Source of the DNA: Acetobacterium woodii
Lineage (GTDB): Bacteria; Bacillota; Clostridia; Eubacteriales; Eubacteriaceae
DNA: 64,000 nucleotides
Direction: 5' to 3'
Assembly (NCBI GenBank): GCA_016213825.1
Contig: JACQZP010000016.1
Coordinates: 124,001 to 188,000, forward strand
Position 1 is the first letter of the stretch; each line of letters starts with the position of its first letter. The notes under the pieces were generated by a model, which saw nothing but the letters and a program-made list of their open reading frames with translations, did not search any database and was not told the DNA's origin. This document shows, piece after piece, positions 1 through 64,000 of the stretch. A program made the translations under genes and the position numbers.

Positions 1-398
1 ATCTTCAATCTGGATTTGGGTTATGCCCCACCATTTTCAACCACCAAGGATCCCGTTCACTATACTGGGATGATTTTAGACAATGCCATCAACAAGGGAC
101 GAAAACTGATAACGCCCCAGAGCTTAAAAAAAAACTGATCTCAGGGAAATCCTACCAGATCATCGACACCCGGGTCCCTGAACAGTATGCGGCCGGGCAT
201 TTACCTGATGCAATCAACCTGCCTCATGAGTTGCTCCGGGAAAAGCTTGATCAGCTAGATCCCACCCGGCCCATCGTTACTTATTGCAATAAAGGGGTGA
301 CCGGCAATGCCACCCAGAATATTTTACTCAACCATAATTTTAAAAACGTTTATAATCTTTCCGGTGGCTATCAGTTTTATGATGCCACCGGGAATTAA
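1..398 (+). CDS. FAD-dependent disulfide reductase (CoA-disulfide reductase/NADH oxidase type), C-terminal end, plus rhodanese domain in the -1 frame
   Basis: The gene is cut by the left window edge. Positions 1-138 encode the last 45 residues of a pyridine nucleotide-disulfide oxidoreductase, including DLGYAPPFSTTKDPVHYTGM, typical of the dimerisation domain of CoA-disulfide reductases, and end at TGA (136-138). In the -1 frame, from about 126 to the TAA at 396-398, a rhodanese domain follows. It has IIDTRVPEQYAAGHLPDAIN, the active-site loop YCNKGVTGN with its cysteine, and YNLSGGYQFY. Clostridial relatives carry such a rhodanese domain fused in one frame. The switch falls in nine A residues (126-134), read as A AAA AAC just before the stop. 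It may be programmed frameshifting, transcriptional slippage, a mutation or a sequencing error. Full-length proteins of this kind handle CoA disulfide or persulfide. arsR follows 16 bases later. Confidence 0.8.
   Translation, partial: LQSGFGLCPTIFNHQGSRSLYWDDFRQCHQQGTKTDNAPELKKKLISGKSYQIIDTRVPEQYAAGHLPDAINLPHELLREKLDQLDPTRPIVTYCNKGVTGNATQNILLNHNFKNVYNLSGGYQFYDATGN
127..138 (+). promoter_or_regulatory. Candidate -1 frameshift site (A AAA AAC followed by TGA)
   Basis: In the reductase frame the codons are TTA AAA AAA AAC TGA. The heptamer A AAA AAC is a classic bacterial -1 slippery sequence. A one-base backward slip here puts ribosomes exactly into the rhodanese frame (next codon CTG at 135). 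Nine consecutive A residues would also allow RNA polymerase slippage. No clear downstream pseudoknot was worked out. Confidence 0.5.
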
Positions 399-414
399 CA
401 GAAAGAGGCTATTT

Positions 415-711
415 ATGAATGCTGATGATGTTTCAGTAAAAATCTTCAAAGCGTTGGGACATCCGGTTCGCTTACAAATCGTGAAATTTCTTTTAATTGA
501 GCCCCAATGTGTATGCGTACTCAATCAGTTGTTTGATTACAGTCAGGCGAATCTCTCCCAACATTTAAAAATACTCCGGGAAGCCGGCGTATTGGACAAT
601 CAAAAAATTGGAGTGGAGATGCATTATCGGGTAAAATTAAAAGGTATTGAAAAACTCCTCGCGGCCATGGATCTAACCGCCGCTGAGTATTTCAACACCC
701 TAGAATTTTAA
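415..711 (+). CDS. ArsR/SmtB-family winged-helix repressor
   Basis: 98-residue regulator starting at ATG 415, just after the stop of the rhodanese reading frame, behind a purine-rich GAAAGAGG. An earlier in-frame ATG at 307 lies inside the rhodanese frame and is unlikely. The winged helix is clear: KALGHPVRLQIVKFL, then the recognition helix SQANLSQHLKILREAGVLDN and a wing. C32 and C34 form a CVC pair at the start of the third helix, where arsenic/antimony sensors of this family carry ELCVCDL. The protein may therefore sense a thiophilic metal(loid). The neighbouring reductase/rhodanese also makes a persulfide or thiol signal possible. It probably controls its own operon, whose start lies outside the window. 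Confidence 0.85.
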   Translation: MNADDVSVKIFKALGHPVRLQIVKFLLIEPQCVCVLNQLFDYSQANLSQHLKILREAGVLDNQKIGVEMHYRVKLKGIEKLLAAMDLTAAEYFNTLEF

Positions 712-750
712 TTTATGTCGTTTTTACCTAAGATTGCTTGTTAGACACCA

Positions 751-881
751 TACCGATCAATTATTAATCGGTTGTTTGCGCGCAATTCGTACAACTGCGA
801 AGTAAGTGCTATCAAATACGCTAGCTTTTGACCGCAACTGTTCGCCTTGAAGCAAACATCAGGATCTAATAATTGTCGGTA
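751..881. repeat. 131-bp nested palindromic element between arsR and galE
   Basis: The arm TACCGATCAATTATTA (751-766) is repeated inverted, with one base missing, as TAATAATTGTCGGTA (867-881). A second inverted pair, TGTTTGC (773-779) and GCAAACA (852-858), is nested inside. No reading frame is convincing. The core around 788-819 resembles the 3' half of the dispersed repeat at 53.9 kb (GCGAAG, then CTATCAAAT). It may be a diverged member of that family, a MITE-like remnant, or a convergent terminator region. Confidence 0.55.
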
Positions 882-905
882 CTACTTTTATTCTTCTATG
901 TTTTT

Positions 906-1895
906 TTAAACTTCATAGCCCTGGGGATGGTTTAAATGCCATTTCCAGGCTGTTTTTATGATATTGTCTAAATCAGAATGTTCGGGTGACCAGCTCAGTT
1001 CTTGCTTGGCTTTTTCTGATGAAGCAATCAGCGTTGCCGGATCGCCGGGACGACGCTCGGCCATCGCTACTTTAAATTCTCGGCCAGTGAGTTCCTTTGT
1101 CTTTTCAATAACTTCCTTCACTGAAAAACCCTTGCCATCACCTAGATTATAAATATTACTGTCACCACCGGACATCAGTTTTTCCATTCCTAAAATGTGG
1201 GCCGAGGCAATGTCCAGTACGTGGATATAATCTCGGACACAACTGCCATCTGGGGTATTGTAGTCTTCACCAAAAATGCTGATCTTTTCCCGGAGTCCCA
1301 AAGCAGTCTGTAAAATCAGCGGAATCAAATGGGTTTCCGGATCATGATCCTCACCGATTTCTCCGGTCGAGTGGGCTCCGGCGGCATTAAAATAACGGAA
1401 GACCATAGACTTTAAGCCGTAGGCCACATCCATCCATTTCAGCATTTTTTCCACGGTCAGCTTTGTTTCTCCATAGGTATTGGTTGGATTTTTTTCAGTT
1501 TCTTCAGTGATCGGCAGGATCTTCGGCTCGCCATAAACAGCTGCTGAGGATGAAAAAACAAACTTTTTAATATTATATTCAACCATGGTTTCCAACAGAC
1601 ATAAGGTACCATAGACATTATTATGGTAGTATTTAATTGGCTGTTCCATCGATTCGCCAACCAACGAATTGGCACAAAAATGCATGACGCAGCCAATGGT
1701 GTGTTCTTCAAAAACTCTTTTCAATAAAATCTGATCCCGGATATCCCCTTCAATAACTGTCACATTTTCAGGTACTGCTCCCCCATGTCCGGTTGAGAAA
1801 TTATCCACTACAACCACATCGTATTGACGCTCCACTAGGGCTCTGACCACGTGTGAGCCAATATATCCTGCGCCTCCGCAGACGAGTATTTTCAT
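906..1895 (-). CDS. galE: UDP-glucose 4-epimerase
   Basis: 329-residue extended short-chain dehydrogenase/reductase. It has the N-terminal Rossmann motif GGAGYIGSHV, the serine region SSSAAVYGEP and the catalytic tyrosine/lysine motif YGETK. The C-terminal half carries FNAAGAHSTGEIGEDHDPE and VRDYIHVLDIA, typical of GalE. It interconverts UDP-glucose and UDP-galactose in the cytoplasm using tightly bound NAD, supplying galactose metabolism and cell-surface polysaccharides. The length is normal for the family. It is probably a single-gene unit: the ppdK terminator lies just upstream and the arsR unit converges on it from the other side. Confidence 0.95.
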   Translation of the reverse strand: MKILVCGGAGYIGSHVVRALVERQYDVVVVDNFSTGHGGAVPENVTVIEGDIRDQILLKRVFEEHTIGCVMHFCANSLVGESMEQPIKYYHNNVYGTLCLLETMVEYNIKKFVFSSSAAVYGEPKILPITEETEKNPTNTYGETKLTVEKMLKWMDVAYGLKSMVFRYFNAAGAHSTGEIGEDHDPETHLIPLILQTALGLREKISIFGEDYNTPDGSCVRDYIHVLDIASAHILGMEKLMSGGDSNIYNLGDGKGFSVKEVIEKTKELTGREFKVAMAERRPGDPATLIASSEKAKQELSWSPEHSDLDNIIKTAWKWHLNHPQGYEV

Positions 1896-1952
1896 CGCTA
1901 TTCCTCGATTCTATTTTTATTAACAAATTATCTTTATTATAGATCTTTTTTC

Positions 1953-1979
1953 AAAAAAAAGAAACCCCGAAGGGTTTCT
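1953..1979 (-). terminator. Rho-independent terminator of the ccpN-ppdK unit
   Basis: The stem GAAACCC (1961-1967) pairs with GGGTTTC (1972-1978) around the loop CGAA. Eight A residues on the plus strand (1953-1960) read as a U-tract in the minus transcript, directly after the ppdK stop. Confidence 0.85.
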
Positions 1980-1985
1980 GATAAT

Positions 1986-4631
1986 TTATTTGTCAGTAAA
2001 TGACGTTTTGTTTTCACTAAGGACTGCCTGTGCTGCTGCCAGTCGGGCAATAGGCACCCGGAATGGTGAGCAGGAAACATAGCTCAGGCCTACCTGGTGG
2101 AAGAAGAAAATCGATCTTGGATCACCGCCATGTTCGCCGCAAACCCCGATTTTAAGATCTGGTTTCGTTTTACGGCCAAGGGTTACACCCATGTCTACCA
2201 GTTTGCCGACGCCTTCAACGTCAATACTCTGGAATGGATCGTTTGGCAGAATGCCTTTGTCTTTGTAATCGGTAATAAATTTACCGGCGTCATCGCGAGA
2301 GAAACCATAGGTCATCTGAGTCAGGTCATTGGTTCCAAAAGAGAAGAATTCCGCTGTTTCGGCAATCTTGTCAGCAATTAAAGTCGCCCGTGGAATTTCC
2401 ATCATGGTTCCAACCAGATATTCAATGTCTGATTTTTTCTCGGCTTTGACAAGTTCTGCAGTATCTCGGACAACCTTATCCAGATAAGTTAATTCTTCAT
2501 TAATCCCAATCAACGGAATCATGATTTCCGGAATCACGTTAAAGCCATATTGTGCTTTAACTTCAATCGCTGCTTCCATGATCGCCCGAGTTTGCATTTC
2601 AGCAATTTCTGGGAAGGTGATCGCCAGACGACAGCCACGGTGACCCAGCATTGGGTTAAATTCTTCCAGTCCTTGAATAACGGTGATCATATCTTCGGTG
2701 TCGATCCCCATATCTTTGGCTAAGGTTTCAATATCCTTGGTTTCTTTTGGCAGGAATTCATGAAGAGGTGGATCCAGTAAACGAACAGTAACCGGACGTT
2801 CTTCCATGGCCTTATAAATGCCGATAAAATCTTCTTTTTGCATTGGCAGAATTTCAGCTAATGCTTTTTTTCGTTGCTCGGTGGTTTCAGAAAGAATCAT
2901 ACGACGAACACTTGGCAGACGTTGTTCATCAAAGAACATGTGCTCGGTTCGGCAAAGACCGATTCCTTCAGCACCAAAACGAACGGCAACTGAAGCATCT
3001 TTTGGGGTATCCGCATTGGTTCGAACTTTTAGGGTTCGGTATTCATCAGCCCAGGCCATGATCTCACCAAAATGACCAGATAATTCTGGCGTTACGGTTT
3101 TAATACTACCCTTGTAAACACTTCCAGTGCTACCATTTAAGGAGATATAGTCGCCTTCATTAAAGACCTGACCCCCAACTGTAAATTGTTTGGCTGCTTC
3201 ATCAACTTTAATGGATTCACATCCGGCTACACAGCATTTACCCATACCTCTGGCAACAACAGCCGCATGAGAAGTCATCCCACCGCGGGCCGTCAAAATA
3301 CCATTGGCAGCGTACATACCTTCAATATCTTCTGGGGATGTTTCTTTTCGTACCAGCAGCGTTTCTTCACCATTTGCTACCGCTGCACAAACAGCTTCGG
3401 CAGTAAAGTAAATTTTTCCGGTGGCAGCTCCTGGCGAAGCAGGAAGTCCGGTTGCCAACAGTTCCGCCGCTTTTAATGCCGCAGCTTCAAAGGTTGGGTG
3501 GAGCAGTTGGTCCAAAGATAGAGGATCTAACCGCAGGATTGCTTCTTCTTTGGTAATTAAACCTTCCTGTTCCATTTCGACAGCAGCGCAAAGTGCCGCA
3601 GCGGCCGTTCTTTTTCCAGTTCGGGTTTGGAGCATGTAAAGTTTACTTTTTTCAATGGTAAACTCAATATCCTGCATATCTTTATAGTGATTTTCAAGTA
3701 AATCGGCAGTTTCGTGGAATTGTTTATAAACTTCAGGCATGATGTCTTTAAGATCATCAATATCTCTTGGAGTCCGGATTCCGGCAACAACATCTTCCCC
3801 CTGGGCATTGATTAAAAATTCACCAAATAGTTTTTTCTGGCCAGTAGCGGGATTTCGGGTAAACGCAACCCCGGTTCCACAGTCATCACCCATGTTTCCA
3901 TAAACCATGGACTGAACGTTGACAGCCGTGCCAATGTCATGAGGGATATCATTCATATTTCGGTAGCTGATGGCGCGGTTATTATTCCATGATCGGAATA
4001 CTGCTTCGATCGCCATTAATAATTGCTCTTTAGGATCCATTGGAAAATCTTTTCCGGTTTCATCTTTAACAATTTTCTTGTATGCGACAACAACTTCTTT
4101 TAAATCATCAGCTGTCAATTCGGTATCGTCTTTATAACCATTTTTTTCTTTAGCAGTTTCTAAAACATGATCAAATTTAGCTTTGCCAATTTCTTGCACG
4201 ACATCACCAAACATTTGAATAAAACGGCGATAGCTGTCAAAGGCAAAACGTTCGTTATTGGTTGATTTTGCAATCCCAGCAACGGTTTCATCGTTGAGGC
4301 CCAGATTCAGGATAGTATCCATCATCCCTGGCATTGAAAATTTTGCTCCGGAACGAACAGATACCAATAATGGATTATCCACATTCCCAAACTGTTTTTC
4401 ACATTCTTTTTCTAAGATTAGTAAATTATCATTAATCTGGCCGATGATTTCATCCGAAAGTTTTTGATCTTGATTATAATATTCAGTACATGCCTCTGTT
4501 GTAACGGTAAAGCCGCCTGGAACTGGCAAACCGATGTTTGTCATCTCCGCTAGACCGGCACCCTTACCCCCTAGCAATTCCTTCATGTTTGCATTACCTT
4601 CTTTAAACAAATAAACCCATTTTTTTGACAA
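1986..4631 (-). CDS. ppdK: Pyruvate, phosphate dikinase
   Basis: 881-residue enzyme of normal length that interconverts pyruvate, ATP and phosphate with PEP, AMP and pyrophosphate. The N-terminal ATP-grasp region begins with WVYLFKEG and GGKGAGLAEMT. The central phosphohistidine domain holds GGMTSHAAVVARGMG with the catalytic histidine and the neighbouring regulatory threonine. The C-terminal TIM-barrel PEP/pyruvate domain holds GFGAEGIGLCRTEHMFF-like sequence and SFGTNDLTQMT. The gene lies 6 bases after its regulatory protein gene and ends at a strong terminator. In acetogens and other clostridia PPDK can work in gluconeogenic or glycolytic direction. Reversible threonine phosphorylation by the upstream neighbour is the expected control. 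Confidence 0.97.
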   Translation of the reverse strand: MSKKWVYLFKEGNANMKELLGGKGAGLAEMTNIGLPVPGGFTVTTEACTEYYNQDQKLSDEIIGQINDNLLILEKECEKQFGNVDNPLLVSVRSGAKFSMPGMMDTILNLGLNDETVAGIAKSTNNERFAFDSYRRFIQMFGDVVQEIGKAKFDHVLETAKEKNGYKDDTELTADDLKEVVVAYKKIVKDETGKDFPMDPKEQLLMAIEAVFRSWNNNRAISYRNMNDIPHDIGTAVNVQSMVYGNMGDDCGTGVAFTRNPATGQKKLFGEFLINAQGEDVVAGIRTPRDIDDLKDIMPEVYKQFHETADLLENHYKDMQDIEFTIEKSKLYMLQTRTGKRTAAAALCAAVEMEQEGLITKEEAILRLDPLSLDQLLHPTFEAAALKAAELLATGLPASPGAATGKIYFTAEAVCAAVANGEETLLVRKETSPEDIEGMYAANGILTARGGMTSHAAVVARGMGKCCVAGCESIKVDEAAKQFTVGGQVFNEGDYISLNGSTGSVYKGSIKTVTPELSGHFGEIMAWADEYRTLKVRTNADTPKDASVAVRFGAEGIGLCRTEHMFFDEQRLPSVRRMILSETTEQRKKALAEILPMQKEDFIGIYKAMEERPVTVRLLDPPLHEFLPKETKDIETLAKDMGIDTEDMITVIQGLEEFNPMLGHRGCRLAITFPEIAEMQTRAIMEAAIEVKAQYGFNVIPEIMIPLIGINEELTYLDKVVRDTAELVKAEKKSDIEYLVGTMMEIPRATLIADKIAETAEFFSFGTNDLTQMTYGFSRDDAGKFITDYKDKGILPNDPFQSIDVEGVGKLVDMGVTLGRKTKPDLKIGVCGEHGGDPRSIFFFHQVGLSYVSCSPFRVPIARLAAAQAVLSENKTSFTDK

Positions 4632-4637
4632 TTTCCT

Positions 4638-5441
4638 CTACCTCCTCATTATATTTGCAAGTATAATCGCTGCAATTTCTTCAATTGCTTTTGAAGTGAC
4701 GTCAATGACAGTACACCCTAATTTATCGAAAAGCTGTTGTGCTTTTTCTAACTCCAACATCACTCTTTCGTAACTTCCATAATTTGATGTTCCTGTGAGT
4801 CCCATAGCCCGGATTCTTTCCGAGCGAATATTCACAAGATGGTGTGGATCCAAGATTAGTCCAAATATTTTTTTGTTTGATATCTCAAATAATTCCTTTG
4901 GCGGTTCTACCTCCGGCATTAACGGAATATTGGCAACCTTATAATTATTATTGGCCAAATAAATGCTAATTGGTGTTTTTGATGTTCGGGAGACACCGAT
5001 CAAAATGATATCTGCCTGATCCAAATCAGAGGTGTTTTTCCCATCATCATATTTTACGGCAAACTCAATGGCTTCAATTTTTTTCATATAATGGGCATCC
5101 AGTTCCCGACTGGATGTCAGGTTTCTGGCCGGTTCTTCGCCAGTGATATTTCTTAGCGTTTCTACCAGCGACCCCATTACATCATAAATGGGTACCCCTC
5201 TGGTTTTAGCCTCAGTTTCCATATGAGTTTTTAATTCTGCTGATGCAAAACTATAAACGACTAGACCATTTTCATGTTTTGCTAAATCCAGCAGGTAATC
5301 AATACTCAACTTATCATCCACAAAGGGATGAAAACGCACTTCCCGAATGGAGTTTTCAAAAACACTCGTTCCTGCTTTTACCAGGAGCTCACCGATTTCG
5401 GTAGGTGTATCGGAAACGACGAAAATTACAATACTTTTCAA
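4638..5441 (-). CDS. yqfL: Pyruvate, phosphate dikinase regulatory protein (bifunctional kinase/pyrophosphorylase, DUF299 family)
   Basis: 267 residues. The family phosphorylates (ADP-dependent) and dephosphorylates (phosphate-dependent) the active-site threonine of PPDK or PEP synthase. The signature is the P-loop-like IILIGVSRTSKTPISIYLAN followed by VANIPLMPEVEPPKELF. The N-terminal VSDTPTEIGELLV and C-terminal TSKAIEEIAA are also family-like. It sits 12 bases after ccpN and 6 bases before ppdK, so substrate and regulator are translated from one message. The ccpN-yqfL pairing is also found in Bacillus subtilis. Confidence 0.95.
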   Translation of the reverse strand: MKSIVIFVVSDTPTEIGELLVKAGTSVFENSIREVRFHPFVDDKLSIDYLLDLAKHENGLVVYSFASAELKTHMETEAKTRGVPIYDVMGSLVETLRNITGEEPARNLTSSRELDAHYMKKIEAIEFAVKYDDGKNTSDLDQADIILIGVSRTSKTPISIYLANNNYKVANIPLMPEVEPPKELFEISNKKIFGLILDPHHLVNIRSERIRAMGLTGTSNYGSYERVMLELEKAQQLFDKLGCTVIDVTSKAIEEIAAIILANIMRR

Positions 5442-5453
5442 TTCTCTACCTCA

Positions 5454-6092
5454 TTATTCTGCGCTTCTCCCCATGTTTACCACATAGCGGGTAATGTTTG
5501 TGCGTGATACCTTACCAATCAAAACTAATCGCTGGTTTCCCTTTTCATCAATTTCCTTGGTAACAATGGGCAGGGATTCTACCTCATAGTACATGGTTTT
5601 ATAGGCGGCATCATAAACAGATTCGTTTTGTTCCAGATAAATAATGTTGGGCATTCGCGTCATGATCATTGGAATTGGTAGCGACTCTACCTCTTTTCTC
5701 CCAATCATGGCTTTGATAAAGTCCTTTCTCGACACGATCCCCGATAGGTATTTTCCGTCGACGACATACAATGTTCCAGCATTTTTTGTGAACATGGTAA
5801 TAATCCCATCATAGATGGATGTTGTTTCTTCAACCACTGTTGGCTCGGTTTGGATATCCATAATACTGATCGTTTTGATATAACTTCCTAAAATGTTCAA
5901 CAAAGAACGTCCAGTATAGTAATAACCAACCTTTCGCTTAGCTTCTAATATACCCATCATCGTCAGGATTTTAAGATCCGGACGAATGGTAGCACGATTG
6001 ATATTAAGCAACTCAGCAATTTCATTGCTCTTTACGGGTTGCTTCTCTTTTACTATTTCGATTATTTCTTTTTGCCTGCTTGATAACTCCAT
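5454..6092 (-). CDS. ccpN: CcpN-type transcriptional regulator (winged helix plus two CBS domains)
   Basis: 212 residues from ATG 6092, preceded by AAGGGG; a longer frame to 6134 would run into the promoter. Residues 1-60 form an HTH (MELSSRQKEIIEIVKEKQPV, IAELLNINRATIRPDLKIL). Two CBS units follow, at about residues 75-135 and 140-205, ending in GKVSRTNITRYVVN. In Bacillus, CcpN represses gluconeogenic genes and responds to nucleotides through its CBS domains. Here it is the first gene of the unit that encodes PPDK and the PPDK regulator, which fits a role in controlling the pyruvate/PEP node and probably its own promoter. Confidence 0.9.
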   Translation of the reverse strand: MELSSRQKEIIEIVKEKQPVKSNEIAELLNINRATIRPDLKILTMMGILEAKRKVGYYYTGRSLLNILGSYIKTISIMDIQTEPTVVEETTSIYDGIITMFTKNAGTLYVVDGKYLSGIVSRKDFIKAMIGRKEVESLPIPMIMTRMPNIIYLEQNESVYDAAYKTMYYEVESLPIVTKEIDEKGNQRLVLIGKVSRTNITRYVVNMGRSAE

Positions 6093-6124
6093 GTTCAACC
6101 CCTTAGAATCTGTTTGATTTATTA

Positions 6125-6152
6125 AGTATAACACATATCATTCTATTGTAAA
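6125..6152 (-). promoter_or_regulatory. Sigma-A-type promoter of ccpN-yqfL-ppdK
   Basis: On the minus strand TTTACA (6152-6147) lies 16 bases before TATACT (6130-6125), about 33 bases upstream of the ccpN start. This is the best match to the vegetative consensus in the gap after comEA. Confidence 0.65.
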
Positions 6153-6217
6153 CAGTTAAATATTTTTTTTAAACTCTATTGATAACTTTTTATCATTCAA
6201 GCTGTATGTAACCATTT

Positions 6218-6796
6218 TCATATTGTTATTGAGTCGATTAGTCCTTCGTATATTTTATCACCGATCCGATTAACATTCTTCAATTCTTCCAATTGCTTGA
6301 ATCCATCGTTTTTTTCGCGGTAATCAATGATCCCCTGAGCGATGACATCGCCAACGCCTGGTAAGCTTTTTAGTTCTTCCAGACTGGCAGTATTGATATT
6401 GATTTGCTGACTGGTACTACTGTTTGAAGTTTGGGTCACCTCACCAACGGCGGGAACATGAATTTTCTCTTCATCTTGCAGTTTCCTGGCCAAGTTCAGA
6501 CTATTCACATCGGCATTTTCAGTCAGACCACCGACTTTTTCGATGGCTTCAACCAATCGTGCATCAGCATTCAAAGAAACCACTCCGGGCTTAACAACAG
6601 CACCAGTGATGTGGACCATAATTTCAGTACTATCTGATTCATTGTTTTCGCTGCCAACTTCCTTTAAAGTCGCCGCCTCGGAAACCTTCATTTCCACCCC
6701 ATTGGCGGTTTTGAAATAATACCAACCCCAAAAAACGCCCAAAAAAACAAGCACGATGAGAATGTACAGGATTTTGTTGCGATCGAGCTTATCCAT
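6218..6796 (-). CDS. comEA: ComEA-family helix-hairpin-helix DNA-binding protein
   Basis: 192 residues. A membrane anchor lies at about residues 9-27 (ILYILIVLVFLGVFWGWYYF). An SLBB domain (about 58-115, VHITGAVVKPGVVSLNADAR) and a C-terminal pair of helix-hairpin-helix motifs follow (INTASLEELKSLPGVGDVIA and then LEELKNVNRIGDKIYEGLID). In competent Firmicutes ComEA is an outward-facing membrane protein that binds incoming double-stranded DNA. The usual neighbours comEB and comEC are not in the window, so natural competence cannot be claimed from this gene alone. It starts one base after the hisJ stop, so the two are probably co-transcribed. Confidence 0.9.
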   Translation of the reverse strand: MDKLDRNKILYILIVLVFLGVFWGWYYFKTANGVEMKVSEAATLKEVGSENNESDSTEIMVHITGAVVKPGVVSLNADARLVEAIEKVGGLTENADVNSLNLARKLQDEEKIHVPAVGEVTQTSNSSTSQQININTASLEELKSLPGVGDVIAQGIIDYREKNDGFKQLEELKNVNRIGDKIYEGLIDSITI

Positions 6797-6797
6797 T

Positions 6798-7649
6798 CTA
6801 CACTCCTAGGGGCTGTGCTTCCCATCGGCCTTTATTTAGCATCCAATATTCGTGATAGCCACATTTTTCTAAATATATTTCTGCTTCTTCATATTCATAA
6901 ACAATTCCGGTAACTGAATGACTATCGCCACCAATTGTAATCGGGATATTTCGTTTTTTCATTTCGGGTATCATCCAATCTGAAGGGTAACGTCCCACTC
7001 CGGGAGTCCGCATATTTGCTCCGGTATTAATTTCTATTTTAGTTTTTGTTGTTGCAATCACATCCAGACAGCGCTTTACCGTTTCCTGGTACCAGCTATC
7101 CTTTTCGTTGAAGAAATAATTATTCTGATTATATTTTTTGATTAAATCAAGATGTCCTAATATGTCCGGTTCAAACATGGTCACCATCTTTGCAATTCCC
7201 TGATAGTATTCTTTAATATACGCCTGGGTATCCCCTTGATAGTATTTTTCGATACCCTGCTCAAAATCATGCTGCGATTCATCAATATAGGACACATCAT
7301 CGCCCTTTGTGTTTCCCAAGGTATGAATGGACATAATGGTATAGTCTAGTCTTGGAATAATTTTTTTTGCCAGATCACTGATATCCTGGCGATCAATGAA
7401 AAAGTCAATTTCGATGCCACAGTAAAGTTCAATTATTGATGCATACTTTTCTTTAAGATTTTTGACATCATTCAGATATTGGTCAATATATTCTTCTTTC
7501 ATTGTCCAATCATTGGTAAATGGTAAGGGTAAATGGCTTGATAGACCTAAACTGGTTAGACCTGCAGTGATCCCTGCTACTACCATTTCCTCAAGCGTAT
7601 TTTTGCCATCGCAATAATCTGAATGAATGTGATAATTTGCCAGTAACAT
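6798..7649 (-). CDS. hisJ: Histidinol-phosphatase of the PHP family
   Basis: 283 residues from ATG 7649, with GGAGGG ahead of it; the frame extends further but without a ribosome site. The PHP metal-binding motifs are visible: NYHIHSDYCDGKNTLEEM at the N-terminus, GIEIDFF, SIHTLG, EINTGANMRTPG and GGDSH near the end. The family removes phosphate from L-histidinol phosphate in histidine biosynthesis, as B. subtilis HisJ does. No other his gene is present in the window, so the pathway role rests on family membership only. Polymerase-type or tyrosine-phosphatase PHP proteins differ in length and motifs. Confidence 0.85.
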   Translation of the reverse strand: MLLANYHIHSDYCDGKNTLEEMVVAGITAGLTSLGLSSHLPLPFTNDWTMKEEYIDQYLNDVKNLKEKYASIIELYCGIEIDFFIDRQDISDLAKKIIPRLDYTIMSIHTLGNTKGDDVSYIDESQHDFEQGIEKYYQGDTQAYIKEYYQGIAKMVTMFEPDILGHLDLIKKYNQNNYFFNEKDSWYQETVKRCLDVIATTKTKIEINTGANMRTPGVGRYPSDWMIPEMKKRNIPITIGGDSHSVTGIVYEYEEAEIYLEKCGYHEYWMLNKGRWEAQPLGV

Positions 7650-7710
7650 TTTGATCCCTCCAAAAGTTTGCATGTGATGATTGTATCATGACATGTATTG
7701 TAAAGCAAAT

Positions 7711-7742
7711 AAAAAAAAATTGCCGATCCGACAATTTTTTTC
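7711..7742 (-). terminator. Terminator of the amino acid ABC transporter unit
   Basis: ATTGCCG and CGACAAT form a 7-bp stem (one G-U pair) around GATC-like bases at 7719-7735. A-runs lie on one side and T-runs on the other, so the hairpin can act on both strands. It lies directly downstream of the ABC ATPase stop. Confidence 0.7.
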
Positions 7743-7747
7743 GTTGT

Positions 7748-8506
7748 TTATAAAATTTTATTGAGAAAACTTTTGGTTCTTTCTTCTTTAGGATTGAGCA
7801 GTACTTCTTCAGGCGTTCCCTCTTCACAAATAACGCCGGCATCCATAAAAATAACCCGGTCCGCCACTTCTCGGGCAAAGCCAATTTCATGGGTAACAAT
7901 AAGCATTGTCATCCCTTTTTCAGCCAATTGCCGCATGGTTGCCAATACTTCGCCAACCAGTTCGGGATCGAGAGCTGATGTTGGTTCATCAAACATCATT
8001 ATTTTAGGATCCATTGCCAGAGCTCTGGCGATAGCTACTCGTTGTTGCTGTCCGCCGGATAGCCGTGATGGATATTCATCTTTTTTTTGCGACAATCCAA
8101 CCATGCTTAGAAGATCTAAAGCTCTGGTTTCGGCTATTTTTTTATCTGTTTTTTTCACAATTAAAGGCGCAATTGTGACATTATCAATGACCGTCAGATG
8201 CGGAAAGAGATTAAAGTTCTGAAAAACCATGCCCAGATCGGTACACAATGACTGTACCTTAGCTGCATCAATCTTCATCAGGTCTTTATTGTTGGCCCGC
8301 TTATCTGAAAGTTCATCCTCAATATAGATCTCACCATCGGAAATACGTTCCAGTTGATTAAGACAACGTAGCATGGTACTTTTTCCTGAGCCGCTGGCAC
8401 CGATTATACAGACTACTTCGCCTTGCTGAACCTCAAGATTAACACCCTTGAGTACTTCCAAATCTCCAAAAGATTTTCGTACGTTCACTAATTTTACCAT
8501 ACTCAT
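7748..8506 (-). CDS. Polar amino acid ABC transporter, ATP-binding protein (GlnQ family)
   Basis: 252 residues from ATG 8506, seven bases after GGGA. Three further in-frame ATGs lie within a few codons, so the exact start is uncertain. Walker A is GASGSGKST, the signature is [19 protein letters not shown], Walker B is [16 protein letters not shown] and the switch histidine is in [10 protein letters not shown]. It drives import by the membrane permease encoded 10 bases upstream. Within the PAAT family the substrate (glutamine, cystine, arginine and others) cannot be read from the ATPase. Confidence 0.95.
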
Positions 8507-8516
8507 ATTCATTTCC

Positions 8517-9179
8517 CTATCTTTCGTAAATTCCAAGTTTCTTTTCCATCATATCAAATACTACCTGAATAATGGTTGTTAAGAATAGATAAATGGCCGC
8601 TGCATAAATGTAGTAAATCCATGATCCGGTTGCACTTGCCATTGTCTTTGTTGTTCTTAATAAGTCAAACAATGCAATTGTCGATACCAGCGATGTATCT
8701 TTCAAGAGCATGATCAACTCGTTACCCAATGGGGCAACCAGCCGTTTATAGGTTTGCGGGATAATGATTTTTGTCATCGCTTGACGATAACTCATTCCCA
8801 AAGCCTTTGCAGCCTCCATTTGTCCACCATCGATGGATTCAATAGCGGCCCGAATAATCTCCGCCAAATAAGCTGTCGCATTTAAAGAAAATGCCACAAA
8901 CGCACAAATCATCGGATTGATTTCGAATGTGATGCCGGTTGCATCCAGATAAATAATCGGAATGGCATAATAAATAATAAATAATTGGAGCAATAATGGC
9001 GTTCCTCTAAAAAACCAAATATAAAACCATGACAGTGCATTGGCTACCTTATTTTTTGAGAGTCTTCCAAGAGCAACAACTACGCCGAAAATCGCACCAA
9101 AAATAATTGCTACAATTGCAATTTCAAGAGTTACGATGGTTCCATTAAAAATTGCCCATAATTGGATTTCAGTTAACAC
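8517..9179 (-). CDS. Polar amino acid ABC transporter, permease
   Basis: 220 residues if translation starts at GTG 9179, which has a good GAAGGGAAG site. The frame continues to an ATG at 9254 without a ribosome site and would add 25 residues not typical of the family. The sequence is [20 protein letters not shown] followed by about five membrane spans. The ABC-binding EAA loop is [20 protein letters not shown]. It forms the translocation pore of the importer with the ATPase downstream and the binding protein upstream. Confidence 0.93.
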
Positions 9180-9526
9180 GTTGATCTTCCCTTCGTCATA
9201 AAAATTTTGAACACGGACTCCTGTCAGACTGCAGACAAAACCTTTTTCAACCATGCTAATAATTATTAGTACCTAGTTTATTAGGTCTAATCAATCACAT
9301 CACTGAAAAAGACATTAACAGCTTAATTACTTTGTCTACAACCCTCACGAATGCTTGCTCATATTATATACTAGAAACACACTTGGTGGATTTCCTGATA
9401 TTTTAGACCTAGACATTATCGGTGTAATTCCACCGTAATTATATCGGTCTGTAAACAGATGAACAGGACTTGTCACAGAATCTGTACCAAGTCCTATTCC
9501 ATTGATTTATTTAATTTTGGAAAATC
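9180..9526. other. Non-coding gap between binding protein and permease genes
   Basis: 347 bases without a gene. The clearest structure is the inverted pair AGGACTTG (9465-9472) and CAAGTCCT (9488-9495) 31 bases after the binding-protein stop. It lacks a strong U-tract on the minus strand, so it looks more like an mRNA-stabilising or partly terminating hairpin than a full terminator. That would fit the usual excess of binding protein over membrane components. A TATAAT (minus strand, near 9365-9370) has no convincing -35. Confidence 0.5.
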
Positions 9527-10357
9527 CTACTCAATGACAACCAGTTTAGAATCAATATTTTTTGTCATATCTTCTCCAAACCATTTCATTGAAATTTCTG
9601 ACATTTTCCCGCTTTTTTGTAAAGCCTTGATGGCTTCATTTAATTTTGCTGTTGTTGCTGTATCAGCTAAACGCGAGGTAACACCAATTGGTTCGTTGGT
9701 TAATACATCTGAACTGACCACATACAAGTCTGGATTTTGAGCAACATAGTACATTGCAACCCCGACATCAGTAATAACGTTGTCGATTTGCTTTCCTTGC
9801 AGTGCTGCAAACGCATCTAACATCCCATCAAATTTCTTGATTTCGACGTTAACGCCTTCTTGAACCTTTAACTTTTCAGCGGCGATATCTGCTGTCGTTT
9901 CAATTTGAGCACCCAGCGTTTTTCCTTCAAGTTCTTTGAAAGTTTTAACTGGTGTGGCATCTTTTCTTGAAACAATAACAATTCCATTAGCTACATAAGG
10001 ATCAGTCATACTGAATCCCTTTAAACGCTCTGGGGTAATACTGGTGCTGGAAATAATGGCATCATATTGCTTGGCATTCAAGCCATTGAAAATTCCATCC
10101 CAAGCGACGGTCTGGAATTCAACCTTGACACCTAATTGTTCAGCTAAAGCATTGGCAAAGTCAATATCAAAACCAACTAGTTCGTTTTGGTTGTCTCTAA
10201 ATTCCATTGGTAAATAAGAATCATCTACTCCAACACTTAATACACCGTCTGCTAAAGCATCCTCTGAAGTTTTTGATCCTCCTGAGGAACAGCCTGTCAG
10301 GGCAAAAGCTGCTACCAATAAAACAACCAGTGATAAACCTAATAATTTTCTTTTCAT
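9527..10357 (-). CDS. Polar amino acid ABC transporter, substrate-binding lipoprotein
   Basis: 276 residues. The N-terminal lipoprotein signal MKRKLLGLSLVVLLVAAFAL is followed by the lipobox ALTGC with Cys23, then a serine/glycine linker. The family-3 solute-binding fold shows LSVGVDDSYLPMEFRD, VGFDIDFANALAEQLG, WDGIFNGLNAKQYDAIISS, SMTDPYVANGIVIVSR and the C-terminal KWFGEDMT. The protein is exported, anchored by lipid and binds an amino acid for the transporter encoded downstream. It is the first gene of the unit and has its own promoter. The C-terminus is normal. Confidence 0.95.
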   Translation of the reverse strand: MKRKLLGLSLVVLLVAAFALTGCSSGGSKTSEDALADGVLSVGVDDSYLPMEFRDNQNELVGFDIDFANALAEQLGVKVEFQTVAWDGIFNGLNAKQYDAIISSTSITPERLKGFSMTDPYVANGIVIVSRKDATPVKTFKELEGKTLGAQIETTADIAAEKLKVQEGVNVEIKKFDGMLDAFAALQGKQIDNVITDVGVAMYYVAQNPDLYVVSSDVLTNEPIGVTSRLADTATTAKLNEAIKALQKSGKMSEISMKWFGEDMTKNIDSKLVVIE

Positions 10358-10390
10358 CGTTTTCTCCTTCCTAAATTCCTAATGCTGTTA

Positions 10391-10419
10391 ATTATATATT
10401 ATTTTGTAAACATTAACAA
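10391..10419 (-). promoter_or_regulatory. Promoter of the amino acid ABC transporter unit
   Basis: On the minus strand TTGTTA (10419-10414) and TATAAT (10396-10391) are separated by exactly 17 bases, about 35 bases before the binding-protein start. Confidence 0.75.
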
Positions 10420-10476
10420 GTTTTTTTGAAACCTCAAGAACATTCAAAACCACAAGAGGAAACCTTAATCCTGCTT

Positions 10477-11643
10477 TTATGAAAACGTATTGATAAAAAT
10501 ACCAATGATATTGATTCCGCCTAACCAGGTTCCCAGACTGCTCCCCAGGTTTGCAAAAACAACCACCATTAACACCTTGGTTACCTTGTTTCGCCAAAGT
10601 CCTCTGAGACTTCCCAGATCTTTCGGTAAGGATTCAAAATCCTCAACCTTTGGTTTTCGAAAATGGGCTTCGGTCATCCCGGCAAACCAACCAGCTGCCA
10701 ACAGCGGATGAAGGGTAGTAATCGGTGCTGCTACAAACGCAGTCACTGCCGAGAGAATATGCCCACCGGCCAGCAAGGTTCCCAGAGCGGCCAGCGAGCC
10801 GGTCCAGAGAATCCAGGTTTTCGCTTGTTCCCAACCGGAACTGGGATTAAAAATAAAGGTTACTACAATTAAGGCAACCAGTAAAATGGGAATCATCCAG
10901 CCAATTACTTTGCCGACGTTGGATTTAGGGGGGATGAGCTCCAGTTCTGCAATATTCTGTTCTTTATAAATCTCTTCTTTTATACCAGGTACATGGGCAG
11001 CACCGAGAACTGCCACGATCTTATCACCGGGCGCATTCTTTATTTTATAAGCCAGATATTGATCCCGCTCGTCTACCAGATATTTTTTGACACCTTTGAA
11101 AGCAGAACCCATTTCCGAAAGAGCAGCCGTGAGCATATCCTCTGATTTAAGATTTTCCAGATCTTCCTCAGTTATTTCTTCGTCATCAACCACACTCAGC
11201 ACGATTGAAAAAAGAACCTTGATTTTTTCCCAAAAACTGCAACCCCGCCAGATGCGATTAAAGGTTATCTGGATACTGCGATCGGCCAGCACCAGTTCAG
11301 CACCGTATTCTTTGGCACAGGCGATCCCTTCCATCATTTCCTGACCAGATTCAATCCCGAACTGTTCGGCCAGCTTTCGCTGGTAGTTGGACAGTAAAAT
11401 ATTGACAAACATAAAACCGGCTCGTTTGCTTTTGATAATCTGGACAAGATCAGTATTGGACCATTTGTCTTTTTGATTAATTGCTTCAAACCGTTGTTGG
11501 TCTAATTCGATGCAGATGGAATCTGGTCGTTCTTTTTCGATGGTTTCCCGCACTTCATCCACACTATTTTTTGAAACATGAGCCGTTCCGATTAAAATAA
11601 TTTCTTTGTCATTATAATTAAGCCGTGTAATATTTGATTCCAA
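10477..11643 (-). CDS. TraB/PrgY-family membrane protein
   Basis: 388 residues if translation starts at TTG 11643, which follows AAAGGAAG. The open frame continues to 11718 but there passes through the lplA terminator hairpin, so a longer start is unlikely. The N-terminal TraB domain has IILIGTAHVSKNSVDEVRE, SICIELDQQRF and VAVLGAAHVPGI, which carry the two GxxH motifs of the TIKI/erythromycin-esterase-like metalloprotease clan. Four or more hydrophobic segments fill the last 130 residues. Enterococcal TraB/PrgY reduces pheromone activity. The chromosomal bacterial role is unknown, and a membrane-bound peptidase acting on peptides is an inference. Confidence 0.85.
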   Translation of the reverse strand: MESNITRLNYNDKEIILIGTAHVSKNSVDEVRETIEKERPDSICIELDQQRFEAINQKDKWSNTDLVQIIKSKRAGFMFVNILLSNYQRKLAEQFGIESGQEMMEGIACAKEYGAELVLADRSIQITFNRIWRGCSFWEKIKVLFSIVLSVVDDEEITEEDLENLKSEDMLTAALSEMGSAFKGVKKYLVDERDQYLAYKIKNAPGDKIVAVLGAAHVPGIKEEIYKEQNIAELELIPPKSNVGKVIGWMIPILLVALIVVTFIFNPSSGWEQAKTWILWTGSLAALGTLLAGGHILSAVTAFVAAPITTLHPLLAAGWFAGMTEAHFRKPKVEDFESLPKDLGSLRGLWRNKVTKVLMVVVFANLGSSLGTWLGGINIIGIFINTFS

Positions 11644-11677
11644 TGAACTTCCTTTCTTTAAGCCTATACGCACATAC

Positions 11678-11728
11678 AGAAAAAACTGGTCAACACAGTA
11701 TGATACAGAATCAACCACGCTGACCAGT
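11678..11728 (-). terminator. Terminator downstream of the LacI-lplA unit
   Basis: ACTGGTCA (11685-11692) and TGACCAGT (11721-11728) are perfect inverted arms with a longer loop. The run AAAAAA (11680-11685) becomes a U-tract on the minus strand, 25 bases after the lplA stop. Confidence 0.8.
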
Positions 11729-11752
11729 TATCCTAATGCCTAATTGCTGATA

Positions 11753-12739
11753 TTAATATAAAATTAAATCAATTAATGTTTTTGAATCCAGTCCATTTAT
11801 ATAATCCGCCAAATCAATGTTTTTCAGGACATCTGATAAGGCTTCTTCAGTGGGATTAACCCCGATAAATCTGGCTTCCAATTCCTGAACATCGCCATTG
11901 CCAAAATAATCGCCATAAAAATGAAGCTCTTTGATTTCGCCCTTTTCAACCTGGAGCAGGATGGTGATTAAACCAAAATCACATTTTCGTTCTTTTCGCA
12001 AATTATATTGGGGGGACTTTCCATAATTCCAATCCCAGGTTGCGTATTTTTCTGTTTTTAATTGTTCAATCGCAAGAATATCTTCATCTGTAAGTGTGAT
12101 TTCTTCTAAGTGATCATTTTCAAACATTGCAGCAAGCAAAGCCGTTTTAAAATTCTCCAGGGTGTAACCTTCATCCAGATAGTCAACAATGTTGGTAACC
12201 CGACTCTTAATCGATTTGATACCCTTAGATTCGATCTTATCATTTTTTACATTTAAAGCATTCTGAATAGTAGCCAGTTTTGAATTAAATAAAATAGTAC
12301 CGTGGTGAAGTATCCGTCCTCGTTTAGCATATTGGGAATTGCCAGAAAATTTTTTCCCATCGATGGCAATATCATTGCGGCTGTTAAATTCAGCATTGAC
12401 TCCCAGGGTTTTAAGGGCATCCACTAAGGGACGAGTAAAGGTTTGAAAATCAAATTGATCTTTACTGTTATCATTGACAATAAAAGTGAAGTTCAGATTG
12501 CCAAGATCGTGGTAAACTGCCCCACCACCAGAAAGCCGACGAACCACCTTGATGTCGTTCTCTTTAACATATTCCTGGTTGATTTCCTCAATGGTATTCT
12601 GATGCTTTCCGACAATGACAGCATTATCATTCTGCCATAATAGAAAATAGCTTTCATTTTTATTCATTTGGTCAAAAACATATTCTTCAAAAGCAAGATT
12701 TATTTGAGGATCAGTTTCTTTCCAATCAATGTACTTCAT
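11753..12739 (-). CDS. lplA: Lipoate-protein ligase
   Basis: 328 residues, the length of two-domain LplA enzymes. The catalytic domain has NLAFEEYVF, IVGKHQNTIEEIN, RRLSGGGAVYHDLGNLNF (binding loop) and SGNSQYAKRGRILHHGTILF. The C-terminal accessory domain follows from about residue 245. The enzyme activates free lipoate with ATP and attaches it to lysines of lipoyl-domain proteins such as GcvH or dehydrogenase E2. The gene starts 11 bases after the LacI-family gene and ends at a terminator. No lipoyl acceptor gene is present in the window. Confidence 0.93.
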   Translation of the reverse strand: MKYIDWKETDPQINLAFEEYVFDQMNKNESYFLLWQNDNAVIVGKHQNTIEEINQEYVKENDIKVVRRLSGGGAVYHDLGNLNFTFIVNDNSKDQFDFQTFTRPLVDALKTLGVNAEFNSRNDIAIDGKKFSGNSQYAKRGRILHHGTILFNSKLATIQNALNVKNDKIESKGIKSIKSRVTNIVDYLDEGYTLENFKTALLAAMFENDHLEEITLTDEDILAIEQLKTEKYATWDWNYGKSPQYNLRKERKCDFGLITILLQVEKGEIKELHFYGDYFGNGDVQELEARFIGVNPTEEALSDVLKNIDLADYINGLDSKTLIDLILY

Positions 12740-12750
12740 AAAAGTCCTCT

Positions 12751-13764
12751 CTACGAATCAATCTTCGCAACTGAACCGCGAATATGAACCTCATGCGGCA
12801 CATAAACATTTTTCACCGTTCGATCGCCATCTTTTTCACAAAGCTTAATTAGCATCCGCATGGCGATGGCACCAATGTCGTACATTGGTTGGGCAACTGT
12901 GGTAATTTGAGGTCTGGTCCATTCGGCGATCCAGAAATTATTAAAACCGCAAATACTGATATCCTCAGGAATTTTTTTACCCATTTCTTCAGCACAGCGA
13001 ATCGCCCCCAGCGCAGTTTGATCATTGAAACAAAAAACACAGGTGAAATCCACACCGGAGTTAATGGCTTCTTCCATCATACTGTAACCACCGGAAAGAC
13101 TCAGCTTTTCTCTTAAGATTCGGCTGTCATCAAATTGAATATTGTTTTCATCGAACGCTTTGATAAAACCTTTTTTTCGCTCCTGATAAATATAGCCTTC
13201 TTCCAGCTCATCAAAAAACAACATGAATTTTTTATGCCCCATTTTAATGAGTTCAGTCGCTAATTCATAAGCAGCTGCTTCATTATTGATTAAAACCCCG
13301 CTGAGAAATCCACTGTCATCAGGAATACAGCCTAAAACGACCTCACTGGGTGCATCAATTAATTCTGCCTGCATTTCCGCGCTGAGATCTTTGCCAACAT
13401 AGATAATCCCATCACATTGCTTTTCAACCAGTACGTTCAGTGATTTTTTTTCCTTTTCCGGATCAAAGTCGGTGTTACTCAGGATGATATTATAATGATA
13501 AATCCCGCAGACATCTTCAGCCCCGCGAACGATTTCGGTATAGTATGGATTGGTAATATCGGGAATCATGATTCCCATAGTATTTGTTTTTTGAATTTTT
13601 AGACTTCTGGCAATAGCATTTGGCTTATAGCCGGTTTTTTTGATGGCTTCCAAGACCCGTTCCTTGGTCTCTTCGTTTACTAACGGAATATTATTAACAA
13701 CTCGGGATACTGTTGCGACGGAAACGTTCGCTTCTCTAGCAACATCAACGATTTTTACTCTCAT
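12751..13764 (-). CDS. LacI-family transcriptional regulator
   Basis: 337 residues from ATG 13764 behind AAAGGTG. The N-terminal HTH is VKIVDVAREANVSVATVSRV, followed by a hinge helix (KPNAIARSLK). The periplasmic-binding-like sensor domain contains MGIMIPDITNPYYTEIVRGA, VDFTCVFCFNDQTALGAIRC and FNNFWIAEWTRPQITTVAQP. The effector is presumably a sugar or sugar phosphate, but no sugar gene lies next to it. The tight link to lplA suggests co-transcription rather than regulation. No operator was identified with confidence. Confidence 0.92.
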   Translation of the reverse strand: MRVKIVDVAREANVSVATVSRVVNNIPLVNEETKERVLEAIKKTGYKPNAIARSLKIQKTNTMGIMIPDITNPYYTEIVRGAEDVCGIYHYNIILSNTDFDPEKEKKSLNVLVEKQCDGIIYVGKDLSAEMQAELIDAPSEVVLGCIPDDSGFLSGVLINNEAAAYELATELIKMGHKKFMLFFDELEEGYIYQERKKGFIKAFDENNIQFDDSRILREKLSLSGGYSMMEEAINSGVDFTCVFCFNDQTALGAIRCAEEMGKKIPEDISICGFNNFWIAEWTRPQITTVAQPMYDIGAIAMRMLIKLCEKDGDRTVKNVYVPHEVHIRGSVAKIDS

Positions 13765-13808
13765 CTCTTCACCTTTCAAATTTCATAAACAATAGCATAA
13801 GCCAATTA

Positions 13809-15065
13809 TTAACGACCTTCCACCTCTTTAATCGCTTCCAGGATTAACTGTGGCGAACGGCGACATTTTTCTTCTGATACTGCACATGGAGCAAAACGAA
13901 GACCTTTTCCTAAAGCTACCACGAAGGTATTTTTTTCCATTAAGTGACTGCTGACTTCTTTGGGTTTGTCACAAGGGATACTGATAAAGAATCCATCACA
14001 ATAGGTAACTATTTTCAAGCCGATTTTATTGGCTTCTTCAACAAAAGCAGCAGCACGACGTCTTAATACACTTTTGTAGAAGCTTTGTTCTGCCATGGCC
14101 TGGTTATAGAGTTCTTCATTGCTGAAGATTTTGGTGATGGTTTCCATGGCACCCCGAGTGCCGTTTGACCAGTTGCCACGGTTGGAATAGGTACATGCAT
14201 TGGCAAATTCACTGGCGATTTCTTCGGTGGGTGCTACGCAAAGAATGGCGCCATTTCTAAGACCGTACATAGTATAACCTTTTGAGCAGCTGAATGCATA
14301 AAGGGTGAGTACATTATGGGGCATCCCGGTAAGTATCTTCATAAACTGCCGGGCTTCATCTCCTTCACCAGCAAAATCGATATATGCTAAATCTACCAGT
14401 AGAATGATTTTTGAATCAGGCTGAGCTTTGGCGGTTTCGGTTACAAAGCTTTTTATCTCTTCCCATTCTGCCAGTGAAATGGTATAACCGGTGGGGTTAT
14501 GAGCCGGGGTATTAAGAACCGTTAACACCCGTTGCTGTTTTTCCAGCAGTTCCAGAATGCTCTTTTTCCAGGCATCCAAATTGAATCCGCCCTGTTCATT
14601 ATACAGAGGAAAGGTAGTGATCTTTCGGTGATTTTCATCGGCAATGGTGCTGTAGGCTGCCCAATACCAGTCGGTCAGTAAAATGGTATCACCCAGTTGG
14701 GTATAATTGCAAAACGCATGGCGAACAGCGCCGGTTCCGCCCGGGGTTGCGATGGCTCGAATAAAACCTTCCGGTTTGTATTCTTTAAAACAGGCTTCAG
14801 TGATCTTTTCCAGGAAATCCGGCTGACCAGCTAGGCCGGAATAATCGGCAATCAGATTGTTGGGTAAACCTTTTAAGGTATTGTAGACTGATTTAAATGT
14901 CACTAATTCGCCATTGTCATCCATAAGTGCTCCAATGGTTGAATTAATCACTGCTTCCGGTCCCAATTCTTTGGTACGAGCTGCCGCTTCTCCGGCAATT
15001 CTGAAAATAGGGTCTGTTCCACCCTCTCTTAACGATGTTTCAATAACCATTTGCGCTTTTTTCAT
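13809..15065 (-). CDS. Class I/II pyridoxal-phosphate aminotransferase
   Basis: 418 residues from ATG 15065 behind GGGAGG. PLP-binding features are PGGTGAVRHAF, LNTPAHNPTGYTISLAEWEE, VDLAYIDF and the lysine motif FSCSKGYTMYGLRNGA. The N-terminal part (DPIFRIAGEAAARTKELG, VINSTIGALMDDNGELVTF) and IPCDKPKEVSSHLMEKNTF resemble aromatic or aspartate aminotransferases of anaerobes. The amino acid substrate cannot be fixed from the sequence. It lies 11 bases after the fumarase beta gene, so it shares that unit. Fumarate, malate and oxaloacetate would link it to aspartate if it is an aspartate enzyme. Confidence 0.88.
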   Translation of the reverse strand: MKKAQMVIETSLREGGTDPIFRIAGEAAARTKELGPEAVINSTIGALMDDNGELVTFKSVYNTLKGLPNNLIADYSGLAGQPDFLEKITEACFKEYKPEGFIRAIATPGGTGAVRHAFCNYTQLGDTILLTDWYWAAYSTIADENHRKITTFPLYNEQGGFNLDAWKKSILELLEKQQRVLTVLNTPAHNPTGYTISLAEWEEIKSFVTETAKAQPDSKIILLVDLAYIDFAGEGDEARQFMKILTGMPHNVLTLYAFSCSKGYTMYGLRNGAILCVAPTEEIASEFANACTYSNRGNWSNGTRGAMETITKIFSNEELYNQAMAEQSFYKSVLRRRAAAFVEEANKIGLKIVTYCDGFFISIPCDKPKEVSSHLMEKNTFVVALGKGLRFAPCAVSEEKCRRSPQLILEAIKEVEGR

Positions 15066-15076
15066 TTTTCCTCCCA

Positions 15077-15640
15077 TTAATTCCATTGCTTATTTGCGAA
15101 TTTTTTTCTTTCTGTTTCATATAAGTTATTTCCTCGGGTATCGATTACGACAATTGCCGGAAAATCTTCTACTTCAATTTTCCTGATTGCCTCGGTCCCC
15201 AGATCCTCATAGGCGATAATTTCAACTGATTTGATGCAGTCTTGCAATAATGCACCAGCCCCGCCAACGCAGGCAAAATAAACGGCGTCATTACTCATCA
15301 TACTATTGATAACCCGTTCACTTCTGTTTCCCTTGCCGATCATCCCGCCAAGTCCACGATCCAGAAGTTCCGGCGTGTAGCTATCCATTCGTCCGCTGGT
15401 TGTTGGACCTGCTGAACCAATAATTTCTCCTGGTTTGGCTGGACATGGTCCTACATAATAGATTATTTCATCGGTAAAATCCATGGGTAAAGGCAACCCT
15501 TGTTCCAAAGATTCCATCATCCGTTTATGGGCAGCATCCCGAGCTGTATAAATAGTACCAGAAATCCGGACGTGATCTCCAGCTCTTAATTTTCTTCTTT
15601 CCTTCTTACCCAAAGGTGTTTTGATATTAACAACAGCCAT
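15077..15640 (-). CDS. Fumarate hydratase, class I, beta subunit
   Basis: 187 residues. This is the C-terminal (beta) half of the two-subunit iron-sulfur fumarase/tartrate dehydratase family. Typical sequences are LRAGDHVRISGTIYTARDAA, YVGPCPAKPGEIIGSAGPTT followed by SGRMDSYTPELLDRG, and the C-terminal EDFPAIVVIDTRGNNLY. It pairs with the alpha subunit whose gene ends one base upstream and hydrates fumarate to (S)-malate in the cytoplasm. L-tartrate dehydratase is the main alternative. The aminotransferase gene follows at once. Confidence 0.92.
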   Translation of the reverse strand: MAVVNIKTPLGKKERRKLRAGDHVRISGTIYTARDAAHKRMMESLEQGLPLPMDFTDEIIYYVGPCPAKPGEIIGSAGPTTSGRMDSYTPELLDRGLGGMIGKGNRSERVINSMMSNDAVYFACVGGAGALLQDCIKSVEIIAYEDLGTEAIRKIEVEDFPAIVVIDTRGNNLYETERKKFANKQWN

Positions 15641-15641
15641 T

Positions 15642-16484
15642 CTAAAATTCCCTTTCCACATGTCGATTAACGTAACAGGTGATATTAACTGCCACCGGCA
15701 GCCCCGCTATATGTGTTGGAAAGACCTCTACATTGACTCCCAGCACGGTGTTGGTGCCGCCGAGTCCCATTGGACCGATTCCCAGATTATTACAGGCCTC
15801 CAGAAGATGATCTTCTAGGGCTTCAATATGTTCCAAAGGATTATGTTCACCTAAAGGTCTTCCTAATGCTTCCTTAGCCATGATTGCAGCTTTCTCCATG
15901 GTCCCACCCACACCAACGCCCACGACAATCGGTGCACAGGCATTGGGACTGCCCGTTTCGACGGTTTTCAAGACAAACTCCTTGACTCCGGCCATCCCAT
16001 CTGCTGGTTTTAGCATTTTCAGGGCGCTGGTGTTTTCACTGCCAAACCCTTTTGGTAAAATCTTTATTTTTAATCCGTCGCCAGGAACAACTGTGTAATG
16101 GATCACTGCCGGGGTATTGTTGTTCGTATTCGTGCGGATAAAGGGATCCGAAACAACCGATTTACGGAGATAACCTTCCTCATATCCTTTTGCCACCCCT
16201 GCCTGGAGGGCCTCTTCAAGACTGCCCCCTTCGATGGTCAGATCCTGACCAAAAGACACAAACATGACGACCATACCGGTATCCTGACAGATCGGGATAT
16301 TTTTATTTTTAGCTATTTCAAAATTATTGAGCATGGTTCCAAGGATCTCTTTACCATTTTGAGATTCTTCTGTTGCTTCTGCTTTGCGCAAACCAGCGAT
16401 CATATCTTCTGATAAAAATGTATTGGCTTCAATACACATTTCAGCAACATTATCGATAATCTGCTTTATTTGGATTGTTTTCAC
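15642..16484 (-). CDS. Fumarate hydratase, class I, alpha subunit
   Basis: 280 residues from GTG 16484, which follows AAGGAG; upstream in-frame codons lack a site. Family motifs include IPICQDTGMVVMFV with a cluster-ligand cysteine, FIRTNTNNNTPAVIHY, GSENTSALKML, GSPNACAPIVVGVGVGGT (cysteine) and LGIGPMGLGGTNTVLGVNVE. The 4Fe-4S cluster would be bound by this subunit. The start lies inside the 3' end of the membrane protein gene upstream (35-base overlap), so the two are translationally linked. Oxygen-labile class I fumarase fits an anaerobe. Confidence 0.92.
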   Translation of the reverse strand: MKTIQIKQIIDNVAEMCIEANTFLSEDMIAGLRKAEATEESQNGKEILGTMLNNFEIAKNKNIPICQDTGMVVMFVSFGQDLTIEGGSLEEALQAGVAKGYEEGYLRKSVVSDPFIRTNTNNNTPAVIHYTVVPGDGLKIKILPKGFGSENTSALKMLKPADGMAGVKEFVLKTVETGSPNACAPIVVGVGVGGTMEKAAIMAKEALGRPLGEHNPLEHIEALEDHLLEACNNLGIGPMGLGGTNTVLGVNVEVFPTHIAGLPVAVNITCYVNRHVEREF

Positions 16485-17613
16485 TGAATTCTCCTTGTTT
16501 TTCACTTTCCTCAATGACAAGATTTACTTCTTCATCTATTTCTTCTTCGATGGCCTTTACTCTGCCTTTACCCATTTTTATGGAATGGATCGATAAATAA
16601 ATACCGCCAAATAGTAGAATAAAATAAAAACTGATCATCCGCCACAGTATCATTGCTACTGGTGTGTAGGCAGGGCCGAAGATCGGACCGAAAATTAATA
16701 AAAATCCCGCCTCGGCACCACCTGCCGCTCCCGGTGTTGGTACAAAGGCCACTGCAACATAAAGAATTGCCTGGAGCGAAATGATGGTTATCGCATTAAC
16801 TGCACTTAAACCCAGGGAACGATACACCCAGTAATTAATTGAATAGAAAATCAATATTTGGATAATAGAAATAATAAACATTTGAAATGTCTGTAATTTA
16901 TGACTTTTTAACTCTTCAATTGCAATTTTATATTCGCCAACAAAATGATCAACTTTGCGATAGTATTTTTCAGGATTTTTGAGAATCCGAATTTTTAACA
17001 GAAAATTCACACAGCCCAGGATAATCGCCTTGGCCGACTTTGGTCGAAAAACCAGAATAATAATCAGAATAACTGCCCCAACATTTAATATCAGCCCAAT
17101 GATGATTAACCATTTTGCTGCATCCAGACTTTGATGAAGTTCAGTAATACAGAAGATGATTGATATTAATGCCAGAAAAGTAGTGGTAATTTGATAAAGT
17201 GCATATTTTTGAATCAGAACCGCTGTCCCAGCGCCTAATTTATAATTTCTTTTTGACATTTCATATAATTGAACAGGTTGCCCACCGGTTGAACTGGGAT
17301 CCAGTAAATTGTAGTACTGGCCAACAATGGTCAGCGTCCATGCAAAATGAAAGGTTTCTTTTGGATTATCTCGCAGCATCAGTTTAAAAAGCATAAACGC
17401 TTCTAAAGCCCAATAAACAAAAACACAAACGATTCCCAAAAGCAGATACCATCCATTAGCCTGCTTAATGGTGTTTATAAATGTCTCGGGATCAACCTGG
17501 GTTAAAATTATTAAAGTAGTCGCACCAATTAGAAAAATTAAAAAAATAATATTGGAATACTTTTCCCAGATTTTTGATAACCTCGACTTTTTTTCAATTT
17601 TCATATGATCCAT
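16450..17613 (-). CDS. Flippase-like membrane protein (UPF0104/YbhN, lysylphosphatidylglycerol synthase TM-region family)
   Basis: 387 residues from ATG 17613 behind GGGTGGG. The sequence has about eight hydrophobic spans, starting with IIFLIFLIGATTLIILTQV. The family signature is DPSSTGGQPVQLYEMSKRNY followed by AVLIQKYALYQ, and later FVPTPGAAGGAEAGF. The last 40 residues are charged (EEEIDEEVNLVIEE). The domain is the flippase part of MprF-like proteins; no catalytic synthase domain is attached here. A lipid-related transport role is plausible but unproven. Its 3' end overlaps the fumarase alpha gene, an unexpected partner. Confidence 0.88.
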   Translation of the reverse strand: MDHMKIEKKSRLSKIWEKYSNIIFLIFLIGATTLIILTQVDPETFINTIKQANGWYLLLGIVCVFVYWALEAFMLFKLMLRDNPKETFHFAWTLTIVGQYYNLLDPSSTGGQPVQLYEMSKRNYKLGAGTAVLIQKYALYQITTTFLALISIIFCITELHQSLDAAKWLIIIGLILNVGAVILIIILVFRPKSAKAIILGCVNFLLKIRILKNPEKYYRKVDHFVGEYKIAIEELKSHKLQTFQMFIISIIQILIFYSINYWVYRSLGLSAVNAITIISLQAILYVAVAFVPTPGAAGGAEAGFLLIFGPIFGPAYTPVAMILWRMISFYFILLFGGIYLSIHSIKMGKGRVKAIEEEIDEEVNLVIEESEKQGEFSENNPNKADYR

Positions 17614-17799
17614 TCTATCCCACCCTACTATACAATTAACTTTATTATAACACACGACTGTAATAAAGTAATGTAATTTTCAGTTATTTTCATACGTTTT
17701 CATGCCACTTTTATTCATTTTATCTTCGCCATCCAACAACAATGGAAACTAGTGTTGCTTAAATCTCCAGGTAACGCCGAAATATGCGACTCATTTCTT

Positions 17800-18264
17800 T
17801 TAAATCAATCCGATAAAATCATTTTGTCTTAATGCTTCAAAAAGAACGATATTAACCGCATTTGAAAGATTCAACGACCGTGCTTTTGGGTGGTTTCTCA
17901 TTGGAATTCGAAATCGGTTATCCGGGTAAGCCTGATGAATTTCCTCCGGAATTCCAGCGGTTTCCTTACCAAACATCAAAAAAGCATTGGGATCATATTC
18001 AATTTCATGATAAAATTTATCAGCCTTAGTCGTCAGGATATACAGTTTTATATCAGGATTCTTTTCGATGAATTCATCAAAAGATTCGTAGACCTTAACA
18101 TTCACCAAATCCCAATAATCCAAGCCGGCCCGTTTTAAGTGTTTTTCGTCCAAGGAAAAACCCAGCGGTTTAATCAGATGTAGATTGGTCTCTGTCAGCG
18201 CACAGGTTCTGGCAATATTTCCGGTATTTTGGGGTATTTCTGGTTGATATAATACAATATTCAT
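17800..18264 (-). CDS. trmL: tRNA (cytidine/uridine-34-2'-O)-methyltransferase
   Basis: 154 residues, the full length of the TrmL branch of SPOUT methyltransferases. MNIVLYQPEIPQNTGNIART opens the protein, LIKPLGFSLDEKHLKRAGLD follows, and the trefoil-knot SAM region is FLMFGKETAGIPEEI and RIPMRNHPKARSLNLSNAVN. It would methylate the ribose of the wobble base in tRNA-Leu isoacceptors. Nothing obvious links it with the neighbouring genes; a TATAAT sits about 35 bases upstream. Confidence 0.93.
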   Translation of the reverse strand: MNIVLYQPEIPQNTGNIARTCALTETNLHLIKPLGFSLDEKHLKRAGLDYWDLVNVKVYESFDEFIEKNPDIKLYILTTKADKFYHEIEYDPNAFLMFGKETAGIPEEIHQAYPDNRFRIPMRNHPKARSLNLSNAVNIVLFEALRQNDFIGLI

Positions 18265-18310
18265 ATTTTTTCCTTTTCATTTCTGTCATTCGTATTTATT
18301 ATTATAATGG

Positions 18311-18367
18311 GAAAAAAGTCCTATTTCCTTGTTGATTTATTAACCAAGCAAAGAAATTGGACTTTTT
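18311..18367 (-). terminator. Terminator between the sensor kinase and trmL
   Basis: AAGTCC with ATTTC and CTTG on one side pairs with CAAG, GAAAT and GGACTT on the other (18316-18365). A-runs at 18312-18317 and T-runs at 18364-18368 make it usable on both strands. It follows the histidine kinase stop. Confidence 0.75.
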
Positions 18368-18379
18368 ATTTTTGATTGT

Positions 18380-19675
18380 TTATTGAAAGGTATCGCTTTT
18401 TGCGTTATTTTTTTTTGAATCTGGTTTTTGATTGGTTTTAGGTAAAACAATCGAAAAAGTACTGCCTTTATTGGGCACAGAATCGATTTTTATTTTACCG
18501 TTGTGTTTTTTGACAATATAATCGGCAATATTTAAACCCAGACCGACGCCACCGGTTTCCCGGTTTCTGGCATCATCGACCCGATAAAAACGACTGAAAA
18601 CTTTGGCTTTCTCTTCTTCGGTCAAGCCGATGCCCGTATCCTTGACTTCAATCACAAGATGTCGTTTTCCCTGGACCAGACACAATTGAACCTTTCCGCC
18701 GACTGGTGTGTATTTAATGGCATTATCAACCAAAATTCGCACTGCCTGTTTAAGCCGTTCTTCATCGCCCCGATACTGAATACCCTGGGAAATATTTTCA
18801 CTAAGCTCAATTTCTTTTTCATTGGCCAATTCAGTCATAAGATCAACCATTTGCTGACACATGGAAGATAAATCAAAAACGTCCTTGTCCATAGCAAGCT
18901 GTTGATTTTCTGCTTGGGCAATCAGCAATAACTCTGAGATGAGTTTTGCCATGGTTTCTCCTTCACTGGCAATGTTGTTCAACCACTTCATATTATCCTT
19001 GATCTGCTCATCTTCTTTGAGTTTCAATACTTCTACATTGGTTTGAATGACGGTCAACGGGGTTCTCAATTCGTGAGAAGCATTGGCAATAAACTTCTTC
19101 TGATCTTCGAAGGTCTCCTTAATCGGCTGCAGTGATTTTCCCGCCAGAAAATAACTGATGGGAATCAGTACTGCAATAGAACCCATACCAATTAAAAACA
19201 GGAACGAAATCACATAGGCAATAATTGATCTTTCGGTAGACACCTGCTGAAAAACCTGAAGTGTATAATCGTTAGAATTATTTGAATAAGGAAGTGTATA
19301 TACCCGGTATTCGACATTTTCTGAGGTCAGTAAACTAAACTTAGGGGTTGTATTTTCTTTAATGGCGAGTTCATAACCCAACATAATCAGGTTGCGATCA
19401 TCCACTTTCATGTTTTTTACCGTGTGACCGCTATCCCACATGATAAATTGATAGCCAAATTTGTCGTGAACCGAATCAACCGAGTTAATTGGTTGGGACG
19501 TCGTTTGGCCGTTGTTTTGAATGATTTCTTTGGCCACATTGGTCAGGTACATTTCACCAGAAAGACTGAGACTCCAATTGACTAAAAAACCCAGCAGAAA
19601 TATAAACATGAACATGAAAATAATCAGAATCAGCGTATTAAATAGTGTAATCTTTCGCTTGATTTCTTTAAACAT
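18380..19675 (-). CDS. Membrane sensor histidine kinase
   Basis: 431 residues. A membrane segment lies at about residues 11-34, followed by an extracellular part of about 120 residues and a second segment at about 152-176 (IIAYVISFLFLIGMGSIAVL). The HisKA motif FIANASHELRTPLTVIQ carries His201, and the ATP-binding region has AVRILVDNAIKYTPVGG, VKDTGIGLTEEEK and GVGLGLNIADYIVKKHNG. It would phosphorylate the OmpR-type regulator encoded 18 bases upstream. The stimulus is unknown. The C-terminal tail is short and basic. Confidence 0.93.
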   Translation of the reverse strand: MFKEIKRKITLFNTLILIIFMFMFIFLLGFLVNWSLSLSGEMYLTNVAKEIIQNNGQTTSQPINSVDSVHDKFGYQFIMWDSGHTVKNMKVDDRNLIMLGYELAIKENTTPKFSLLTSENVEYRVYTLPYSNNSNDYTLQVFQQVSTERSIIAYVISFLFLIGMGSIAVLIPISYFLAGKSLQPIKETFEDQKKFIANASHELRTPLTVIQTNVEVLKLKEDEQIKDNMKWLNNIASEGETMAKLISELLLIAQAENQQLAMDKDVFDLSSMCQQMVDLMTELANEKEIELSENISQGIQYRGDEERLKQAVRILVDNAIKYTPVGGKVQLCLVQGKRHLVIEVKDTGIGLTEEEKAKVFSRFYRVDDARNRETGGVGLGLNIADYIVKKHNGKIKIDSVPNKGSTFSIVLPKTNQKPDSKKNNAKSDTFQ

Positions 19676-19693
19676 GGGCCTTAACTCTCCAAC

Positions 19694-20362
19694 TTATTTT
19701 TTTCCAAGCGTATACCCTACCCCTCGAATGGTATCAATCTTGACTTGCGTATCGACAATTTTCTTACGTAAATTGTGAACATAAATTTCAATATTATTTT
19801 CGTTTACTTCTTTGTCAAATCCCCATACCCGATCAAGGATCTGTTCCCGGGTAAAGACCTGATTCGGTCGTTTTAACAGCATTTCCAGAATTTTTGCTTC
19901 TTTAACTGATAGCTTAAATTCTTTATTCTCGGTTTGTAAAATGTTCTTTTTGGTATTAAAGCTGACATCTTCAAAGACAATGGTTTCGCCTTTAATTCCA
20001 TGATCAGGTCGACGTCCCAAGGCGCGAATTCGAGCAAACAGTTCCTTTGCTGAAAATGGTTTGATTAAATAGTCATCGGCGCCCAGATCAAGACCCTTGA
20101 CTTTGTCATCAATGGTGCCTTTGGCTGTCAGCATTAAAACCGGGGTATTAATCCCCTGATCGCGGATCTGTTGTAAAATTTCGATGCCACTTTTAATGGG
20201 CAACATGATATCTAAAACAATGACATCATAAATGGGATTCAGAGCAAACAATAATCCTTCCTCTCCATCATTGGCAATGTCACAATCGATGTTTTGTATT
20301 TTACATAATTCCTGGAGTGCATCAGTTATCTTTTTTTCGTCTTCTACAAATAATATACGCAT
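19694..20362 (-). CDS. OmpR-family response regulator
   Basis: 222 residues. The receiver domain has MRILFVEDEKKI, the phosphoacceptor D51 in VIVLDIMLP, the switch threonine region VLMLTAKG and the lysine in DDYLIKPFSAKEL. The C-terminal winged helix has ILEMLLKRPNQVFTREQILD and VYVHNLRKKI-type sequence ending in TIRGVGYTLGKK. It is the partner of the kinase downstream. It is transcribed away from a second two-component pair, and the 305-base gap between them holds one copy of the dispersed palindromic repeat. Confidence 0.95.
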   Translation of the reverse strand: MRILFVEDEKKITDALQELCKIQNIDCDIANDGEEGLLFALNPIYDVIVLDIMLPIKSGIEILQQIRDQGINTPVLMLTAKGTIDDKVKGLDLGADDYLIKPFSAKELFARIRALGRRPDHGIKGETIVFEDVSFNTKKNILQTENKEFKLSVKEAKILEMLLKRPNQVFTREQILDRVWGFDKEVNENNIEIYVHNLRKKIVDTQVKIDTIRGVGYTLGKK

Positions 20363-20477
20363 AAAGCGACTCCTTCCATGTTTTGAATTTTGATTATAAG
20401 TTAACAGTCTAATTATAGTGCCAAAATCTTAAAGCTATATAAAACAAGAAAAATATGGTATTATTCTTATCAGGTAA

Positions 20478-20618
20478 TTACGAAAGTGCCGTGAGTTTTA
20501 CGCTCAGTTTCACACGAAACAATTTTTACACTGTGCGGCGTACAGACTACCGCCTGTTTGACTACACATTACGAAATTTTTTGTGGAAACTGAGCGCAAA
20601 GCAAGCATTGTTCGATGT
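20478..20618 (-). repeat. Dispersed palindromic repeat, copy A (inverted orientation)
   Basis: Read on the minus strand this stretch aligns with the repeats at 53.9 and 63.1 kb: AACAATGCTTGCTTTG, CAGTTTCCACA, GTAATGTGTAG, CACAGTGTAAAAATTGTTTC and ACTCACGGCACTTTCG. It forms an outer stem (CGCTCAGTTTC with GAAACTGAGCG) and ends about 50 bases before the start of the plus-strand response regulator gene. The 20363-20667 gap holds nothing else definite. Confidence 0.75.
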
Positions 20619-20667
20619 TTATGAACTGCAAAATCATCTATATCATTTTAGTAATTTGGAGGTTCCT

Positions 20668-21345
20668 ATGAAAGAAATACTCATTATCGAAGATGATAAA
20701 AAAATATCACGGATTATTGAGCTTCAATTAAAGCATGCTGGTTTTGAAACGGTTAAAGCGTTTACTGGTCGGGAAGGCATTGAAGCCTATAATCAAAATC
20801 CGGCTTTTGATCTCGTTTTACTTGATATCATGCTCCCCGAAGTCTCCGGTTATGATGTTCTTAAATACATTAAAGCGCAAAATCATCATCTGCCGATTAT
20901 TTTGTTAACCGCAAAAGATGATACCAGCGATGTGGTAACTGGTTTTGAACTGGGTGCTGATGATTATGTCACCAAGCCGTTTAATTTTGATGAACTGTTA
21001 GCCCGGATCAAAGCCAATATCCGAAAAAATATGCCGGAAGCGTCTTTAAATACCCATCTGGTCTTTAAAGATATTGAAATCGACTTGGATGCCTTTAGCG
21101 TTAAGCGACAGTCTCAGGAAATCACCCTTTCTCGTACCGAATTTGATTTGTTTTACTATCTTGTTCTCAACCACGATCTGGTTCAATCCCGGGAACAGAT
21201 TTTAGATAAGGTATGGGGATTTGATTATGATGGCGGCGATAATATTGTCGATGTCTATATTAAATATCTACGGGACAAAATCGATCGCGATTTTGATGAA
21301 AAGCATATCCAAACTGTTCGGGGGCGGGGTTATGTGGTTCGATAA
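20668..21345 (+). CDS. OmpR-family response regulator
   Basis: 225 residues from ATG 20668 behind TTGGAGG; the frame stays open further upstream through the repeat but has no start signal there. The receiver domain has ILIIEDDKKISRIIE, D53 in LVLLDIMLPE and the lysine in DDYVTKPFNFDEL. The DNA-binding domain has LSRTEFDLFYYLVLNHDLVQ, SREQILDKVWGFDYDGGDN and the terminal TVRGRGYVVR. The kinase gene overlaps its last 14 bases, which indicates translational coupling. The pair is distinct from the minus-strand system next to it. Confidence 0.95.
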   Translation: MKEILIIEDDKKISRIIELQLKHAGFETVKAFTGREGIEAYNQNPAFDLVLLDIMLPEVSGYDVLKYIKAQNHHLPIILLTAKDDTSDVVTGFELGADDYVTKPFNFDELLARIKANIRKNMPEASLNTHLVFKDIEIDLDAFSVKRQSQEITLSRTEFDLFYYLVLNHDLVQSREQILDKVWGFDYDGGDNIVDVYIKYLRDKIDRDFDEKHIQTVRGRGYVVR

Positions 21346-22810
21346 GCTAAATATTCCCGGGCGAAAAAAGCCACTCAAAATATATCATCGCATTGTTTTC
21401 TTTTTTATTCTGGCCCTGACCGCTGTTTTGACCCTGTCATTTTTAATGGTATTCTTTTTTTCACAACAACTTATCTTAAATGAGAGTAAGTCGACGATGA
21501 TTCGTTTCAACAATTATGTTATCAACACACTAAATGAGAACATGCCTGATCTCCTCAGTTTACCGGCTGAAAAACGGCTAGATTTTATTTCGGAAAAACT
21601 CTATCCCTATGTCAAAGACAATTCCCTGATTGCTTATCAGTTAAAGGATAACAAAGGAAATATTTATCAATCATCAGAAATATTAACTGATCTTCTGATT
21701 GCTGAAAATCTGGAGAAATACGATTTTCATTTATTTGAGTTCAGTTCGAAAAACAATAGCGATCAAATGATCTCGGTGAATTCCCTACGCTATCATCAAA
21801 TCGAATATTTTTATCTTGGCTCTTACTATGTGCTGGAAGACGGCGATATTATCTATATTCAGATCGTTAAAAACCTTAACGACAGCTATGTCTTTATGAC
21901 AACCTTATTCATTTTGATGGTCTCGATTAGTATTCTTGGCCTGGTTGCTATTATCCTGCTGGGCATTTATGGCACCAAGCAAACCTTAAAACCCCTGATT
22001 GAAATATCCGAGACGGCTAAAAACATTACCGAAAATAACCTTAACATTCGGATTGAAGAAACCGGTAATAAAGATGAGTTGGATCAGCTAATTATGTCTC
22101 TGAACCAAATGATCAAAAAATTGGAGTCGGCCTTCAATAATCAAAAACGGTTCGTTTCGGATGCCTCCCATGAATTACGGATTCCCCTCACCGTTATCCA
22201 GGGCTACATTGATATCCTGGCAGACTGGGGGAAAAGCGATCCTCAGCTTTGCGATGAATCCATTGAGGCCATTCGGGATGAAATCCAGGGTATGAACCGA
22301 ATGGTTGAAGACTTGCTGTTGATCACCCGAATTGAAAACAACTATTTTGACGAAGATTTTGAAATTCTCGACATCACCGTCTTACTGGAAAAGATTTATC
22401 ACCAAAGTCTGATGATTGATCCAGATCATCAATACATTCTGGAATCCTGCGAGGATGCCATTGTTCGGGGCAACGAAGGCTTGCTGATCCAGGCGATTCG
22501 TGGTCTTCTCGACAATAGCCGAAAATACACCCCAGTTGGTGGCACTATCACAATCAGCTGCAAGGTACACAATAAAAAAATGAATGAAATCTCTATCAGC
22601 GATACCGGCTGTGGCATACCCGAGGCCGAATTGGGTAAAATAAAAGAACGCTTCTACCGTGTAAGCAGCGATCGTTCCCGGGCAACTGGTGGCTCCGGCC
22701 TGGGTTTATCCATTATTGACAGCATCATCAGTATTCATCGTGGCAAACTGGCAATCACTAGCGAATTGAATCAAGGCACTAAAGCTTCTATTTTTTTGAA
22801 AAAACATTAA
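21332..22810 (+). CDS. HAMP-containing membrane sensor histidine kinase
   Basis: 492 residues from ATG 21332, which overlaps the regulator stop by 14 bases. A first membrane segment lies at about residues 20-43 (IVFFFILALTAVLTLSFLMV), then an extracellular domain, and a second segment (TLFILMVSISILGLVAIILL). A HAMP-like linker follows (ISETAKNITENNLNIRIEE). HisKA is FVSDASHELRIPLTVIQGY with His280. The catalytic region has AIRGLLDNSRKYTPVGG, ISDTGCGIPE and GGSGLGLSIIDSIISIHRGK. The proline after the phospho-histidine motif and the overall layout are normal. The ligand is unknown. Confidence 0.94.
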   Translation: MWFDKLNIPGRKKPLKIYHRIVFFFILALTAVLTLSFLMVFFFSQQLILNESKSTMIRFNNYVINTLNENMPDLLSLPAEKRLDFISEKLYPYVKDNSLIAYQLKDNKGNIYQSSEILTDLLIAENLEKYDFHLFEFSSKNNSDQMISVNSLRYHQIEYFYLGSYYVLEDGDIIYIQIVKNLNDSYVFMTTLFILMVSISILGLVAIILLGIYGTKQTLKPLIEISETAKNITENNLNIRIEETGNKDELDQLIMSLNQMIKKLESAFNNQKRFVSDASHELRIPLTVIQGYIDILADWGKSDPQLCDESIEAIRDEIQGMNRMVEDLLLITRIENNYFDEDFEILDITVLLEKIYHQSLMIDPDHQYILESCEDAIVRGNEGLLIQAIRGLLDNSRKYTPVGGTITISCKVHNKKMNEISISDTGCGIPEAELGKIKERFYRVSSDRSRATGGSGLGLSIIDSIISIHRGKLAITSELNQGTKASIFLKKH

Positions 22811-22836
22811 AAAAGGGCGAATCATTAGATTCGCCC
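22809..22836 (-). terminator. Terminator of the argCJBD unit (probably bidirectional)
   Basis: GGGCGAATC (22815-22823) pairs perfectly with GATTCGCCC (22828-22836) around ATTA. The A-run 22809-22814 gives a U-tract on the minus strand after the argD stop. It also closes the plus-strand kinase gene, though with weaker T content on that side. Confidence 0.85.
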
Positions 22837-22861
22837 CATTAACTTATTTATTGATATTCTT

Positions 22862-24034
22862 TTATAAACACTCAGAGAAAATCTGAACCGCCTGATCAAT
22901 TTCTGCTTTGGTAACAACCAGCGGTGGTACAAATCGAATCGCGTTACTGCCGGCAGTAATCAGCAGTAAGCCCTTTTCCATGGCCTTGGCAACGATGGCG
23001 CCAAGATCCGCGTCAACCTGGACGCCCACAATTAATCCCATTCCCCGGACCTCTTTAACTGAAGGATGGTCTTTTTTTAATGCTTCCAGTTTAGTTTTAA
23101 GATAGTTGCCCTTTTCGACCACTGATTCAAAAAAGCCTGGCGCCGTCAGGGTTTCAATGACATATTTGGCCGTCGCACAAACAAAGGGGTTACCGCCAAA
23201 GGTGGAAGCATGGGTTCCCGGTTTAAAGACTTCAGCTACATGGTCTTTGGCAATAATGCCGCCGATCGGAACGCCGCCACCTAAGCCTTTGGCCATAGTG
23301 ACTACATCTGGTACCACTCCATATTGCTGGTAGGCAAAAAGTTTTCCCGATCGCCCGATCCCCGTTTGAACTTCATCAAAGATCAGCACGATGTTTTGTT
23401 CATCACAGATTTTTCGGACTGCTTTTAAATAGTCCAGATCAGCTGGATAAATCCCGCCTTCGCCTTGAATCGGTTCTAAGATAATCCCACAAGTCTTAGG
23501 ACTGATCTGAGCCTTAAGGGCTTCAATATCATTGTAAGGCACATGATAGATTTCCGGCATCAATGGCTCCAGATTTTCCTGATATTTTGGCTGGCCGGTG
23601 GCGGTAATCGCTGCATAGGTTCGGCCATGGAAAGACTGGTTCATGGCAATGATTTCCACCGCATCGCTATTTTTCTTGAGCTTTCCGTAAACACGGCAAA
23701 GTTTTAATGCCGCTTCACAGGCTTCGGCGCCGCTGTTACAAAAGAAAACCTTATCCAGGCCACTTTCTTTGGTCAGCATTTCAGCCAGTTCAATGCCCGG
23801 TTCAGACCAATATAAATTGGAGATATGAACTAATTTCTCCATTTGGGTCTGCATTGCCTGCAGTAGTCCCGGGTGTGCATGTCCAAGGGCATCCACGGCG
23901 ATTCCGGCGACAAAATCCAAATATTCTTTGCCATTATTATCGGTGAGTACACAACCCTGACCCTTATCAAAAACGATTGGAAACCGTTTATAGGTTTCCA
24001 TAATTACGTTACTTCCACGTGTTATTAAATCCAT
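22862..24034 (-). CDS. argD: Acetylornithine aminotransferase
   Basis: 390 residues. Class III aminotransferase features are YLDFVAGIAVDALGHAHP, FFCNSGAEACEAALKLCRVY, SFHGRTYAAITATGQ, IILEPIQGEGGIYPAD, LIFDEVQTGIGRSGKLFAYQ and the PLP lysine in VTMAKGLGGGVPIGGI. It converts N-acetylglutamate semialdehyde to N-acetylornithine and may also serve lysine synthesis. It is the last gene of argCJBD, 9 bases after argB, and is followed by a strong terminator. Confidence 0.95.
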   Translation of the reverse strand: MDLITRGSNVIMETYKRFPIVFDKGQGCVLTDNNGKEYLDFVAGIAVDALGHAHPGLLQAMQTQMEKLVHISNLYWSEPGIELAEMLTKESGLDKVFFCNSGAEACEAALKLCRVYGKLKKNSDAVEIIAMNQSFHGRTYAAITATGQPKYQENLEPLMPEIYHVPYNDIEALKAQISPKTCGIILEPIQGEGGIYPADLDYLKAVRKICDEQNIVLIFDEVQTGIGRSGKLFAYQQYGVVPDVVTMAKGLGGGVPIGGIIAKDHVAEVFKPGTHASTFGGNPFVCATAKYVIETLTAPGFFESVVEKGNYLKTKLEALKKDHPSVKEVRGMGLIVGVQVDADLGAIVAKAMEKGLLLITAGSNAIRFVPPLVVTKAEIDQAVQIFSECL

Positions 24035-24043
24035 TTTAACCTC

Positions 24044-24913
24044 CTATATAATCGAACGACGAATCATCGTTCCCACCCCGGCGGCAGTAAAGAGTTCCAG
24101 TAACATGGAATGTTCCACCTTGCCGTCTAATATATGAACCGAATTAACGCCCTGGTTCAGCGCATCGACGCTGTTTTCCACCTTGGGTATCATGCCGCCG
24201 GAAATAATCCCTTCTTCAATGAGTTTGGGGACATTTTCAGCAAAGAGCCGACGAATAATGGAATCGGGATTATCGGGATCCATATAAACGCCATCGGTAT
24301 CGGTTAAATAAATCAGTTTTTCCGCTTTAACCGCTTTGGCAATGGCATAAGCCACGTGATCAGCGTTGATGTTATAGCTTTGTCCGGTCTTATCGGTTCC
24401 AATCGGGGCAATTACTGGCAGATAATCATCTTTTAGCAAAGTCGTGAGTAGTCGGTTATCGACATGGATAATATCGCCCACAAAACCGATGTCCAGATTA
24501 TTGACAAATTTCTTTTTTACCTTGATCATACCGCCGTCTTTACCGGAAAGTCCAACGGCACTTATTTCACGATTCTGAAGCAATTGGACCAGTTCTTTGT
24601 TGATTTTTCCGGATAATACCATTTCGGCAACTTCCACCACCTTTTCATTGGTGATTCGCAGCCCTTCCACAAATTCAGTTTGGATCTCCAAATCATTCAG
24701 CATGCCAGAGATATCTTTGCCGCCGCCATGTACAATGATCAGACGGATCCCCACCAGCCGCATCAGGGATATGTCATCCATTACTGACTGCTTTCGCTCC
24801 TCATCATACATAAAACTGCCGCCATATTTAATCACCATGGTTTTCTTTTTAAACTGTTGGATGTAGGGCAAGGCTTCAATCAGAATCTTTGCCTTTTCGA
24901 TATATTTTTCCAT
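24044..24913 (-). CDS. argB: Acetylglutamate kinase
   Basis: 289 residues. The amino-acid-kinase fold has VIKYGGSFM, RLIIVHGGGKDISGML, VVEVAEMVLSGKINKELVQL, AVGLSGKDGGMI and GGMIPKVENSVDALNQGVNS. An N-terminal helix of about 25 residues (KAKILIEALPYIQQFKKKTM) precedes the first strand. Such a helix is found in the arginine-inhibited hexameric form, so feedback inhibition by arginine is likely. It phosphorylates N-acetylglutamate in the second step of the acetylated arginine pathway. Where many relatives have KYGGNAM, this protein has KYGGSFM. Confidence 0.95.
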   Translation of the reverse strand: MEKYIEKAKILIEALPYIQQFKKKTMVIKYGGSFMYDEERKQSVMDDISLMRLVGIRLIIVHGGGKDISGMLNDLEIQTEFVEGLRITNEKVVEVAEMVLSGKINKELVQLLQNREISAVGLSGKDGGMIKVKKKFVNNLDIGFVGDIIHVDNRLLTTLLKDDYLPVIAPIGTDKTGQSYNINADHVAYAIAKAVKAEKLIYLTDTDGVYMDPDNPDSIIRRLFAENVPKLIEEGIISGGMIPKVENSVDALNQGVNSVHILDGKVEHSMLLELFTAAGVGTMIRRSII

Positions 24914-24932
24914 TTATTACTCTTTTCTTTGT

Positions 24933-26156
24933 TTAACTTCGATAATCGCCATTGATCTTAACATAATCGTAGGACAGATCACAACCCCAGGCCACTGCTT
25001 TTTCGTCGCCTTCTTTCATTTCAACTGAAATGTAAAGATCAGTCTCCGAAAGGACTTTTTTAGCCTCATCTTCATCAAACGGAATCGGTACCCCATCATT
25101 TAAAAGGGTAATCATCCCGGCCTGACTTGAGAATACCAGTGACACTTTTAAGGGATCAAAGGTTGCGCCGGAATACCCCAAGGCACACAGTACGCGGCCC
25201 CAGTTGGCATCTTCGCCGAATAAGGCCGTTTTTACCAGACTGGAAGTGATCACGGATTTTGCCAGGGTTCGGGCATCTGCTTTGGTTTTTGTTCCGTGAA
25301 CTTCCACTTCCACAAATTTGGTGGCCCCTTCGCCGTCACGGATAATTTTTTTTGCCAGGGTTTTATGGATATAGATAAATGCTTCTTTAAAAATCTCGTA
25401 ATCTGCGGAATTTTCTTCCAGCGGCTGATTACCAGCCAACCCGTTGGCAATCACCGTAACCATATCATTCGTGCTGGTATCGCCATCCACTGAAATCATG
25501 TTATAGGTATCAATGGTGGTTTCTTTCAGGAGTTTGTTTAGCAGCTCCGGTTCAATCTTCACATCGGTGGTGACAAAAGACAACATCGTGGCCATGTTGG
25601 GATGGATCATCCCGGAGCCTTTAGCCATGCCGCCAATTCTTACTGGCTTACCCTGAATTTCCACTTCCACCGCTACTGTTTTTTGAACGGTGTCGGTGGT
25701 TAAGATGGCATTAGCCGCCAGGTCTCCATCCGCCTGGGTATTTCCCAGTTTTGGTGCCAGTTTCTCAATACCGGTCAAGATTTTCTCAACCGGTAAAGCC
25801 AGGCCGATAACTCCGGTGGAAGCTACCAGCACATCTTCGGGTTTTAACTTAAGAACTGTCGCCACCTTATTGGCGGTTGCTGCCACCGCTTCGACTCCTT
25901 TTTGCCCGGTGCAGGCATTGGCATTGCCGCTATTGATGACAACAGCCTGTTTGTAGGGATTGGCAATAACCTTATTGCACCAGAGAATCGGGGCTGCCTT
26001 AACAACATTCGTTGTTGTCATGATGCTTGTTGCTCCTGGTACTTCCGAAACAATCATAACCAGATCGTTTTTTCCACTCTTTTTGATGCCACAGTTTAAT
26101 CCCCCGGTTTTAAAACCGGTAGGGGTTGTGACTCCGCCTGTCTTTATTACTTTCAT
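24933..26156 (-). CDS. argJ: Glutamate N-acetyltransferase / amino-acid acetyltransferase (ornithine acetyltransferase)
   Basis: 407 residues from ATG 26156 behind GAGGAG. The self-cleavage site that makes alpha and beta chains is in AKGSGMIHPNMATMLSFVTT, with the threonine of ATML as the nucleophile. Other family stretches are VVINSGNANACTGQKG, VLVASTGVIGLALP and TSTNDMVTVIANG. It recycles acetyl groups from N-acetylornithine to glutamate and may also use acetyl-CoA. No separate argA or argE gene appears in the window, which fits this cyclic route. Confidence 0.95.
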   Translation of the reverse strand: MKVIKTGGVTTPTGFKTGGLNCGIKKSGKNDLVMIVSEVPGATSIMTTTNVVKAAPILWCNKVIANPYKQAVVINSGNANACTGQKGVEAVAATANKVATVLKLKPEDVLVASTGVIGLALPVEKILTGIEKLAPKLGNTQADGDLAANAILTTDTVQKTVAVEVEIQGKPVRIGGMAKGSGMIHPNMATMLSFVTTDVKIEPELLNKLLKETTIDTYNMISVDGDTSTNDMVTVIANGLAGNQPLEENSADYEIFKEAFIYIHKTLAKKIIRDGEGATKFVEVEVHGTKTKADARTLAKSVITSSLVKTALFGEDANWGRVLCALGYSGATFDPLKVSLVFSSQAGMITLLNDGVPIPFDEDEAKKVLSETDLYISVEMKEGDEKAVAWGCDLSYDYVKINGDYRS

Positions 26157-26200
26157 GTCTTTACTCCTCGTATTTAAATGGATAGTATCCATCGCTTTTT

Positions 26201-27241
26201 TTAAATGGGGAAATCGGCAATAAAGTCGATTCCGGTTTTTTCGGCTAAATCAAAACAAATATTCATGTTTTGAACCGCTTGTCCAGCGGCACCTTTAATC
26301 AGGTTGTCGATGGCGCCGACCACAATAATGTGGTTGGTACGGGGATCGATGGTCAGCCCAATATCACAATAATTTGTACCTTTGACCCATCGGGTTTCTG
26401 GCATCCGATTTTCCAGAATTCTGACAAAGTACTCATCTTGATAGAAATCTCGATAAATCGCCTTAACCTCGTCCAAACTCAGATCCACGGTTAAGTTTGC
26501 GTAACACAGGGCTAGAATCCCGCGGTTCATGGGAACCAGATGAGGGGTAAAGAGAATATTGAAATCTTCGCCGTTTAATAACCGCAGTTCCTGCTCAATC
26601 TCTGGGGTATGACGATGGGAACCAATTTTATAGGCTTTAATGGTTTCGTTGCATTCGCTGTACATCAGATCAGTTATGGTGCCACGACCGGCTCCGGTGA
26701 CCCCGGATTTGGCATCGACGATGATACTCTTAGTATCAATGAGGTTATTTTTAATCAACGGTGCTAAGCTCAAAATACTGCAAGTTGTGTAGCAGCCGGG
26801 ATTTGAAACCAACTGTGCTTTTTTTATCTCGTTTCGATGCAATTCGCACAATCCGTAAACCGCATCTTTTAATAATGGTTGGTTAAAATGTTCGGTTTGA
26901 TACCAGTCTTCATATATATTGATATCCTTGAGCCGGAAATCCGCCCCCAGGTCAATCACTTTTGTTTTCTTTAACACGTCTGCGGTAATGGTTTTCGAGG
27001 CAATCCCATGAGGTAAGGCTAAAAAAACCACGTCCGATTTTTCTGCCAATTCCGTAATATCCGTTGCTTCACAGACAAGATCGGTAATGCTTTCGAAATT
27101 TCCATAAATATCACTGAATTTCTGCCCCGAATAACTCCGAGTTCCGATGGTCACCACTTCTACTTCCGGGTGTCGCATTAAAATGCGGATCAGTTCCTGT
27201 CCCGCATAACCAGTTCCTCCGATAACAGATGCTTTAATCAT
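26201..27241 (-). CDS. argC: N-acetyl-gamma-glutamyl-phosphate reductase
   Basis: 346 residues from ATG 27241 behind AAAGGATGATGAA; nine extra upstream codons have no signal. The NADP-binding N-terminus is ASVIGGTGYAGQELIRIL. The catalytic cysteine is in VSNPGCYTTCSILSLAPLI, and HRHTPEIEQEL with YCDIGLTIDPRTN complete the dehydrogenase fold. It reduces N-acetylglutamyl phosphate to the semialdehyde. It is the first gene of argCJBD, transcribed away from argGH. Confidence 0.95.
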   Translation of the reverse strand: MIKASVIGGTGYAGQELIRILMRHPEVEVVTIGTRSYSGQKFSDIYGNFESITDLVCEATDITELAEKSDVVFLALPHGIASKTITADVLKKTKVIDLGADFRLKDINIYEDWYQTEHFNQPLLKDAVYGLCELHRNEIKKAQLVSNPGCYTTCSILSLAPLIKNNLIDTKSIIVDAKSGVTGAGRGTITDLMYSECNETIKAYKIGSHRHTPEIEQELRLLNGEDFNILFTPHLVPMNRGILALCYANLTVDLSLDEVKAIYRDFYQDEYFVRILENRMPETRWVKGTNYCDIGLTIDPRTNHIIVVGAIDNLIKGAAGQAVQNMNICFDLAEKTGIDFIADFPI

Positions 27242-27378
27242 TTCATCATCCTTTCTTAACACATTCACTAAAGAATAGTAAGAGTCTAGGCAAACAGGGT
27301 CATTTTTATCGTGTCGATATTTAATCGGTACAGTCGTTTGGCTACAACCTCAATATTCTTGTCACAAATACTTCTTTA

Positions 27379-27405
27379 AACATTTATTTTACCAAAATAA
27401 ATGTT
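27379..27405 (-). other. Perfect 12-bp hairpin in the argC leader
   Basis: AACATTTATTTT (27379-27390) and AAAATAAATGTT (27394-27405) are perfectly complementary around a three-base loop. The hairpin lies in the roughly 200-base leader of argC, with no U-tract after it. It could affect message stability or serve as part of an attenuation structure. No leader peptide rich in arginine codons was found. Confidence 0.55.
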
Positions 27406-27449
27406 ATCTGTCTGTTAGTTTGTGAAATTTATTAATAAGTTATTTCTGT

Positions 27450-27478
27450 ATTATACAAGACATTCAATGTATAATCAA
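27450..27478 (-). promoter_or_regulatory. Promoter of argCJBD with overlapping ARG-box-like sequence
   Basis: On the minus strand TTGATT (27478-27473) and TATAAT (27455-27450) are 17 bases apart. The spacer contains TTGAATG, and the plus strand reads ACATTCAATGTATAAT, which shares the CATTCA core with the argG promoter. ATTCA/TGAAT half sites are the hallmark of ArgR operators. Confidence 0.7.
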
Positions 27479-27528
27479 GCGTTTTTATGCATAATTATTA
27501 ATTAATTCTATTTTTTTTCTTTTTATAC

Positions 27529-27570
27529 TTGCATTTCATATAGAATGATTGTATAATCATTCATGTAATT
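27529..27570 (+). promoter_or_regulatory. Promoter of argGH with palindromic ArgR-operator candidate
   Basis: TTGCAT (27529-27534) and TATAAT (27552-27557) are 17 bases apart. The palindrome GAATGATT GTAT AATCATTC (27543-27562) covers the -10 region and has TGATT/AATCA arms close to the ArgR half-site TGAAT/ATTCA. Binding of ArgR here would block RNA polymerase. Confidence 0.75.
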
Positions 27571-27612
27571 AAATAGATTATACAGAGAGATAATTTTCAG
27601 GAGGATATAAAA

Positions 27613-28830
27613 TTGAAAAAAAAAGTAATTCTTGCCTATTCCGGTGGATTAGATACCACAACGATTATACCATGGCTTAAAAACACTTACGACTATGATG
27701 TTATCGCGGTGTGTGTGGATGTGGGACAGGGAACTGAGCTGGAGGGTCTTGAAGAGCGAGCCCTTGCTTCCGGAGCCAGCAAGTTATATATAGAAGATGT
27801 TACCGATGAGTTTGTGGAAGACTTTGTCTGGCCAGCCCTTAAAGCCGACGCTATTTATGAGAAAAAATATTTGTTAGGTACTTCCCTGGCTCGTCCCTTG
27901 ATTGCCAAGGTTCTGGTAAAATATGCAGAACTGGAAGGTGCTGAAGCCATCTGTCACGGCGCTACCGGTAAAGGCAACGATCAGGTTCGTTTTGAGCTGA
28001 CCATTGGCGCTTTGGCACCACAATTAAAAATCATTGCCCCCTGGCGAATTTGGGATATTAAATCCCGTGAAGACGCCATGGACTATTGCGTTATGCATGA
28101 TATCAAGGTACCGATGTCCATCAGCAACAGCTACAGCCGCGATAAAAATATCTTACATATGAGTCATGAAGGTCTTGAGTTGGAAGATCCATCTTTAGAA
28201 CCACAATATAAAAAATTACTGCAAATGACAACCCCTCTAGAAGAAGCACCAGACGAAGCTGAAATTGTCAGTCTTGACTTTGAAGAAGGAATTCCCGTCC
28301 GCTTAAACGGCGTTGAACTGACTGGCCGAGAACTGCTTGAACAACTTAACATTATCGGCGGACGACACAGCATTGGCGTGGTGGATTTAATAGAAAACCG
28401 TGTGGTTGGCATGAAATCCCGAGGGATTTATGAAACTCCCGGCGGCTCAATTCTTTACAATGCCCATGAAGAATTGGAACACATGTGTCTGGATCGTCAA
28501 ACTTTCGGCTTTAAACAACAGGCTGCCGTTAAGTTTGCTGAATTAGCCTATAATGGTGAATGGTACACACCCCTTCGTGAAGCTTTGACTGCTTTTGTCG
28601 ATGAAACCCAAAAAACGGTAACCGGGAATGTTCGCTTAAAGCTTTATAAAGGCAATATTATCCTGATCGGCGTGACCTCACCTTATTCACTTTACAATGC
28701 CGAAATTGCCAGCTTCACCACCGGCGATTTATACGATCATAAAGATGCTGAAGGTTTTATTCATTTATTTGGCTTACCGCTTAAAGTTCGTGCTTTAATG
28801 CGACTCAGCCGAGAAGAAAAAGGGGAATAA
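27613..28830 (+). CDS. argG: Argininosuccinate synthase
   Basis: 405 residues starting with TTG at 27613, nine bases after a perfect AGGAGG (27599-27604). The ATP PP-loop is [17 protein letters not shown], followed by [38 protein letters not shown] and [14 protein letters not shown]-type sequence. It joins citrulline and aspartate with ATP. argH follows six bases after the stop. The ornithine carbamoyltransferase gene (argF) that makes citrulline is not in the window. Confidence 0.96.
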
Positions 28831-28836
28831 AAAACC

Positions 28837-30216
28837 ATGAAAAAAATGTGGGGAGGTCGGTTTTCTAAAAAAACCGACCTTTTAACTGATGATTTTAACT
28901 CGTCCATTTCCTTTGATCAACGCTTATACAAGCAGGATATCACCGGAAGTATTGCCCATGCCCGGATGCTGGGAAAACAGAATATCATTGATCCCGAAGA
29001 GTCCGAAATGATTATTAAAACACTGGAAGAAATTTTGCTGGACATTGAAGCCGGGCAAATTGAATTTTCTGTTGCTATGGAAGATATTCACATGAATGTC
29101 GAAGCGATTCTTACCGAACGAATCGGCGATGTGGGAAAAAAACTTCATACCGGTCGCAGCCGAAATGACCAAGTCGCCACCGATATGCGCCTCTATGTTA
29201 AAGAGATTGCCGATGACAGCAAATCACTGATCCAGAATCTTGTCATTACCTTGCTGGACTTGGCCGAAGATCACACTAATACCATTATGCCAGGCTATAC
29301 TCACCTGCAGCGTGCTCAACCAATTACCTTCAGCCATCATTTGATGGCCTATGTGGAAATGTTTAAACGGGACATGATCCGAATGACCCAGGTTAAAGCC
29401 ATGACCGACACCCTGCCGTTGGGCTCCGGTGCGTTAGCAACCACTACTTATCCACTGGATCGGGAATCGGTTGCCCATGAGCTGAATTTTGCTGCCGTAT
29501 CACTAAATAGCCTTGATGGGGTTTCCGACCGGGATTTCTGTCTTGATTTCCTGGAAGCAGCATCCGTTTTAATGATGCACCTCAGCCGCTTTTCTGAAGA
29601 GATCATTCTCTGGTGCAGTAGCGAGTTTAACTTTATTACCCTGGATGACGCCTTCAGTACCGGCAGCAGCATCATGCCCCAGAAGAAAAATCCCGATATT
29701 GCTGAACTGGTCCGTGGAAAAACCGGACGAGTTTATGGTAATTTAATGGGTCTGTTAACGACCATGAAGGGGATTCCTTTGGCTTACAATAAGGACATGC
29801 AGGAAGATAAGGAACCGGTTTTTGATAGCTACGATACTATCAAAATCTGCCTGATCACCTTTGCCAAAATGGTCAAAACATTGACGGTCAATGAAGCTAT
29901 CATGAAAAAAGCTGCCGCCGGGGGATTTTCTAATGCCACAGATGCCGCCGATTGGCTGGTAAAACATGGCGTTGCCTTTCGTGATGCTCATGAAATCATC
30001 GGCAAGCTGGTGTTCTTCGCCCTGGCTGAAAAGAAAAGTCTGGATGAACTGACTCTGGAAGAATACCAGAGTGTTTCCCCGGTTTTTGATGCAACGATCT
30101 TTGAAGCGATTGACTTAAATGTCTGTGTAAATCAACGTAACATTATCGGTGGCCCTGCCGAAGAACAGGTCAGAAAAGCCATTGCTATTAATCGTCAGTG
30201 GTTGGCGCAGAATTAA
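28837..30216 (+). CDS. argH: Argininosuccinate lyase
   Basis: 459 residues. The start [14 protein letters not shown] and the signature [18 protein letters not shown] are typical of the fumarase/aspartase superfamily. [19 protein letters not shown], the catalytic-histidine region [17 protein letters not shown] and the flexible serine loop [10 protein letters not shown] are all present. It splits argininosuccinate into arginine and fumarate, the last step of the pathway. It forms one unit with argG and is followed by a strong terminator. Confidence 0.97.
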
Positions 30217-30262
30217 TCGTCTGGAATAAACACTGATCCTTAAATATTATGACACCAGCAAA

Positions 30263-30296
30263 AGAGAAACCGACACTAAGCCGGTTTCTCTTTTTT
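30263..30296 (+). terminator. Terminator of argGH
   Basis: AGAGAAACCG (30263-30272) pairs with CGGTTTCTCT (30282-30291) and is followed by TTTTT. Confidence 0.9.
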
Positions 30297-30328
30297 GTGC
30301 ACTTATCAAAATATTTTTGTGAATCGAT

Positions 30329-30676
30329 TTAATAAAAACATTCCCCGGCCAACTTCTCCTGCCACATTTTTTTAAGAATTTCAAGATCTTCCTTGAATGA
30401 TTTTTTGGTTTGATCCGCCCCCATCTCCAATTCTTCCAGTACTTCAATGGTAAAGTCATCACTATTTTCCGGTGTCCATTCTTTTTGGAGTTTGATGGTA
30501 AAACATAATTTTGTTTTCTTAGAAAATTCAAAGCGATTCTCAATGCCAACAATATTTTGGGTCGCATCCAGAAACAGTTTGCCGGAGCTGGTGTTTCGAA
30601 TTACATATATCCCACCCACCGATTTCTGTTCTTTATACGCCATAATGATTTCTTTCTTTGTTTGATTTTTTTCCAT
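30329..30676 (-). CDS. Small protein with degenerate GIY-YIG-like domain
   Basis: 115 residues; a second in-frame ATG at 30643 could also be used. VGGIYVIRNTSSGKLFLDAT resembles the first strands of the GIY-YIG nuclease fold, and ENRFEFSKKTKLCF carries the conserved arginine region. The second YIG is replaced (LFLD), so the catalytic tyrosine is probably missing. The C-terminus is charged and helical (FKEDLEILKKMWQEKL). Similar small proteins are found in Firmicutes, and their role is not known to me. The gene starts three bases before the stop of the gene upstream and probably shares its message. Confidence 0.6.
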   Translation of the reverse strand: MEKNQTKKEIIMAYKEQKSVGGIYVIRNTSSGKLFLDATQNIVGIENRFEFSKKTKLCFTIKLQKEWTPENSDDFTIEVLEELEMGADQTKKSFKEDLEILKKMWQEKLAGECFY

Positions 30677-30679
30677 TTT

Positions 30680-31156
30680 TCAATATCCCATTTCTTTTAA
30701 AATGGCGGCCAATCGCGATAGCCGCTCACCCAGAAGTTCATCATCTTTTTGCAGTACCTCTGCTACCATTTTAATATCCTCATCCAGAAAAGGATTATCT
30801 GTACATACAGAGACATTCATGGCTCCGCCCTGTAAAGCGATGCGATCAATTTGGGTTTGATTCTCATCATATAATTTTTCATATCGATAAGCCTCGCTAA
30901 AATACTGTTTAGTCCGGCAGACAAATATAGCCAGATCGATGACCCGCTGCAGTGGCATTTCTTCGGATTGACGGGACCATTTTTCGCCGGTGTAGCGCCA
31001 GATCTTAGCCGATACATCGACCTTACCCCGATCATTCCATTGAGCCAGCCCAACCGATAATCCCTTGGCATCGGATTTAAGATCCCGACCGTCTATTTTA
31101 TCGTAATCCTCTGAGACGATCACTGGCTTATGTTTAAGTGTTGTTGGAATTTTCAT
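30680..31156 (-). CDS. Conserved protein of unknown function (possibly DUF6530)
   Basis: 158 residues, soluble, with no signal peptide or membrane segment. The N-terminal KHKPVIVSEDYDKIDGRDLK, the central LSVGLAQWNDRGKVDVSAKI followed by WRYTGEKWSRQSEEMPLQR, and the C-terminal GERLSRLAAILKEMGY seem strongly conserved in family members I recall from Firmicutes. I cannot assign a function. It is the first gene of a two-gene unit with the GIY-YIG-like protein. Its leader contains tandem octamers and a palindrome at the predicted start site of transcription. Confidence 0.6.
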   Translation of the reverse strand: MKIPTTLKHKPVIVSEDYDKIDGRDLKSDAKGLSVGLAQWNDRGKVDVSAKIWRYTGEKWSRQSEEMPLQRVIDLAIFVCRTKQYFSEAYRYEKLYDENQTQIDRIALQGGAMNVSVCTDNPFLDEDIKMVAEVLQKDDELLGERLSRLAAILKEMGY

Positions 31157-31185
31157 TTTTAATCCTCATTTCATTATTACACTTA

Positions 31186-31225
31186 GTTATTCAGTTATTC
31201 AGTTATTTAGTAATTTAGTAAACTA
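31186..31225 (-). repeat. Five decaying tandem octamers in the leader of the unknown gene
   Basis: Units on the plus strand are GTTATTCA, GTTATTCA, GTTATTTA, GTAATTTA and GTAAACTA. The array lies in the 5' leader of the minus-strand gene starting at 31156. Confidence 0.7.
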
Positions 31226-31268
31226 CTAAATTTAATGCTAATTTATCATACCGTGCCAATTAAGTCAA
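31213..31268 (-). promoter_or_regulatory. Promoter with operator-like palindrome ahead of the unknown gene
   Basis: On the minus strand TTGACT (31268-31263) and TAAATT (31245-31240) are 17 bases apart. The perfect palindrome ATTTAGTA AAC TACTAAAT (31213-31231) covers the predicted transcription start. The divergent TetR gene starts 115 bases away, which makes its product a candidate ligand of this site. Confidence 0.6.
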
Positions 31269-31293
31269 GAAAGTTTTTTTCACTTCCTTTGTC

Positions 31294-31322
31294 TTGTTTT
31301 TCACAATGAAATATGTTATGCT
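31294..31322 (+). promoter_or_regulatory. Promoter of the TetR-family gene
   Basis: TTGTTT (31294-31299) and TATGCT (31317-31322) are separated by 17 bases, 60 bases before the start codon. The match is moderate. Confidence 0.5.
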
Positions 31323-31382
31323 TTAAAAAATGAACAAACGTAATTTTAAACTTAACTAAAATATAGAAATAGAGAGTAAAAT

Positions 31383-32054
31383 ATGGGAAAATATAAGGTT
31401 GGCAAAGAAACAAAAGAAAAAATTTACGAAGCTTCTAAAGCTTTATTTTATGAAAATGGCTACACCAATACCACCTGCCTGAAAATCGCTAAAGAATCCG
31501 GTGCAAATGTCGGGCTGATTAATTATTATTATGGTTCTAAGGGTGGTTTGGGAATTGAAGTATACAATGACATTATGTCTTCCATCAAATCCCGGGTTTC
31601 TGAAAAATTAGCAGAATTAAATATCGAAACCACACTTTTATTACAAACCGCCGTCGAATGGCGGGTATTAAATAACAATATGCGATTTAATAAAAACTTC
31701 AGCCGTTTTTATTATGATCTACTGAGTGAAAATGTTCTCTATAAGGAACAAAGTGTAATGACCGAATTTTATCGTAAGCTGGCATTGAGTTGCGATCTGC
31801 ATTACAGTGAATTTGAAATTGCCTTTATCTCCTTTGCCAGCGCCGGCGCCACCCAGGGAATCAATCTTGCCTATGATGCCGGACTCATCGACTGTTCCTC
31901 TCAGGATTTCATTAATGCCAGCATTCATCTGCTGCTGACCAATATGGGGATTAACCCTGAACTAAACGACCATATAATTAATGAGTCCTATGAAATTGAA
32001 AAAAAGTTTTCTGTTCGCATCGAAAAAAACTTTACCATCATCTCATCCATATAA
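31383..32054 (+). CDS. TetR-family transcriptional regulator
   Basis: 223 residues. The N-terminal HTH is TKEKIYEASKALFYENGYTN, then CLKIAKESGANVGLINYYYG and SKGGLG, the usual TetR pattern. The ligand domain (about residues 60-200) contains a run of aromatic residues (FSRFYYDLLSEN) but no recognisable signature. It may control itself, the divergent two-gene unit or the MFS transporter downstream. The purine-rich AGAGAGTAAA ahead of the ATG is a weak ribosome site. Confidence 0.9.
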   Translation: MGKYKVGKETKEKIYEASKALFYENGYTNTTCLKIAKESGANVGLINYYYGSKGGLGIEVYNDIMSSIKSRVSEKLAELNIETTLLLQTAVEWRVLNNNMRFNKNFSRFYYDLLSENVLYKEQSVMTEFYRKLALSCDLHYSEFEIAFISFASAGATQGINLAYDAGLIDCSSQDFINASIHLLLTNMGINPELNDHIINESYEIEKKFSVRIEKNFTIISSI

Positions 32055-32079
32055 ATATAATTTTAACATCTGCAATATC

Positions 32080-32110
32080 AGCGTAGTGAATTGTCACTGC
32101 GCTTTTTTTC
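32080..32110 (+). terminator. Terminator of the TetR-family gene
   Basis: AGCGTAGTGA and TCACTGCGCT form a 10-bp stem with one G-U pair around ATTG, followed by seven T residues. Confidence 0.85.
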
Positions 32111-32882
32111 TATTTCCTCAAATACATAATTTAACTTCAATTAATATTTTGATAATTATTTAAACTATTCTATCTATTCCTTCATTCATCCAACTGTAAA
32201 TACAGTTTGTTTTATGTTTTAAACGTTTATCAATCGATATTTTTATGCTTTTTTTCGTAATTTGCAATTTTTCTACATTTTATACTGGACAAACGCTGTT
32301 TAACATGCTATTATCAGACCATGTTTAAATATAACTAATATTAATTGCAGATAACTTAATTAGTATGTTCTTTCTGACTATTATCAATAATGTTCATTAC
32401 CATTGAGTTTTAGAGCGTATTTCTTACATTCAATCAGACCTCTGGTTAATATCGAAGTTACTTCCTGATGATAGCTTAACCAATCACGCTCTTAGTACTT
32501 ATTATGTAAACGCTTGCCTTATTTGTAAATTCTCACTTATAACGACACTCAGTAATTAAAATTAAAATATTGCTATGAGTGTATGCTATAAATACCAAAA
32601 CCATAATTAATTTCATTCAAAGGTTATGAATAACTACTGTACCTTGTGTGGAAAATCTTTCAAAAGGAGGGTCTAGGGATAAAACTAATTACTTTGCCAT
32701 TAGCACTGAGTCGCAAAGTATAAATTGTTTCGCATTTATTACTAAACTTGTTATTTTAAACCAGTGCAGCATTTTCGGTGCAGCTGTATTGTCTTAACCG
32801 TGTTTTAAAACCACGGTTATTGGTAAAAATTGACGTCTTTCAAATTCAATTTTGAGAGATATTCTGAAGAAGAGGTGAAATT
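32111..32882 (+). other. Long non-coding region rich in inverted repeats upstream of the MFS transporter
   Basis: No convincing gene. Visible hairpins are TTTAACATG with CATGTTTAAA (about 32300-32328), ACTAAT with ATTAGT (about 32334-32364), a nested structure of AGAGCGT/ACGCTCT enclosing GGTTAA/TTAACC (about 32412-32492), ACTTTGC/GCAAAGT (about 32691-32720) and AACCGTG/CACGGTT (about 32797-32819). A perfect AAAGGAGG at 32662-32669 has no usual start codon after it. A 16-codon frame (ATG 32626) encodes MNNYCTLCGKSFKRRV. The region may be a long 5' leader, a regulatory RNA or a decayed gene. It matched no riboswitch class I could recognise. Confidence 0.45.
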
Positions 32883-34061
32883 ATGAAAAATAAGACATTT
32901 TTAAAAGTTGCTGTTTTGTCTGTATTCTTTGTGCAAATGGGTGTTGGTACCATTACGCCAGCAATTGCAAATATTGCTGCTGCCTTCCCGTCTGTTCCAT
33001 TTACAACTCTATTACTTGTATCAACCTTGGCGGTACTGATGTCTGTACCGGCAACACTCATTTCCGGTCGACTAGCCGGTGGTGCTGTTAAATACAAAAC
33101 GTTGTTAATTATCGGTATGATTCTCTTTATCGGTGGTGGTATGGCACCTTATTTCATGACCACTGCCAGCTTTACTGCAATCCTGGCAGTTCGTGCGATC
33201 TTTGGTATTGGTCTTGGGATTGTCACACCACTTGGTGCTGCGTTGATCATCGCTTTCTTTGATGGTGAAGCCCGCGCTCAGATGATGGGCTTAAGTAACG
33301 TTGTTGCCAACGTTGGTGGTATTCTTTTCCAATTGCTTGGTGGGTTTGCCGCAACGATTTCCTGGGAATATGCTTTCCTGATTCACGGATTAGGTATCCT
33401 AACCTTAATAATTATTTTGTTTCTGCCAGAGCCTGCTAAAGCTCCAGCTCAAGCTGCTGGCGAAGCAAAGCCAAAACTACCAGGTGCCGTATTTGTATTT
33501 GCCGGTCTAATTTTCTTTATGATGATTCTTATCTACCCAATGCTGGTTAATATGTCAACAATTATTGCTGTCAGCGGTATGGGTACTGCTGGTGATGCGG
33601 CACTTGTTTTAACCATGTTCACAGTTGGTGGAATGCTTGGTGGATTGATTTTTGCAAAAATATTCGGTATTTTCAAAAGTAATACCATGCCAGTCGGTGT
33701 TGTGCTTTTAGCCGTTGCCATGGCCAGTATTGGTTTGGGAAACAGCATTGCATTTATGTATATTGGCACAACCATTGCCGGCATTGGCTTCAGTTTTATC
33801 ATGCCAAGTATCTTTATGAATTTGGGCGCTGCAGTTCATCCAAGCCAAATGCCAACTGCATCCGGTATCGTTATGGCATCCATGAATGTCGGCGGTTTCT
33901 GTTCAGCCTATTTCTTCGCACTGCTTGCCGGAATCATGGGTGTGGATATGACTGTTACCATTAAATTTCCTTTCTATATCTCGATGACTGCTTTTGCGGT
34001 TATTGCTGTAGCACTTCTGTTTATCAAACCAAAACAACAAAGTGCTCCTCAGCCAGAATAA
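32883..34061 (+). CDS. Major facilitator superfamily transporter
   Basis: 392 residues with about twelve hydrophobic segments. ATG 32883 follows AAGAGGTG. The first helix pair has VLSVFFVQMGVGTITPAIAN, and the second is followed by ISGRLAGGAVKYKTLLIIG, a drug/proton-antiporter-like loop. FGIGLGIVTPLGAALIIAFF and WEYAFLIHGLGILTLIIILF continue the N-terminal half. A hydrophilic central loop (PEPAKAPAQAAGEAKPKL) separates the halves. The substrate is unknown. The product is an inner-membrane importer or exporter. It is preceded by an unusually long non-coding region and followed by its own terminator. Confidence 0.9.
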   Translation: MKNKTFLKVAVLSVFFVQMGVGTITPAIANIAAAFPSVPFTTLLLVSTLAVLMSVPATLISGRLAGGAVKYKTLLIIGMILFIGGGMAPYFMTTASFTAILAVRAIFGIGLGIVTPLGAALIIAFFDGEARAQMMGLSNVVANVGGILFQLLGGFAATISWEYAFLIHGLGILTLIIILFLPEPAKAPAQAAGEAKPKLPGAVFVFAGLIFFMMILIYPMLVNMSTIIAVSGMGTAGDAALVLTMFTVGGMLGGLIFAKIFGIFKSNTMPVGVVLLAVAMASIGLGNSIAFMYIGTTIAGIGFSFIMPSIFMNLGAAVHPSQMPTASGIVMASMNVGGFCSAYFFALLAGIMGVDMTVTIKFPFYISMTAFAVIAVALLFIKPKQQSAPQPE

Positions 34062-34080
34062 CATCTGTAGATTTACAACA

Positions 34081-34112
34081 AAAAACCACAACTTCAGAGT
34101 TGTGGTTTTTTT
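34081..34112 (+). terminator. Bidirectional terminator after the MFS and EamA genes
   Basis: AACCACAACT (34084-34093) pairs with AGTTGTGGTT (34098-34107) around TCAG. It is flanked by A- and T-runs, so it serves the converging genes on both strands. Confidence 0.9.
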
Positions 34113-34134
34113 GTTGTATAATATTATTCTAAGT

Positions 34135-34980
34135 CTACTCATTAATCTCTTCGAGATTTTTGGGGCGAACCATTGTCAGGCTAATTCCCATAAGGATGAC
34201 CGCAAATCCGGTTAATGAGAGAAAGGACGGCGTTTCGCCCACAAAAAAGAACACAAATATGGGATTAAGGATGGGTTCTGCCAATGATAAAATCGATGCT
34301 TTCAATGGCGAAATCAGGCGAACACCGCCGGAGAAAAAGAGATAGGCAATCCCAATCTGAAAGACCCCCAGAAAAATCAACCCCAGCCAGCCATAAAAAG
34401 AAATACCGGAAAAGTCCAGCTGATTAGACATGGTCAAAAGGATCACCAGACTCAGCCACAGGTTATTTAAACCAACGATTGAAGCATCGGATATCGGATA
34501 ATCTTTGTCCAATAAATACTGAACAACCGCATAGGCAATCCCATTGGTTAACGCCAGCAGATCACCCCAGGCATTTCCGCCGTCTGAAGCACTTAGGATG
34601 ACGATGATTCCCAATAGAATAAACAATCGCGGAATCAAATCACGCTTGGTTACTTTCTTTCCTTTGATCACGTAAAACAAGTAAAGCCATAAAGGCGCAG
34701 TACACTGAAGAATGATGGCATTAGCCGCCGTTGTCATCTTAGTTGTCAGCACAAACATCACACACAGATAACAATAGGCAATGACAAGACCGACATAATA
34801 TTTTGAAAACCTTATTTTTTTCCATTGAATCATGGGCAAAAAAATAAGACCTGCGATGAGCGCCCGTCCAAACGTAATGGTAAAAGCATTGGCGTCGATC
34901 AGCTTGATAAACAGCCCGCCGGTACTGAATAGTACCATCGCAATAAGCACGTACAAGGTGCCCTGTGTATTTTTTTCCAT
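34135..34980 (-). CDS. EamA/DMT-family membrane transporter
   Basis: 281 residues with ten hydrophobic segments in two EamA repeats (about residues 5-135 and 145-275). The first begins TLYVLIAMVLFSTGGLFIKL and holds TIILQCTAPLWLYLF-type sequence. The second has ISFYGWLGLIFLGVFQIGIA, YLFFSGGVRLISPLKASILS and LAEPILNPIFVFFFVGETP. Members export amino acids or other metabolites; the substrate here is unknown. ATG 34980 follows GAAGGAGGT. A perfect 14-bp palindrome lies about 30 bases upstream. Confidence 0.9.
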   Translation of the reverse strand: MEKNTQGTLYVLIAMVLFSTGGLFIKLIDANAFTITFGRALIAGLIFLPMIQWKKIRFSKYYVGLVIAYCYLCVMFVLTTKMTTAANAIILQCTAPLWLYLFYVIKGKKVTKRDLIPRLFILLGIIVILSASDGGNAWGDLLALTNGIAYAVVQYLLDKDYPISDASIVGLNNLWLSLVILLTMSNQLDFSGISFYGWLGLIFLGVFQIGIAYLFFSGGVRLISPLKASILSLAEPILNPIFVFFFVGETPSFLSLTGFAVILMGISLTMVRPKNLEEINE

Positions 34981-35008
34981 GGGTACCTCCTTCTGTTGAT
35001 TTCTTTTT

Positions 35009-35022
35009 TTATGATATCATAA
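35009..35022. promoter_or_regulatory. Perfect 14-bp palindrome upstream of the EamA gene
   Basis: TTATGATATCATAA is exactly self-complementary and sits in the short gap between the EamA gene and the divergent comM gene. It could be an operator. AT-rich palindromes of this length can also arise by chance. Confidence 0.35.
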
Positions 35023-35107
35023 CCCTCAAAATTTTTCCCTATGTTTTTGTATTTATTTGTTTTTATTTCAGGTATAATGGTTTTAATATGGTGGAGGTAA
35101 ACTTTAT

Positions 35108-36634
35108 ATGTTGTCACAGATAAAAAGTAGCGGATTGCTTGGTGTAAATGGCGTCATTGTCACTGTCGAAATTGATATTTCCCGGGGCTTGCCCTCCTAT
35201 TCCCTGGTGGGCCTTCCTGATACCGGCATTAAAGAATCAAAAGACCGGGTTTTTTCGGCTATTAAGAACAATGGCTTTAAATATCCGATGGAACGGATCA
35301 CGATCAATCTGGCCCCGGCCGATCTCAAAAAAGAAGGGCCTGCTTTTGATTTGGCCATTGCGCTGGGGATTTTAAATGCTTCTGAGCAATTAACTTGGGA
35401 TCATCCAGAGGATTATCTGATTATTGGGGAGCTTTCTCTTAGCGGTGAAATACGAAGTGTCAATGGGGTGCTTCCGATGGTACTGGCGGCAAAAGAAGCC
35501 GGTATTTCCAATATCCTCGTGCCCTTTGATAACCGACACGAGGCTGCCGTAGTTCAAAATGTGGATGTTTTTCCAATCAAAGACTTTGACGAAGCCGTCT
35601 CTTTTATTAAAAAAGAGTTGATTATTGATCCTTTTAAAGTCGATCTTAATGCGCTCCTGGCCCTGGAAAACAGCAGTCATTCGATTGACTTTTCTGATGT
35701 CCGGGGACAGGATCAAGCAAAACGAGCATTAGAGATAGCAGCAGCTGGCGCTCACAACGTGCTGATGAGCGGTACACCTGGTTCCGGCAAGACGATGCTG
35801 GCCAAAGGTTTTCCGTCCATCCTGCCCGATTTGACCATCGACGAGGCTCTGGAAATCACAAAGATCCACAGTATTTCCGGACTCTTAAAAAACAATGCCA
35901 TTATCAGCCAACGCCCCTTTCGTTCGCCTCATCATACCATTTCCAAGGTTTCCTTGGTGGGCGGTGGGCGGATTCCCAAACCTGGCGAAGTTTCCCTTGC
36001 TCATTTGGGCGTTCTCTTTCTTGATGAACTGCCGGAGTTTCAAAAATCGGCTCTGGAAGTTCTGCGTCAACCGATTGAAGATCAGGAGGTCACCATCTCC
36101 CGGGTCAATGCCTCCCTGACCTTTCCCGCCAGTTTTACCCTGATCACATCGATGAATCCCTGCCCCTGTGGTTATCTCACCGACCCTGCTCATGAATGTA
36201 TCTGCACCCCCCAGCAAATCAAAAATTATCAGGGGCGAATATCCGGTCCGCTGATGGATCGGCTAGATATTTTTGTAGAAATTCCCAGCACCACTTATGA
36301 CGAACTCCAAACCAAACCCAAGGGCGAAACCTCTCAGGCTATCAAAATGCGGGTGGATGCTGCCCGCGAACGACAAAATCAACGCTATCAAGATCTGGAT
36401 ATTTTCTACAACGCCCAACTCACGCCAAAGCTGATGGAAAACTTCTGCGCTCTCGGCGCTGCCGAGGAAAAACTGATGGAAAAAGTCTATACCAAGATGA
36501 AACTCAGCGCCAGAGGCTATCACCGGATTTTAAAACTGGCCCGAACGATTGCTGATTTGGATAGCTCCGAAGCTATTCAGGTTTCTCATTTGACTGAAGC
36601 CATTCAGTATCGGGGAATGAGCAAGCTCCCCTAA
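35108..36634 (+). CDS. comM: YifB/ComM-family magnesium-chelatase-like AAA+ ATPase
   Basis: 508 residues. The N-terminal Lon-like/ChlI domain begins LLGVNGVIVTVEIDISRGLP and SYSLVGLPDTGIKESKDRV. The AAA+ core has DVRGQDQAKRALEIAAAGAH, Walker A MSGTPGSGKTMLAKGFPS and Walker B VLFLDELPEF. The C-terminal third has a cysteine cluster (NPCPCGYLTDPAHECICTP) and SARGYHRILKLARTIADLD. ComM in naturally competent bacteria is a branch-migration helicase acting in recombination of imported DNA. comEA elsewhere in the window would be consistent, but does not prove competence. GGTGGAGG precedes the ATG. Confidence 0.92.
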   Translation: MLSQIKSSGLLGVNGVIVTVEIDISRGLPSYSLVGLPDTGIKESKDRVFSAIKNNGFKYPMERITINLAPADLKKEGPAFDLAIALGILNASEQLTWDHPEDYLIIGELSLSGEIRSVNGVLPMVLAAKEAGISNILVPFDNRHEAAVVQNVDVFPIKDFDEAVSFIKKELIIDPFKVDLNALLALENSSHSIDFSDVRGQDQAKRALEIAAAGAHNVLMSGTPGSGKTMLAKGFPSILPDLTIDEALEITKIHSISGLLKNNAIISQRPFRSPHHTISKVSLVGGGRIPKPGEVSLAHLGVLFLDELPEFQKSALEVLRQPIEDQEVTISRVNASLTFPASFTLITSMNPCPCGYLTDPAHECICTPQQIKNYQGRISGPLMDRLDIFVEIPSTTYDELQTKPKGETSQAIKMRVDAARERQNQRYQDLDIFYNAQLTPKLMENFCALGAAEEKLMEKVYTKMKLSARGYHRILKLARTIADLDSSEAIQVSHLTEAIQYRGMSKLP

Positions 36635-36678
36635 CGGGCGCGTCACAACTGATCTCAACAAACCGCGCCATTGCATAT

Positions 36679-36720
36679 AAAAAGGCTGACAGTTCAATCG
36701 ACACCTGTCAGCCTTTTTAA
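36679..36720 (-). terminator. Bidirectional terminator between comM and lgt
   Basis: AAAAAGGCTGACAG (36679-36692) pairs with CTGTCAGCCTTTTT (36705-36718). A- and T-runs on both sides let it stop both converging units. Confidence 0.9.
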
Positions 36721-36722
36721 TG

Positions 36723-37508
36723 TTATTTATTTTTTATCAGTGAATTCGTAAATCGATCTTCGTTTTTCCGCAAATACCAAAGCCCGCCAATTCCAATAAT
36801 GACCAATGCTAGACTGATCAGTTGGGCTGTTCGCAGTCCCATAAACATCAGGCTGTCAGTTCTTAGCCCTTCGATGAAAAAGCGTCCGACAGAATATAAA
36901 CCCAGGTAAACAAAGAGTAATTCGCCGTCGACCTTTTTAATCTTATCTTCATAAAAAAAGAGAAAACCAAAAATCATCACATTCCAAATTGACTCATATA
37001 AGAAGGTGGGGTGCACCTTAATTATTCCCATGGCAGCGTCATTTACTGTAATGGCCCAAGGCAAATCGGTTTGCGAACCATAGGCTTCCTGATTAAAGAA
37101 ATTGCCCCAGCGCCCAATGGCCTGGCCTAACGGTAAACCGGGAATCAAGACATCCGCTAAAGCGAAAAAACTGATCTTTTTGACCCGACACAAAATAATG
37201 GCCACGATCACACCGGCAATAATACCACCGTGAATAGCCAGTCCGCCATGCCAGGTCGCGATAATCTCTTCCGGATGGGCGACATAATAGTCATAACTAA
37301 AGATGACATAGTAGAGTCGGGCACCAATGATCACCGCTGGTGTCATGAATAGAAAGAAATCCATAATGATCTCAGGATCAATCCCATATTTGGGCGCCCG
37401 TTTTATCGCCATGAACAGCCCAATCAGTAATGCGGAGGCAATTAAAATGCCATACCACCTGACTTCAAGTCCAAATGCGGCAAATGCGATTGGGTCCGGT
37501 GCAATCAT
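36723..37508 (-). CDS. lgt: Prolipoprotein diacylglyceryl transferase
   Basis: 261 residues with about seven membrane spans. Lgt motifs are FGLEVRWYGILIASALLIGL, GARLYYVIF, WHGGLAIHGGIIAGVIVAII, and PLGQAIGRWGNFFNQEAYG with the conserved arginine/asparagine/glutamate set. It transfers diacylglycerol from phosphatidylglycerol to the lipobox cysteine of lipoproteins such as the amino-acid-binding protein at 10 kb. It starts two bases after the pduL stop, so the two are probably transcribed together. Confidence 0.95.
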   Translation of the reverse strand: MIAPDPIAFAAFGLEVRWYGILIASALLIGLFMAIKRAPKYGIDPEIIMDFFLFMTPAVIIGARLYYVIFSYDYYVAHPEEIIATWHGGLAIHGGIIAGVIVAIILCRVKKISFFALADVLIPGLPLGQAIGRWGNFFNQEAYGSQTDLPWAITVNDAAMGIIKVHPTFLYESIWNVMIFGFLFFYEDKIKKVDGELLFVYLGLYSVGRFFIEGLRTDSLMFMGLRTAQLISLALVIIGIGGLWYLRKNEDRFTNSLIKNK

Positions 37509-37510
37509 AA

Positions 37511-38080
37511 TTAAAGAATGGTTGCGATTTGGCCGTTTTTAGCACCGGCTGCATTTCCTTCTTCAACGTCAAGATGCATGTCCAGTTTGAAATCTGGGTG
37601 AACACGAACTAATACATTGTCAAATGTCAAACCACGAGGGCCATCTAATTTTACACAAACAACATCTTTGTCTTTTAATCCATAGGTTGCGCCTTCTTCA
37701 GTGCTCATATGGATATGACGAGCGGCCACGATGGCACCTTTAGCAATTTCAACTTCGCCAGCTGGTCCAATTAATTTAACTCCTGGAGTATCAGCAATAT
37801 CTCCTGAATTACGAAGTGGTGCTTTGATTCCTAAACAGAAACCGTCGCCGACTGACACTTCCAATTGGGTTTCAGGACGAACTGGTCCGAGAATACGAAT
37901 CCCTTTCAATGTTCCTTTAGGTCCAACTACGTCAATTTTTTCTTCTGCGGCGTATTGTCCCGGTTGTGATAAATCTTTCATTGCTGTCAATTGATAGCCT
38001 TTACCAAATAATGTTTCTAAATCTGCCTGTGATACATGAATGTGTTTGTTTGATAACCCGATGGGTACTGTTCTTTCCAA
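37511..38080 (-). CDS. pduL: PduL-type phosphate acyltransferase (phosphotransacetylase)
   Basis: 189 residues, essentially the bare catalytic double barrel. The metal-binding histidine pairs are NKHIHVS (H13, H15) and ARHIHMSTEEG (H122, H124), with VHPDFKLDMHLDVEEGNAAG near the end. The N-terminus MERTVPIGLSNKHIHV leaves no room for the microcompartment-targeting helix seen in propanediol PduL, so the enzyme is probably cytosolic. It interconverts acetyl-CoA (or propanoyl-CoA) and the acyl phosphate. In an acetogen that is a step of acetate formation with ATP gain. It has a good promoter and is followed by lgt. Confidence 0.92.
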   Translation of the reverse strand: MERTVPIGLSNKHIHVSQADLETLFGKGYQLTAMKDLSQPGQYAAEEKIDVVGPKGTLKGIRILGPVRPETQLEVSVGDGFCLGIKAPLRNSGDIADTPGVKLIGPAGEVEIAKGAIVAARHIHMSTEEGATYGLKDKDVVCVKLDGPRGLTFDNVLVRVHPDFKLDMHLDVEEGNAAGAKNGQIATIL

Positions 38081-38119
38081 TTTATATCTCCTTAATTAAA
38101 TATATTTTTAACAATCTTT

Positions 38120-38148
38120 ATTTTATCCAATAACTGATGAAATGTTAA
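38120..38148 (-). promoter_or_regulatory. Promoter of pduL-lgt
   Basis: On the minus strand TTAACA (38148-38143) and TAAAAT (38125-38120) are exactly 17 bases apart, 40 bases before the pduL start. The -35 hexamer overlaps the recN stop codon. Confidence 0.7.
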
Positions 38149-39884
38149 GACAATATTTTGTCTTTTTTGATTTTTTTTGTTTTTTTTATTTTTTGGCTTA
38201 GTTCCAGCATTTCCTGGGCATGCTCCCAAGTTTTTTGGGTTACTTCGGCACCGCCGAGCATTCGGGAAAGCTCCTCTTTTTTACCCTTTTCGTCCAGCGG
38301 TATAAAACGAACCTCCACGGTATCCTCGGTCGCCCGTTTTTCGACCATAAAGTGCTGATCGGCCATGGCGGCAATCTGAGGCAAATGGGTAATACAGATA
38401 ATCTGCCGACCATTGGGCGGGGTGACACTTAGGGCTTGTATTTTTTCAGCAACGACCTGGGCGGTTCGGCCACTGATACCCGTATCGATTTCATCGAACA
38501 CCATGGTTTCTATCGCGTCCAGCGCTCCAAAAATACTTTTTAAACTCAACATAATACGAGAAATTTCGCCGCCAGAAGCAACCTTACCAAGCGGTTTTGG
38601 TGGCTGACCGGGATTAACCGAAATTAAGAATTCCACCGTATCCTGACCATAGGCGGCAACCCGATCGGGATCATGTTCCACCGCAATTTCCACCTGAACC
38701 TTCTCCATCGCCAGTTCGCCCAGTTCTTTTTCAAGGGCGATCTTTAACGTATTGGCTGTTTTCAAACGCAATTGATAGAGGTTATTACTGATTTTATAAT
38801 ACTTGTCTTGAACGCCGCTTAATTCCTGATAGTAAGACTGCAGGCTTTCATCCCGGTTTAACAGGCTTTTAAAACGGATCCCGATTTCTTCTGCATAGGT
38901 CAGGATTTCAGTAATATCATGACCATATTTCCGTTTAAGTTTGGCAATCACGCTGAGCCGGGTTTCGATTTCATCTAAATCACCCAAACTATATTCCATA
39001 TCTTCCAGATATGAGCGGATCTCAAAAGAAAGGCTTTCGGCTTCATTCAGGAGCCCATTGACCATTTCCAGTTTTTCCTGAAAACTGCTGTCTATTTTGG
39101 CGATTTCAGCAATGTTCTCAGCCAGCAAACTCAGGGCATCAAGAATTGGGTTCTGATCAGAATTTTCACCTCGGAGCAGTTCATAGGCGCGACTGGCATT
39201 GGAAAAAAGTCGTTCCTTATTCTCAAGGATTCGCTTTTCCTCTTCCAGTTCTTCGTCTTCACCAACAATCAGGGCCGCCGCTTCAATCTCATTGATTTCA
39301 AACTGCAGGGTTTCTTTTTCCCGTTCCAATTCCCGTTCATTTGTTTCCAATTCATTGATCTGATCTGTGATACGTTTGATTTCATCGGCATCGACGGCTG
39401 TCTGTTGCCGGTATTTCCGGCTTTTCTCACCACCAAAAGCATCCAGCAAGTGCCGATGGTTTTCCCGTTTAAACAAGGATTGATGTTCATGTTGGCCATG
39501 GATGTCAATAAGCGCATCGCCAATTGTTTTTAATTGAGCGACGGTGATAATCAAGCCATTAGCCCGGCAAATATTGCGACCCCGATCATCCATTTCCCGA
39601 ATCAGAATTAACTGACCATCTTCCATAGGGATACCATATTCATCGCATTTTTCGATTAGACCCGGTTGTTCACTGATGTCAAAAAGACCCTGAACCGTCA
39701 TTTTACTTTTTCCCTGACGGATGTTGGTTTTGTTGCCACGATTTCCCAGCACCAGCGTCAACGCATCAATCACAATCGATTTACCAGCCCCGGTTTCGCC
39801 AGTGATCACATTCAGTCCTGGACTAAAATCCACCGCCAGATGATCAATCAGTGCATAATCATTTACAACGAGATTTCTCAGCAT
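38145..39884 (-). CDS. recN: DNA repair protein RecN
   Basis: 579 residues of SMC-like structure. The N-terminal half of the ATPase has MLRNLVVNDYALIDHLAVDF and VITGETGAGKSIVIDALTLV (Walker A). A long coiled coil covers roughly residues 150-370 (RITDQINELETNERELEREK). The C-terminal half has KVASGGEISRIMLSLKSIFG and VFDEIDTGISGRTAQVVAEK. It tethers DNA ends in double-strand break repair. It directly follows argR, as in many Firmicutes. The last residues are very lysine-rich. Confidence 0.96.
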   Translation of the reverse strand: MLRNLVVNDYALIDHLAVDFSPGLNVITGETGAGKSIVIDALTLVLGNRGNKTNIRQGKSKMTVQGLFDISEQPGLIEKCDEYGIPMEDGQLILIREMDDRGRNICRANGLIITVAQLKTIGDALIDIHGQHEHQSLFKRENHRHLLDAFGGEKSRKYRQQTAVDADEIKRITDQINELETNERELEREKETLQFEINEIEAAALIVGEDEELEEEKRILENKERLFSNASRAYELLRGENSDQNPILDALSLLAENIAEIAKIDSSFQEKLEMVNGLLNEAESLSFEIRSYLEDMEYSLGDLDEIETRLSVIAKLKRKYGHDITEILTYAEEIGIRFKSLLNRDESLQSYYQELSGVQDKYYKISNNLYQLRLKTANTLKIALEKELGELAMEKVQVEIAVEHDPDRVAAYGQDTVEFLISVNPGQPPKPLGKVASGGEISRIMLSLKSIFGALDAIETMVFDEIDTGISGRTAQVVAEKIQALSVTPPNGRQIICITHLPQIAAMADQHFMVEKRATEDTVEVRFIPLDEKGKKEELSRMLGGAEVTQKTWEHAQEMLELSQKIKKTKKIKKDKILS

Positions 39885-39894
39885 AGAGCCCTCC

Positions 39895-40344
39895 CTATTT
39901 CATCAACTTTTTGAATTTTCCCACAATTTCGCCCACCATATCACGGTTTCGAACAAGTACAAAGATCGTATCATCACCAGCGATGGTCCCAACAATTTCG
40001 CACCAGTCCATCGAGTCGATGGCCAGAGCGGCGGCCTGAGCCATGGCCGGAAGGGTTCTTAACACAATGGTATTTTCAACATAATCAATGGTTAACACCG
40101 ATTCTTTAAAAACCGCAGTAACCCGCTCATTATAGATGGTGCCAATGTCCTTTAATGGTGCATAATGCTGAATTCCATCATGACTGCTCACCTTAATCAG
40201 CTTTAACTCTTTAATATCCCGGGATATCGTTGCCTGAGTTACCGGAAAACCCGAATCTTTTAATGCCTGGGCAAGTTCTTCCTGGGTTTCGATAAGGTTA
40301 TTTTCAATGATTTCAATAATTTTTAATTGTCTCGATACTTTCAT
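39895..40344 (-). CDS. argR: Arginine repressor
   Basis: 149 residues from ATG 40344 behind GGAGGG; the longer frame overlaps nadK and lacks a site. The N-terminal winged helix is RQLKIIEIIENNLIETQEEL and GFPVTQATISRDIKELKLIK. The C-terminal hexamerisation and arginine-binding part has MAQAAALAIDSMDWCEIVGT followed by IAGDDTIFVLVRN. It would bind ARG boxes with arginine as co-repressor; the likely targets are the divergent arg promoters near 27.45-27.57 kb. The nadK-argR-recN order is common in Firmicutes. Confidence 0.95.
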   Translation of the reverse strand: MKVSRQLKIIEIIENNLIETQEELAQALKDSGFPVTQATISRDIKELKLIKVSSHDGIQHYAPLKDIGTIYNERVTAVFKESVLTIDYVENTIVLRTLPAMAQAAALAIDSMDWCEIVGTIAGDDTIFVLVRNRDMVGEIVGKFKKLMK

Positions 40345-40375
40345 ATTTTCATCCCTCCTTCTATAAAGCCAGTTT

Positions 40376-41254
40376 TTAATAGTCGCTGGAAAGCTTAATT
40401 CGCAGCCGATCATAGCTGCTCATATTATTGAGCCGAATGAGGCGGGTGCAATAGGTAGCTTTTTTTACCTTGACCGCATCATTAGGGGTAATCGAAACCG
40501 TCGTCTGTCCATCAAAAGTTACCATGATGTCTTTTTCACGGTCTCCAAATTCGAGATTAATCACCTCATCTTCAGGCAAGATGTAAGATCGGTCATGGAG
40601 ACGATGAGGACAAATCGGGTTTAAAATCATGACATTGGCCTGGGGGGACACCACCGGACCACCGGCAGCCAATGAATAACCGGTTGAACCGGTGGGCGTC
40701 GCAATAATCAATCCATCAGCCCGGAATTTATCAATGGTTGAGCCGCCGGCTTTGGCCTCGATATCCATCATTCGAAAGCCTCGGCTTTTAACCAACACAT
40801 CGTTTAAAGCCATATAAAAACAGGCGCTCTCATTCTCCTTTTTAATGCTACAACTCAGCATCATCCGTTCTTCAATGTAGTAGTCGCCGGAAGTTAAATT
40901 TTTGAGTGCCTCTTCATAGTTACCGGCCTCGCCTTCGGTTAAAAATCCAAGTTTTCCCAGATTGATTCCAAAAATCGGAATTGAATAGAAACAAACCTTT
41001 CTGGCCACAAATAAGAGGGTTCCATCACCGCCCAACACCAGAATGCAATCCGGTTTTCGGTAAAAAAGGTTTTTGGGATAATACACAACATTCTCATGAG
41101 AATATTTTATCTGACCTTCCAATAAGGCGATTTTAAAGCCATGACAAATTAAATAGTCCATACACTTTTGAGCAAGTGCAGGGCTATCCGGCTTATCCAT
41201 ATTTAAATAAATACCAATTTCTCTAAATTTTTTAAATTCAGTTTCCAAAACCAT
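40376..41254 (-). CDS. nadK: NAD kinase
   Basis: 292 residues. The diacylglycerol-kinase-like fold has the signature CILVLGGDGTLLFVARK, GINLGKLGFLTEGEAGNYEE, ADGLIIATPTGSTGYSLAAG and LNPICPHRLHDRSYILPED. It phosphorylates NAD to NADP, with conserved GGDG aspartate as catalytic base. The start codon follows AGGATGTGA, seven bases after the tlyA stop. Co-transcription with tlyA, argR and recN is likely. Confidence 0.95.
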   Translation of the reverse strand: MVLETEFKKFREIGIYLNMDKPDSPALAQKCMDYLICHGFKIALLEGQIKYSHENVVYYPKNLFYRKPDCILVLGGDGTLLFVARKVCFYSIPIFGINLGKLGFLTEGEAGNYEEALKNLTSGDYYIEERMMLSCSIKKENESACFYMALNDVLVKSRGFRMMDIEAKAGGSTIDKFRADGLIIATPTGSTGYSLAAGGPVVSPQANVMILNPICPHRLHDRSYILPEDEVINLEFGDREKDIMVTFDGQTTVSITPNDAVKVKKATYCTRLIRLNNMSSYDRLRIKLSSDY

Positions 41255-41261
41255 TCACATC

Positions 41262-42107
41262 CTATTCGTCTAGTGGTTCCTTTTCATCTAGTGGTTCTTT
41301 CTTTTTCTTGCAGCTTTCATGGGCGATGGTCACAACCGGATGAATCATTTTTGCCCAATCCCCCTCAACCGTCGGCTCGGTGTTTTCAATAAAAACTAAA
41401 AATTCAATATTACCTTTAGGCCCCTGAATGGGAGAAAAATCCAGACCTTTGATCAATATATTTTGATTTTCAATCGCACTCATCACTTCAAACAGGATTG
41501 ATTCGTGCACTTTTTTATCACGGATGACGCCGTTTTTACCAATTCTTTCCCGGCCAGCTTCGAACTGAGGCTTGATCAACCAGATTCCTTTGGCTCCGGG
41601 TTTCATGAAAAGTTTGATGGCAGGGATCAGTTTGGTAATCGAAATGAACGATACATCCATAACGGTACCATCCACCATTTCAGAAATATGTTCAGCAGTC
41701 AGATAACGAAAATTGGTCCGTTCCTTGGAAACAACCCGGGGATCATTTCGTAATTTCCAATCCAGCTGACCATAACCAACATCGACTGCATAAACTTTTT
41801 CGGCGCCGTTTTGCAGCAGGCAATCGGTAAAACCGCCGGTGGATGAACCAATGTCGATGAAGGTTTTCCCTTTTACCTCCATGTCAAAAACCGCCAAGCC
41901 CTTTTCCAGTTTTAAACCGCCGCGGCTCACATAGGGCATGTCACTCCCTTTAACGACAATCGTTGCTTCGGTATCCACCAGATCACCGGCCTTATCTTTA
42001 ACCTGGTCATTTACCTGAACCAGCCCAGCCATAATGGCTTTTTTTGCCCGCTCCCGGGTATCAAAATAATTCAGGCTCACTAATAACTTATCTAAACGTT
42101 CTTTCAA
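41262..42107 (-). CDS. tlyA: TlyA-family rRNA 2'-O-methyltransferase
   Basis: 281 residues starting with TTG at 42107 behind AGAGGA. An S4 RNA-binding domain (MKERLDKLLVSLNYFDTRER) covers residues 1-60. The FtsJ-like methyltransferase has FIDIGSSTGGFTDCLLQNGA, VYAVDVGYGQLDWKLRND and VMDVSFISI. Mycobacterial TlyA methylates 16S and 23S rRNA and some homologues act as haemolysins. The last residues repeat EPLDEK (EPLDEKEPLDE) because of an 18-base tandem duplication (41269-41304), which is unusual. The unit continues into nadK. Confidence 0.92.
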   Translation of the reverse strand: MKERLDKLLVSLNYFDTRERAKKAIMAGLVQVNDQVKDKAGDLVDTEATIVVKGSDMPYVSRGGLKLEKGLAVFDMEVKGKTFIDIGSSTGGFTDCLLQNGAEKVYAVDVGYGQLDWKLRNDPRVVSKERTNFRYLTAEHISEMVDGTVMDVSFISITKLIPAIKLFMKPGAKGIWLIKPQFEAGRERIGKNGVIRDKKVHESILFEVMSAIENQNILIKGLDFSPIQGPKGNIEFLVFIENTEPTVEGDWAKMIHPVVTIAHESCKKKKEPLDEKEPLDE

Positions 42108-42172
42108 TTTTTCCTCTTTTCATGGGTTCCATTTATAATTGATAATATAAAATTTCTGATTTTTGTAATTTG

Positions 42173-43069
42173 TTATTTGCGGCGCTGACAAATATAGCTC
42201 GCCAATTCCTGAAGAAAAGTCGTTCGTTCGCCGATTGGTTTAAGCATTTCCAGCGCTTCCTTTTCCAATTCAGCAACTTTTATTTTTGACGCTTCCAGTC
42301 CGTATAGCGAGACAAAGGTTGATTTATGATTTTTTTCATCGCTGCCGATGGGCTTACCTAAATCTTCAACGTTGCCCTCAATATCGAGAATGTCATCGAC
42401 AATCTGAAAAGCCAGGCCGATCCGATGGCTGTAGCTGATCAGTCGTCCCTGAGTCGCCGGTTCGGCTTCGGCAATGATGCAGCCACTCTGAACACAGGCT
42501 TCCAGTAGCGCTGCAGTTTTGTGTAAATGAATATAATCCATCTCATCCAGGCTGATCACCCGGTCTTCACTGATCATGTCAGCCACCTGACCGCCAACCA
42601 TCCCTAAAATCCCGGAAGCCCCCATAATACATCGCATCGCACTGATATAGTTTGTCAGCGCTGTACCAGATAACCCCTGAGTTCCCTGCAGCATGGTTTC
42701 GACAGCATAATTTAACAGTGCATCGCCCGCCAGAATAGCCATGGCATCGCCATAAACCTTATGATTAGTTGGTTTGCCGCGCCGCAAATCATCATTGTCC
42801 ATAGCCGGTAAATCGTCATGAATCAGTGAATAGGTATGGATCATTTCTATCCCCATGGCTAGCGGTCGGATAATATTCAGGTCCCCTTCCAAAGCCCGGC
42901 AGGTTTCCATCATTAATATCGGTCTGAGCCGCTTTCCACCAGCAAAGAGACTGTATTTCATGGCTTCGATAATGACTTCCGGCGTATCCAGGTTTTGCTG
43001 GAAGACTTTTTCAAGATCGCCATTAATTTCAGCTACTCTGGTATTAAGCTGAGCTTTGAAATCGCTCAT
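42173..43069 (-). CDS. ispA: Polyprenyl synthetase (farnesyl/geranylgeranyl diphosphate synthase)
   Basis: 298 residues. The first aspartate-rich motif is SLIHDDLPAMDNDDLRRGKP and the second is FQIVDDILDIEGNVEDLGKP followed by GSDEKNH. FAGGKRLRPILMME binds the isopentenyl diphosphate. Chain length cannot be fixed, but the family in this operon context makes farnesyl diphosphate. The gene overlaps the xseB stop by four bases, and the xseA-xseB-ispA order is common in Firmicutes. Confidence 0.94.
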   Translation of the reverse strand: MSDFKAQLNTRVAEINGDLEKVFQQNLDTPEVIIEAMKYSLFAGGKRLRPILMMETCRALEGDLNIIRPLAMGIEMIHTYSLIHDDLPAMDNDDLRRGKPTNHKVYGDAMAILAGDALLNYAVETMLQGTQGLSGTALTNYISAMRCIMGASGILGMVGGQVADMISEDRVISLDEMDYIHLHKTAALLEACVQSGCIIAEAEPATQGRLISYSHRIGLAFQIVDDILDIEGNVEDLGKPIGSDEKNHKSTFVSLYGLEASKIKVAELEKEALEMLKPIGERTTFLQELASYICQRRK

Positions 43070-43284
43070 GCGTCCACGCTCCCTTCAAATTCCTGTTCCT
43101 GCCCATCAATCATGATTGTTATTTTTCCTTCTAGGGTATCCAAATCAGTACTGCACTCGTTAATGAGCTTCATACCTTCTTCAAACAATTTCATGGAGGC
43201 TTCAATTTCCTGATTGTCTTCTTCAAGTAATTGTGCGATGGTCTCCAAACGGCTCATCTTACTTTTAAGTTTTTTAACTGCCAT
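43066..43284 (-). CDS. xseB: Exodeoxyribonuclease VII, small subunit
   Basis: 72 residues, mostly one helical hairpin, with MSRLETIAQLLEEDNQEIEA followed by SMKLFEEGMKLINECSTDLD, the family pattern. It binds the large subunit and helps form the single-strand-specific exonuclease used in repair. It starts two bases after the xseA stop, and its own stop overlaps ispA. Confidence 0.93.
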   Translation of the reverse strand: MAVKKLKSKMSRLETIAQLLEEDNQEIEASMKLFEEGMKLINECSTDLDTLEGKITIMIDGQEQEFEGSVDA

Positions 43285-43286
43285 TA

Positions 43287-44495
43287 TTAATTCTCCTTTA
43301 TGGATTGAATGTTTGCATCAACCACTCCATCCACAAAGCGGAGGGTTACAACCTGATCAACCGTTAAACTGGCTACCGAACCAATCGGAAGCCCGCTTTT
43401 ATCGGTAACGCGAACATAGCCTTTTTTTAGCACCTGGATGGGATTCATGACTTCGATTCGGGTTTGATAATTATTTAAGAGCAAGCGCTCATTTTTTATC
43501 CGATTCATCAGTGCACGAATCATTCGCTCCTGAATCATATCCAGATGCAACCGCATTTCTTCAATCCGTTCTCGGGGTCGAAACCGTATAAAATCTTTTT
43601 TCATCTGCATCAAAATTTCTCGATTTTTCTGGATTTTGTTTTCCATAACCTGGATCAATCGACCTTTTTGCATCACCAGCGCCCGGATGATACTCAAGGT
43701 TTCTTCAGCCACCAACTCGGCAGCGCCGGAAGGGGTTGGTGCCCGCAAATCAGCAACAAAATCAGCAATGGTAAAATCAATTTCATGACCAACTGCTGAA
43801 ACGATGGGTAATTCCGATTCATAAATAGCTTTGGCGAGGCGTTCATCATTAAACGCCCATAAGTCCTCAATGGAACCACCACCCCGGCCGATGATAATGA
43901 CATCCACCGATTGGTTGGCATTAAAGGCCTGAATGCCTTTGATAAGATTCCCGGCTGCTTCATCTCCCTGAACCAGGCTGGGATAAATGACGATATCCAT
44001 CAACGGATTCCGGCGCTTAATAATCGAGATCATATCTTTAACTGCAGCACCGGTGGGTGATGTAATCAGTCCCACCCGACTGATGATGTCCGGCAGCTTT
44101 TTTTTATGCTCTCGATCAAAATATCCCTTGGCTTCCAGGTCGTCTTTTAATACCAGATAGGCCTGGAAAAGATCGCCCAGCCCCTGGGGCTCCATCGACC
44201 GGACCGTAATCTGATATTGTCCGCTTGGCAGATATAACCCCAAACTCCCCCGTATGGTCACCTTTTGACCTTCTTTGGGCAGAAACTTGAGTCCCATGGC
44301 GGCGTTTTTAAACATCACGCAATCGATTTTACTGCCAGAATCTTTCAGGGAAAAATATAAATGTCCGGAAGCTGCCCGTTTCACATTGGACAGTTCCCCC
44401 TGAATCACCAGGTTTTTAAGCAGGCTATTGGATTCCAACAGGGTTTTAACATATTGGTTAACCTCAGAAACACTGAGAATCTTTGCATTTGTCAT
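43287..44495 (-). CDS. xseA: Exodeoxyribonuclease VII, large subunit
   Basis: 402 residues. The N-terminal OB fold has LSVSEVNQYVKTLLESNSLL, VIQGELSNVKRAASGHLYFS and LKDSGSKIDCVMF. The catalytic core has LITSPTGAAVKDMISIIKRR, DVIIIGRGGGSIEDLWAFND and VSAVGHEIDFTIADFVADLR. The C-terminal helices bind XseB. The ATG is four bases after the stop of the TsaD-like gene, so translation is probably coupled. Confidence 0.96.
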   Translation of the reverse strand: MTNAKILSVSEVNQYVKTLLESNSLLKNLVIQGELSNVKRAASGHLYFSLKDSGSKIDCVMFKNAAMGLKFLPKEGQKVTIRGSLGLYLPSGQYQITVRSMEPQGLGDLFQAYLVLKDDLEAKGYFDREHKKKLPDIISRVGLITSPTGAAVKDMISIIKRRNPLMDIVIYPSLVQGDEAAGNLIKGIQAFNANQSVDVIIIGRGGGSIEDLWAFNDERLAKAIYESELPIVSAVGHEIDFTIADFVADLRAPTPSGAAELVAEETLSIIRALVMQKGRLIQVMENKIQKNREILMQMKKDFIRFRPRERIEEMRLHLDMIQERMIRALMNRIKNERLLLNNYQTRIEVMNPIQVLKKGYVRVTDKSGLPIGSVASLTVDQVVTLRFVDGVVDANIQSIKEN

Positions 44496-44499
44496 TGTT

Positions 44500-45462
44500 C
44501 TACCTCATTGCTTTGTAATAATCCATTCCCATCAGGGCGTTACCAGCCGCATTATCCCGGGAAAATTCACCTGGTGAAAAATAAAGATTTAATTCTGATG
44601 ATTTTAATTCATTTTCAAGAATCCGCTTGATGATCAGATTGGACATTACCCCACCGGAAAAAAGTACTGACTGAAAAGGATACTGCTCTCCCAATCCGAC
44701 AATGGATTTTGACAGGGTTTTGGCAATCGACTTAAGGACCAGATAGGCTACCAATTCTTGATCGGTCCCATCGTGCAAAAGTTTCTGGGCCTGATTTTCC
44801 TGACCAGAGAAATGAAAGTTCACGCCGGCCATAGTAGCTGAGATAACAAATTTATTGTCTGTGGATTCAAGTACGGCCTGGTTTGCCAACGCTTCCAGTG
44901 CTTTTCCAGCGGGAAAATCACAGCCCATCAGTACCCCAATGCGATCGACCAGCTGCCCGGCATTGAGATCCAAGGTCTGGGCGATAATTTCGCACTCAAA
45001 ACCGATATCTTTCTTTTTAACCAGCAGAATTTCTGAAGTCCCGCCGGAAAAATGAACCGCACAGAAAGTCTCTCCCAATTGTGGCGACCCGCTGCCATAA
45101 ATGGCCGCCCGAATGTGATTCTCCTGGTGACTTACCGCCAGTCGTTTGACACCCAACACCCCAGCCAGAGAACGGGCCATCGACTCACCCGAACGAAAGA
45201 CCGGCATGTAAGAGTCAGCCAATGGCCGGGGTCGTTCTGAATAGCAGATTACTTCAATTTCCCGGCCGCCAACCAGATCTTGAAGCAATATCGGCAAATG
45301 CTGCACATGCTGAAAAAGGGCATCCGATTGACGAAGTCCTCTTTCTCCTGACTTCACTTCCAATAGGATGCCCTTGTTATAAATCATGTTTTCATTTTCG
45401 TCCACTAAGGCAACCGAAGTTGTATAATTACTGGTATCAATTCCAAGACTAAGGGCACTCAT
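44500..45462 (-). CDS. TsaD/Gcp-like ASKHA-fold protein (paralogue)
   Basis: 320 residues. The N-terminal ALSLGIDTSNYTTSVALVDE, RAAIYGSG after the metal motif VSHQENH, CAVHFSGGTSEILLV and VLFSGGVMSN place it in the TsaD/O-sialoglycoprotein endopeptidase family. It keeps the two histidines of the H-x-E-x-H-like metal site. The true TsaD of t6A synthesis usually has about 335-340 residues and sits with tsaB/rimI. Clostridia often carry this second copy with nusB/xseA instead. Its function is not established. It overlaps nusB by 14 bases. Confidence 0.8.
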   Translation of the reverse strand: MSALSLGIDTSNYTTSVALVDENENMIYNKGILLEVKSGERGLRQSDALFQHVQHLPILLQDLVGGREIEVICYSERPRPLADSYMPVFRSGESMARSLAGVLGVKRLAVSHQENHIRAAIYGSGSPQLGETFCAVHFSGGTSEILLVKKKDIGFECEIIAQTLDLNAGQLVDRIGVLMGCDFPAGKALEALANQAVLESTDNKFVISATMAGVNFHFSGQENQAQKLLHDGTDQELVAYLVLKSIAKTLSKSIVGLGEQYPFQSVLFSGGVMSNLIIKRILENELKSSELNLYFSPGEFSRDNAAGNALMGMDYYKAMR

Positions 45463-45865
45463 TGAGTTCGTCCTTAACGATTTTATTCAAAATACCATTA
45501 ACGTAATTTTTTCCATCCTCGTCTCCGAATTTTTTTGTAAGCTCAATTGCCTCGTTAATGACAACTTCAAATGGTACTTTTTCATCCATGTATTTTAACT
45601 CACAAATGGCCAAACGCAGAATTGATTTTTCTACCTTGGGAATTCGATCAATTTTCCAGGTGCTTTTAAGATAATCATCTAAGATGTCATCAATTTCAGC
45701 AAGATGCGCTTCGGTCGTATCGATCAAAGTCTTTCCATAGGTCAGATCCAGCTCATTATCCTCTAAAAAATATGCAATACTATCGGTAAAATCTCCTGGT
45801 TCCGGGTGAAAGTCTATTTGAAATACACCTTTTAACGCATATTCCCGTTCCTTTTTTCGACTCAT
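45449..45865 (-). CDS. nusB: Transcription antitermination factor NusB
   Basis: 138 residues from ATG 45865 behind AAGGAG; the open frame extends upstream through a terminator and is not used there. The helical bundle has REYALKGVFQIDF, STWKIDRIPKVEKSILRLAI and VPFEVVINEAIELTKKFGDE, with KNYVNGILNKI near the end. It joins NusE (S10) on boxA in rRNA antitermination. The gene starts the unit that goes on to the TsaD-like gene, xseA, xseB and ispA. Confidence 0.94.
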   Translation of the reverse strand: MSRKKEREYALKGVFQIDFHPEPGDFTDSIAYFLEDNELDLTYGKTLIDTTEAHLAEIDDILDDYLKSTWKIDRIPKVEKSILRLAICELKYMDEKVPFEVVINEAIELTKKFGDEDGKNYVNGILNKIVKDELNECP

Positions 45866-45892
45866 GGGCACTCCTTTTTGTTGTTTATTGTA

Positions 45893-45914
45893 TAAAAAGG
45901 GGCCTACGCCCCTT
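45893..45914 (-). terminator. Terminator between the Asp23 gene and nusB
   Basis: AAGGGGC (45897-45903) and GCCCCTT (45908-45914) form a GC-rich stem with loop CTAC. The A-run 45893-45898 becomes a U-tract on the minus strand, so the efp-Asp23 transcript probably ends before nusB. Confidence 0.8.
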
Positions 45915-45994
45915 ATCATTTTGCAGAATACCGTAACGACAGATCGTTAATATCATTTTATCAACGAGATTTGAAGTTTACATGAAGATCGGAT

Positions 45995-46339
45995 CTAAAT
46001 GCCTGAACCTTCAATTCGGACGTTAACTGAAGCCACCTGGAAACCGGCCATGGACTCCACTGCAATTTTAACTTTTTTCTGAACCGCTTTTGAAACTTTG
46101 ACAATTTCAACACCCGGTTCGGTGATGAGATAGACCCAAATCATCAGGCCTTCTGGATTTCTGGCAATCTTAACACCTTTTATTGTCGATATCAGATAGA
46201 GCTTATCCATGATTTCATCCGTGGTTCTCAATGAAATACGCTCCACACCGTTAACGCCGGTAGCCGCTAAGCTAACAATTGAAGCGATCATTTCGTCATT
46301 AATATCCGGTGACTGATTGTTTTTCATTTCTATTTTCAT
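45995..46339 (-). CDS. Asp23/Gls24-family envelope stress protein
   Basis: 114 residues from about ATG 46339. The family core is DEMIASIVSLAATGVNGVER, LISTIKGVKIARNPEGLMIW and VYLITEPGVEIVKVSKAVQK, ending in ASVNVRIEGSGI. Asp23 proteins of Firmicutes sit under the cytoplasmic membrane through an AmaP-type anchor. No amaP gene is next to it; instead the gene lies in front of nusB, the usual position for the YqhY subgroup. Members of that subgroup are linked to fatty-acid synthesis control. Confidence 0.88.
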   Translation of the reverse strand: MKIEMKNNQSPDINDEMIASIVSLAATGVNGVERISLRTTDEIMDKLYLISTIKGVKIARNPEGLMIWVYLITEPGVEIVKVSKAVQKKVKIAVESMAGFQVASVNVRIEGSGI

Positions 46340-46359
46340 CTTTATTTTACCTGAGTTCT

Positions 46360-46794
46360 TTAGACTTCCTGATGACAGTCGCAGCCATCTTCGCCACAGC
46401 ATGATGCAACTTCTTCATTCAATTTAAATGGTGCACCACAATCTGGGCAGGCCACGGTGTTATTTTCAAAAGATTCGAATTCGGTGATATAAATATTGCC
46501 ACATTCTGGACAAATGATTTCATAATAGTCTTCTTCATCAAACTCAAACTCGTCATCATCAGAAAAATCTTCATCAAGAATAAATTCTTCTAATTCAGAT
46601 AGATCATCATCGACCATTTCCACGTACTCTTCCAGTTCTTCCTGGGCTTCGGTAATACCATCCAGAGCATCAACGATGTCTTCAAGAATATCCAGTACCT
46701 GCACCAGAACCTTGCCTTCGTTGGAAGCTTGATCTAATGCTAACCCATCTACCAAACCTTTGGTATAAGCAACTTTTTCATTTATGTATTTCAT
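46360..46794 (-). CDS. Acidic zinc-ribbon protein (CD1247 N-terminal-domain type)
   Basis: 144 residues. The N-terminal MKYINEKVAYTKGLVDGLAL and the helical region ILEDIVDALDGITEAQEELE are followed by a very acidic stretch (about residues 60-90, many D and E). A zinc ribbon CPECGNIYITEFESFENNTV then closes with CPDCG. The end is CCGEDGCDCH, an extra cysteine cluster. The family is widespread in Clostridia near efp and Asp23, and its function is unknown. It starts two bases after the efp stop. Confidence 0.82.
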   Translation of the reverse strand: MKYINEKVAYTKGLVDGLALDQASNEGKVLVQVLDILEDIVDALDGITEAQEELEEYVEMVDDDLSELEEFILDEDFSDDDEFEFDEEDYYEIICPECGNIYITEFESFENNTVACPDCGAPFKLNEEVASCCGEDGCDCHQEV

Positions 46795-46796
46795 TT

Positions 46797-47354
46797 TTAT
46801 ACCCTTTCCATGTAATCGCCCGTACGGGTATCGATTCGAATTTTGTCACCTTGTTCCACAAAAAGTGGGACGGTGATAATGGCTCCGGTTTCAACCGTTG
46901 CTGGTTTGTTTGCTCCAGTGGCAGTATCACCCTTGAAGCCTGGATCGGTCTTAACAACTTCCAGTTCCACAAAATTAGGAGCTGCCACCGAGAATGCCAC
47001 ACCTTTTAATGATTTTACGGTAGCAATGTCATTTTCTTTCAGATATTTCAAGGCTTCTTCAACTTGACTTAAGTTTAATGGAATCTGCTCATAGGATTCC
47101 AGATCCATGAAGTAGTACAAACCACCGTCTTCATATAAGTATTCCATTTCCCGGGTTTCTACCTGTGCTTTAGGGTAACGTTCTGTTGGGTTGAATGATT
47201 TTTCTACCACTGCACCTGTTATAACATTTCGAATCTTTGTTCGAACAAAGGCTGCGCCTTTTCCTGGTTTTACGTGTTGAAATTCGATGATGGTAAATGT
47301 ATGACCATCCATTTCAAACGTAACACCTTTTTTAAAATCTCCTGCTGATACCAT
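46797..47354 (-). CDS. efp: Translation elongation factor P
   Basis: 185 residues in three OB/KOW-like domains. Family stretches are [35 protein letters not shown] with the modified-lysine loop (KPGKGAA), and the C-terminal [20 protein letters not shown]. It relieves ribosome stalling at proline runs. In front of it lies the prmC unit. The start follows a GAGG-like site. The CD1247-type gene is co-transcribed after it. Confidence 0.97.
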
Positions 47355-47431
47355 GTTTACCTCCGCTATGCATATGTTAATTTTTTCTTTTCAATTCAAT
47401 GTTATTATTCTATCACAATTCTTGAGAGACG

Positions 47432-48316
47432 TCATCCCAATTTATTAATATCACCGGGTTTACTCCCGGATAATTTGCCGGTGAGACACCGCATGTGCCC
47501 GCCCAGATCGCGAATGGTTTGAATCTCTTCATAGCCGTTATTCTTTAATAAGTCGCTAACCGCATCGATCTGATCGTCCCCAATTTCCAGGGCCAGCAGA
47601 CCGTTTTTTTTCAAAAACAAATGGGCCTCGCTAATGATTCGCTGGTAAAAATCCAGACCGGATTCACCGCCATCCAGAGCCATATGCGGTTCATATTCAA
47701 TAATGTCTCTAGCCAGTAGTTTCATATCTGCCTGACTGATATAGGGCGGATTAGAAACAATCACGTCAAAGGTTTCCCCCTGGGGAAGGGCCGCAAACAG
47801 ATCGCCTTCATACAACGTTAAGTCGCCACTCACCAACTGGCTGGCATTGATCTTAGCCACTGCCAACGCTTCGGCTGAAAAATCACTGAGACTGACGATT
47901 CCCTGCTTAAAGTAGTTCTTGATAGTAATGCCAATGGCACCGCTACCCGTGCATAAATCCAAAATTTTCGCACCTTTCGGGTAGTTGACCTGTAAATACT
48001 CAAGCAGATACTCCACCATCGGTTCGGTATCTGGTCGGGGAATTAAAACATGGCCATTGACAAAAAAGTCCAGCCCCATAAATTCTTTTTTTCCCAGAAT
48101 ATAGGCTACTGGTTCTAATTGGCAGCGTCTTTCTATGGCACTGCGATAGGTTTCTGCTCGTTTTAAGTCCACCGATTCCTGTGAATGGGTATAAAAATAG
48201 ACCCGATCGTGATCCAATATGGCACTTAGAAGAATCTCTGCCTCTAAACCCGGATATTCGATTCCTGCCCGGGTTAGCGACTGGCGGCCAAAATCCAAAA
48301 TCTCTTTGATGGTCAT
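47432..48316 (-). CDS. prmC: Peptide chain release factor N5-glutamine methyltransferase
   Basis: 294 residues. The N-terminal helical domain (LDFGRQSLTRAGIEYPGLEA) precedes the Rossmann methyltransferase with ILDLCTGSGAIGITIKNYF and the catalytic NPPYIS in DVIVSNPPYISQADMK. ALDGGESGLDFYQRII and LALEIGDDQ complete the family pattern. It methylates the GGQ glutamine of RF1 and RF2. The prfA gene, usually next to it, is not present. It lies after rpmE, with a terminator between. Confidence 0.95.
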   Translation of the reverse strand: MTIKEILDFGRQSLTRAGIEYPGLEAEILLSAILDHDRVYFYTHSQESVDLKRAETYRSAIERRCQLEPVAYILGKKEFMGLDFFVNGHVLIPRPDTEPMVEYLLEYLQVNYPKGAKILDLCTGSGAIGITIKNYFKQGIVSLSDFSAEALAVAKINASQLVSGDLTLYEGDLFAALPQGETFDVIVSNPPYISQADMKLLARDIIEYEPHMALDGGESGLDFYQRIISEAHLFLKKNGLLALEIGDDQIDAVSDLLKNNGYEEIQTIRDLGGHMRCLTGKLSGSKPGDINKLG

Positions 48317-48362
48317 TTTCCTACCTCAACTTAAAACTGCAAACCATTTTGCATCTGAACAA

Positions 48363-48397
48363 GAAAAAAGCCGGTTACAAGAACCGACTTCTTTTTT
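48363..48397 (-). terminator. Terminator of rho-rpmE
   Basis: AAGCCGGTT (48368-48376) and AACCGACTT (48382-48390) pair around ACAAG. The A-run 48363-48369 gives a U-tract on the minus strand, directly after the rpmE stop. Confidence 0.85.
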
Positions 48398-48611
48398 ATT
48401 CTGCTGACTCGTTTTTAATGCCGTATTTTTTATTAAATCGATCAACACGTCCACCAGCATCAATAAGTTTTTGTTTCCCTGTGAAAAATGGGTGACATAC
48501 AGAACAGATTTCCACTTTTAATTCTGGTTTAATAGAACCAGTTTCAAATGTATTTCCGCATGCGCATTTTACTATTGATTTGCCGTAATTTGGATGAATG
48601 CCTTCTTGCAT
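48396..48611 (-). CDS. rpmE: 50S ribosomal protein L31 (zinc-binding type)
   Basis: 71 residues from ATG 48611 behind GAGGTGG; a GTG three codons earlier overlaps the ribosome site. It starts [20 protein letters not shown] and carries the four zinc-ligand cysteines in [11 protein letters not shown] and [15 protein letters not shown]. This is the C-plus (zinc) form of L31, with the C-terminal [14 protein letters not shown]. It follows rho, a very common Firmicute arrangement. Confidence 0.96.
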
Positions 48612-48694
48612 TGAATCCACCTCGTTTCTTATTTATTTAACTATTCATTGTTATTTTATCAACCGAGACATTATATCAAACAATTCTTAAAAGA

Positions 48695-50485
48695 TCAAAT
48701 ATTTTGTGCGTTATATTTATCAATAAATTTTTTCATGAATGCCTGATTATCTTTGGTCCGTTCCAGAATTGAAATAATCTTATCGGTGAGGTCGTAAACC
48801 GTGGTTCCTTTATAAAGTTTTCGGATGTCAAAGCTTACTTTCAACTCCTCAGCCGTTAATAGTTTTTCTTCTCGACGGGTGCCTGATCGGTTTAGGTTAA
48901 TCGCCGGATAAATTCGTCGCTCGGCTAATTCCCGTTCCAGATGCAGTTCCATGTTCCCGGTACCCTTGAATTCTTCAAATATGATGTCATCCATCCGACT
49001 TCCGGTATCGACTAGCGCCGTCGCCAAGATCGTCAGGCTACCGCCTTCCTCCACGTTTCGAGCGGAACCAAAGAATTTTTTCGGAAAAAACAATGCTTCT
49101 GGATCAAGACCACCAGATAGGGTTCGCCCGGATGGTGAGACCACCAGATTATTTCCCCGGGTCAACCGGGTTAAACTATCAACCAAGATAACCACGTCTT
49201 TTCCCTGTTCAACCAGACGCTTACCACGTTCTAACACAATTTCGGCCACCTTGATGTGATTTTCCGGGGGCTGGTCAAAGGTTGAATAGACAATATCTGC
49301 ATCAATCGAACGTTTCATGTCGGTGACTTCTTCCGGGCGCTCATCCACCAGTAGAATAATCAGTTCAATTTCGGGATGATTGGTGGTAATGCCATTGGCG
49401 ATTTCTTTTAGCAAAATGGTCTTGCCAGCCTTTGGCGGTGCCACAATCAAGCCCCTTTGACCTTTGCCCATTGGTGAAAACAGATCAATCATCCGGGTTG
49501 ACACCACATCCTGGGTCGTTTCCAGACCGATTCGCTCTTCCGGGAAAATCGGCGTCAGTCGTTCAAACCGGGGGCGATTGGCGATCTTTTCAGGAATATC
49601 ACCATTAACCTTCTCCACATAAAGCAAGGCGTCAAACTTTTCATTTTCGCTGGACATTTTAATTTTCCCGACAATTTTATCCCCGGTGCGAAGATTAAAC
49701 CGGCGGATCTGATTGGCTGCCACATAAATATCGTGATCTCCAGACAAATAATGGTTGGTTCTTAAAAAACCAAAGCCATCGGGATTGACATCTAAAATGC
49801 CTTCCTGCGAGGTTTTAAACCGGTCCAGATCTTTTTTATCGTCCACGTAGAGCATACTGTTGATTTTTTGAATAATATCCGCTGTTTTGGTGCCATTAAC
49901 CTTTTCCAGAAACAACATCGCTGAGTATTTCTCCCCAGTTTTGGGAGGACGCACCTTACCGCTTAAGAGATCGCCAGTTTCCAGCTTGAATTTTTGTATT
50001 TGGGAACCGGAAATATAAACAAATTCTTCGTTGGATTTCATGTCTTTATTTTTGACAAAGCCAAAACCCTCGGGCAGAATTTCCAGATTTCCTTCGACTA
50101 CCACCACATTATCCATGGAGTCTTTTATTTTATAATAGGGTGAACGCGTGCCGTTTCCATTTGACCCATTGGTAATCCGCTGATTGGTTTGACTAGGCTG
50201 GTTGGGTTGTTTTTCGTGTATTTCTTTTTCAACTGGCTTTTTTTCGCTGGTTGCTTTTTCGTTGGTCTCTTTTTTGTCTGTCTCAGTCGTTTTTTCTTTT
50301 GTGTCCTGATGACTGTCTTGATTTTTATCTTGATGGTTAGGCTGAACAGCCAAAGGTTCCATTTTTTCCTCAATGGCCTCGATCAGCTCAATTTTTTTAA
50401 GTCGGCTGGTTTTTTCAATGCCCAGACTTTCGGCCTGTTTGCGCAATTCAACAACCGTTAAATCTTCCAATGCTTGCTTTTCCAA
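48695..50485 (-). CDS. rho: Transcription termination factor Rho with two tandem RNA-binding OB domains
   Basis: 596 residues, about 170 longer than E. coli Rho. Residues 1-45 form the Rho N domain (LEDLTVVELRKQAESLGIEK). Residues 46-118 are a low-complexity K/E/Q/N linker. Two cold-shock-like OB domains follow: residues 131-198 (LEILPEGFGFVKN, GSQIQKFKLETGDLLSGKVR) and 228-295 (LDVNPDGFGFLRTN, ANQIRRFNLRTGDKIVGKIK). The ATPase has Walker A VAPPKAGKTILLK (around 349-356), LLVDERPEEVTDM and the Q/R-loop SPSGRTLSGGLD. Standard Rho has one OB domain. It has a strong promoter and is followed by rpmE. Confidence 0.95.
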   Translation of the reverse strand: MEKQALEDLTVVELRKQAESLGIEKTSRLKKIELIEAIEEKMEPLAVQPNHQDKNQDSHQDTKEKTTETDKKETNEKATSEKKPVEKEIHEKQPNQPSQTNQRITNGSNGNGTRSPYYKIKDSMDNVVVVEGNLEILPEGFGFVKNKDMKSNEEFVYISGSQIQKFKLETGDLLSGKVRPPKTGEKYSAMLFLEKVNGTKTADIIQKINSMLYVDDKKDLDRFKTSQEGILDVNPDGFGFLRTNHYLSGDHDIYVAANQIRRFNLRTGDKIVGKIKMSSENEKFDALLYVEKVNGDIPEKIANRPRFERLTPIFPEERIGLETTQDVVSTRMIDLFSPMGKGQRGLIVAPPKAGKTILLKEIANGITTNHPEIELIILLVDERPEEVTDMKRSIDADIVYSTFDQPPENHIKVAEIVLERGKRLVEQGKDVVILVDSLTRLTRGNNLVVSPSGRTLSGGLDPEALFFPKKFFGSARNVEEGGSLTILATALVDTGSRMDDIIFEEFKGTGNMELHLERELAERRIYPAINLNRSGTRREEKLLTAEELKVSFDIRKLYKGTTVYDLTDKIISILERTKDNQAFMKKFIDKYNAQNI

Positions 50486-50606
50486 TATATGCCTCCATGG
50501 GTAGTTAAGTGTTTTGATGATTGATTTGAATGGAATTTATAATTAATCAGTTTAGTGCTTAGTGTTGCAGAATAATCTGAAGGTGTTTGTCTTTTGCAGA
50601 TATCTT

Positions 50607-50635
50607 AATTTACCACAAATATCCATTCTTGTCAA
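50607..50635 (-). promoter_or_regulatory. Promoter of rho-rpmE
   Basis: On the minus strand a perfect TTGACA (50635-50630) is 17 bases from TAAATT (50612-50607). The leader to the rho start is about 115 bases, which leaves room for autogenous control. Confidence 0.75.
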
Positions 50636-50659
50636 AAACGCCCAGGTAGCTTGTGTCGT

Positions 50660-52009
50660 TTATTCCTGTTCGCCTTCGATAATTGAAATCATGATGGCAT
50701 TTTCCACCCGTCGGCGTTCAATTTCACAACTGACGAAATGGGGCTCCATAATGGTTCCGTTAAAATTATAGGCATTGGCATGGCAGCCGCCACCGCAGAA
50801 ATACTTGGCCCAACAGGTTTGGCACGCTTCTTTTTCCAGCAGATTGCCGGCATCAAAGATTTTTTTGATTTCACCATTGGTAATGCCGTTACTGACGTCG
50901 CCCATTTTGAAAGCTTCATTTCCGACAAACTGATGACAGGGGTAAATATCCCCTTCTGGCGTTACCGCCACGTAGTCCTTACCGGCTCCACAACCGGATA
51001 ACCGTTTGTAAACGCAGGGGCCGTGATCCAGATCAACATTAAAGTGAAAGAAATTATAATGGAGACCGTCGTCATGACGTTTCAGATAAGCTAATGCCAA
51101 GGCATCGTATTCTTCCATAATCACTGGCAAGTCTGCTTCGGTCAGGGCATAGCTATGACTGGCTTCGGCCACCACCGGTTCCACTGAAATGCTCTTAAAA
51201 CCCTCACCTGCTAAAAACTGAACGTCTTTTGCAAAATCCAAATTATGATGGGTATAGGTTCCCCGGACATAGTGATCCTTATCGCCCCGCATTTCAGCCA
51301 TGGCTTTGATGTTATTGATGATCACATCAAAGGAGCCCTGATCATTGACGGTTTGTCGCATCTGATCGTTGACTTCTTTCCGGCCATCCAGACTAAGAAC
51401 GATGTTGTCCATGGTTTCATTGAGATATTCCCGGGTTTCGGCATTTAACAGCACCCCATTGGTGGTCATCGTAAATTTGAATTTCTTATGGTGCTTTTCC
51501 GCCATTTCATTGCCGTAGACCACCAATTGTTTGACCACATCCAGATTCATCAGCGGTTCACCACCAAAAAAATCAACTTCCAGATTTTCTCGGTTTTTGG
51601 ATTGTTTAATGATAAAGTCGATGGCTTTTTTACCCACTTCCAGGGGCATCAGCAATTTCTCGCCGTCAAAATCGCCCTGGGCGGCAAAACAATAGGTGCA
51701 TTTCAGATTGCAGTCATGAGCGACATGAAGACATAAGGCTTTTATTAAATCTTCATTGGCATAGTTCTCGCGTTGATAATTCATTTCGCGAAATAACAGC
51801 CCGGCTGCTTTGATACTATCCAATTCGTCCAGGCATTCGATGATCTCGGCTGCCGCATATTTATCTTTATACAATTCAACTATTTCAGCTCTTGTTTTGG
51901 TTTCGTACTGATCCAGCAAATCATAGCTTAAATCGTCCACGGTCAGGACTGTGCTGGTGTCTACATCCAACACAATATTGAGTCCGTTCTTTTTATATTT
52001 ATGTATCAT
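50660..52009 (-). CDS. scfB: Radical-SAM/SPASM maturase of the SCIFF peptide
   Basis: 449 residues. The radical-SAM cluster motif is HDCNLKCTYCFAAQGDFDGE. DFFGGEPLMNLDVVKQL and FTMTTNGVLLN follow. The SPASM region supplies cysteines for auxiliary clusters: YKRLSGCGAGKDYVAVTPEG, DIYPCHQFVG and CQTCWAKYFCGGGCHANAYN. The N-terminal about 90 residues (MIHKYKKNGLNIVLDVDTST) form the peptide-binding (RRE-like) domain. The family (CteB/Tte1186) forms cysteine-to-threonine thioether crosslinks in the small peptide encoded 65 bases upstream. The product of this conserved clostridial system has no agreed function. Confidence 0.95.
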   Translation of the reverse strand: MIHKYKKNGLNIVLDVDTSTVLTVDDLSYDLLDQYETKTRAEIVELYKDKYAAAEIIECLDELDSIKAAGLLFREMNYQRENYANEDLIKALCLHVAHDCNLKCTYCFAAQGDFDGEKLLMPLEVGKKAIDFIIKQSKNRENLEVDFFGGEPLMNLDVVKQLVVYGNEMAEKHHKKFKFTMTTNGVLLNAETREYLNETMDNIVLSLDGRKEVNDQMRQTVNDQGSFDVIINNIKAMAEMRGDKDHYVRGTYTHHNLDFAKDVQFLAGEGFKSISVEPVVAEASHSYALTEADLPVIMEEYDALALAYLKRHDDGLHYNFFHFNVDLDHGPCVYKRLSGCGAGKDYVAVTPEGDIYPCHQFVGNEAFKMGDVSNGITNGEIKKIFDAGNLLEKEACQTCWAKYFCGGGCHANAYNFNGTIMEPHFVSCEIERRRVENAIMISIIEGEQE

Positions 52010-52025
52010 TATTTCTCCTCATCAT

Positions 52026-52062
52026 GAAAAAAGGGACTATCTCTTACGAGACAGCCCCTCTC
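52026..52062 (-). terminator. Attenuator-like hairpin between scfA and scfB
   Basis: On the minus strand GGGCTGTCTC and GAGATAGTCCC pair around GTAA and are followed by six U residues. It would let most transcripts stop after the peptide gene, giving more precursor than maturase. Confidence 0.75.
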
Positions 52063-52073
52063 AGGCTTGTTTA

Positions 52074-52220
52074 TTATTTTTCAGTCGTTTGTTTGCATTT
52101 TTGATTTCCTACGGTACAGGAAGTTTTACAGGCTGACTGACAGGAAGTTTGACATTCCCCACACCCTCTGTTTTTTACGTCAGTGAGTTTTCCTTCTTTA
52201 ATGATTTTAATGTGCTTCAA
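52074..52220 (-). CDS. scfA: SCIFF ribosomal natural-product precursor (six cysteines in forty-five residues)
   Basis: 48 residues starting with TTG at 52220, eight bases after GGGAG. A GTG three codons upstream is too close to the ribosome site, and known family members begin MKHI, as here (MKHIKIIKEGKLTDVKN). The core has six cysteines: GCGECQTSCQSACKTSC and then TVGNQKC. The threonines of TSC and CTV are expected partners for thioether crosslinks. It lies 32 bases after yajC and is followed by an attenuator and scfB. Confidence 0.95.
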   Translation of the reverse strand: MKHIKIIKEGKLTDVKNRGCGECQTSCQSACKTSCTVGNQKCKQTTEK

Positions 52221-52252
52221 ATTGTTCACTCCCTTCAAACATTGATATTTAT

Positions 52253-52654
52253 TTATTTTTTGTCTTTTTCTGCTTTTTCTTTTTCTTCGTCGATTTCTTC
52301 AAATTCCGCATCTACTACGGTTTCTTCATTATCCAGGTCTTCCAGTTCTTCAAAATCGTCTTCTTCTGTTGCTGCAACAGCGTCCCCAACATTGACGATT
52401 CGAGCAATGGCTGATTTTGTGATCAGAGCTTTATTAAAATCTGGTAATAATTCGATGGTCACATTTTCTTCGCCAATCGCATAGACAATTCCATAAAAGC
52501 CGCCAATTGTAATAATTTCATCCCCTGGTTTCATATTTGTTCGCATTTCTTTAACTTCTTTTTGTTGTTTCTGTTGTGGTCTTAAAATAAAGAAATAGAA
52601 AAATACAAGTACTAATACCAAAGGGAGAATCAATGTAAAATCAATCCCAAACAT
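52253..52654 (-). CDS. yajC: Preprotein translocase subunit YajC
   Basis: 133 residues. One membrane segment lies at residues 4-24 ([20 protein letters not shown]), followed by the cytoplasmic domain with [40 protein letters not shown] and a very acidic tail ([18 protein letters not shown]). It is an accessory of the SecDF-YajC complex. The gene lies 20 bases after tgt, the usual place, and the acidic extension is longer than in E. coli YajC. Confidence 0.93.
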
Positions 52655-52674
52655 TCACATTCTCCTTAAATTTT

Positions 52675-53811
<1,137 letters not shown>

Positions 53812-53818
53812 TTATATA

Positions 53819-53983
53819 GTTGCGAAATTCAAAAGCAACGAACAATAATTGCTTTGATGTCAGTTTTCACAAACAATTTTGTAACGTGTAGGCGAACAGT
53901 TCAAAGAACTGTCCGCCGTACAGTGTAGAAATTGTTTCGTGTAAAACTGGCAGCGAAGCTCATGGCAGTCTATCAAATGCCTG
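53819..53983 (+). repeat. Dispersed palindromic repeat, copy B (queA-tgt gap)
   Basis: Conserved blocks are GAACAATAATTGCTTTGATG, CAGTTTTCACAAACAATTTT, GTAACGTGTAGGCGAACAG, CCGCCGTACAGTGTAGAAAT, TGTTTCGTGTAAAACTGGCA and CGAAGCTCATGGCAGTCTAT. The outer arms CAGTTTTCAC and GTGTAAAACTG pair. The middle hairpin GGCGAACAGTT with AACTGTCCGCC is nearly perfect. It fills the gap between the minus-strand genes queA and tgt and begins right after the queA stop on that strand. Confidence 0.85.
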
Positions 53984-53993
53984 TTATTTCTTT

Positions 53994-55019
53994 CTATTCA
54001 ATAAATAAGGCATCGCCAAAGCTGAAAAAGCGATATCTCCATTCGATGGCGGTCTGATAGGCTTTCATGACGGCTTCCCGGTTATAAAAGGCCGAAACCA
54101 GCATTAGCAAAGTTGATTCCGGCAAATGGAAGTTGGTGATAATAGCATCCACTACTTCCCACTGGTAGCCGGGATAAATAAAAATATCGGTTACGCCGGT
54201 ATAGGCCGTCACCACGCCGTCATGGAGCTTGGCGTTGCTTTCCAGGGTTCGTACCGAAGTGGTGCCCACGGCAATGACCCGGCCACCTCTTTCCTTGGTG
54301 CGTTTAATGGCTTTGGCAGTTTCTTCCGGCACCTCATAATATTCCTCGTGCATATGATGTTCTTCAATCACATCACATTTTACCGGCCGAAAAGTACCAA
54401 TTCCCACATGAAGGGTGACCTCGGCAATTTCTACCCCCATATCTTCAATTTTCTGAAGCAGATCCGGGGTGAAGTGCAGCCCGGCAGTGGGGGCGGCTGA
54501 AGAGCCTTCCCGCTTGGCATAGACGGTCTGATAGCGGTTGTTATCCTTCAGCGTTTCATGAATATAAGGTGGCACTGGCATCAAGCCGATCTCGTCAATG
54601 ATTTCCTCAAAAACACCGACATATTCAAAGGTGATAATTCGCAGCCCACCTTGAGTGGTTCCGGTTATTTCCCCTTTTAGCTCCGGGCTAAAAACAATCC
54701 GGGCTCCAACTTTAGCTCGTTTTCCCGGTTTAACCATGATTTCCCAATCTTTTTGAGCGAGGTGACGCAACAATAAGATCTCGACCTTGCCACCGCTGTC
54801 TTCCCGGGACCCAAACAACCGTCCGGGTAATACTTTGGTGTTATTCATCACCAATAAATCACCGGGACGCAAATAATTGGTCACTTCAAAAAAGTTCCGG
54901 TCTTCGATGGTGTTTTTTTCGCGGTTTAGCACCATCAAGCGGGAATTGTCCCTTTTTTCCAGGGGACATTGGGCGATTAATTCGTCCGGGAGATCATAAT
55001 AAAAGTCAGTTTTATTCAT
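53994..55019 (-). CDS. queA: S-adenosylmethionine:tRNA ribosyltransferase-isomerase
   Basis: 341 residues. Family stretches are [75 protein letters not shown] and TSVRTLESN. It builds the epoxyqueuosine ring on tRNA using the ribose of SAM and works directly after Tgt. It overlaps ruvB by eight bases, and after its stop lies repeat copy B and then tgt. Confidence 0.96.
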
Positions 55020-56076
55020 CTATTTCTTCCTCATTGTCATAAAAATTTATTTTTAATTGTTGAGGATCCAATGCATTATTCATTAATACCTCTAAGCCCA
55101 AATGGGCGTAACCGCGACTGGTGATCACCCGACCCCGGGGGGTTTTAGAAAGGAAACCCAGTTGAATCAGGTAAGGTTCATAAACCTCTTCAATGGTATT
55201 TTTTTCTTCGCCGATGGCAGCAGCCAAGGTGTCAATCCCCACTGGCCCACCATCGAATTTTTCAACGATAGTCCTGAGCATGATGCGATCAATCTCATCC
55301 AGCCCCACGGCATCCACTTCAAACAGTTCCAGGGCTTCCCGGGTAATCCGCAGATCAATAACACCCCGCCCCTCGATTTCGCAATAATCCCGAACCCGCT
55401 TTAACAGGCGGTTGGCGATTCGCGGCGTCCCTCGGGAACGAATGGCCAGTTCCACTGCCCCTTCGTCATCCATTTCAATGCCGATAATGCCGGATGAACG
55501 CCGAATAATGGTGGCCAGCTCTTCCGGATTATAGAGCTCCAGCCGCTGGATCACCCCAAATCGGTCCCGCAGCGGAGAGGTCAGCAGCCCTACCCGAGTG
55601 GTTGCGCCAATCAGGGTAAAGTGCGGCAGCTCCAGTCGGATCGACCGAGCTCCCGGACCCTTGCCGATAATAATATCCAGGGCAAAATCCTCCATGGCCG
55701 GGTATAACACCTCCTCCACCGAGCGCTGTAGCCGGTGGATTTCATCAATAAAAAGAATATCGCCTTCTTTTAAACTGGTCAGAATGGCCGCCAGATCCCC
55801 AGCCTTTTCAATTGCTGGGCCGGAGGTCGTTTTAATCCCGACCCCCATTTCCCGGGCAATGATATTGGCAAGGGTTGTTTTTCCCAGACCTGGCGGTCCA
55901 TATAGGAGGACATGATCCAGGCTTTCATTTCGTCTTTGGGCAGCTTTGATAAAGATGCCCATTTGTTTCTTTACCTTTTCCTGACCAATATATTCATCCA
56001 AACCCTGAGGTCTTAAGTTTCTTTCTATTTCCACATCCAATTCTGTAAAATCAGAGGTGATGATTCGTTCCTTCAT
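55012..56076 (-). CDS. ruvB: Holliday junction branch-migration ATPase RuvB
   Basis: 354 residues. AAA+ motifs are [20 protein letters not shown] (Walker A), [20 protein letters not shown] (Walker B), [20 protein letters not shown] (sensor 1) and [17 protein letters not shown]. The C-terminal winged helix ends in [19 protein letters not shown] charged tail follows. It forms the hexameric motor with RuvA, whose gene ends two bases upstream. The gene order ruvA-ruvB-queA-tgt-yajC is classical. Confidence 0.97.
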
Positions 56077-56078
56077 GG

Positions 56079-56681
56079 CTACCGTCCCTTCAATGGATTA
56101 GCCGAGCGAAGCGCACCAGTAATTAGCTCTTCGATACTGCTCTCGGGGGTAAATGCCCGGGATACCATTTCCGAAGCTTCAGAAATACTATAGCCTAATC
56201 CAACCAGTCCGTTAACGGCCTGGGATACATTGTCATCTTTTCCCCGTAAATCAACGATCTTCAAGTCTCCCATGGTCACATCCTTGTAGCGATCTTTCAG
56301 CTCCAGGATAATTCGACTGGCAGTTTTTATCCCGATCCCTGGAGCCTTGGCGATGCTTTTGGGATCATCATTAACAATATGTCCAATCAGTTCATTTCGG
56401 CTGAACTGGGATAAGAGCCCCATAGCTGCTTTTGGTCCGATTCCGGAAATCCCGATCATGGTCCGAAAAATTTCCCGTTCATCGGTGGTGGCAAAGCCAT
56501 AAAGCGAAACCTCGTCTTCTTTAATAACCTGATGAAGATGCAGCTTTACCTCCGAATGCAGATTAGGCAGCTCATTCAAAGTGTTGGTCGATACCTTTAC
56601 CTTATATCCCATGCGGTTCAAATCAATGACCACATAATCCATGGCTTGTTCTTCCAAGCTCCCGATCATATATTCGTACAT
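56079..56681 (-). CDS. ruvA: Holliday junction DNA-binding protein RuvA
   Basis: 200 residues from ATG 56681 behind GGAGGGC, the usual family length; the open frame extends on towards the RNA terminator but has no site. The OB domain has [20 protein letters not shown] and [20 protein letters not shown]. The helix-hairpin-helix pair is [15 protein letters not shown] and [20 protein letters not shown]. The C-terminal domain III, which touches RuvB, starts around residue 148. ruvC is not adjacent. Confidence 0.96.
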
Positions 56682-56746
56682 AAGCCCTCCTTCAAAATTC
56701 AAACATGCTTTACCTATTGTACCAAAACAAAAAAATAATACAACCA

Positions 56747-56943
56747 CAAAAAAAGCACCCATAGGTGCTATCCCAACGTGTCGTACTCCATTTTTGACGC
56801 CCTAGCGAAAGCTAGGTGGGTGCCTTGTCTTTAGTTTCTGTTTTCCACTGAAATAATGAGGCCTAACATCTGCTAACGAACAATCAGACTCCCTGAGTAT
56901 TGATGTAGGTTCAAAAATAAAGTAAAAACGAACACTTTGGGAT
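56747..56943 (-). ncRNA. ssrS: Small RNA gene, probable 6S RNA
   Basis: A free-standing transcription unit of about 197 nt with its own promoter and terminator. The two ends pair over about 28 bp: ATCCCAA-A-GTGTTCGT and ATTTTTGA near the 5' end match TCAAAAAT, ACGACAC and TTGGGAT near the 3' end, with small bulges. That long closing stem, the size and an internal open region are what 6S RNA shows. The 3' side carries a hairpin CCTAGC TTTC GCTAGG. The terminator AGCACC CATA GGTGCT (plus strand 56754-56769), followed by U residues, comes at once after the closing stem. The existence of an RNA gene is well supported. The 6S identity is an inference from fold and context. Confidence 0.6.
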
Positions 56944-56949
56944 AATTTA

Positions 56950-56977
56950 ATTATACACGGTTTTCTACTGAAATCAA
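56950..56977 (-). promoter_or_regulatory. Promoter of the 6S-like RNA
   Basis: On the minus strand TTGATT (56977-56972) is 16 bases from a perfect TATAAT (56955-56950). The predicted first base is A at about 56943, exactly the first paired base of the closing stem. Confidence 0.75.
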
Positions 56978-57036
56978 AGGATAAATTTTTGCTTGGAAAT
57001 GATAGACTATACCACTTCTTTCACCTCAGTTCAAGT

Positions 57037-58398
57037 TTACAGCAAGATGTCCAGGGCAGAACGAATATTATCAACCGGGAGGATCTCCATTCCGGCAATT
57101 TTCAAGCCTTTCTGGTTTCCTTTTGGGATGATGCAGCGTTTAAAGCCCAGTTTTTTTCCTTCAATGAGTCGTTTTTCAATATGCTGAATATTTCGGACTT
57201 CGCCGGTTAAGCCCACTTCACCCAGAATCATCAGATCTCCAGGAATCTGGAAATCCCGTAAGCTGGAATATAACACGGCAACCACGCCAAGATCCAAAGC
57301 CGGTTCATCGACCTTGATGCCTCCAACCACGTTGATATAGGCATCGACGGATTGCATCTGAATCCCCAGCCGTTTTTCCATAATCGCCATCAAAAGCACC
57401 ATTCGGTTATAATCCATGCCGGTTGCCATCCGGCGGGGATTTCCAAAGCCGGTGGGCGAAACCAGACCCTGAAGTTCAATCAGCAGTGGTCGCGTCCCTT
57501 CAATACAGGGGACCACCACTGACCCGCAGGTGTTCTTGGGGCGACTGTCCAACATCATTTCTGATGGATTGGCGACGGACTGTAAGCCATTTTCAGTCAT
57601 TTCAAAAATGCCGATCTCATTGGTTGATCCGAAGCGGTTTTTAACGCCTCGAAGTACCCGATAAGCATGATATTTTTCACCTTCAAAATAAAGCACCGTA
57701 TCCACCATATGTTCCAAAACTCGAGGTCCGGCAATGGCACCATCTTTAGTGACATGCCCCACCAGCACCATGGAAATATTGTCTTTTTTGGCCAGCTGCA
57801 TCAGTGCACCGGTATTTTCGCGGATCTGACTCACACTTCCTGGTGCTGAGGTAATATCTGGACTATACATTGTTTGAATCGAATCAATGATAACAATATC
57901 CGGGCGTTCCTCAAGAATAATAGTCAGCAGATAGGGAATATTGATTTCCGAAAGAAAAAATATATTCTCTGACTTGACTTGCATCCGCTCGCCCCGCATT
58001 TTTAGTTGCTGTTCTGACTCTTCTCCTGAAATATAAAGAATTTTATAACCCTGATTCCCCAACGCTTCGGTGGTTTGGAGTAATAATGTGGATTTTCCGA
58101 TCCCCGGATCGCCACCCAGAAGAATCATTCCGCCTGGAACAATCCCACCGCCCAGAACCCGGTCAAATTCTTCATTGAGGGTTGGATACCGGGTATCCCC
58201 AGTATAGGTAATCTCCGCTAAAGATTTGGGCTTCGAGTAAACGCCTCGTTCTCGGGTATTTTCTTTGCTGCCCATTTTAGAAAAGTCCAGTTCTTCCACC
58301 ATGGTATTCCACTGATCACACTCCGGGCATTTTCCCATCCATTTGGGAGAATCATAACCGCAGTTCTGACAAACAAAAATACTTTTTTTCTTAGCCAT
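57037..58398 (-). CDS. radA: DNA repair protein RadA
   Basis: 453 residues. An N-terminal zinc finger FVCQNCGYDSPKWMGKCPEC comes first. The RecA-like ATPase has MILLGGDPGIGKSTLLLQTT (Walker A) and IVIIDSIQTMYSPDI (Walker B), and the RadA motif KNRFG is in RGVKNRFGSTNEIG. The Lon-like C-terminal domain has GLTGEVRNIQHIEKRLIEGK. It acts as a branch-migration helicase in recombination repair. It lies behind a vanZ-like gene and ends about 60 bases before the RNA promoter. Confidence 0.96.
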   Translation of the reverse strand: MAKKKSIFVCQNCGYDSPKWMGKCPECDQWNTMVEELDFSKMGSKENTRERGVYSKPKSLAEITYTGDTRYPTLNEEFDRVLGGGIVPGGMILLGGDPGIGKSTLLLQTTEALGNQGYKILYISGEESEQQLKMRGERMQVKSENIFFLSEINIPYLLTIILEERPDIVIIDSIQTMYSPDITSAPGSVSQIRENTGALMQLAKKDNISMVLVGHVTKDGAIAGPRVLEHMVDTVLYFEGEKYHAYRVLRGVKNRFGSTNEIGIFEMTENGLQSVANPSEMMLDSRPKNTCGSVVVPCIEGTRPLLIELQGLVSPTGFGNPRRMATGMDYNRMVLLMAIMEKRLGIQMQSVDAYINVVGGIKVDEPALDLGVVAVLYSSLRDFQIPGDLMILGEVGLTGEVRNIQHIEKRLIEGKKLGFKRCIIPKGNQKGLKIAGMEILPVDNIRSALDILL

Positions 58399-58415
58399 AT
58401 TTCCCCCTCAGTTCC

Positions 58416-58904
58416 TTACTCAATCCATTTATAAATCACAAAACCAATCAGTCCGCCGATGAGATTTAAGATAATGTCATCAATATCTGCCCTACGACTG
58501 GTTAAAAAGAGATACTGAATCAGTTCGATCGAAAAAGTCGTCCCTAAAATAACAATAAAAGCATGGAAAAAGCCCACCTTACTTTTTCTTGATAATGGAT
58601 ATAAAAGTCCCAACGGAACGAACAGGATAATGTTTCCTGCCAGATTTTTGAAGGAATCGGTAAAGGTATATAATACAATATCAGCAACACCAGTCGGCTT
58701 GGTTGCCAAAAATTCCCAGTTAATAAAGCCGTTGGCCATGATATCATAAAAAAAGTTGTCAATGCTACTAAACGGTACAAAATTTACAGTTGTTTCATAG
58801 GTGATGTTGGTTGAATCCGGTAATAGGGTCATTATAAATAAAAATCCCAAGTAAGCCAATAACAGCAGCTTAAATAGAAATGTAACACGATTGTTTTTAC
58901 TCAT
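58416..58904 (-). CDS. VanZ-family membrane protein
   Basis: 162 residues with about four hydrophobic segments, the first at residues 9-27 (LFKLLLLAYLGFLFIMTLLP). The VanZ pattern NFVPFSSIDNFFY, GNIILFVPLGLLYPLSRKS, FSIELIQYLFLTSRRADIDD and ILNLIGGLIGFVIYKW is clear. VanZ itself gives low-level teicoplanin resistance, but chromosomal relatives occur widely and their role is open. It lies 17 bases before radA and probably shares its message. Confidence 0.85.
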   Translation of the reverse strand: MSKNNRVTFLFKLLLLAYLGFLFIMTLLPDSTNITYETTVNFVPFSSIDNFFYDIMANGFINWEFLATKPTGVADIVLYTFTDSFKNLAGNIILFVPLGLLYPLSRKSKVGFFHAFIVILGTTFSIELIQYLFLTSRRADIDDIILNLIGGLIGFVIYKWIE

Positions 58905-59236
58905 GCTTTGGTCCTTCCTCGGTTAATTGACATTAATAAAGCCTTGCTATTATAACCAATAAACCTTTAGAGTGCCACAGATATTTTTGAATACGTAATT
59001 TTTGCCAAAAAGAAAAAATACCGAAAGCAGTACCTTCGATATTTTTATTCTCTGTTTTAAATTAAAATACATTATTGTATCCACGCTAATTTAAAACTCA
59101 GCATTAATTTTTTACTATGGCAATTATATCCAACTTTATAGCTTTTGTAAAGGGTTTCGCTCGTTAGATATATAACTAACGATGAATGCACTGCCAAAGA
59201 CACTACTTTACAACAACAGCCATATAAGAATCAGTT
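58905..59236. other. Gap with terminator hairpin between vanZ-like and yigZ genes
   Basis: 332 bases without a gene. AAAAATACCGAA and TTCGATATTTTT (about 59013-59050) form a long stem with A/T flanks that can stop the hflX-yigZ transcript coming from the right. A shorter pair CGTTAG/CTAACG lies at 59162-59181. A TATAAT on the minus strand near 58951 could belong to a vanZ-radA promoter, but the -35 is poor. I see nothing else. Confidence 0.55.
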
Positions 59237-59875
59237 TTATTGCTGCGAAACGACAACATCCACAAATGCCTGTTGACCCATCATTACCTGAGCGGTACCG
59301 TTGGTTTTGTCTTCAACCCAGGCTAAAAATTCTTTGGTCTCATCTATCGGAATCTGAAACGCCAGGGTCACATTTTCACCAAAATCTTCATTCGTTGGGA
59401 TCACATCCTTTTCCAGCAGGCCGTTGCTCAGACCGCCGTAGCTGGAGTAACTGACCACCAGTTCCAGTTGGTCTGAAAACTGTTTTTTGATGGTGATGCA
59501 ATGGTTAAGGACATCACTGGCGCCCCCGCCATAAGCCCGGATTAAACCGCCGGTGCCCAGTTTTACCCCGCCAAAATAGCGGATCACCACAACTAAAACA
59601 TCTTTTAGCTCCCGATGGTTGATAACGTCAAGAATGGGTTTCCCTGCCGTGCCGGAAGGTTCGCCGTCGTCACTGGCCTTCTGACGCTTCGGGTTGGTGT
59701 TGAGCACATAGGCCCAGCACACATGGTTAGCTTTATAGTGTTTTTTACGGATTTCTGCGAGAATCGATTCAGCAGTTTCCTCATTTTCAATATGAAAGAC
59801 CATATTGATAAAGCGGGACTTCTTTATTTCAATCTCGGTTTCATCCGGGGTTAGTACGGTTTTATAATCATCCAT
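59237..59875 (-). CDS. YigZ/IMPACT-family protein
   Basis: 212 residues. The N-terminal IMPACT domain has EIEIKKSRFINMVFHIENEE, CWAYVLNT and SDDGEPSGTAGKPILDVI, with RYFGGVKLGTGGLIRAYGGG, the family signature. The C-terminal domain (DUF1949) starts at about residue 138. The E. coli homologue is a protein of unsettled function; eukaryotic IMPACT affects GCN2. The gene follows hflX by three bases, so it probably shares its unit. Confidence 0.92.
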   Translation of the reverse strand: MDDYKTVLTPDETEIEIKKSRFINMVFHIENEETAESILAEIRKKHYKANHVCWAYVLNTNPKRQKASDDGEPSGTAGKPILDVINHRELKDVLVVVIRYFGGVKLGTGGLIRAYGGGASDVLNHCITIKKQFSDQLELVVSYSSYGGLSNGLLEKDVIPTNEDFGENVTLAFQIPIDETKEFLAWVEDKTNGTAQVMMGQQAFVDVVVSQQ

Positions 59876-59878
59876 TGT

Positions 59879-61693
59879 TTATACCTCTGTCACCTGATAC
59901 TTTTCAAAAAGATGGGTGGGAAAATCGTCAGTCATCTCGATGGTCACTAGATTGCCTTCAGCCTGATAATCAATCTCCTGTACGACTTTCATTTCATGAA
60001 GCAGTGCCAGGGATTTATTATCGTCATAGGGGATCAGCAGTTTCATTTCACGCTTTTCTCCAATCAGCACCCGACTGACTGTTTCAAACAAAAGATCGAT
60101 TTCCACCCCTTCTTTAGCTGAAATATAAAGGGTCAGCTCATCGACAGCCGCCTGATTTTTAAGCAAAAATGCTTCCCGGTCTTCCTGGGAAAGCTTATCG
60201 ATTTTATTATAGATCAGCATGACTTTTTTGTGCCCAGCGCCGATATCCGCCAATACTTGATTGACCACCGTGATTTGGGCTTCGTAATTATGATTGGAAA
60301 CATCCACCACATGGAGCAGCAGATCCGCTGTTTCCACTTCCATCAGGGTGGTTTTGAAGGCCTTAATTAAATCATGGGGCAGTTTATCGATAAAACCGAC
60401 GGTGTCCGAGACCAGATAATCCCCATGTTCCGGATCCACCTTCCGCAGGGTCGAATCCAGGGTGATAAAGAGACCATCTTTTGTCACCACCTCGCTTTGG
60501 GTCAGCCGATTAAACAGGGTGCTTTTACCGGAGTTGGTATAACCGATTAAGCTGACCGTTTTAATTTTATTTTTTTCCCGCTGCACAGCATTCAGCTGAT
60601 TGCTTTTGTTGATCCGCTCAATCCGGGCTTCCAGTTCTTCCAGCTGTTTCCGGATATGGCGTCGGTCAGTTTCCAGTTTCTTTTCGCCGGGACCCCGAGT
60701 GCCGATGCCGCCGCCGGTACGGGACATGACAATCCCCAAGCCTTTTAAGTGACTCATTCGGTATTTCTGCTGGGCCAGTTCCACCTGAAGCTTACCTTCT
60801 TTGGTTTTGGCATGCCGGGCGAAAATATCCAGAATGATAGTGGTACGATCTACAGTTTTTGTTCCGGTAGCCGCTTCGATATTGGCAATCTGCCGGGAAT
60901 TCAGCTCGTCATTGGCGACGATCAGGTTAATATCGTTGTTCTGAATTACCTTGATCAATTCCTGAAGCTTGCCCTTACCCACATAAAAGGTGGTATCAAT
61001 CTGGCTTCTGGCCTGGCAAACCTGTTCAAGAACCGTTCCGCCGGCGGTTTTTACCAGTTGACGCAGCTCTTCCATGGAGTCAACCAACTCCACGCCCTTG
61101 TTTCCGGGAAGATCCAGACCAATCAACAGTGCCCGTTCCTCTTCATCTTCGGAATCGAACTTGTTATTGGGATCATCTTTGATAAACCGGTCTGCCAGCA
61201 GAATGTAATGCTCCAGCGGAAACTTATTCAGCTCCTTCAGGGTTTTAAACAGCGCCTGTCCGTATTCCATGGTCTCATCTTCCACCACCGGTACCCCGAT
61301 ACTAAATGCCGTTGGTATTTTTTCATCCACACCGATGGCGATGATGCATTGGAGATTCTGTTTTTTGGCTGCCGAAAAATCCTCGGCAGACAGCCGGGGG
61401 TTTCCACCGGGATGGGTATGGATCACCCGGTATTTGTTCAGTGCCTTAACATGGTACAGCATCTCGGCATTGCCGATATTGACGGTGGATGCATCACCGA
61501 TATTGACCCACTGAACCCGGTTTTTGTCATTGGTGCATATCAGGATTTCCCGCTTTGTAGCAAGGGTCAGCCGTTTCATGATTTCTAAACTATATTCATC
61601 CAAAAGTGCCTGGTTTTCCATTTCATAACCGATCAGGTCATCCAGTTCTTTTATATAGCTCTGGCGAATGCCACTTTTATTATTATCTGCCAT
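59879..61693 (-). CDS. hflX: GTPase HflX with N-terminal JAMM-like domain
   Basis: 604 residues against about 425 in E. coli. Residues 1-160 hold a RadC/JAB-like part with RVIHTHPGGNPRLSAEDFSA: H92, H94, S102 and D105 fit H-x-H-x7-S-x-x-D, and E49 is a possible partner glutamate. From about residue 185 the standard HflX domain follows, with VDSMEELRQLVKTAGGTV, GIGTRGPGEKKLETDRRHI, G1 GYTNSGKST (383-391), G3 DTVGFIDKLPHDL and G4 YNKIDKL. HflX splits stalled or hibernating ribosomes. The extra domain recurs in Clostridia as far as I know, but its activity is not established. Confidence 0.93.
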   Translation of the reverse strand: MADNNKSGIRQSYIKELDDLIGYEMENQALLDEYSLEIMKRLTLATKREILICTNDKNRVQWVNIGDASTVNIGNAEMLYHVKALNKYRVIHTHPGGNPRLSAEDFSAAKKQNLQCIIAIGVDEKIPTAFSIGVPVVEDETMEYGQALFKTLKELNKFPLEHYILLADRFIKDDPNNKFDSEDEEERALLIGLDLPGNKGVELVDSMEELRQLVKTAGGTVLEQVCQARSQIDTTFYVGKGKLQELIKVIQNNDINLIVANDELNSRQIANIEAATGTKTVDRTTIILDIFARHAKTKEGKLQVELAQQKYRMSHLKGLGIVMSRTGGGIGTRGPGEKKLETDRRHIRKQLEELEARIERINKSNQLNAVQREKNKIKTVSLIGYTNSGKSTLFNRLTQSEVVTKDGLFITLDSTLRKVDPEHGDYLVSDTVGFIDKLPHDLIKAFKTTLMEVETADLLLHVVDVSNHNYEAQITVVNQVLADIGAGHKKVMLIYNKIDKLSQEDREAFLLKNQAAVDELTLYISAKEGVEIDLLFETVSRVLIGEKREMKLLIPYDDNKSLALLHEMKVVQEIDYQAEGNLVTIEMTDDFPTHLFEKYQVTEV

Positions 61694-61771
61694 TGTTTTT
61701 TCCTTTTATTTTATTTAATTAAATGAATTAAATGCTTTCTAAAATGATTAATAGAATGTCTTATTATAACA

Positions 61772-61798
61772 CAAAAACCAGGCAAAATGATTGCCTGG
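61772..61798 (-). terminator. Terminator of thiI
   Basis: ACCAGGCAA (61776-61784) pairs perfectly with TTGCCTGGT (61790-61798). A residues at 61772-61776 give a U-tract on the minus strand after the thiI stop. A TATAAT for hflX follows a few bases further. Confidence 0.85.
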
Positions 61799-61814
61799 TC
61801 CGGTTTAAGTAAAC

Positions 61815-62975
61815 TTAGAGTGTGACAACTTCGGAGTCTGCCACGGCGGTAGCCATCATTTCTACCATCATTTCTGCAATTTTTTCTTCAGAACGGAGCA
61901 TCTCCGAAACCTTTGGTTTGGTTTCCGGATGCTTGGGCACGAAAATGGTACAGCAATCTTCGTAAGGCAGGATCGAGGTTTCAAAGGTGCCGATAGCTTC
62001 GGCAATCTTGATGATTTCGGTTTTATCAAAACCGATCAATGGTCGGAAAACCGGCATTTCAGCCACGGCATTGGTGGCAGCCAGACCTTCCATAGTCTGG
62101 CTGGCAACCTGGCCAAGGCTTTCCCCGGTAATCATAGCTTTTGCTCCTTCATTGTTGGCGATCATCTCAGCAATCCGCATCATGTAACGTCGCATGATAA
62201 TGGTTGTTTGTCGATCCGGGCACATTTCCACAATTTTAGTCTGGATTTCGGTGAAAGGAACCACAAAGAGTTTAATCTTGCCACAATATTGGCTCATTAT
62301 TTTTGCCAGATCAATCACCTTTTCCTTGGTTCGATCACTGGTGAAAGGGAAGCTATGGAAATAGACGCCAATGACTTCCACGCCCCGCTTGGCCATCAGG
62401 TAGCCGGCCACCGGACTGTCGATACCACCGGATAACAGCAAGGCGCCTTTTCCGCTGCAGCCCACTGGCAACCCGCCGTTGCAGGGAATAAATTTGTGGT
62501 ACATATAGGTTTGTTCCCGAACTTCTACCCACAGGTTTAAATCGGGATTGTGGATATCCACGGTAACACCCGCAACATTATCCAATACCACTTCACCCAG
62601 ACGGCAGCATAAATCCGGTGATTTAATCGGGAAGGTTTTATCGCCCCGTTTGGCGGTGATCTTAAAGGTCTTAATGCCCTCGGCGGATCGTACCTGTTCA
62701 ATGGCGTTTTCCTCAATTACTTCAATGTCACTGTCAATGACAATGGCTGGACTGATGGACACAATGCCGAAAACTTTTTGAACCCGGTCCATGGCCCGAT
62801 CCAGATCTTCATCATTCACATTGACAATCAAGCGCCCCTGTATTTTTTTAACCTTTGCCGATGGCACACTTCGCAACGTGTTTCTAATATTTTTTGCCAG
62901 TAATTCGATAAAATAATTACGATTCAATCCCTTTAAGGCAATCTCCCCGTATCGAACCAGAATAACATGTTCCAT
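61815..62975 (-). CDS. thiI: tRNA 4-thiouridine synthetase ThiI (no rhodanese domain)
   Basis: 386 residues from ATG 62975 behind AGGAG. The ferredoxin-like/THUMP part (MEHVILVRYGEIALKGLNRN, RVQKVFGIVSISPAIVI) is followed by the PP-loop LLLSGGIDSPVAGYLMAKRG and SLGQVASQTMEGLAATNAVA. The C-terminus ends in ILPYEDCCTIFVPKHPETK. The rhodanese domain of E. coli ThiI is absent, as in Firmicutes that use a dedicated cysteine desulfurase. That enzyme is encoded next upstream, with repeat copy C in between. Confidence 0.95.
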   Translation of the reverse strand: MEHVILVRYGEIALKGLNRNYFIELLAKNIRNTLRSVPSAKVKKIQGRLIVNVNDEDLDRAMDRVQKVFGIVSISPAIVIDSDIEVIEENAIEQVRSAEGIKTFKITAKRGDKTFPIKSPDLCCRLGEVVLDNVAGVTVDIHNPDLNLWVEVREQTYMYHKFIPCNGGLPVGCSGKGALLLSGGIDSPVAGYLMAKRGVEVIGVYFHSFPFTSDRTKEKVIDLAKIMSQYCGKIKLFVVPFTEIQTKIVEMCPDRQTTIIMRRYMMRIAEMIANNEGAKAMITGESLGQVASQTMEGLAATNAVAEMPVFRPLIGFDKTEIIKIAEAIGTFETSILPYEDCCTIFVPKHPETKPKVSEMLRSEEKIAEMMVEMMATAVADSEVVTL

Positions 62976-63007
62976 TAATTTTTTTGCTCCTGTCATCTAT
63001 TTTTTAG

Positions 63008-63174
63008 TAGTTAATTGTGTAATTCTAAAACATTGAACAATGATTGCTTTGATGTCGGTTTTCACAAACAGTTTTGTAACGTGTAGGCGAACAGTTTTTA
63101 CACTGTCCGACGTACAGTGTAAAAACTGTTTCGTGAAAAACCGACAGCGAAGCTCACGGTAGTTTCGCAAATGC
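63008..63174 (+). repeat. Dispersed palindromic repeat, copy C (cysteine desulfurase-thiI gap)
   Basis: Shares with copy B the blocks TTGCTTTGATGTCGGTTTTC, ACAAACAGTTTTGTAACGTG, TAGGCGAACAG, CGTACAGTGTA and GACAGCGAAGCTCACGGTAG. The inner arms CAGTTTTTACACTGT and ACAGTGTAAAAACTG are a perfect 15-bp stem with loop CCGACGT. The outer arms GTCGGTTTTCAC and GTGAAAAACCGAC also pair. It ends at the stop codon of the desulfurase gene. Confidence 0.9.
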
Positions 63175-64000
63175 CTATTTTCTTCTTGGTTTAACTAAAA
63201 GCCGTAAGCCGGTCACCGTCTGGGCAATGGCTTCCACCGTTGTATCCACATCGTCTTTACTAATGTCTTTTGAAAAGCTGATGCGAATGGTTCCTTCTTT
63301 GTATTCTTCAGCCAGGCCAATGGCTTTGAGGACATACTGCTTTTCTTTTTTATGAGACGAGCAGGCTGAGCCGGTGGATACGAAAATTCCTTTAGCTTCC
63401 AGACTGTGCAACAGTACCTCGCCCCGCACCCGGTTAAAGGAAATGTTTAAAACATAAGGGCTGCCATTGGACTCCCCATTTATTTTAATATCCTCGACTT
63501 TTGCCGTTACTTCTTTAATAAAGTAGTTTCGTAGATTTTGGATTTCTTGATGCTCACCCATGAAGGATTCTTGACGCAAACGGATGGCTTCACCAAAACC
63601 GACGATTCCGGGGACGTTTTCTGTTCCTGAGCGCATGTTGCTTTCCTGACCGCCGCCTCTGACTAACGGTTTAATGTCGGTTCCTTTTTTTATATATACA
63701 GCACCCACCCCTTTGGGACCAAAAATCTTATGTCCGGACAGGGTCAGGGCATCTAATTCGCAGGCTTTCACATCAACTGGTATTTTCATAAAACCCTGAA
63801 CAAAATCGGCATGAAAAACACATTTGGGGTTTGCGGCCTTGACTATTTTGCCAATCGCTTTGAGATCCTGAATGGTTCCCAGTTCGTTGTTCACTCCCAT
63901 GATGCTGACCAGAATAGTATCTTCGTTGATGGCAGTTGCTAACTCATCTAAATGAATATGCCCCTGAGCATCGACACCAATAACAACGACCTCAATGTGG
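63175..64000 (-). CDS. Cysteine desulfurase (NifS/IscS family), N-terminus outside the window
   Basis: The frame is open to the right edge; an internal ATG at 63900 is not the start. The visible C-terminal 275 residues show DAQGHIHLDELATAINEDTI, SIMGVNNELGTIQDLKAIG, HADFVQGFMKIPVDV, ALTLSGHKIFGPKGVGAVYI with the PLP lysine, RSGTENVPGIVGFGEAI, and the active-site cysteine in FVSTGSACSSHKKE. It removes sulfur from cysteine and hands it to partners. The neighbouring ThiI lacks a rhodanese domain, so this enzyme is the likely sulfur donor for 4-thiouridine (NifZ-like). The end is very basic (KPRRK). Confidence 0.93.
   Translation of the reverse strand, partial: HIEVVVIGVDAQGHIHLDELATAINEDTILVSIMGVNNELGTIQDLKAIGKIVKAANPKCVFHADFVQGFMKIPVDVKACELDALTLSGHKIFGPKGVGAVYIKKGTDIKPLVRGGGQESNMRSGTENVPGIVGFGEAIRLRQESFMGEHQEIQNLRNYFIKEVTAKVEDIKINGESNGSPYVLNISFNRVRGEVLLHSLEAKGIFVSTGSACSSHKKEKQYVLKAIGLAEEYKEGTIRISFSKDISKDDVDTTVEAIAQTVTGLRLLVKPRRK

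Follow-up and report, generated by a model that had tools for sequence, protein, structure and literature searches.

Anatomy of the reductase-rhodanese joint

The DNA analysed here (the window, 64,000 nucleotides from Acetobacterium woodii) begins with the end of a reductase gene whose frame closes at a run of adenines, while a rhodanese domain follows in a different frame. The question raised by this locus is whether the gene is simply interrupted or gives two proteins, the reductase alone and a reductase-rhodanese fusion. The original prediction placed the reductase stop right after a slippery heptamer in a run of nine adenines, with the rhodanese reached by a one-base (-1) slip, and both statements are borne out (Table 1). 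Window positions 121-138 read AGC TTA AAA AAA AAC TGA, and the -1 frame is open to its own stop codon and has the Pfam domain Rhodanese over positions 120-395 (E-value: 1.9e-20). The reductase ORF encodes 458 aa (L002:4762-6138, with the C-terminal end QSLKKN before the stop) and has the Pfam domains Pyr_redox_2 (E-value: 1.6e-59) and Pyr_redox_dim; it starts 1,239 bases ahead of window position 1, and most of the gene is outside the window. Counting from the beginning of the run, no start codon appears in the rhodanese frame until a TTG at 105 bases. The ArsR/SmtB gene that follows is probably carried on one transcript with the reductase and rhodanese.

Table 1. Features at the reductase-rhodanese joint of the window
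Feature	Position	Strand	Basis
3' end of flavoprotein disulfide/persulfide reductase gene	1-138	+	ORF and profile matches; stop TGA 136-138
A9 run, proposed transcriptional slippage site	126-134	+	A>=9 in 13/13 rhodanese-bearing genus orthologs
A_AAA_AAC heptamer in reductase phase, possible ribosomal -1 site	129-135	+	Read from sequence
Rhodanese domain frame, -1 relative to reductase	120-398	+	Stop TAA 396-398; Cys in TYCNKG
ArsR/SmtB-family regulator (98 aa), next gene downstream	415-711	+	ORF and profile match

The joint across the genus

The genus was sampled with 19 genomes, one per species. A reductase with a downstream rhodanese is found in 13 of these and the reductase alone in two, while the remaining four have neither (no ortholog of at least 67% identity in G003, G005, G009 and G015; G009 is 81% complete). 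The comparison of run length among relatives, proposed with the original prediction, gives A9 to A11 at the joint of all 13 rhodanese-bearing genomes: A9 in 10, A10 in two and A11 in one. Including the window, eight of these loci are out of frame and five (L006, L008, L009, L014 and L015) are in frame, so the pattern that had been named as grounds for rejection, relatives always in one frame and lacking the run, does not hold within the genus. Seven of the out-of-frame loci require a -1 shift (L003, which is the window, and L005, L007, L010, L011, L012 and L013), each with exactly nine adenines. The heptamer is followed by TGA in the window, L007, L011, L012 and L013, by TAA in L005 and by GAC TAA in L010. 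The eighth, L004, has A11 and requires a shift in the opposite direction, although it is 95% identical to the window's region. Not counted were L063-L068, L083 and L085, the joints of which are identical to those of species already included (the A. dehalogenans joint, L065, equals that of L007; A. wieringae, L067, that of L012; A. bakii, L083, that of L015), and L001, L002, L021 and L031, which are either unlike fragments or additional parts of loci already included.

Because seven species' assemblies share the -1 layout with exactly nine adenines, the concern that the joint might reflect a sequencing error or a one-off mutation is largely answered. Homopolymers are error-prone and the A11 run comes from one single-contig genome, but, with identical A9 joints at -1 in seven assemblies, a sequencing or assembly error can be set aside with near certainty as a general cause. 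The opposite shift direction comes from a single assembly, that of L004, in which A11 could be an assembly error.

Three of the in-frame species still have A9, preceded by CTT or TTG, and so their frame differs because of the bases before the run and not because of its length. As the frame flips at constant A9 (three species in frame, seven out of frame), it is the run that is kept and not the frame. A reductase DNA tree of 15 rows, from which the joint was excluded, requires a minimum of four changes of frame state, three of them forced by supported branches; frame state shows no clustering on this tree beyond that of shuffled labels (278 of 500 shuffles were as low). A pattern of this kind might be produced by phase variation, in which replication slippage changes the run in the DNA and switches the rhodanese on or off within populations. 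Closely related species do differ in frame state, and the runs of L003 and L004 are two adenines apart in length. However, the run is exactly nine in 10 of the 13 loci, the frame changes where run length does not, the gene looks like that of a cytoplasmic metabolic enzyme and nine adenines make a short run by the standards of contingency loci. Phase variation is thus an improbable explanation of the joint.

In the two genomes with the reductase alone (L016 in G012 and L017 in G013), the protein ends in LNH or LNN, and neither a rhodanese nor an ArsR gene is found downstream; the bases after the reductase resemble the end of a neighbouring galE-like gene. Species of this genus can thus live with a free reductase. 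L012 and L013, which are A. wieringae-like, retain the rhodanese and have no ArsR gene directly downstream. G002 contains another copy of CTTAAAAAAAAACTGA (C1:3530744-3530759, minus strand), with the same letters as the joint of the in-frame ortholog, approximately 3 kb from a distant reductase homolog.

Orthologs and distant homologs outside the genus

A scan outside the genus was made with the best 80 of 88 relatives. At least 16 orthologs with a rhodanese match were found (reductase identity 49-65%), all of which are in frame. No run of A7 or longer is present in the 90 bases around the joint of the 16 listed orthologs, the longest being A6. Because these orthologs are in frame and lack the run, the A-run at the joint appears, as far as seen, to be a feature of this genus.

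Confusion with paralogs was also considered and rejected. Among 14 distant homologs (L048-L061, 34-39% identity), the 11 with a rhodanese match are all in frame and the remaining three are open past the joint; none of the 14 has A7 or longer at this position.

Selection on the rhodanese domain

If the frame changes were plain frameshift mutations, the rhodanese of the out-of-frame species would be the decaying tail of a pseudogene. A-runs are hot spots for indels, and there are lineages in which the domain is damaged or missing: it is truncated in L011 and lost in L016 and L017. The coding sequence of the domain argues otherwise. The matched rhodanese segment contains no internal stops and keeps the TYCNKG cysteine at all 13 loci. 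All genus pairs for which rhodanese dN/dS could be calculated stay below 0.25, including pairs in which both members are out of frame, and neutrality is rejected in five such pairs. L012 and L013 (both A9) differ at 16.0 of 58.8 synonymous and 14.0 of 211.2 nonsynonymous sites (p = 1.5e-4); the other four are L007/L011 (p = 1.8e-6), L007/L012 (p = 3.5e-6), L003/L010 (p = 2.5e-11) and L003/L004 (p = 4.7e-6). As L003 (A9) and L004 (A11) may each have arisen from an in-frame A10 ancestor, selection in that last pair is no proof of out-of-frame expression.

Relative to the reductase, rhodanese dN/dS is 1.2- to 1.6-fold in the close out-of-frame pairs L003/L004, L012/L013 and L007/L011 and 1.5- to 1.9-fold among the in-frame loci L006, L008 and L009. 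In other out-of-frame pairs this ratio is uneven, from 0.7 (L004/L010) to 3.9 (L010/L012), with saturated pairs excluded. Given this selection, and a run kept at all 13 loci where control runs vanish (see below), a pseudogene tail is very improbable.

L011 (G006), itself out of frame, encodes a rhodanese without its last ~20 residues: a deletion brings a TAA right after ILLNHN, while the TYCNKG loop is intact. Given this truncation and the loss of the domain in L016 and L017, the rhodanese is dispensable in some lineages.

An independent start for the rhodanese was considered and rejected in seven of the eight out-of-frame species, which have no in-frame start codon between the run and the domain. 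In these seven, the first start codon is found at least 77 bases after the run begins or is absent from the ~150 bases scanned. The exception is L010, where a TTG lies 27 bases from the beginning of the run and no clear ribosome site is seen by eye. Because the domain is under selection and has no start codon of its own ahead of it in seven of eight species, the out-of-frame rhodanese is most likely produced joined to the reductase, by way of a frame change.

Avoidance of long A-runs and control genes

The background was taken from 864 kb of four genus genomes (ORFs of at least 150 aa), with expectations from synonymous shuffles. Runs of A9 or longer are depleted approximately 4.5-fold in the sampled genes (11 observed, 49.5 expected). 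Runs of A6 are more frequent than expected in each of the four samples and those of A7 in three of them; A8 is rarer than expected in three samples and commoner in G018 (21 versus 17.0). Runs of T9 or longer are perhaps also avoided (1 observed, 12.1 expected). The tripeptide KKK is spelled AAAAAAAAA in only 3 of 75 sampled cases, where 30 are expected; at the joint it is spelled this way in all five in-frame species. In the text of Baranov 2005 (PMC1088944), such run avoidance is taken as a sign of polymerase slippage at that length. The pattern seen here, with A6 over-represented and A9 or longer avoided, has the appearance of a threshold length at which the polymerase begins to slip.

Where A9 runs do occur in other genes, they are rarely kept. 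Five control genes were chosen from the eleven A9 runs listed; of the other six, four are near gene starts, and two (L145 and L176) are internal. The controls keep A9 in 1/14, 1/16, 1/15, 0/12 and 1/15 orthologs besides the query (4/72 in all). Alignments missing the run were excluded (1/16, 0/17, 0/16, 1/14 and 4/20 loci), and one control set includes a second copy from one genome. At the joint, A9 or longer is kept in 12/12 orthologs besides the query versus these 4/72, counts that are uncorrected for relatedness.

Two other A9 runs were noted in the window. The first (positions 18408-18416) is located towards the 3' end of an ORF of 431 aa that is sensor-kinase-like by appearance (minus strand gene, 18380-19675). 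It is not conserved, being A8 in both ~94% sisters, and A9 or longer is present in only one of 15 other aligned orthologs. The second is in an ORF named argininosuccinate-synthase-like from its sequence, which starts TTG AAA AAA AAA (27613-27624) after AGGAGG and so has A9 directly behind a non-ATG start in an A9-avoiding genus.

Mechanism of the frame change

The original prediction proposed slippage at the run with two products, the reductase alone and the fusion, and attributed it to programmed -1 ribosomal frameshifting on A_AAA_AAC. A functional frame shift at the A-run and the pair of products are supported by the conservation of the run and by selection on the rhodanese; the specifically ribosomal part of the proposal is not supported in the form given. 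Under it, the fusion would be translated from a uniform nine-A mRNA. An exact, in-phase heptamer is indeed present at the -1 joint of seven species, and the text of PMC4066793 mentions a proven IS cluster that uses A_AAA_AAC without an established stimulator. However, the heptamer is an automatic consequence of A9C in the reductase phase, and the same text suggests that re-pairing from AAC to AAA is less readily tolerated by the bacterial than by the eukaryotic ribosome. A Shine-Dalgarno-like GAGGA is seen by eye upstream in L007, L008 and L009 only. No downstream stimulatory structure was found in the 70 bases of each of 13 species (z from -0.97 to +1.56 against shuffles, in a search for pseudoknot-free folds). 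The shift also lacks the single direction among orthologs by which ribosomal frameshifting is recognized, as L004 (A11) requires the other direction and five in-frame species keep the run. Given the direction in L004, the run in the in-frame species and folds no better than those of shuffles, ribosomal -1 frameshifting is not supported as stated and is unlikely to account for the joint, while a ribosomal contribution alongside polymerase slippage is possible.

Three features by which slippage genes are recognized are present at this locus: a run of about 8-9 or more A or T at the frame transition (A9-A11 at 13/13 loci), conservation of this run beyond the background together with its avoidance elsewhere (four genome samples and five control genes), and a shift direction that is not conserved (-1 in seven loci, opposite in L004 and none in five). 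In the main text of Antonov 2013 (PMC3711429), an unconserved direction among orthologs is a criterion for transcriptional realignment; the same text describes a nine-A cassette from another gene that gave 40% frameshifting in E. coli. Transcriptional slippage is preferred here because one mechanism explains all of the frame states. The joint is therefore regarded as probably a conserved RNA polymerase slippage site, through which the gene would give both the reductase alone and the fusion. We infer slippage itself, its level and its mainly transcriptional nature from these comparisons of sequence.

The proposed model is as follows. The gene would encode an enzyme of the Npsr/CoADR-RHD type (an FAD reductase with a C-terminal rhodanese), and the connection between its two domains would have turned into a conserved polymerase slippage site. 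At nine adenines, the polymerase would produce a mixture of mRNAs with 8, 9, 10 or more. In the window's species, a message with nine adenines would yield the reductase alone, with KKN as its last residues, and one with ten adenines the fusion; in the in-frame species, the unslipped message would give the fusion and slipped messages the reductase alone. When messages with 7-12 adenines are translated, one register in three leads to the fusion. In all five in-frame species, one adenine fewer stops translation at once (after LKKN) and one more stops it within 8 codons after the run. As both products would be made in either frame state, single-base indels at the joint would be tolerated, and the frame could drift between species while the A-run is kept.

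A stronger form of this reading, for which the chances appear about even, is that the gene is indifferent to its frame: selection throughout this free-living genus would keep the nine-A run, two enzymes would always be made and the frame in the DNA would only set their ratio, species by species. One enzyme would then resemble a disulfide reductase and the other would be the persulfide-reductase fusion, and the two might occur as mixed dimers. Alternatively, selection for another function could account for the retention of the run, with the fusion as the only product.

Enzyme type and possible function

The encoded protein has the layout of Npsr/CoADR-RHD enzymes, with an FAD/NAD reductase, a dimerisation domain and a C-terminal rhodanese with its Cys. 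Cys42 is invariant in six aligned rows and the rhodanese Cys is present in 13/13. The CoADR-RHD structure 3icr aligns with residues 2-542 of an in-frame ortholog (P0001, 546 aa; phmmer E-value: 8.2e-112), and the same two-domain layout as that of the genus fusion is described for the Npsr/CoADR-RHD entries consulted (3icr, 8a56, 6pfz and 3nta). The cut-offs of the CoA-disulfide reductase equivalogs TIGR03385 and NF007123 are not reached (446.9 of 578.8 and 380.2 of 458 bits, respectively), and the reductase, judged by these profiles, is related to CoA-disulfide reductase and not filed as an equivalog.

As described in the text of PMC7969121, CoADR is without a rhodanese domain; in Npsr the domain is present, and its cysteine is the first acceptor of the sulfur. 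By analogy, the two proposed forms resemble a free CoA-disulfide reductase and a persulfide reductase (Npsr). They could thus cover both disulfide and persulfide substrates or form mixed dimers.

Comparison with known slippage genes

The nearest precedent, by analogy, is the pair tssM1 of Citrobacter rodentium and tssM3 of Yersinia pseudotuberculosis. According to the text of PMC4256274, these genes have a poly-A run before a premature stop and truncated and full-length forms, as proposed here; the unslipped product of tssM1 is the short form, while in tssM3 slippage leads to the short form. TssM is a type VI secretion protein with A11 in tssM1 and slippage of ~20-25% shown by mass spectrometry and westerns, whereas the genus locus encodes a metabolic enzyme, has mostly A9, is known from sequence comparison and extends over a whole genus with repeated frame flips.

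The layout of the five in-frame species is that described for Thermus thermophilus dnaX (PMC5009743), with a run of nine, a long product encoded by one ORF, nearby stops in both other frames and two products. In dnaX these are DNA polymerase subunits at a ratio of about 1:1; at the genus locus, the DNA frame itself varies between species. The GeneTack clusters in the main text of PMC3711429 (magnesium chelatase, DUF111 and others) likewise have frame transitions and fused relatives. Those of magnesium chelatase, a different gene and the source of the nine-A cassette with 40% frameshifting, occur at A-runs as at the genus joint.

The main text of PMC3711429 contains none of the terms disulfide, sulfurtransferase and Acetobacterium, and in open-licence PMC main texts transcriptional slippage was not linked to Acetobacterium, nor this reductase to rhodanese and frameshift together. 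Genes that use polymerase slippage are already known (tssM and dnaX); the acetogen reductase-rhodanese locus would be a new one among them.

If the proposed slippage is confirmed, a conserved, non-mobile metabolic gene of acetogens would join the bacterial genes that use polymerase slippage, and its in-frame and out-of-frame orthologs would form a natural series for measuring the effect of slippage on selection. It would also suggest that automatic annotation can mislabel genes with A9 runs in this genus as 'frameshifted pseudogenes', and one gene would link free CoA-disulfide-type reductases with Npsr fusions.
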